The notes below the pieces were generated by a model. The model saw only the letters and a list, made by a program, of their open reading frames with translations, was not told the DNA's origin and ran no database searches. 21,339 bases of DNA from a virus: positions 1 to 21,339 of IMG/VR virus record IMGVR_UViG_3300036846_000664. One strand, given 5' to 3'. Of the stretch, positions 1-21,339 are shown piece by piece; the stretch's first letter is position 1, and the number at the start of each line of letters is the position of its first letter. Made by a program: the position numbers and the translations under genes.

Positions 1-31
1 GTTCATTTTCCGCCAAGGGCGGAAACTGAAC
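1..31. repeat. Imperfect inverted repeat at left end
   Basis: The first 14 bases (GTTCATTTTCCGCC) and bases 18-31 (GGCGGAAACTGAAC) pair at 13 of 14 positions around a 3-base spacer AAG; the only mismatch is position 6 with 26. The element lies at the extreme end of the window, about 220 bases before the small terminase gene. That position fits a terminase recognition or cos-type site better than a transcription terminator, since no T-run follows. This is inference from position and symmetry only. Confidence 0.6.
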
Positions 32-248
32 GGGTGGTGGCGAGACCCATGTTTTGAGGCGGAAATGGGGGTTAAGTGGCGGCAACGCCCTACATTCGGC
101 TGACCTTGGGTGGTGGCGCGTCGGCCCTACCGCTCGGGACGCACAAACCCTGCGCGTCATAGTCCCTGGTCAGGCCGGGTGTCTGTGAGGCGCCGCCACG
201 GCTTCGGGCCCGGTGGTGCGCCGTCCCATTTCCGCCCAGAATGGGGGC
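1..248. other. Non-coding left end with repeats, candidate cos/packaging region
   Basis: No convincing gene was found in this stretch. The 8-mer GGCGGAAA occurs four times, twice in each orientation: TTTCCGCC at 7-14 and 229-236, GGCGGAAA at 18-25 and 58-65. The outer pair extends to a perfect 12-bp inverted repeat, GGCGGAAATGGG at 58-69 and CCCATTTCCGCC at 225-236. An 11-mer, GGGTGGTGGCG, is directly repeated at 32-42 and 108-118. A small GNRA-loop hairpin (GGCG-GCAA-CGCC) sits at 78-89. Arrays of this kind next to the small terminase gene are typical of terminase-binding sites in cos phages. No cleavage site can be assigned from sequence alone. Confidence 0.5.
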
Positions 249-575
249 GTGGGCACACGCAAAGCGCCGGAGGAGCACCCGGGGGGATCCTGGCGCAACC
301 GCAGGGCGACCGAGCGCACCATCACGGCGCTGCGCCGCGGCGGTCGGCTCGAGGAGGTCGACTCCGCGGCGATCGCCCTGGCCCGCCATCTGGCCCTCGC
401 CCTCGACGAGGTCGACGCCGCCGTGCTGCCGGCGCAGACGGCGAGCCTGGCCCGGGTGCAGTTGGCCGCCCTGCGTACGCTGAGGGGCATCGATGACGGT
501 TCTGAGCGAGACGCGGACGTCGGCGAGCTCCTCGCCATGCTCTCTGCCCCGGTGGCAGACCCGCCGCAGCCCTGA
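249..575 (+). CDS. terS: Phage terminase small subunit
   Basis: The product (108 aa) would recognise the packaging site on phage DNA and recruit the large terminase. It starts with a basic Gly/Pro-rich stretch, followed by two helical blocks (around RATERTITALRRGG and ALARHLALALDEVDA) and a third helix TASLARVQLAALRTLRG. This is the pattern of actinophage small terminases, which end in a short acidic tail. It directly precedes and overlaps the large subunit gene. The GTG at 249 was chosen because GGGGG lies just upstream and because it leaves the 225-236 repeat outside the coding region; an in-frame GTG at 213 would add 12 residues. The call rests on position and general pattern, as this family is weakly conserved. 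Confidence 0.7.
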   Translation: MGTRKAPEEHPGGSWRNRRATERTITALRRGGRLEEVDSAAIALARHLALALDEVDAAVLPAQTASLARVQLAALRTLRGIDDGSERDADVGELLAMLSAPVADPPQP

Positions 576-1929
576 GCGCCAGACGACGGGGCCGCGGCTG
601 GCCCGCATCGCCAAGGTGCTGCGCCAGCCGTTCATGGAATGGCAGCAGCTCGTGGCCGACGTGGCCGGCGAGATCGAGCCCTCGACCGGACTGCCCGCCT
701 ACCGTGAGGTCCGGATCTCGGTGCCCCGCCAATCCGGCAAGACAAGTCTCATCCTCGTGGCCGAGGTCGACCGCTGCATCGGCTGGGGCCCCAACCAGCG
801 GGTGATCTACGCCGCCCAGGACCGCAACAACTCGAGGGCCAAGTGGGAGGAGCAGGGCGAGCTCCTCACCCGCTCGCCGCTGCGCAAGGCCATGCGCATG
901 CGCCGCCAGACCGGCATGGAGCGCATGGTCTTCGACGCCACCGGCTCGACCATCGGCATCACCGCGTCGGGAGAGAGCTCGGGCCACGGCCAGACGCTCG
1001 ACCTCGGCGTCATCGACGAGGCCTTCGCCCAGAAGGACGAGCGGCTCGTCCAGGCCTTCCGGCCCGCCATGCTCACCAGACCGGCGGCGCAGATGTGGAT
1101 CGTTTCGACCATGGGGGCCGAGGACTCGATCTTCCTCCACGACCGCATCGACGACGGCCGGGCCCGGGTCGAGGCCGACGAGCGGTCTGGCGTGGCCTTC
1201 TTCGAGTGGTCAGCCGGCGACGACGACGACCCCGACGACCCGGCCACGTGGTGGCGTTGCATGCCCGCCCTCGGGCGCACCGTCACCGAGGCCGTCATCC
1301 AGACCGACCACGACGCCCTGCCGCCCGAGGAGTTCGCCCGGGCCTACCTGAACCGGCGCACCTCGAGCGGCTCGGCTGTCATTGCGCTCGGCACCTGGCA
1401 GGCCGCCCGGGAGCCGACGAGCCAGGTGGCCGGCCTGCCCTGTTTCGCCATCGACGTGACGCCAGACCGCTCGCACGGCTCGATCGCCGTGGCCGGGTGG
1501 AAGCCCGATCACCGCGTCCACGTCGAGGTGGTCGAGCACCGCCCCGGCACCGAGTGGATCGTCGAGCGCATGGCCGAGCTCGACCGGCGCTGGCATCCCT
1601 GGCCCGTCGTGGTCGATCCCGCCAGCCCGGCCGGGTCGCTCCTAGTCGACCTGGCCAGCCTGGGGGTGCGTACTGAGACGCTGAACGCGAGAGACTACGC
1701 CGCGGCATGCGCGCAGTTCTACGATGCAGTTATGGGCCCCGAGCCGAGGATCGTGCACCTCGACCAGCCCGTGCTCAACCTCGCCGTCGGCGGCGCCCGA
1801 AAGCGTGTCCTCGGTGACGCCTGGGCCTGGGCCCGCAAGGTCGGCGCCGACGTCTCCCCGCTCGTCGCCGTCACGCTGGCCCGCTGGGGGCTGGTCAAGG
1901 CGGGCGACGCCAAGCCGCAGATCTTGTGA
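493..1929 (+). CDS. terL: Phage terminase large subunit (ATPase and nuclease)
   Basis: This is the packaging motor that drives DNA into the prohead and cuts the concatemer (478 aa, normal length). The ATPase domain shows the Walker A motif PRQSGKTS at about residues 78-85, Walker B LGVIDEA at 171-177 and a coupling segment IVSTMG at 203-208. The C-terminal RNase H-like nuclease domain begins at FAIDVTPDRSHGSIAVAG, where Asp321 is the probable first metal ligand; further acidic residues follow around VVVDPAS. The ATG at 493 has GAGGGG five bases upstream and is the only sensible in-frame start. It makes the first 28 codons overlap the end of the small subunit gene in another frame. The family call is very strong. 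Confidence 0.97.
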   Translation: MTVLSETRTSASSSPCSLPRWQTRRSPERQTTGPRLARIAKVLRQPFMEWQQLVADVAGEIEPSTGLPAYREVRISVPRQSGKTSLILVAEVDRCIGWGPNQRVIYAAQDRNNSRAKWEEQGELLTRSPLRKAMRMRRQTGMERMVFDATGSTIGITASGESSGHGQTLDLGVIDEAFAQKDERLVQAFRPAMLTRPAAQMWIVSTMGAEDSIFLHDRIDDGRARVEADERSGVAFFEWSAGDDDDPDDPATWWRCMPALGRTVTEAVIQTDHDALPPEEFARAYLNRRTSSGSAVIALGTWQAAREPTSQVAGLPCFAIDVTPDRSHGSIAVAGWKPDHRVHVEVVEHRPGTEWIVERMAELDRRWHPWPVVVDPASPAGSLLVDLASLGVRTETLNARDYAAACAQFYDAVMGPEPRIVHLDQPVLNLAVGGARKRVLGDAWAWARKVGADVSPLVAVTLARWGLVKAGDAKPQIL

Positions 1930-2087
1930 ACTGGCTCCGCCGGCACCTCGCCCTCGGTACGCAGATCGCCGGCGTCGGCACGGTGGCAGTCGGTTTCGGG
2001 CTGCTCGATTCCTGGGCGGGCGTGGTGGCGGGCGGTGTGGGGCTCATTGCGCTCGGTGTGGCGAGCGAACTGGCACCGGGAGCGTGA
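1926..2087 (+). CDS. Small two-helix membrane protein between terminase and portal
   Basis: A 53-residue protein starts at a GTG that overlaps the terminase stop in a GTGA. It has a short basic N-terminus (MNWLRRHLAL) and then two hydrophobic Gly-rich stretches, about residues 13-27 and 30-46, broken by a single Asp-Ser-Trp turn. This predicts a membrane hairpin with both ends in the cytoplasm. Similar micro membrane proteins are common at this position in actinophage genomes, but their function is not established. It could be a holin-like protein, since no other clear holin is seen, but position argues against a strict lysis role. Confidence 0.65.
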   Translation: MNWLRRHLALGTQIAGVGTVAVGFGLLDSWAGVVAGGVGLIALGVASELAPGA

Positions 2088-2091
2088 CCTA

Positions 2092-3438
2092 GTGGGCCTG
2101 GCACGCTTGTTGACCCGCTCGGGCCCCGCCCCGGTGCCGGCCACCGTGCCCTCTGGCGTCCAACAGGCCGCCGGGCCGCCCATGACGACCGACACCGCGC
2201 CGGGGGGGTGGTTCCCCTCGGCCGGCCGCGTGCTCAACCCGCCTTCTGAGGGCTCGGCGCTGTCCGTGCCGGCCTTCTGGCGTGGGCACGCCTACGTCTG
2301 CGGTTCCATCGGCCTCTTGCCGGTGACGGCGTGGCGTGACACCGACGAGCTCGACCCCCAACCGCCCGTGTTGCGCCAGCCCGACCCCAACCAGACGCCG
2401 ATGGCCTTCTGGTCCCAGGTCACCTCCAGCCTCACGCTCTACGGCAACGCCATCTGCGTCATCACCGGCACCGACCGCCTCGGCTATCCAACGAGCCTCT
2501 ACCCGGTGCACCCGCTCTATGCCGCCGTACGCTTCGCCGGCAATCCCTCTGACCCGCTCATCGCCGGCTGGTACCTGGCCGGGCACTTCTACGACCCGAG
2601 CCAGGTCTGGCACGTCAAGTCCCATCTGGCCCGCGCCGGGTGGCCGCTCGGGCGTGGCCTGCTCGACGGCGTGCCCGACGGCATCGCCATGGCCCAAGCC
2701 GTCCAGGACTACGGCGCCACGTACTTCAACGGCGGCGGCATGCCGACCGGCGTGCTCAAGGTGCACCGCCCCGAGATCACCCAGGCCCAGGCCGACGCGG
2801 CCAAGGCGGCGTGGATCACCAAGTACGCCGGCGGCAACGGCGTCGCCGTGCTCAACGAGCTGACCGACTTCAGCCCGGTGGCCTACAAGCCGGTCGATTC
2901 CCAGATGATCGAGAGCCGCCAGATGACGCTCACCGAGGTGGCGCTGATGTGGGGCCTGCCGCCGACCAAGCTGGGCTCCAACGTCGGCGGGTCGACGTAT
3001 CGCAACGCCGAGATGGAGGAGATCCAGGCCCGTAACGACGCCGTCGTCCCGTGGGCCAGCCTCCTCGAGCAGGCCGTGAGCATCGAGCTCTTGCCCCGGG
3101 GCCAGCACGCCGAGTGGGACCTCGACGCCAAGTTGCGCGCCGACACGCTCAGCCGTTACCAGGCCTACCAGTTCGCCCTCGGCGGGCCCGGGCCCACCAG
3201 CCAGTGGATTCTCCCCGACGAGGTCCGCGGTCTGGAGAACCTCGACCCGATGGCCGACGCCATGGCCGACATGGCCCAGGCCGCCATCGCGAGCGCCGGC
3301 GACGAGGACGTGGCCGAGGTGGTCGGGCCCCAGGCCGGTGGGCCGGCGTCGGCCAACACGACGCCCCAGGTAGCGCCCAAGTCCGTCACCGCCCCGACCC
3401 CGAGCCCGTACTACCCGGCCCCGACGGGGCCCGCATGA
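2092..3438 (+). CDS. Phage portal protein (HK97 family)
   Basis: The product forms the dodecameric ring at the head vertex through which DNA passes and to which the neck attaches. Landmarks include FWRGHAYVCGSIGLLPVTAW near the N-terminus, the NAICVITGTDRLGYPTSLYPVHP block in the middle, and SRQMTLTEVALMWGLPPTKLG, a hallmark of HK97-type portals in which phages select a 'GLPP' loop. The C-terminal 50 residues are Ala/Pro-rich and probably disordered. GTG at 2092 was preferred over an upstream in-frame ATG at 2035 because 2035 lies inside the previous small gene; GGGAGC stands upstream of it. Length (448 aa) is normal. Confidence 0.95.
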   Translation: MGLARLLTRSGPAPVPATVPSGVQQAAGPPMTTDTAPGGWFPSAGRVLNPPSEGSALSVPAFWRGHAYVCGSIGLLPVTAWRDTDELDPQPPVLRQPDPNQTPMAFWSQVTSSLTLYGNAICVITGTDRLGYPTSLYPVHPLYAAVRFAGNPSDPLIAGWYLAGHFYDPSQVWHVKSHLARAGWPLGRGLLDGVPDGIAMAQAVQDYGATYFNGGGMPTGVLKVHRPEITQAQADAAKAAWITKYAGGNGVAVLNELTDFSPVAYKPVDSQMIESRQMTLTEVALMWGLPPTKLGSNVGGSTYRNAEMEEIQARNDAVVPWASLLEQAVSIELLPRGQHAEWDLDAKLRADTLSRYQAYQFALGGPGPTSQWILPDEVRGLENLDPMADAMADMAQAAIASAGDEDVAEVVGPQAGGPASANTTPQVAPKSVTAPTPSPYYPAPTGPA

Positions 3439-3451
3439 TGGGAGGCACCTG

Positions 3452-4351
3452 ATGGCCGAATGGGACGCCAACTACGTCAACGACCTACCCGACTCGGCAT
3501 TCCTGACGATTCTCGGCGGCGGGCACAAGGACGCCGACGGTAAGACGATGCCCCGGTCGTTGCGCTACTTCCCGGTACGCAACGCGGCCGGCGACGTCGA
3601 CCTGCCCCACGTGCGCAATGCGCTCGCCCGCATCCCGCAGGCCTCGAGCCTGAGCCCGGTCCAGCGCGAGGCCGCCATGTCCAAGGCCAAGGCCCTGGCC
3701 AAGACGACGACGGTCAGCGGCAATCAGGGCGAGTACGCCGGCACGGCGGGCAGCGGGCGCTCGCGGGCCTTCGGCGAGGTGCTCGCACCCAGCGAAGGCA
3801 CCGAGCTGCGCAGTTTCAGCGTGCCGCTCTCAGTCGAGTTCCGCTCCGACGGCGTCGGGCGAACCCTGCTGGGCCGGGCCGTCCCCTACGGGGCGGTCGC
3901 CGAGCTCCCCGGCGGCGTCCATGAGCGCTTCATCGCCGGGGCCTTCGCCCGCCAGATCGCCAGCGGCAACGTCGGCCGGGTGCGCCTCTTCGAGTCCCAC
4001 CACGCCCGCCTCGACGGTGCGCCGCCCATCGGTAAGACCGCCAGCCTCGACGAGCGTTCCGACGGGCTCTACGGCGCCTGGCCGCTGAATGCGACCACCC
4101 GGGCCAACGACGCCCTCGAGCTGGTCCGCTCGGGCGAGGTGACTGGGCTCTCGGTCGGCTTCAAGGCCACCGAGGGCGGCAGCGTGCGCGGCCGTGATGG
4201 CGTCATCGAGCGGCGCAGCGTCCACCTCGACCACGTGGTGCTCACCCACGAGCCGGTCTACGAGGGTGCCGGCGTGCTGAGCGTGCGGGCCCAGCCGAGC
4301 GGGCCGAGCCTGGGCGACCTGCGAGCCGACCTCGAGCAGAGGAGATTGTGA
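3452..4351 (+). CDS. Prohead protease with extra N-terminal domain
   Basis: This is a capsid maturation serine protease of the HK97 (U35) type, 299 aa. The protease domain spans about residues 120-280. Candidate catalytic residues are a His at 183-184 (ESHHARLDG, followed by PPIG) and Ser234 in TGLSVGF. The final segment LDHVVLTHEPVYEGAGV matches the end of this family. Residues 1-85 form a separate module, SAFLTILGGGHKDADGKTMP then LRYFPVRNAAGDVDLPHVRNALARIPQ, resembling the small domain known as DUF6582 in phage proteins. The two are joined by a Gly/Ser-rich linker. A strong GGGAGG lies six bases before the ATG. It sits in the usual place between portal and capsid. Confidence 0.9.
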   Translation: MAEWDANYVNDLPDSAFLTILGGGHKDADGKTMPRSLRYFPVRNAAGDVDLPHVRNALARIPQASSLSPVQREAAMSKAKALAKTTTVSGNQGEYAGTAGSGRSRAFGEVLAPSEGTELRSFSVPLSVEFRSDGVGRTLLGRAVPYGAVAELPGGVHERFIAGAFARQIASGNVGRVRLFESHHARLDGAPPIGKTASLDERSDGLYGAWPLNATTRANDALELVRSGEVTGLSVGFKATEGGSVRGRDGVIERRSVHLDHVVLTHEPVYEGAGVLSVRAQPSGPSLGDLRADLEQRRL

Positions 4352-4443
4352 TGATGACCACCACCCAGATCGTGATCCTGCTCGTCGAGGTGGGCGTGAT
4401 CGCCGCCGTGGCATTACTTGGTCTGCTCGGGGTGCGGCGCTAG
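4351..4443 (+). CDS. 30-residue single-pass membrane peptide
   Basis: An ATG at 4351 overlaps the protease stop by one base and is preceded by AGGAG. The peptide MMTTTQIVILLVEVGVIAAV continues with ALLGLLGVRR and is almost entirely one hydrophobic helix with a basic end, so it should insert in the membrane with the C-terminus inside. A GTG at 4348 is an alternative start. Nothing more can be said about function. Its tight coupling between protease and capsid genes suggests it is expressed late. The 126 bases after it contain no gene, only the ribosome-binding site of the capsid gene (GGGAGG) and a weak 5-bp hairpin (CAGGA...TCCTG). Confidence 0.55.
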   Translation: MMTTTQIVILLVEVGVIAAVALLGLLGVRR

Positions 4444-4569
4444 CATCACCCCCGAGTAGCCGACCCCGTCAGTTCGGCCCCCGGCATTGTCCGGCCCCCG
4501 ACCGCAAGCGGACCCGGTTCAGGAGAACGATCCTGTGCCGCACGTCCCGCGGCCAGATGGGAGGCCGAA

Positions 4570-5964
4570 ATGCCGAACCGCCTGCTCGAGCGCCTGGGCG
4601 CCGACTACGACCAGCTCGTCAGCCAGTACGAGACGATCCTCAACCGCTGCGCCGACGACCAGCGCGACCCGACCGAGGCCGAGGTTGGCCTGATCGAGGG
4701 CCTGCGCTCCAACATGACCCCGCTGGCTGAGCGCATCCTCGAGCTGCGCGCCATCGACGATCAGCGCATGAGTACGGCCACCGCGCTGACCGAGGTCCCC
4801 GACCTGGCCGCCCTATCCCAGACCAGCGAGGGCCACTCGGTCGTCCATGTCCGCTCCGAGGAGATGGTCTACCGCCCGGCTGATGCCGGCGGCGGCGAGC
4901 GCGTGAGCTTCTTCAGGGACCTGCTCCACGCCCAGCGCGACGGCGACACCGAGGCCCGGAGCCGCCTGGACCGCCACGGACTGCAGATGCGCGCCGCGGG
5001 GACCACGGTCTCGGGCACGGGTGTCATCCCGCCCACGTGGATGTTCAACGAGTTCGCCATCATCGCCCACGGGGCGAGGCCCTGGGCCGACACGCTGCGC
5101 CGGGTCGCCATCACCGACGCCAACCCGATCGTGATCGGCAAGCAGACCGCCGGCGCGGTCATCGGGCTCCAAGGCGGTGAGAACAGCGCACCACCCGACG
5201 GCAACTTCAACGCCACGCAGTTGACCATCAGCCCGTCGACCTACACCGGCAAGGTCGATGTCAGTCGCCAGTTGCTCGACGGCTCTAACCCCGCCGTCGA
5301 CGGCCTGATCTTCACCGACTGCATGGGCGCCTACAACGAGCAGGTCGAGACGGCTGTGGTGGCCGCCTTCGAGAACGCCTCGGGCTTCGCGGCGACGATC
5401 ACCTATCCGGGCACCGCCCCGGTGTACGCCAACATGTTCGACGCCTTCATCGACGCCGGCGCCTCGGTGCGCAAGCACCGCAAGTCCGCCCCCAAGGTCG
5501 TCTTCTGCTCGGAGGGCGCCTGGGCCTTCATGGCCAAGGAGAAGGACACCCAGGGCCGGCCGCTGGTGACGACGGGCTACCACGGCCCGGTCAACGCCTA
5601 CGGCCTGGGCGACTCGGTCCTCTACGGCCAGATCGCCGGCGAGGTGGTCGGGCTCCAGGTGATTCCCTCCTGGGCCGCGGTTGACAACCACCTCTACGTG
5701 CTCAAGGCCGACGACTCGCTGCTGCTCGAGTCGAGCACCTTCAACTTCCGCTATGAGGAGGTACTCGGGCCTGAGTCGATCCGCCTCGGGGTGTGGGGCT
5801 ACGCGGCACCGGTGATCAGCCGCTACCCGCTCGGTATCGCCAAGATCGACGCCGGCACCACCATCCCCGCCCCGGCCGAGGTCGAGGAAGAGTCCAGCGC
5901 CAACGGCGAAGAGGACGAGGCCAAGTCCAACGGCGGCGCCCGGCGCGCCAACGGCGGCAAGTAG
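4570..5964 (+). CDS. Major capsid protein (HK97 fold)
   Basis: The product is the main shell protein (464 aa). Residues 1 to about 90 are helical and charged (LLERLGADYDQLVSQYETIL and the segment to TALTEVPDL) and look like the scaffolding delta domain removed by the adjacent protease. The HK97-fold body runs from about residue 145 (TTVSGTGVIPPTWMFNEF) through the P-domain (MFDAFIDAGASVRKH, PKVVFCSEGAWAFM) to FNFRYEEVLGPESIRLGVWGYAAPVISRYP. The last 35 residues are a polar Glu/Asn/Gly tail with a basic end, which is not part of the usual fold. ATG at 4570 has GGGAGG upstream. Confidence 0.95.
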   Translation: MPNRLLERLGADYDQLVSQYETILNRCADDQRDPTEAEVGLIEGLRSNMTPLAERILELRAIDDQRMSTATALTEVPDLAALSQTSEGHSVVHVRSEEMVYRPADAGGGERVSFFRDLLHAQRDGDTEARSRLDRHGLQMRAAGTTVSGTGVIPPTWMFNEFAIIAHGARPWADTLRRVAITDANPIVIGKQTAGAVIGLQGGENSAPPDGNFNATQLTISPSTYTGKVDVSRQLLDGSNPAVDGLIFTDCMGAYNEQVETAVVAAFENASGFAATITYPGTAPVYANMFDAFIDAGASVRKHRKSAPKVVFCSEGAWAFMAKEKDTQGRPLVTTGYHGPVNAYGLGDSVLYGQIAGEVVGLQVIPSWAAVDNHLYVLKADDSLLLESSTFNFRYEEVLGPESIRLGVWGYAAPVISRYPLGIAKIDAGTTIPAPAEVEEESSANGEEDEAKSNGGARRANGGK

Positions 5965-5972
5965 GAGGCCCC

Positions 5973-6311
5973 TTGGCGACGGACTGGCCGACTCACGACG
6001 ACGTCTGCGTCATCCTGCGCCTGCAGGAACCTTCAGCGGACGACGCCGTCGTGGAGTCGGCCCGCCTCGCCGCCCTCGATTACGTGATCGGGCGAGTGGA
6101 CCAGTCGATCAGTGGTCCGCTCGACGGCTCGGGGCCGATTCCAGACGGCCTTTACGAGGCGGCGCTGTTGTACTCAGCACGCTTCTACCGCCGGCGTGAC
6201 TCTCTCGACGGCACCATCGGCTGGGGCGAAATGGGCGTCGTCCGTGTCGGGCTCGAGGACAAGGACGCCGAGAAGCTGATTGGGCGCTATAGCGCGGTCG
6301 TGGTCGGGTGA
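5973..6311 (+). CDS. Head-tail connector (adaptor) protein
   Basis: This 112-residue protein follows the capsid gene, where HK97-like phages encode the gp6-type adaptor that binds under the portal. It has the expected plan: short helices for sequence capture (WPTHDDVCVILRL, DDAVVESARLAALDYVIGRVDQ), then PDGLYEAALLYSARFYRRRDS and a C-terminal acidic/hydrophobic end. The start is a TTG at 5973 with GTAGGAGG six bases upstream; upstream in-frame codons lie inside the capsid gene. Sequence identity in this family is low, so the call depends on order and pattern. Confidence 0.75.
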   Translation: MATDWPTHDDVCVILRLQEPSADDAVVESARLAALDYVIGRVDQSISGPLDGSGPIPDGLYEAALLYSARFYRRRDSLDGTIGWGEMGVVRVGLEDKDAEKLIGRYSAVVVG

Positions 6312-6703
6312 GCTGGGATCGCACGCCCTTCGCCGCCGCCCTGGCCAAGGCCATCGAGGCCGAGCTCGGTACCCTCGGCGTGACGGCCACGGTGTTCGAC
6401 AAGCCGCCCTTCACGCTCAACGCGCCGAGCATCGTCATCGGGCGACCCGCCGAGGTCCGCTACTCCGAGGTGGCTTTCGGCATCGACGCGGCGAACGTCC
6501 CGGTCACCGTGGTGGCCGGCGTCGACCAGGACGAGACGGCGGCCGAACTGATCGCCGTGGTGCGCTCGGCCATTGCGGCCGACGAGAGCCTCGCCGCCGC
6601 CGTGGCGCTCTGTGTGCCGACGTCAGAGCGCAACTGGACGCACGTGAACGTGAGCGGCGCCGACCTGTTGCGCGCCGACGTCATCGTCGAGGTCCAAATG
6701 TGA
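6308..6703 (+). CDS. Putative tail terminator / neck protein
   Basis: A 131-residue protein starts at a GTG overlapping the previous stop (GTGA). It is an alpha/beta protein: an N-terminal helix (TPFAAALAKAIEAELGTLGV), strands TATVFDKPPF and SIVIGRPAEVRY, a central VPVTVVAGVDQDETAAELIAVV and a final strand DLLRADVIVEVQM. This order matches small tail terminator or tail-completion proteins that cap the tail tube and join it to the head. It immediately precedes the major tail protein. No sequence signature fixes the family, so the assignment is positional. Confidence 0.6.
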   Translation: MSWDRTPFAAALAKAIEAELGTLGVTATVFDKPPFTLNAPSIVIGRPAEVRYSEVAFGIDAANVPVTVVAGVDQDETAAELIAVVRSAIAADESLAAAVALCVPTSERNWTHVNVSGADLLRADVIVEVQM

Positions 6704-6716
6704 GAAGGGAGCACCT

Positions 6717-7436
6717 ATGAGTCCAACCAAGAACGGTGAGAACGGTGAGAACGGTGGCACGGCGCTGCTCGACGCGCCCACCTTGACGGCGACGGGCGAC
6801 CCGGTGCCGCCGACGGCGTCGCCGCTGATCCTCAACGACGCCTATTACGAACTGAACGGCGTGAACCTGCGCTGCCTGGTCAAGCACCTCGAGGTCATCC
6901 CCGAGAACAAACTCGTGACGATCACCAGTTTCTGCGCCGAGACCGACTACGTGGGCGTGACGAAATGGCACCAAAAGGTGACCTTCCACCAGTCATTCGA
7001 CGTCGGCGCGGTCTACCAGACGCTGAACGCCGCCTATACCAACTTCGTCGCCACCGGGGCGCCGGCCACCTTCAAGGCCCGGCCGCATTCGAGCCAGGTG
7101 GCCAGTGCCACCAACCCGATCATCTCGGGCCAGGTCATCCCCCAGCCCTTCGAGCTCCTGATCGGCGACGCCGGGGCGAGCTCCGAGGTGGCCATCGATT
7201 GGAACCTCTTGGCCCCGCCCAACGTCGACAATGGCAGCGTGGCCGCCACCGGGGCGACGGCGGGCCAGCCGGGCTACTACAGCCCGAGCGGCGCGAGCGT
7301 CCCGGCCAACCTGGCCGCCCTGGCCGGCGTGACCGCCACCCCGGCCACGGCGTGGGCCACGGGCACCTACGTGCTCACCGCCGACCTGCTCGGTGCGCAC
7401 TGGTCCGGTACCGCCTGGGCCGCCGGCAAGGCCTAA
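6717..7436 (+). CDS. Major tail tube protein
   Basis: A 239-residue protein in the place of the tail tube subunit. After a low-complexity start (NGENGENGG) and a Pro-rich linker, the core begins at LILNDAYYELNGVNLRC and runs as alternating strands through VTITSFCAETDYVGVTKWHQKVTFHQS and FELLIGDAGASSEVAIDWNLLAPP. From about residue 170 a separate Ala/Gly/Thr-rich segment ends with TAWATGTYVLTADLLGAHWSGTAW, which looks like an added surface domain. AAGGGAG precedes the ATG. No larger tail tube candidate is present. Confidence 0.8.
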   Translation: MSPTKNGENGENGGTALLDAPTLTATGDPVPPTASPLILNDAYYELNGVNLRCLVKHLEVIPENKLVTITSFCAETDYVGVTKWHQKVTFHQSFDVGAVYQTLNAAYTNFVATGAPATFKARPHSSQVASATNPIISGQVIPQPFELLIGDAGASSEVAIDWNLLAPPNVDNGSVAATGATAGQPGYYSPSGASVPANLAALAGVTATPATAWATGTYVLTADLLGAHWSGTAWAAGKA

Positions 7437-7856
7437 GTGGCCACGACCGAGACGGTCGACGTGGTCGGGCTCGCCGCCCTGGCGAGCGACGGCCGGCGCC
7501 TCTGTGCCAATGGTGGCGCGCTCGACGCCGCCCTCAGCCAAGCCGGGCGCACCGTGCTCGAGCCGGTCGCCGCCCAGACGCGCTCGGCCTATCCGAACGT
7601 CAGCGGCACGCTGGCCGGCTCGGTCACCGTGACGACGTCGCGCTCGGGTGCCGCGGTACGGGTCGAGGCCATCTACGCCGGGCCGGTCGACTTCGGTGGC
7701 TGGCCGCCGGGGCGCACCTACGTCGGGAGCGGGCGCTACCTGTTCCCCGCGGCCGAAAGCATTGACGCGTCGGGCCCTGAGGCCTACGCCGCCGCCACCC
7801 AGCGTGCCCTCGACGGCTTCGCCTGGACGAATAGCGGGGGCAGCGCGCATGACTGA
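7437..7856 (+). CDS. HK97 gp10-like minor tail / neck protein
   Basis: The GTG start follows the previous stop codon directly. The 139-residue product contains the segment PVDFGGWPPGRTYVGSGRYLFPAAES, typical of the gp10-like family, with an N-terminal helical part (LASDGRRLCANGGALDAALSQAGRTVLEPVAAQTRSAYP). In related phages this protein acts at the head-tail joint or tail completion. It usually lies before the major tail protein; here it lies after it, which is a modest departure from the common order. The last codons overlap the start of the chaperone gene by 8 bases. Confidence 0.65.
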   Translation: MATTETVDVVGLAALASDGRRLCANGGALDAALSQAGRTVLEPVAAQTRSAYPNVSGTLAGSVTVTTSRSGAAVRVEAIYAGPVDFGGWPPGRTYVGSGRYLFPAAESIDASGPEAYAAATQRALDGFAWTNSGGSAHD

Positions 7857-8163
7857 TCCCTTCGTCGCCGACGAGCCGCTGCCCGAGGTGGTCTCGGTGA
7901 CCCAGGCCTTCAGTGCCCGCCTGCCCTCCCAGCGCGTCCTCGACCTCGTGACGAAAATAGAGGGCATCGACTTCGCCGCCTTGGCGACGACCTCGCCCTT
8001 CCGCCTCGTCGCCTTCCGGGCCTTGCTGCGTGACTACTCCGAGCGCGACCCCACGTCGCTGTGGCTGCACGCCTACGGCGTCGAGGTCGAGGTCGAGGAC
8101 GTAAACCCTACGAACGGCAGCTCGCCGACGCCCGGGCCCATTTCTGCCGCTATTGGCGAATGA
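7849..8163 (+). CDS. Tail assembly chaperone, short (unshifted) product
   Basis: A 104-residue acidic protein starts at an ATG that overlaps the preceding gene and lies just before the tape measure region, where siphoviruses encode the gpG-type chaperone. Helical segments PSQRVLDLVTKIEGIDFAAL and PFRLVAFRALLRDYSERDP are followed by a repeated GTCGAG tract (VEVEVED) and then the slippery site. After the slippery site the unshifted frame adds only a Pro/Ser-rich end of about 17 residues. Role and family are inferred from location and from the frameshift arrangement. Confidence 0.8.
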   Translation: MTDPFVADEPLPEVVSVTQAFSARLPSQRVLDLVTKIEGIDFAALATTSPFRLVAFRALLRDYSERDPTSLWLHAYGVEVEVEDVNPTNGSSPTPGPISAAIGE

Positions 8164-8267
8164 CACCGGGCCAGATCGACGAGCTCGACGACGAGGACTT
8201 CGCCGCCATGGTGCGACTGATGCAGGCCGAGGCCGAGGAGATCGCCCGAGCGAATAGGAAGCGCTAA
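7849..8267 (+). CDS. Tail assembly chaperone, frameshifted (gpG-T type) product
   Basis: Reading 7849-8109 in the first frame and 8109-8267 in the -1 frame gives a fusion of 139 residues. The added part is YERQLADARAHFCRYWRMTP followed by GQIDELDDEDFAAMVRLMQAEAEEIARANRKR, a helical charged segment of the kind seen as the T-domain of tail chaperones. It has no credible start codon or ribosome site of its own, and it ends directly before the ATG of the tape measure gene. Both facts support expression by frameshifting. Confidence 0.8.
8103..8109 (+). promoter_or_regulatory. Programmed -1 ribosomal frameshift heptamer
   Basis: The heptamer AAACCCT fits the X-XXY-YYZ rule exactly: codons AAC CCT in the upstream frame can re-pair as AAA CCC one base back. 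The next codon in the new frame is TAC, and that frame stays open to 8267 with chaperone-like helices. GC-rich hairpin-forming sequence follows, but no specific pseudoknot was modelled. This is the conserved siphovirus gpG/gpG-T strategy. Confidence 0.8.
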
Positions 8268-10304
8268 ATGACCTCCCCGTCGCTGATGGTCCGCATCCTG
8301 GGCGACGCCGCCGCCCTGGGGAGCACCTTCGGCGCGGTCGCTGAGAAGGGCAAGAGCGCCGCGGCGGGCATCCATAGCGCCTTCTCGGGCATGCTCGGCA
8401 CGCTGAACAGCACCGGGGTGCTCGGGCCCTTCGGCGCCGCTCTCCAGACGGCCGACCAGTCCCTCCAGCAGATGGAAGGGCACGCCAAGAGCACCAGCGA
8501 CAAGATGATCGGGCTCGGCGGCGCCTCGGCCGGCGTCGGGCTCGCCCTCTCCGCTCTCGGGTCCAAGGACCAGGCGGCGCACCAGCAGCTCCAGGCCTCG
8601 ATTGCCGCCACCGGGCACTCTTACGACCAGTTCGCCACCAAGATCGACGCCGCCGTCGGGCACCAGGAGAAGTTCGGCCACACCGCGGACGAGACGGACA
8701 ACGCCCTCCAGAGCCTGACCCAGGCCACCCATAACCCGACCGAGGCCCTCAAACTGCTCAACACGGCGTCTGACCTCGCCGCGGCCAAGCATGAGAGCCT
8801 CGAGGCCGCCGCCACTTCGCTCGGCAAGGCCTACAACGGCAGCGGTCGGGCGCTCAAGGACTTCGGCATCACCGTCAGCGCCACGGGCTCGGCGCAAAAA
8901 GAGCTCGAGAAGGCGACCACCGGGGCGCAGAAGGCTGACGACACCCTGGCCACCTCGAAGCGGGCTTTAGCCGAGCTCGAGGCCGAGGACGCCTCGAAGA
9001 AGTCACTGACCACCGTGGAGGCCATGAAGCTCCAGGACGCCCAGAACAAGGTGGCGACCGCCACGCTGAGCGCCAAGGGCGCCCACGAGCAGCTCAACCA
9101 GGCGCAAAAGGACGTCGCCAGCGGCACGAGCGCGAACACCAAGGCGCTCGACGAACTCAGTGGCAAGTTGAAGGGGCAGGCGTCCGCGGCGACTGACACC
9201 TTCAAGGGGCGTATGGACGCGCTGAAGGCCACCGTTCAGGACCACATTTCGCTGTTCGGGCAAAAGTACGGGAAGGCCATCTCGACCGCCGGGCTCGCCA
9301 TGGCCGGGCTCGGCTCGGTTATGAAGGGCGCCGAGGGGGCGACCAAGGCCCTCAAGGACTCCCAGGTCATCCAGAGCGCGGCGACCAAGACGGCGACGGC
9401 CATCCAGTGGCTCTTCAACGCCGCCATGGATGCCAACGTGATCGTGATCGTGGTGCTGGCCATCGTGGCGCTGATCGCCATCGTGATCTTGCTCTACACG
9501 CATTTCAAGATCGTGCGCGACGTCATCGACGACGTGTGGCAGTTCATGAAAAAGGCGTGGGCCGACATCTTGAGCATCATCTCGGGCGTCTTCAATTGGA
9601 TCAAGGACAACTGGCCCTTGCTGCTGGCCATTCTGCTCGGCCCGTTTGCCCTCGCCGTGCTCTTGATCGTCGAGAACTGGCACACCATTCTCAAGTTCTT
9701 CGAGGACCTGCCGGGCAACATCTTGCAGGCCCTCGGCAATCTCGCCGGGTTGCTCCTCGGCGTCGGTATGGACATCATCCACGGCCTCGAAGCGGGCCTG
9801 AAATGGGTGTGGGACAACGAGGTCACCGGCTGGCTCGACATCGGCTCCAAGATCAAGAGCATCATCGGCACCCTGGGCGCGCTGCTCTTCGACGTGGGCA
9901 AGTCCATCATCAAAGGCTTGCTCGACGGCATGAAGAACGCCTGGACCGACGTCACCGGCTGGATGGGCGACATGGGCAGCAAAATCAAGGGTTTCATCAC
10001 CAACCCGCTCTCCATCTTCAGCCCGTCGAAGGTCATGGCCGAGGTGGGCCAGAACATCATGGCCGGGCTCGGCCTCGGCCTGCAGTCGGGTTTCGGCCAG
10101 CACGTGGTGCCCGCACTGGCCCAGACCGTCGACACGCTGCTCGCCCCGACGTCGGGCTCGAGCGGTACGAGCGGCGCGCTCGCCGTGCCCCAGGGGCGCA
10201 GCGGCCCGGCCGTGGTCGTGCACCACCAGACCTTCAACAGTGGCGTGGACGTCGATGCGTTCATGCAGAAGGCGGCGTGGCATATGCGGACGCGGCGGCC
10301 CTGA
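8268..10304 (+). CDS. Tape measure protein
   Basis: This is the longest gene (678 aa). Its length sets the tail length. It is mostly helical and Ala/Gly/Lys-rich. There is a coiled-coil-like segment around residues 220-300 (QKELEKATTGAQKADDTLAT, KRALAELEAEDASKK) and two strongly hydrophobic stretches at about 389-411 (VIVIVVLAIVALIAIVILLY) and 448-471 (WPLLLAILLGPFALAVLLIV). A C-terminal part carries GSKIKSIIG, PSKVMAEVGQNIMAGLGLG and a basic end. Repeated phage motifs of the type 'W..I...I...F.W' lie between the membrane segments. No lysozyme or peptidase domain is visible. The size predicts a short siphovirus tail of roughly 100 nm. Confidence 0.93.
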   Translation: MTSPSLMVRILGDAAALGSTFGAVAEKGKSAAAGIHSAFSGMLGTLNSTGVLGPFGAALQTADQSLQQMEGHAKSTSDKMIGLGGASAGVGLALSALGSKDQAAHQQLQASIAATGHSYDQFATKIDAAVGHQEKFGHTADETDNALQSLTQATHNPTEALKLLNTASDLAAAKHESLEAAATSLGKAYNGSGRALKDFGITVSATGSAQKELEKATTGAQKADDTLATSKRALAELEAEDASKKSLTTVEAMKLQDAQNKVATATLSAKGAHEQLNQAQKDVASGTSANTKALDELSGKLKGQASAATDTFKGRMDALKATVQDHISLFGQKYGKAISTAGLAMAGLGSVMKGAEGATKALKDSQVIQSAATKTATAIQWLFNAAMDANVIVIVVLAIVALIAIVILLYTHFKIVRDVIDDVWQFMKKAWADILSIISGVFNWIKDNWPLLLAILLGPFALAVLLIVENWHTILKFFEDLPGNILQALGNLAGLLLGVGMDIIHGLEAGLKWVWDNEVTGWLDIGSKIKSIIGTLGALLFDVGKSIIKGLLDGMKNAWTDVTGWMGDMGSKIKGFITNPLSIFSPSKVMAEVGQNIMAGLGLGLQSGFGQHVVPALAQTVDTLLAPTSGSSGTSGALAVPQGRSGPAVVVHHQTFNSGVDVDAFMQKAAWHMRTRRP

Positions 10305-11212
10305 TGACGACGTGCAACCGCAAAGCCTGGCTCGTGCTCGGCTCGCAGACGCTGCTGCTCGAGGACCCGTCCAAAGGCTACTTCTGCACGAACCTCGACC
10401 TCGGGGCGCCTGACGTGCGGGCAGTGATGAACCCCAACCCCGACCGGCACGGGCTGACCGACCGCTCAGCGTTCATGGGCGGGCGCGTCATCGAGGCCGA
10501 CGTGACCGCGGTGACGGGCGCCGGGGCGCGCATCGACGCAGTGGCGGCAAGCTTCGCCCCGTACATGGACCCGAGCGTGCGACCACAGCTGCACTACGTG
10601 CTCGACCGACCCGGCTTGCCTGAGCGCGTGCTCACGCTGCGGGCGATCGCGTATGACTCAAAGATCGACGCCCCCGGCCAGCGCGACGTGATCATGCAGT
10701 GGGAAGCGCCTGACCCGATAGCGAAAGATGCGAACGTGCAGAGTGCGTTCAGCTACGCCGGTTCGGGGCTCGCAGGTCGCGTGTACAACCTCGTCTATGC
10801 CCGCGCCTACCCGACCGGCACGCAAGCAGCGACGAGTGCGACGCTGCAGCAGAACCCAGGCGACGTGACCGTCCGACCGTTCCTGCGCATCTACGGTCCG
10901 ATCACTGCGCCGAACGTGAGCGGCACTGTGTACACGTCGGTCGGCTCTGGCGCGAACTATGCGCTCACGTTCGCGTCGTCGTTTCGCATCGACGCCGGCC
11001 ATTGGGTTGACGTCGACAGCGAACGGCGCACGATCCATTACGACAGCGACCCTGCGCAGAGTGCGCTCGCTGCTGTGCGCTGGGACCTCCCGAGCGTCGG
11101 CTGGCTGTACCTGCCGCCCAGCCCCGGCAGTGCGCAGCTGACGCTGAGCGGCAGCTCGACGAGCGCAATCACGCAAGCCCAGCTCACGTGGCAAGACGGG
11201 TATCTGACGTGA
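10304..11212 (+). CDS. Distal tail (Dit-like) minor tail protein
   Basis: A 302-residue protein starts at an ATG overlapping the tape measure stop (TGATG). The N-terminal half (YFCTNLDLGAPDVRAVMNPNPDR, FMGGRVIEADVTAV, FAPYMDPSVRPQLHYVLDRPG) and the strand-rich C-terminal half (PFLRIYGPITAPNVSG, SFRIDAGHWVDVDSERRTIHYD, GWLYLPPSPGSAQLTLSG) follow the usual plan of the baseplate hub protein after the tape measure in actinophages. It would form the ring at the tail tip. Codon choice changes early in this gene from GCC-dominated to mixed GCG/GCA/GCT for Ala. Confidence 0.8.
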   Translation: MTTCNRKAWLVLGSQTLLLEDPSKGYFCTNLDLGAPDVRAVMNPNPDRHGLTDRSAFMGGRVIEADVTAVTGAGARIDAVAASFAPYMDPSVRPQLHYVLDRPGLPERVLTLRAIAYDSKIDAPGQRDVIMQWEAPDPIAKDANVQSAFSYAGSGLAGRVYNLVYARAYPTGTQAATSATLQQNPGDVTVRPFLRIYGPITAPNVSGTVYTSVGSGANYALTFASSFRIDAGHWVDVDSERRTIHYDSDPAQSALAAVRWDLPSVGWLYLPPSPGSAQLTLSGSSTSAITQAQLTWQDGYLT

Positions 11213-12711
11213 CAGCGAGACTGACCGCAGTGACCCCGAACACCGGCTCGATCGCGGGCGGGACGCACGTGCGCGGTATCGGCACAGGCTTTCAAAGCGT
11301 CACCATCACGAGTATCACGCTCGGCGGCGTGCCCGTCCCGTGGTTCGCTGTGATCGACGACGCCACGCTCGCCATGATCACGCCGCAGAGCGACGCTCTC
11401 GGCCCTGCTACTGCGATCATCTACTCAGGCGGGTCGGGCACGAGCGCGGCAGGTGTGTTCAGCTATGTCTCACCGGGCGGTGGCGTGCCGATGCCTGATC
11501 GCGGGCGCTGGCGCTTGGCGCTTCACCAGCGCGTGTTCAGTGACACACCCGGCTCGACGCTCATTGCTGATCTCTTTGACGCACGCGGCAGACAGCTGAC
11601 GCAAGCATGGGACAGCCCTGCAGAGCTGACGTTCACCCTCGACGGGGAGACGACGTCAGCGCAGCTCGTCAGCGAGCTGACGACTGACGTGCGCGCCTAT
11701 CGCTGGGACGAGCAGAGCGGCAACGACGTCGAGATGTTTCGCGGCATCGTCGATCACTCAGAAGATCAGCTCTCAGAGGACAGCGCTGTCGTCACGTTCA
11801 CGTGTCACGACTACGCCGCGATGCTCTCTCGGCGCATCTTGACGTCGACGCTCAGTGTCACTCAATCTGAGCAAGACAACCTCGCGATCTCGCTCGCCAA
11901 CACCGCCAAGACGGCGCCGTTCACACCCGGCAGCTACCTGCCGGTCTGGCCGAAACTTGTGAATCCGGACGGGACGATACGCAGCGCCAACAGCGGCCAG
12001 CTGCGGGACCGCACGTATCTCGGGCAGACGAACATCGGCACTGCGCTCGACGAGCTGGCGAAAGTCATCAGCGGCTTTGACTACGACGTCGTGCCGCAGC
12101 AGTTCGCCAATATCAACCTCGCCCCGCAGAGCGACACGTCGATCCTGCGCATCTTCTACCCGATGCAAGGGGTGACGCGCACTGACATGGCGCTCGTCTA
12201 CGGGGCGAACGTCGCTGCGCTCACGCGCACAGTCTCGTCTGACACGTATGGGAACTACTGGCGCGTGCTCGGCAACAACCAGTCGAGCAACGCTGCCGAC
12301 CCGCAGTGGTCCTCAGTCGCGTCGAACAGCGACGCGAACAACGTGACAGTGAATCCGATCGGGACGTGGATGAGCGGCGACAACGCAGCTGACGTGACGA
12401 TCCAGTCGACGCTCGATCAGCAAGCGCTCGGCGATCTCAATCTGTCGGGTCTGCTCGTGCCGACATACACGCTCACGCTCGCGCCCGGCGCCTATCGCTA
12501 CGGCTACCCGAAGATGGGCGACACCGTCCCGCTCGTCGTCGAGAAAGGGCGGCTCAACGTGAACACGACGCTGCGTGTGATGGGGATCACGTACGCGATC
12601 GGCGAGGACGGCGACGAGGACGTCTCGCTCGTGCTCGGTCGCTCACCGCTCTCGCTGTACAACCTCGTCACTGCAGGCTCAGCAGACATCAACGCATTGA
12701 CAAGGAGGTAG
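11209..12711 (+). CDS. Tail hub protein with N-terminal IPT/TIG domain
   Basis: A 500-residue protein starts at GTG 11209 in a GTGA overlap. Residues 3-90 read as an IPT/TIG Ig-like domain: LTAVTPNTGSIAGGTHVRGIGTGF, then VPWFAVIDDATLAMITP, and the closing AGVFSYVSP. The rest resembles siphovirus tail-associated/hub proteins: DRGRWRLALHQRVFSDTPGS, QLVSELTTDVRAYRWDEQ, FTCHDYAAMLSRRIL, a central KVISGFDYDVVPQ and a final APGAYRYGYPKMGDTVPLVV strand-rich block. TIG domains occur in many phage tail proteins and can bind polysaccharide, but a position at the very N-terminus of a hub protein is less common. No peptidase motif was found. Confidence 0.75.
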   Translation: MTARLTAVTPNTGSIAGGTHVRGIGTGFQSVTITSITLGGVPVPWFAVIDDATLAMITPQSDALGPATAIIYSGGSGTSAAGVFSYVSPGGGVPMPDRGRWRLALHQRVFSDTPGSTLIADLFDARGRQLTQAWDSPAELTFTLDGETTSAQLVSELTTDVRAYRWDEQSGNDVEMFRGIVDHSEDQLSEDSAVVTFTCHDYAAMLSRRILTSTLSVTQSEQDNLAISLANTAKTAPFTPGSYLPVWPKLVNPDGTIRSANSGQLRDRTYLGQTNIGTALDELAKVISGFDYDVVPQQFANINLAPQSDTSILRIFYPMQGVTRTDMALVYGANVAALTRTVSSDTYGNYWRVLGNNQSSNAADPQWSSVASNSDANNVTVNPIGTWMSGDNAADVTIQSTLDQQALGDLNLSGLLVPTYTLTLAPGAYRYGYPKMGDTVPLVVEKGRLNVNTTLRVMGITYAIGEDGDEDVSLVLGRSPLSLYNLVTAGSADINALTRR

Positions 12712-12715
12712 GACT

Positions 12716-13540
12716 ATGGCTCATTTCGGACCGCTTTGGCTGCAGCAAGGCAGCTACTCGGCTGGCTCTGACCGGCGGCTGATCGGAGCGCTCTGGCCGA
12801 GCGGCGGTGTCACCGGCATGGCGGTCTCCCCCGGTGGCTCGGGCATGAGTCTCGCTGTCGCTCCCGGCAGCTGCGCAGTGCCGACACCGAACAACACCGG
12901 CTCGACGCTCTGTGCGACCGACGCTGTCGACAACAGCGCAAGCTGCCCAGCAGCGCCAGCGAGCGGACTGAACCGCTACGACGTCGTGACAGTGCTCCCG
13001 CGTGGGAACGATCTCGACGGCGGGGCGAACAACGACTGGATACTGAACGTGATCAGCGGGACTGCAGTCGCGTCACCGACTGTGCCTGCCGTACCGGCAG
13101 GGCAGCTCGCGCTCGCACAGATCTACGTGCCGGGCGGCTCCGCGAGCGTGAGCGCGGGCAACATCACCGACCTGCGCGTCTCACCGCTCGCCGTGCCGAT
13201 GGGCGCCATCCACTATGTGGGCAACCCGGGTGAGCCGCCGTTCCAAAATGGCTTTGCCAACATCGGGGGCGGAACAGGTCCGGCGCGGTTCTGTCTGCAA
13301 GGGACCCGCGTCATGGTTGAGGGCGGCATTACAGGTGGTCCGACCAGCGGCAGCGCCACAATCTTTACGCTGCCGGTCGGTTACCGCCCCACTGCGACCC
13401 ACAACTTCTGGGTGCGTACAGCGTCGGCCGACGTGGGCCTGACGGTGAGCATCTCCCCTACCGGGGCCGTCGCATTCACCGCCACCGCCAGCACGTCACA
13501 GTTCGTTTCGCTGGACTCACTCAACTTCGACATTCGATGA
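12716..13540 (+). CDS. Minor tail / receptor-binding tip protein
   Basis: A 274-residue protein with a strong AAGGAGG before the ATG. The N-terminal 160 residues follow a plan found in actinophage tip proteins: LAVAPGSCAVPTPNNTGSTL, APASGLNRYDVVTVLPR, NDWILNVISGTAVASPTVPA and a closing ITDLRVSPLAVP. From about residue 162 a second domain begins with IHYVGNPGEPPFQNGFANIG and ends in strand-rich sequence, typical of a trimeric receptor-binding head. Codon bias changes near this junction (about 13190-13200), suggesting that the C-terminal domain came from another source. It would recognise the host surface. Confidence 0.75.
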   Translation: MAHFGPLWLQQGSYSAGSDRRLIGALWPSGGVTGMAVSPGGSGMSLAVAPGSCAVPTPNNTGSTLCATDAVDNSASCPAAPASGLNRYDVVTVLPRGNDLDGGANNDWILNVISGTAVASPTVPAVPAGQLALAQIYVPGGSASVSAGNITDLRVSPLAVPMGAIHYVGNPGEPPFQNGFANIGGGTGPARFCLQGTRVMVEGGITGGPTSGSATIFTLPVGYRPTATHNFWVRTASADVGLTVSISPTGAVAFTATASTSQFVSLDSLNFDIR

Positions 13541-13581
13541 GACGTCGCCTGTCGCGTTCCAAAACGAAAGGAGCAACAACC

Positions 13582-13719
13582 ATGAGCGACACAACCGACC
13601 AGCCAGTACCCACGCCCGAAGAGCAGCCCGAGCGCCGGCTCCCGGACCCGACGCCAGAGCCCGAGACCGAGCCCGTCGAGGACTGGGCCCGAGAGGGTCG
13701 TCGTGACGCTCCGGCGTGA
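13582..13719 (+). CDS. Small Pro/Glu-rich protein
   Basis: A 45-residue protein starts at an ATG with AAAGGAG eight bases upstream, which selects it over an in-frame ATG at 13537 with no such site. It is almost entirely Pro, Glu, Asp, Thr and Arg (TPEEQPERRLPDPTPEPETE), so it is probably disordered. It lies between the tip protein and the endolysin and overlaps the endolysin start by 17 bases. It has no membrane segment and so is not a holin. Function unknown. Confidence 0.6.
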   Translation: MSDTTDQPVPTPEEQPERRLPDPTPEPETEPVEDWAREGRRDAPA

Positions 13720-14491
13720 CTGGATCGGCTCACCCAACTACTCCTCGAGGGCGAGTGGCGTGAGGCTGGTGGTCCTCCACACCGCCGAGGGTGCGCTGAC
13801 CTACCAGTCGCTCGGCAACTACTTCGCCTCGTCGAGCTCGGGCGTGAGCTCGCACGTCGGCATCGATGACACGCCCGGGGTCATCGGTGAGTACGTGCGC
13901 CGGGACCTCAAGGCCTGGACTCAGGGCAACGCCAACCCGTACTCGGTGGCGGCCGAGCTCTGCGCCTTCGCGGCCTGGACGGGGGAATGGGCCCAGCACC
14001 CGACCATGCTCGAGAACACGGCGGCGTGGGTCGCTGAGGAGTGCGCCGCCTTCAACATCCCGATCCGGCGCCTCTCGGCGGCCGAGGCTCAGGGCGGGGC
14101 GGCCGGGGTCTGCCAGCACGTCGACCTCGGGGCGGCCGGGGGCGGGCACTGGGACTGCGGGCCGGGCTTCCCCATGGAGCAGGTGATCGACATGGCGGCC
14201 GGCGGCGCAGCGCCGAGCTCGCCCGATGAAAGTGAGGCACGCAACATGGTCCTACTCGACGAGCGCAGCGGCGGCTACTGGGTCGCCTTCAGCGACGGGG
14301 CGGTGCACGCCTATGACGGGGCGCCGTTCCTCGGCGGCACCAATAACGACCGCTACAACGCCGGGCACAAACCCTGTGTCGGCATCGCGGGGCGCCTCGA
14401 GGCCGACGGCGGGTATTGCCTCGTGGTCGATTTCGGCAACCGAGACTGCCGGCGCTATGAGTTCCCTTACGACGGCTCGGCGCGGGTTTAG
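13703..14491 (+). CDS. Endolysin: N-acetylmuramoyl-L-alanine amidase with C-terminal wall domain
   Basis: This 262-residue lysin would cut the amide bond between muramic acid and the stem peptide. The Amidase_2/PGRP domain covers about residues 15-165. Likely zinc ligands are His26 (VVLHTAEG), His139 (VCQHVDL) and Cys152 (WDCGPGFP). After a short Ser/Pro linker, residues 183-262 form a second domain: GGYWVAFSDGAVHAYDGAPFLGG and ADGGYCLVVDFGNRDCRRYEF. This resembles one or two 'YWLVASDGGVFSFGDAPF' blades seen in repeats of actinobacterial, notably acidimicrobial, surface proteins, and so is probably wall-binding. GTG 13703 has GAGAGGG five bases upstream. There is no signal peptide, so export would need a holin. 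Confidence 0.88.
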   Translation: MTLRRDWIGSPNYSSRASGVRLVVLHTAEGALTYQSLGNYFASSSSGVSSHVGIDDTPGVIGEYVRRDLKAWTQGNANPYSVAAELCAFAAWTGEWAQHPTMLENTAAWVAEECAAFNIPIRRLSAAEAQGGAAGVCQHVDLGAAGGGHWDCGPGFPMEQVIDMAAGGAAPSSPDESEARNMVLLDERSGGYWVAFSDGAVHAYDGAPFLGGTNNDRYNAGHKPCVGIAGRLEADGGYCLVVDFGNRDCRRYEFPYDGSARV

Positions 14492-14526
14492 CCGAAGATT
14501 TCAGTAGAGATGCAACCCAGGTAGAC

Positions 14527-14541
14527 CACCTACATCCGGTG
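14527..14541. promoter_or_regulatory. Operator-like 15-mer, copy 1
   Basis: CACCTACATCCGGTG has CACC/GGTG ends in dyad symmetry around an asymmetric 7-base centre. Its exact reverse complement stands at 16182-16196, at the start of the HTH gene. In both places the sequence continues ATGCAC on the + strand. A neighbouring GGTAGACCACC (14521-14530 region) may be a further weak half-site pair. It could be a repressor operator or an outlying integrase/excisionase site. Confidence 0.5.
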
Positions 14542-14593
14542 ATGCACCTTCCGCGGCAGGTGATGGCCGCGCCGGAGGGGCGACGGATTACAC

Positions 14594-14621
14594 AAATGTG
14601 GTTTCGCGCACGCACACATTT
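14594..14621. terminator. Possible weak terminator hairpin
   Basis: AAATGTG (14594-14600) pairs with CACATTT (14615-14621) around 14 bases and is followed by only two or three further T/G bases. It lies about 100 bases after the endolysin stop and before the attP arms, a reasonable place to end late transcription. The short T-run makes a Rho-independent terminator doubtful. Confidence 0.3.
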
Positions 14622-14622
14622 T

Positions 14623-14860
14623 GGAGCCAACGAGGGCGCCAAACGTGGAGCCATCTATGGAGCCAACCGGGGCGCCTCACAGGGGTTCCGGGGGGTTCCA
14701 AGGGAGCCAGAATGAGCGCTCAGACCCTGGTGGATGGAGCCCTCAGCACTTTGCCAAGGTGAGGGTCGCGGGTTCGAATCCCGTCTTCCGCTCCAGGTCA
14801 GAGGGCATAAATCGCTTGGAGCTTGGAGCCATGGAGCCAAGGTGGGAGGCCATGGAGCCA
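14623..14860 (+). repeat. Array of GGAGCCA direct repeats (candidate integrase arm sites)
   Basis: Seven exact GGAGCCA copies, all in the same orientation, start at 14623, 14647, 14659, 14703, 14825, 14833 and 14854. Variants GGAGCCC (14736) and GGAGCTT (14818) lie between. Four exact copies are left of the tRNA core and three right of it. Most are preceded by T, giving a TGGAGCCA consensus. Clustered short repeats on both sides of a core, next to a tyrosine integrase gene, are how arm-type sites look in L5- and lambda-type attP. Confidence 0.7.
14751..14795 (+). other. attP core: 3' part of tRNA-Gly(GCC)
   Basis: The segment begins in an anticodon loop TTGCCAA (anticodon GCC), continues through the variable region and a T-arm (GCGGG-TTCGAAT-CCCGT) and ends with CTTCCGC, T73 and CCA. 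The U73 discriminator and GCC anticodon fit bacterial glycine tRNA. There is no D-arm or 5' acceptor strand upstream: the bases before the loop are only partly able to pair. It is therefore not a gene but the phage copy of a tRNA 3' end, which would rebuild the host tRNA on integration. Confidence 0.88.
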
Positions 14861-14910
14861 AGATCGCCTGTACTATGGCCGTTCTAGCGATGCTCTAGGG
14901 AGGTCGGATT

Positions 14911-16053
14911 GTGGCGAATTGGGACGAGAAACGTGGCTGCTTCCGCATCGTCATCGACGTTTCGCGACCGGGCGAGCCTCGCCGGCGCAAGTACCGCGAC
15001 GTCCATGTGTCGAACACCCGCTCGGGCAAGAAGGCAGCCGAGCTGGCCGAGGCCAAACTGCGGGTCGAATTGGCTCTGGCGGCCGAGGCTGCCTGGCCCG
15101 GGGGGAGCGGCAAGGCCGTCACGTTCGGCTCCTACGCCGCCGACTGGATCGAGCGCAAAGCGGGCTCGTGGAGTCCCAAGACGGTCAAGGAGACCCGCTA
15201 CGCCCTGCGGCGCTACATCCTGCCCACCCTCGGCAATACGGCACTCGATGAGGTCAGCCCGGCCCAGATCGAGCGGCTCTATGCCCAGTGGGGTGCGGAC
15301 AAGCGCTCCGCCTCGGCCCGGCGGCGCTGGCACGGCACGATCCGCACGATCTTCGCCGACGCCGAGCGCCTGGGCGAGCTGCGCCGGCCCAACCCGATGC
15401 TCAGGGTCAGCCCGGCCGGGGGGCGAGCCCCCGAACGGCGGATCCCGACCCCAGAGGAGCTCCGGGCCATCATCGACGCGGTCCGCAGTCCCCTGGCCAC
15501 CACGTTCTTCGAGCTCGCCGCGTCCAGCGCGGCCCGGCGGGGCTCGGTCATCGCCCTGCGCTGGCGTGACGTCGACCTCGAGGTGGGCCGGGTCTCCTTC
15601 ATCGAGGCCGCCACCGAGGGCGAGGACGGTCTCGTGGTGCTCAAGGAGAACAAGGGGGGCCGGGTCTACGCCGTCGGGATCGCCGGCCGGGCCCTCGAGG
15701 CGCTGCGCCAGGAGCACCGTCGCGCCGCCGAGAGGACGCTGGCCCTCGGGATGTCAGGAGGTTTGGACAATCTGTTCATCTTCTCGGGCGATGCGGGAGC
15801 GACCCATCTCAATGTGAGCTGGCCCAGCCACCAGTTCCACGAGGCCTGCAAGCGGGCCGGGGTGAGCGGGGCCCACCTCCACGACCTGCGTCACTTCGCC
15901 GCCAGTCGCATGCTCTCGGCTGGCATCCCGACCCGCAACGTGGCCGACCGTCTCGGCTGCACCGAGGGCAACGTGATCCGCACCTATTCGCACCGTGTTC
16001 CCAGCCCCGAGGACGCCCGGGCCACCGAGGTCATGGCGGCCGTGCTGGGTTAG
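14911..16053 (+). CDS. int: Tyrosine site-specific integrase
   Basis: This is a 380-residue phage integrase that recombines attP with a host tRNA-Gly gene. The N-terminal arm-binding part is about residues 1-65 (WDEKRGCFRIVIDVSRPG). The core-binding SAM-like domain covers 70-165 (SYAADWIERKAGSWSPKTVK). The catalytic domain follows, with probable residues Arg209 (AARRGS), Lys245 (LKENKGGR), His324 and Arg327 (HDLRH) and the nucleophile Tyr359 (RTYSH). The conserved 'LGH' position is Cys350 here (RLGCTEGN). GTG 14911 is chosen for the AGGGAGG seven bases upstream. It stands directly right of its proposed attP. Confidence 0.95.
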   Translation: MANWDEKRGCFRIVIDVSRPGEPRRRKYRDVHVSNTRSGKKAAELAEAKLRVELALAAEAAWPGGSGKAVTFGSYAADWIERKAGSWSPKTVKETRYALRRYILPTLGNTALDEVSPAQIERLYAQWGADKRSASARRRWHGTIRTIFADAERLGELRRPNPMLRVSPAGGRAPERRIPTPEELRAIIDAVRSPLATTFFELAASSAARRGSVIALRWRDVDLEVGRVSFIEAATEGEDGLVVLKENKGGRVYAVGIAGRALEALRQEHRRAAERTLALGMSGGLDNLFIFSGDAGATHLNVSWPSHQFHEACKRAGVSGAHLHDLRHFAASRMLSAGIPTRNVADRLGCTEGNVIRTYSHRVPSPEDARATEVMAAVLG

Positions 16054-16089
16054 TGCATCAAGAAGGCAAGGATTTCTGACGTTGTCCTA

Positions 16090-16125
16090 TTGATGTCCTA
16101 GCGGGTGGAGGTTTATCTATATATA
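16090..16125 (+). promoter_or_regulatory. Promoter-like AT-rich segment before the HTH gene
   Basis: TTGATG (16090-16095) and TATCTA (16114-16119) are 18 bases apart, inside the only AT-rich patch of this region (TTTATCTATATATA). The segment lies between integrase and the HTH regulator, which are otherwise separated by 143 bases. The -10 match is poor, so this marks a likely promoter zone and not an exact site. Confidence 0.35.
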
Positions 16126-16181
16126 CCGGGGTGGGAGATGTCGGTGGGGGAAACCCTCAGAAATGGGGCTTTCTCTCCTAG

Positions 16182-16196
16182 CACCGGATGTAGGTG
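16182..16196. promoter_or_regulatory. Operator-like 15-mer, copy 2, at HTH gene start
   Basis: CACCGGATGTAGGTG is the exact reverse complement of the 14527-14541 element. It touches the ATG at 16197, so a protein bound here would block either initiation of transcription from a short leader or elongation from the upstream promoter zone. Autoregulation by the encoded HTH protein is the simplest reading. Confidence 0.5.
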
Positions 16197-16469
16197 ATGC
16201 ACGTGAGTTCGTATCAGCTGACCAAATCCGAGCGTAAGGCTATGGCCAAGCGACTTCAAGCTGCTCGGTTTCTGGCCAAAAAGACGGTCAGGGGAACCGC
16301 CGACGAGATGGGTGTGGCCCCCGCCAGCATTAGCCAGTGGCTCTCGGGCACGGTTCCGGTGCCTGAAAGCCGGGCCCGCCTGGCCGAGATTTACGGGGTC
16401 CCCGAGGAGGTCCTCTTCGCCGAGGTCATCGCCCACGAGGCCGAGGCCCGCAAACTCCTCAGCGCGTGA
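16197..16469 (+). CDS. Cro/C1-type helix-turn-helix regulator
   Basis: A protein of about 90 residues with a single XRE-type HTH. Helices run KSERKAMAKRLQAARFLAKK, then TVRGTADEMGVAPASISQWLSGT (helix 2-turn-recognition helix) and SRARLAEIYGVPEEVLF. It lacks a dimerisation or cleavage domain like that of lambda CI, so it is closer in size to Cro or to a minimal actinophage repressor. ATG 16197 is used here; GTG 16194 and GTG 16203 are alternatives, the last with AGGTG six bases upstream. The gene is followed by an excisionase-like gene in a GTGA overlap, and an operator-like element lies at its start. Confidence 0.8.
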   Translation: MHVSSYQLTKSERKAMAKRLQAARFLAKKTVRGTADEMGVAPASISQWLSGTVPVPESRARLAEIYGVPEEVLFAEVIAHEAEARKLLSA

Positions 16470-16735
16470 GCGACGCCCTGCTCGATGCCATCGAGCGGGC
16501 CATCGAGGAAGCCCTCGAGCACAGCCTCCCGGGCGTCGTCGATCGGCTCGTCGAGGTCGGCGGTCCCCGCGCCTACTCGGTGCTCGACGTGGCCGAGCGC
16601 CTCAATCTCTCCGAACCCAGCGTTCGCCGGCTCATAGCGGCCGGCTACATCCAGACGGTTCCCCACCTCAACCCGACACGGATCGCCGCCAGCGAACTGG
16701 ATGAGTTCCTCTCCAAAAAAGCCACGGAGCGGTGA
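16466..16735 (+). CDS. Excisionase-like winged HTH protein
   Basis: An 89-residue protein starts at a GTG overlapping the previous stop. The C-terminal half is a MerR-like/HTH_17 DNA-binding domain: YSVLDVAERLNLSEPSVRRLIAAGYIQ, then a wing PHLNPTRIAASELDEFLSKK. This form is typical of phage excisionases. The N-terminal 30 residues are an acidic amphipathic helix (LLDAIERAIEEALEHSL) that may mediate self-association. Proximity to integrase supports a role in directing excision, but a general transcription factor is possible. Confidence 0.7.
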   Translation: MSDALLDAIERAIEEALEHSLPGVVDRLVEVGGPRAYSVLDVAERLNLSEPSVRRLIAAGYIQTVPHLNPTRIAASELDEFLSKKATER

Positions 16736-16756
16736 CCACAAATGACGAGGAGGACC

Positions 16757-17050
16757 ATGCCCGTGAACCCTGACAACCAGCTCGAGTTCGACGAAGAGGT
16801 CGTCAACGACGCCGAGCTCGAGAAGGCTCTCGAGCAGCGCGAGAAGCGCAAGGCGTCACGCAATGCGCTCGCCGCCGAGTTCAAAGAGGCCGACGACAAG
16901 GCCAAGGCGCTCATCGCCGGTATCGAGCTCGAGCCCGACACGACGGTGCGCTGCGGGCGTTTCAAGATCACTCGGTCCCACGTCGAGGGCCGCTCGGTCT
17001 CCTTCGAGACCGAGTCAACCAATCGGTTGTCGATCACTGCGGACTCGTGA
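16757..17050 (+). CDS. Conserved-looking phage protein, helical N-terminus
   Basis: The product is about 97 residues. An acidic start (DNQLEFDEEVVNDAELEKAL) leads into a charged coiled-coil-like helix (EKRKASRNALAAEFKEADDKAKALI) and a small strand-rich end (VRCGRFKITRSHVEGRSVSFET). ATG 16757 has AGGAGG just three bases upstream; GTG 16763 would have better spacing and ATG 16742 has none. It overlaps the next gene in GTGA. I do not recognise the family. Pairing with the next gene suggests a recombination or DNA-transaction role, by context only. Confidence 0.6.
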   Translation: MPVNPDNQLEFDEEVVNDAELEKALEQREKRKASRNALAAEFKEADDKAKALIAGIELEPDTTVRCGRFKITRSHVEGRSVSFETESTNRLSITADS

Positions 17051-17781
17051 GCGTCATCGACCAAAGCACCGGCGAGATCGTCCCCATCGCCCGCCCCGGC
17101 TTACTCACCGCGGCGCCGGTGGCCGACGCCCTGGCCCTACAGCGCACCTTCCACGAGTTGTGCACAGCTCTGCTCGACCGCTCGGACTATCAACGGATCG
17201 GAGCCACCGAGTTCAAGAAGAAGTCGGCGTGGCGCAAGCTGGCCGCCGCCTTCAATGTGTCCGACACCATCGTCGAGCGGAACTACGAGCGCGATAACGA
17301 CGGCCGCATCATCCGCTGCGAAGTCCTGGTTCTCGCCACCGCCCCCAATGGCCGCAGCACCGAGGGCATGGGGCTGGCCTCGATCTACGAGCGCAAGTTC
17401 TCCAACCCCGAGCACGACATCCCGGCCACCGCGCACACCCGGGCCAAGAACCGCGCCTTCGCCGACCTCTTCGGCCTGGGCGAGGTCTCGGCCGAGGAGA
17501 TGACCGACGAGCCCCGCCCGCCGGTGGTCAGGCGTGCGCCGGCGGCCCGCAAGTCCAAGAGGCCGGAACCGACCCCACCACCGGGGACCGTCGACCTGGC
17601 CACCGTGCTGGGCGACATGACCCAGCGCCAACGTGACGACTTCCGCTCATGGCGCAAGGCGAAGGGCTGGGATTGGCCGCCCGCCGACGTCGACCAGCTC
17701 TCAGCCATGGCGCTCGAGGTCGACCGCTTGCTCGCCGTCGAAGCCGAGGAGCACGACACCTACGACGGTCCCGACGAGTGA
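17047..17781 (+). CDS. Possible single-strand annealing (Rad52-like) recombination protein
   Basis: A 244-residue protein with a conserved-looking core at residues 30-150. YQRIGATEFKKKSAWRKLAAAF is followed by strands (RCEVLVLATAPNGRSTEGMG) and ERKFSNPEHDIPATAHTRAKNRAFADLFG. A short helix, a beta hairpin and then a helix carrying T-A-x-x-R-A-x-x-x-x-FG is the general plan of Rad52-type annealing proteins, but no diagnostic motif was matched. A basic Pro-rich linker leads to a small C-terminal helical domain (MTQRQRDDFRSWRKAKGWDW). A VRR-NUC nuclease further downstream would be a natural partner. Treat the function as inference. Confidence 0.45.
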   Translation: MSVIDQSTGEIVPIARPGLLTAAPVADALALQRTFHELCTALLDRSDYQRIGATEFKKKSAWRKLAAAFNVSDTIVERNYERDNDGRIIRCEVLVLATAPNGRSTEGMGLASIYERKFSNPEHDIPATAHTRAKNRAFADLFGLGEVSAEEMTDEPRPPVVRRAPAARKSKRPEPTPPPGTVDLATVLGDMTQRQRDDFRSWRKAKGWDWPPADVDQLSAMALEVDRLLAVEAEEHDTYDGPDE

Positions 17782-17957
17782 CGACCTGCCAGGTCCTACC
17801 GAGCTGGACGGCCCACCCGTGCCCGGGTGAAGCCTGCGCGACGTGGGTCCACCACGGCAACGTCAGCGTGCCTGTGTGCGAACAGCACGCGTCCCTATTG
17901 CGTCAGGGCAGTTGCACGGTGATCTCAGACGACGAGGAGGCGCCCTTGGACGACTGA
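17778..17957 (+). CDS. Small Cys/His-rich putative zinc-binding protein
   Basis: A 59-residue protein starts in a GTGA overlap. It has four Cys and several His in a zinc-ribbon-like order (TCQVLPSWTAHPCPGEACATW, then VCEQHASLLRQG), and an acidic tail. Such micro zinc proteins are frequent in early regions of actinophages. Function unknown; nucleic acid or protein binding is plausible. Confidence 0.65.
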   Translation: MTTCQVLPSWTAHPCPGEACATWVHHGNVSVPVCEQHASLLRQGSCTVISDDEEAPLDD

Positions 17958-17985
17958 GCCCACCCGCCCTCGACGAGAGGAGGCC

Positions 17986-18450
17986 ATGCGCCCCCGTACC
18001 GCCGTTTTGCTTTGTCTCACCGTTCTCCTGACTGGAGTTCCGCTGTGGATCACCTTGACAACGAATCCGAGTCCACCCTCACTGAGGACCAGCTTCGCCG
18101 GAACCTCGAGGCCCTTAGCCGAATTGTTGCCGACCTCGTGGACGACGTCGACGACGCTGTCGTCACCCTCGCCTGTCTCGACGCCAAGCTTGCCGCCCTC
18201 GCCGCCGGTGACTACGCCGAGCTATGACCACCGCTGGGACGCCGTGGCGACGTGTGAAGAGGGAGGCTGGGTCGGAGCAGCCGGAGCCCGTTATCCGGAT
18301 TCTCTGGGCATCTCAGCGGCCAACTGGAGCGCATATGGGGGAGGAGACGACCTCTCACCCGCCGCTCAGGTTGCTGTGGCCGAACGCATTGAGGCAGCTG
18401 GAGGTCTGGCGGGCTTCGTTCCCGACCAGCACGGCTGCGCCGCCTGGTGA
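17986..18450 (+). CDS. Secreted Rpf-like muralytic protein
   Basis: A 154-residue protein with GAGAGG/AGGAGG before its ATG. Residues 1-25 (RPRTAVLLCLTVLLTGVPLW) are a signal peptide or membrane anchor. Residues 27-79 are a Ser/Thr/Pro linker. Residues 80-154 resemble the resuscitation-promoting factor/transglycosylase fold: YDHRWDAVATCEEGGWVG with the probable catalytic Glu91, LGISAANWSAYGG, SPAAQVAVAERI and a final Cys151 that can pair with Cys90. Rpf enzymes cleave peptidoglycan and can wake dormant actinobacteria. It lies in the early/lysogenic region, far from the endolysin, so it may act on the host wall during infection or lysogeny. Its linker is dual coding. Confidence 0.8.
   Translation: MRPRTAVLLCLTVLLTGVPLWITLTTNPSPPSLRTSFAGTSRPLAELLPTSWTTSTTLSSPSPVSTPSLPPSPPVTTPSYDHRWDAVATCEEGGWVGAAGARYPDSLGISAANWSAYGGGDDLSPAAQVAVAERIEAAGGLAGFVPDQHGCAAW
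18045..18227 (+). CDS. Nested gene in linker of Rpf-like gene, acidic helical protein
   Basis: A 60-residue frame lies entirely within 17986-18450 in another frame. GTG 18045 has TGGAG seven bases upstream. The product, DHLDNESESTLTEDQLRRNL then EALSRIVADLVDDVDDAVVT and LACLDAKLAALAAGDYAEL, is a coherent acidic amphipathic helix pair, not the Arg/Pro-rich text of a shadow frame. By hand count 46 of 60 third positions are G or C. It ends exactly where the Rpf-like domain begins. Both frames look selected. It may regulate the Rpf-like protein or be an independent DNA-metabolism helper. Function unknown. Confidence 0.6.
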   Translation: MDHLDNESESTLTEDQLRRNLEALSRIVADLVDDVDDAVVTLACLDAKLAALAAGDYAEL

Positions 18451-18453
18451 GCC

Positions 18454-18612
18454 ATGAGGTGCCCGGTGTGCCACACCGATCTCGAACCGGTGCTGGTGGT
18501 CCATGACGCCGCCGGGGCGCCCACCCTCGAAGCATGGAGCCGCGAAGCGTGGAGCGAAGCCGAAGGGGCCGCCCTGCTCCGTGAAGCCGAGCATCGGGAG
18601 AACCTCGAGTGA
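18454..18612 (+). CDS. 52-residue protein with CPxC zinc knuckle
   Basis: The ATG lies three bases after the previous stop. The protein begins MRCPVCHTDLEP, a CPxC-type knuckle with a nearby His, and ends in a charged helix (AWSREAWSEAEGAALLREAE) with an internal near-repeat of EAWSRE/EAWSEA. It overlaps the next gene in ATGA fashion. Small zinc-knuckle proteins of this kind are common early phage genes. No function can be assigned. Confidence 0.6.
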   Translation: MRCPVCHTDLEPVLVVHDAAGAPTLEAWSREAWSEAEGAALLREAEHRENLE

Positions 18613-19163
18613 TGAGCATCCGCGCCATGGCCGCGGTGTGGGAGTACTCGAGCACGGAGGGCGCCGCTCTCCTGGTGGCGCTGGCCCTGGCCGATCACGC
18701 GAACGCCGATGATCTCTGCTGGCCGTCCCAACTCCGCATAGCGCGCCAGTGCCGGGTGTCAAAGTCCACGGTGCAGCGCTGTATCGGGGAACTCGCGAAA
18801 GCCCGCGAGATCACCCGGGTGGAGATCGGCAACGGCCGCGGGAAGACCACGGTCTACCGAATCACCCTTGTGGATAACCTGGGTAGCACCGGCATAAAGG
18901 GCCCGATGGTAGGGCCCTTTAGTGACCCTAAAGGTACCGGCCTGCGCGCAGAAAGGGCCCGATCTGCGCGCTTAAAGGGTGTCACTGGTGACGCACAAAC
19001 CGTAAGGAACCGTAAAGAACCGCGCGACGTGAATCCGGGGCTTGTGGATGACGACGACCCGGATCTGACGCCCCCCGATGCCGTCACCGCCCGCGTGGCC
19101 GCCATCCGCGAAGCCGTTCGCCACCACCCCGCCGGCCTCGAGCTACTCGAGGAAGGGGAGTGA
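18612..19163 (+). CDS. Winged-helix replication initiator-like protein
   Basis: A 183-residue protein. The N-terminal domain (residues 1-88) is a helix-turn-helix of the HTH_36/phage initiator type: ALLVALALADHANADDLCWPS, RIARQCRVSKSTVQRCIGELAKAREI and a wing GKTTVYRITLVD. Residues 90-145 are a charged, low-structure linker. The C-terminal part has a short helix (AVTARVAAIREAVRHH). This matches lambda O-like or replisome-organiser proteins that bind the origin and recruit the host helicase. The linker-coding DNA is repeat-rich (separate entry). No helicase or primase gene follows. ATG 18612 is preferred over GTG 18609. Confidence 0.7.
   Translation: MSIRAMAAVWEYSSTEGAALLVALALADHANADDLCWPSQLRIARQCRVSKSTVQRCIGELAKAREITRVEIGNGRGKTTVYRITLVDNLGSTGIKGPMVGPFSDPKGTGLRAERARSARLKGVTGDAQTVRNRKEPRDVNPGLVDDDDPDLTPPDAVTARVAAIREAVRHHPAGLELLEEGE
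18895..19021. repeat. Repeat cluster in initiator gene, candidate origin of replication
   Basis: Within the linker-coding part of the initiator gene lie a perfect 10-bp inverted repeat (TAAAGGGCCC 18895-18904, GGGCCCTTTA 18912-18921) and further copies of AAAGG(G) at 18930, 18952 and 18974. There is a second AAAGGGCCCGAT at 18952, a 10-bp palindrome CTGCGCGCAG (18941-18950), GTCACTGGTGAC (18981-18992), and a tandem 10-mer ACCGTAA(G/A)GA at 18999-19018. Iterons inside the initiator gene are the lambda-type origin layout. Confidence 0.5.
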
Positions 19164-19175
19164 CGTGAAAGGTGA

Positions 19176-19230
19176 CCCGCCGAGCGCCGGGCTGAACAAG
19201 GTGTCCCGTCGCCCGACGGGCTGAACAAGG
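19176..19230 (+). repeat. Two 29-bp-spaced hairpin repeats before ParB-like gene
   Basis: CCCG-N8-CGGGCTGAACAAGG occurs twice, at 19176-19201 and 19205-19230, exactly 29 bases apart. The 14-base right half is identical in both. The second copy forms a 6-bp stem (CCCGTC/GACGGG) with a GCCC loop. The end of the second copy supplies the AAGGAG ribosome site of the next gene, so the repeat may affect its translation or mark a recombination joint. Confidence 0.6.
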
Positions 19231-19240
19231 AGAGTAACGA

Positions 19241-20143
19241 ATGAGTGATTCAGCACGAACAGATGATTGGCCCGGAGATGATGACACTTCACCGGTTGAG
19301 GCAATCCAGCAATGTGCACTTGAATTGGATCATCGGTTCTATCTAGTCGACATGACCCCAAACCTGGCCGCGCTCATCCTGGGGATTAATCACCAGAACC
19401 GTAAGATCAAGTCGGGCCGTCTCAGCACCTATGCAAGGGATATGGCAAATGGCAGATGGCGGCTGAGTCCTCAGCCCATTGTGCTTAGCGACACGACGCT
19501 ATGGGATGGGCAGCACCGTCTGAGGGCGGTAATCGTGGCGAAGGTCACTATCCCGCTGATCGTGGTAATCACGACTGACGAACTCTGGCAGGACGTGCTG
19601 CAGGTGGTCGACACGGGCGCGTCTCGTACGCTCTATGACGTTCTCTATATGCTCGGCGTAGATAACGCGTCTCTCGTCGCTTCCGCTGTGAAGCAAAGTC
19701 TCGTGTTCACCTACCATGACGCTTCGGCAACGCTGCCGCATCCTCCGGCGTCGTGGTCGCGTTCGGAACAAATGGACTACTGGGAGGAAAACAAAGAGCT
19801 ATTCGCCTACGTGGCCGCCCTCGCGAAAGAACGAGGAGCACGTTTGGGAATCAGCCGAGATAAGTGGGCCGGGCTCCATGCTCGACTACGCCTGCTGAAT
19901 CCAGAATTCGCAGATCAATTCATGCAACGGTTGATGGACGTTCCGAGCGAAGAAGACGGGTTCCATTCTCTGCGGGCCTACCTGTTGAACCAGGAAGCGA
20001 ACCTTCGGACCGTGAAAGAGCATCAGTTCGTGCAGGTTGTCGCGAAGGTGTGGAATGCGTGGATTGCTGGTGAAATTGCAACCGTCAAACTCATTAAGTA
20101 TCTCCCCGACCAGCGGGTCGGATTCAATCTGCCGCCCGCGTGA
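19241..20143 (+). CDS. ParB/sulfiredoxin-like domain protein
   Basis: A 300-residue protein. Residues 50-110 hold a ParB/Srx-type fold: HQNRKIKSGRLSTYARDMAN, GRWRLSPQPIVLSDTTLWDG, then QHRLRAVIVAKVTIPLIVVI. The DGQHR motif (89-93) is the signature of this nucleotide-binding or nuclease fold. The remaining 190 residues are helical (WEENKELFAYVAALAKERGA, FADQFMQRLMDVP) and do not resemble a partition-protein HTH. Codon use is visibly less GC-rich than its neighbours (many GCA, AAT, GAT, CTA), suggesting recent acquisition. AAGGAGAG stands six bases before the ATG. A DNA-modifying or regulatory role is more likely than plasmid partition, as no ParA is present. Confidence 0.8.
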   Translation: MSDSARTDDWPGDDDTSPVEAIQQCALELDHRFYLVDMTPNLAALILGINHQNRKIKSGRLSTYARDMANGRWRLSPQPIVLSDTTLWDGQHRLRAVIVAKVTIPLIVVITTDELWQDVLQVVDTGASRTLYDVLYMLGVDNASLVASAVKQSLVFTYHDASATLPHPPASWSRSEQMDYWEENKELFAYVAALAKERGARLGISRDKWAGLHARLRLLNPEFADQFMQRLMDVPSEEDGFHSLRAYLLNQEANLRTVKEHQFVQVVAKVWNAWIAGEIATVKLIKYLPDQRVGFNLPPA

Positions 20144-20253
20144 GAACCAGGTGTCAACGCCGGGTTGACAGCGAGCGGGAAGCGCTCGAGCAACTGGCCG
20201 AGCATGTGGACGAGGCCGAGTCCCGGCGCCGGCACCCGAGCGCGCCGACGTGA
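20140..20253 (+). CDS. Very small charged protein
   Basis: A 37-residue frame starts at a GTG overlapping the ParB-like stop (GTGA) and ends in a GTGA overlap with the next frame. It is highly charged with one probable helix (SEREALEQLAEHVDEAESRR). Its main support is unbroken coupling with its neighbours and the return of GC-rich codons. Function unknown. Confidence 0.45.
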   Translation: MRTRCQRRVDSEREALEQLAEHVDEAESRRRHPSAPT

Positions 20254-20345
20254 CCAACTGCCCCTTCGACGGCGCCGACCTCACCGACGACGATGGCGCT
20301 TCGTGGCCGTACTGCCCGGTCTGTGGATACGAGCCCGACGAGTGA
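20250..20345 (+). CDS. 31-residue zinc-ribbon-like protein
   Basis: The frame runs from a GTGA overlap to another GTGA overlap. The peptide VTNCPFDGADLTDDDG then ASWPYCPVCGYEPDE carries CPxD and CPVCGY knuckles, with three Cys. It reads as a truncated zinc ribbon. Function unknown. Confidence 0.5.
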   Translation: MTNCPFDGADLTDDDGASWPYCPVCGYEPDE

Positions 20346-20650
20346 CGAGTTCCACTGTCCCGCTCCTCTCCGAGGCCGAGTGGCAGCGCCAGGTAATCGA
20401 ACTGGCCACCACCCTGCGCTGGGCCGAGTACCACGCTTACCTCTCGATCCGTTCCCCGCGGGGCTGGCCCGACCTGTCGCTTTGTCGCCCACCTCGGCTC
20501 GTCCTGGCCGAACTCAAGACTGACCGCAAGGCGTCCAAGCTCAGCCCGGCGCAAGAGCGCTGGGTCGACCTGCTCGGTCGTTGCCATGGTGTCGAGGTCT
20601 ACGTGTGGCGCCCGAGCGACATCGACGAGATCGTCGAGGTGTTGCGGTGA
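20342..20650 (+). CDS. VRR-NUC family nuclease
   Basis: A 102-residue protein of the PD-(D/E)xK-type VRR-NUC family. Residues 11-44 (EAEWQRQVIELATTLRWAEYHAYL, then SPRGWPDLSLCRPPRLV) contain Gly-Trp-Pro-Asp44, and AELKT (56-60) gives the Glu57-x-Lys59 pair. LSPAQERWVDLL and the closing VEVYVWRPSDIDEIVEVL complete the family pattern. Phage members act on branched or flap DNA during recombination and packaging. GTG 20342 is in a GTGA overlap. This is one of the clearest calls in the right arm. Confidence 0.9.
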   Translation: MTSSTVPLLSEAEWQRQVIELATTLRWAEYHAYLSIRSPRGWPDLSLCRPPRLVLAELKTDRKASKLSPAQERWVDLLGRCHGVEVYVWRPSDIDEIVEVLR

Positions 20651-20727
20651 CCGTCAACTATGGCGGCGCGGCACTGGTCTTCGTCTTGGCGCTGCTCGTG
20701 TTCGTCTTCGTGCTGGTCGGCACGTGA
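20647..20727 (+). CDS. 26-residue membrane peptide
   Basis: The GTGA-coupled frame encodes TVNYGGAALVFVLALLVFVF then VLVGT, a single membrane helix with almost no charge. Its strength is the lack of polar interruptions and the coupling on both sides. It could be a tiny holin-like or membrane-targeted protein, but no function is known. Confidence 0.5.
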   Translation: MTVNYGGAALVFVLALLVFVFVLVGT

Positions 20728-20918
20728 CCACGCCCCGCCGATGGTGGCGCCGGCGCCGAGCCCGACCATTCGACTGGGCCGAACACTGTCCCGAGTTGCT
20801 CGAGCCCGGCGGCCACGTGCACCTGGTCGCCACCAGCAGCCCGGCACGCAAGCCGGTGGGCTTCACCAGTGCCGTGAGCGACGCCCGAGCGTCCGCTCAG
20901 CCTGGCGGCGCTGGGTGA
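20724..20918 (+). CDS. Small basic/acidic protein of unknown function
   Basis: A 64-residue protein starts in a GTGA overlap. It begins with a very basic patch (TPRRWWRRRRARPFDWAEHC), then an acidic and hydrophobic middle (PELLEPGGHVHLVATSS) and an Ala/Ser-rich end. It overlaps the end of the opposing HNH gene by 56 bases, tail to tail. Function unknown; the basic patch suggests nucleic acid binding. Confidence 0.5.
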   Translation: MTTPRRWWRRRRARPFDWAEHCPELLEPGGHVHLVATSSPARKPVGFTSAVSDARASAQPGGAG

Positions 20919-21129
20919 TCAGTCCACCGCCACGAGAGTTACATGACAGACATGCCGCTCTTAAGTTGGTTGTGCTGTGTGTGCCGCCGTCGACGAGGGC
21001 AACCACGTGGTCGACAGTCGTGGCCACACCAGTGCAACGAGGACCACGCACCTCGCAGCGATAACCCGCCGCCTCGAGCACGGCCTGGCGCTGGTTGCGG
21101 TAGCTGCGGTCGTGGTGGAAACGACTCAC
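20863..21129 (-). CDS. HNH endonuclease
   Basis: The only clear minus-strand gene, 88 residues from GTG 21129 (TTG 21144 is an alternative). It shows a zinc HNH fold: GYRCEVRGPRCTG with Cys25 and Cys32, VDHVVALVDGGTHSTTNLRAACLSCNSR with His41, Asn55, Cys60 and Cys63. Phage HNH proteins beside the cos end cooperate with terminase to cut concatemers. Here it is at the far right end, so in a circular or concatemeric genome it lies just upstream of the small terminase gene, although in reverse orientation. Confidence 0.85.
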   Translation of the reverse strand: MSRFHHDRSYRNQRQAVLEAAGYRCEVRGPRCTGVATTVDHVVALVDGGTHSTTNLRAACLSCNSRGGGLITQRRQAERTLGRRSRHW

Positions 21130-21144
21130 TGAGTGACAAGTCAA

Positions 21145-21339
21145 ACACCCGCCCCAATGGTGGCGGGGTGGTGGGCGAACCGGACACCCCCCAGAGTGGG
21201 GACTCCTCCCTACGTGGTGGTGGTGGTGGCGGCGCCCTAACGACTCGACGCACAGACCATGCGCTCAGTCGGCCGCCCGGGACTCGGCTACAAAAGTGCA
21301 GGTGGGGGGCTGTTTTTGACGAGCGATGTGATGCCCCAC
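21145..21339. other. Right-end non-coding stretch
   Basis: No gene is supported here. It contains a 6-bp hairpin CCCGCC/GGCGGG (21148-21153 and 21162-21167) in the leader of the HNH gene and a GTG-type simple repeat running into GGCGGCGCC (21214-21236), similar to the GGTGGTGGCG repeats of the left end. Together with 1-248 it may form one packaging region if the ends join. Confidence 0.5.

Follow-up and report, generated by a model that had tools for sequence, protein, structure and literature searches.

A probable small gene nested out of frame in the linker of a phage Rpf-like gene

Can the disordered linker of a secreted phage protein be the out-of-frame reading of another gene? The question is raised by a locus in a 21.3-kb virus contig (IMG/VR record IMGVR_UViG_3300036846_000664), analysed over all of its 21,339 nucleotides and referred to here as the window. 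A second reading frame with its own start codon lies inside a gene for an Rpf-like protein (Table 1). An earlier note on this DNA had described it as a gene for an acidic, helical peptide that is nested wholly within the Ser/Thr/Pro linker-coding part, stops exactly at the Rpf-like domain and recalls the lysis pair Rz/Rz1.

Table 1. Features of the Rpf-like locus, in positions of the window.
Feature	Position	Strand	Basis
AGGAGG, strong Shine-Dalgarno-like motif of the Rpf-like gene	17978..17983	+	sequence
Rpf-like gene, 154 aa: signal peptide, S/T/P/A linker and transglycosylase-like (Rpf) domain	17986..18450	+	
Signal-peptide coding part (MRPRTAVLLCLTVLLTGVPLW)	17986..18048	+	hydrophobic N-terminus; seen also in relatives with nested genes
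GGAG, ribosome-site-like, 7 nt 5' of the nested GTG	18034..18037	+	sequence
Rpf linker, which is the overlap; 68% S/T/P/A, disordered-type composition, out of frame with the nested gene	18043..18222	+	
Probable nested gene, GTG...TGA, 60 aa; predicted acidic single-helix coiled-coil protein	18045..18227	+	
Rpf-like transglycosylase domain, YDHRWDAVA..CEEGGW..	18223..18447	+	Pfam PF06737; PDB profile match RpfE/RpfC

The outer protein was matched by PF06737 at residues 81-142 with 27.0 bits, right at the Pfam gathering threshold of 27, and by a PHROG transglycosylase family at 3.5e-9. A PDB profile search returned the M. tuberculosis RpfE, RpfC and RpfB structures (RpfE, 1.1e-5) with the glutamate aligned; this putative catalytic residue is Glu 91 of the Rpf-like protein (18256-18258) and lies in a C-E-x-G-G motif. 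The W..VA.CE.GG core is conserved, as it is in the actinobacterial RpfB, RpfC and RpfE proteins and in the Rpf motifs of phage tape measures (PMC1796659), but unlike those systems the protein is here small, predicted to be secreted and encoded in a phage early region. Signal peptides in the window and its relatives were called by eye from the sequence. As part of the explanation favoured below, the product is probably a secreted peptidoglycan hydrolase. The locus is set between early DNA genes, adjoining a replication-initiation O-like gene, and the amidase endolysin is encoded away from it at 13703-14491. Short GGAGCC/ATGGAGCC repeats at 14598-14887, between the endolysin and an integrase gene, are perhaps part of an attachment site. 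A third frame (ATGACC..) at 18224-18457, starting within the stop of the nested frame, continues without a stop over the Rpf domain both in the window and in the inspected relatives, which looks like an effect of the conserved domain codons.

The first codon position of the nested frame corresponds to the third position of the Rpf frame, and its third position to the second. Its ribosome site and start sit inside the 3' end of the signal-peptide coding part, with the GTG at Rpf codons L20/W21. The frame thus lies inside the Rpf-like gene and has its own ribosome site, as the earlier note had it, but it is not confined to the Ser/Thr/Pro linker part, since it starts where the signal peptide ends. 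The TGA does fall at the domain, but this is weaker evidence than it appears because the Tyr-Asp codons (TAT GAC) with which the domain opens partly dictate the stop. Across the overlap, third-position G+C was 0.77 for the nested and 0.80 for the Rpf frame, in agreement with the value of about three quarters given previously for both.

The description of the nested product as acidic and helical also held. The protein has a pI of 4.05, a mass of 6.5 kDa, 25% D/E and 7% K/R, and AF2 predicted a single helix at residues 14-53 with high confidence. The heptad core was entirely hydrophobic over five heptads both in the window and in the related loci L004, L005 and L009 (p =.007-.036), and on these models we expect the protein to dimerise as a cytoplasmic coiled coil; it was found to have neither a signal peptide nor a lipobox or membrane segment. 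Beyond these loci, searches of Pfam, PHROGs and the GenBank phages gave no convincing homologues, and a match to Baculo_PEP_C (E =.0023, under its cut-off) was rejected as coiled-coil noise. We infer that the protein may function early in infection as a regulator or adaptor built on a dimeric coiled coil.

Scans of viral and genome collections recovered more than 60 Rpf-like loci; the loci are metagenomic contigs. None of them was among the GenBank phages, one (L030) was in an Acidimicrobiaceae MAG, and a search of 395 genomes of the host class brought up no other copy of such a phage in a chromosome. An inner open reading frame of 49-139 aa was in the same register in 16 of the 16 Rpf-like loci that carried one (window included; 14 clearly distinct). 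In 14 of these the inner frame begins where the signal peptide ends, its start codon falling in a codon for Trp or Cys (nTGG, nTGC); L026, which begins just 5' of the Rpf start, and L043 are the exceptions. The triplets GGA, AGG or GGG preceded 13 of 14 nested starts versus 26% of background NTG codons, and most of the 16 frames ended no more than about 5 nt from the domain. Stop codons interrupting the nested frame of relatives had been named beforehand as the observation that would count against a gene; the close family (L002, L003, L004, L005, L009 and the partial L006) has none.

At least three groups of inner proteins could be distinguished that are alike within but not between groups: the window with L002, L003, L004, L005 and L009 (and L006 in part), L007 with L021 and L032, and L024 with L039, the rest being singletons. 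Phages without an inner gene were also present (L010, L036 and L037). The proteins of the L007/L021/L032 group begin with VTITL..LAD.I...LRET.A.LI.EAR, which by its sequence looks like a candidate ribbon-helix-helix N-terminus; they had no Pfam match, NikR was their top PDB match at a weak E of.065, and the AF2 model was too poor for use (pLDDT 45). Cys/His clusters were seen in several of the other inner proteins, and a role as small early regulators could be the shared theme.

Inner-gene candidates in the other register (frame +1) were seen in L034 at 2867-2995 (MGKQRWRCRIGWHRW..VCRLC) and in L023 at about 2806-2956 (MAHCRHKH..ACQDCGREL), both zinc-finger-like, and given these two the register rule may not be absolute. 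In two further loci, coding-like +2 frames (L088, 2787-2972, MMNEFEFELDAAF..; L091, 2691-2972, MKTKDAFNEF..) seem to begin 5' of the Rpf-like gene and to cover both the signal peptide and the linker. At about 4500-4620 in L008 the Rpf-like frame is without the usual start codon, and a frame break near VTRQPDP.. splits a plausible start from the signal peptide; this break is either a sequencing error or a real frameshift.

The length of the open frame was dropped as evidence of coding because, with the Rpf amino acids fixed, the nested frame stayed open in 63% of synonymous permutations. Constraint on the two frames was examined with a reciprocal test, in which the residues encoded by one frame were fixed, the codons were permuted and the similarity in the other frame was scored against the resulting null. 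With the Rpf residues fixed, the similarity of the inner proteins exceeded the null (p =.002 for L024-L039, L007-L021 and window-L004, and.004 for window-L009). With the inner residues fixed, the similarity of the linkers was not above the null for most pairs. Under a stricter null, in which shared codons were retained at the rate given by the synonymous divergence of the non-overlapping domain, the inner p-values were.001 for L024-L039,.003 for window-L009,.009 for window-L004,.014 for L004-L009 and.11 for L007-L021, whereas the linkers yielded p-values of.34 to.99. Inner similarity was not significant in this test for any pair in the L007/L021/L032 group (L007-L021, L007-L032 and L021-L032). 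Because the members of each group are related, tests within a group are not independent; with one pair per group, the combined inner p-value under the stricter null was 4e-5. A null calculated without realignment was biased to the inner frame, and the p-values were instead taken from the other two tests. For identical residues in L024 and L039, the fraction encoded by the same codon was.26 in the domain versus.71 in the overlap.

The overlaps of the window and L002 differ at 1 of 180 positions and the domains at 15 of 228, while the upstream DNA is only about 2% diverged. The low divergence of the overlap in the window, L002 and L003 was set aside as proof of double constraint because the upstream DNA is also nearly identical, and for window-L002 the near-identity may be a regional effect.

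Codon usage pointed to the same frame. In the window the inner frame scored.37 bits per codon and the linker in the Rpf frame -.19, for which the references are.47+-.23 in ordinary genes and -.87+-.20 in the +2 reading of ordinary genes. The inner frame scored higher than the linker in all 16 loci, and the difference between the two was distinct from that in 12 loci in which no gene was recognised in this register (p = 8e-5). Of nine phages with no inner gene recognised in the register, three (L031, L033 and L034) scored higher in the +2 than in the Rpf frame. The pattern was reversed in the three host chromosomal Rpf linkers examined, where the Rpf frame was favoured and no coding-like inner frame was found. 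Upstream of the host rpf genes in L047, L049 and L050, overlapping open reading frames share peptide strings, for example YEGRC..DPHCTR, suggesting that these genes are preceded by a conserved DNA element, possibly a riboswitch.

Judged by these comparisons of sequences, the inner frame is under protein-level selection, and the nested frame is very probably a real gene with its own start; it stands beyond chance because of protein-level conservation, recurring start sites and codon usage across relatives.

Why such genes should reside in a linker is suggested by the register. Between 53 and 74% of the codons in the inner genes have C at the third position, and since the third base of an inner codon is the second base of a linker codon, C-ending codons become NCN codons for Ser, Pro, Thr and Ala. 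When the ordinary genes of the window were read in this register, 56+-10% of the residues were S/T/P/A and only 7% were strongly hydrophobic (LIVMF), whereas the other register gave 26% S/T/P/A and 36% R/H/Q/K. The S/T/P/A content of the linkers is 59-79%. The Ser/Thr/Pro character conferred by C-ending codons explains the one-sided choice of register. The earlier emphasis can accordingly be reversed, in that the Ser/Thr/Pro linker appears to be largely a by-product of the small gene, with some further selection on linker composition being possible.

We propose that at this locus two early phage genes overlap and share one mRNA, that the inner one is constrained and that the linker would largely be its out-of-frame reading, and we assign this explanation a probability of about 0.78. 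The outer gene would encode a secreted Rpf-like peptidoglycan hydrolase with a signal peptide, a disordered S/T/P/A linker and a catalytic domain. The inner gene would initiate at its own ribosome site within the end of the signal-peptide region, be read through the entire linker and end at the catalytic domain, yielding a 60-aa acidic coiled-coil protein that would be retained in the cytoplasm. A G+C-rich gene in this register would produce a hydrophilic, non-membrane linker, so that the slot could accommodate a gene with hardly any penalty for the outer enzyme. The Rpf-like enzyme would remodel the wall of infected or neighbouring cells, and the small protein would act inside the cell early in infection. 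The enzyme may keep hosts from dormancy or open the wall; host rpf genes are induced in Rhodococcus infection, where a dormancy-preventing role has been suggested (PMC10986025). That the linker slot takes different genes would be owing to the composition imposed by the register. More tentatively, and with the odds slightly against it, the phage Rpf linker can be viewed as an exchangeable gene-hosting slot into which unrelated small genes have been swapped, nearly always in one register, with the tether of the enzyme kept.

The alternative that survives best concerns origin and is compatible with a real inner gene, namely classical overprinting, in which an ancestral Rpf linker gave birth de novo to the inner protein. 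The Rpf signal peptide and domain are common to all loci and predate any single inner gene, phages without inner genes exist, and the searches turned up no outside homologues of the inner proteins. However, in codon usage the overlap agrees with the inner frame, and the criterion of Pavesi et al. takes such a fit as the mark of the ancestral frame of an overlap (PMC3744397), so that the inner frame would be the older reading of the overlap itself. Moreover, one slot holds several unrelated genes, and the N-terminus in the L007/L021/L032 group resembles a ribbon-helix-helix rather than novel sequence. Birth in place is thus unlikely, although it is the most serious competitor; capture or exchange of small genes is preferred by about 2 to 1, and no free-standing homologue of the inner proteins was found.

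It is improbable that the frame is spurious, with the acidic peptide a mere shadow of an S/T/P linker that seldom yields stops here in G+C-rich DNA. The permutation result agrees with such a shadow, as does the host chromosomal locus L049, where a non-coding-like frame is open through the linker in the same register. A shadow does not account for inner similarity above the null with fixed Rpf residues when the converse is not true, nor for the codon usage in 16 of 16 loci or the Shine-Dalgarno-like motifs at recurring starts.

Still less credence is given to the inner genes being selfish DNA with the rpf gene as its homing target, in the manner of the ShiLan element in an actinophage DNA methylase (PMC11855218). 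There, as here, a whole gene lies out of frame in a stop-free insertion, with a GTG near the 5' edge and a stop at the 3' edge, and differing genes at one place would suit mobility. The inner gene of the ShiLan element is, however, a homing HNH endonuclease within a folded enzyme (PMC11855218), unlike the varied small non-nuclease proteins found here in a secretory linker, where composition supplies an explanation; none of 11 inner proteins scanned matched an endonuclease in Pfam or PHROGs, and an insertion-free, near-identical allele was not seen.

A lysis pair comparable to Rz/Rz1, with both products acting jointly on the envelope, would fit the nested architecture and an outer wall hydrolase but is very improbable, as the inner product is predicted to be one soluble acidic helix with no N-terminal signal, the slot in other phages holds unrelated proteins without secretion or membrane signals, the locus lies outside the lysis cassette and two-component spanins target the Gram-negative outer membrane (PMC6139136).

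The likeness to Rz/Rz1 that had been drawn from the sequence is thus one of architecture only, in that a phage gene lies entirely within another in a different frame; the embedded spanins are envelope proteins that act as partners in Gram-negative lysis, and they show no significant preference for either register (PMC6139136), whereas the two products here do not look related and one register is strongly dominant. Closest in kind are the HNH genes inserted out of frame in actinophage methylases and the spacer/PreS1 overlap of the hepatitis B virus polymerase, where the disordered tether of an enzyme is likewise overprinted on a better-constrained gene (PMC9093120). The latter is a single fixed pair in an animal virus, in contrast to a bacteriophage slot with exchangeable inner genes. 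What is new is that unrelated genes recur in a single slot, together with the register rule.

These loci offer a natural case, in multiple lineages, of one DNA stretch serving two proteins, and they reverse the usual reading, in that a hidden gene can have a disordered linker as its by-product. Such genes would escape gene callers that allow no overlaps, and a bias of this kind has been reported for spanins (PMC6139136). The register and the C-ending codons provide a testable rule for finding hidden genes in the linkers of secreted proteins of G+C-rich phages. If the rule is general, many low-complexity linkers of such proteins would hide unannotated genes in a predictable register.
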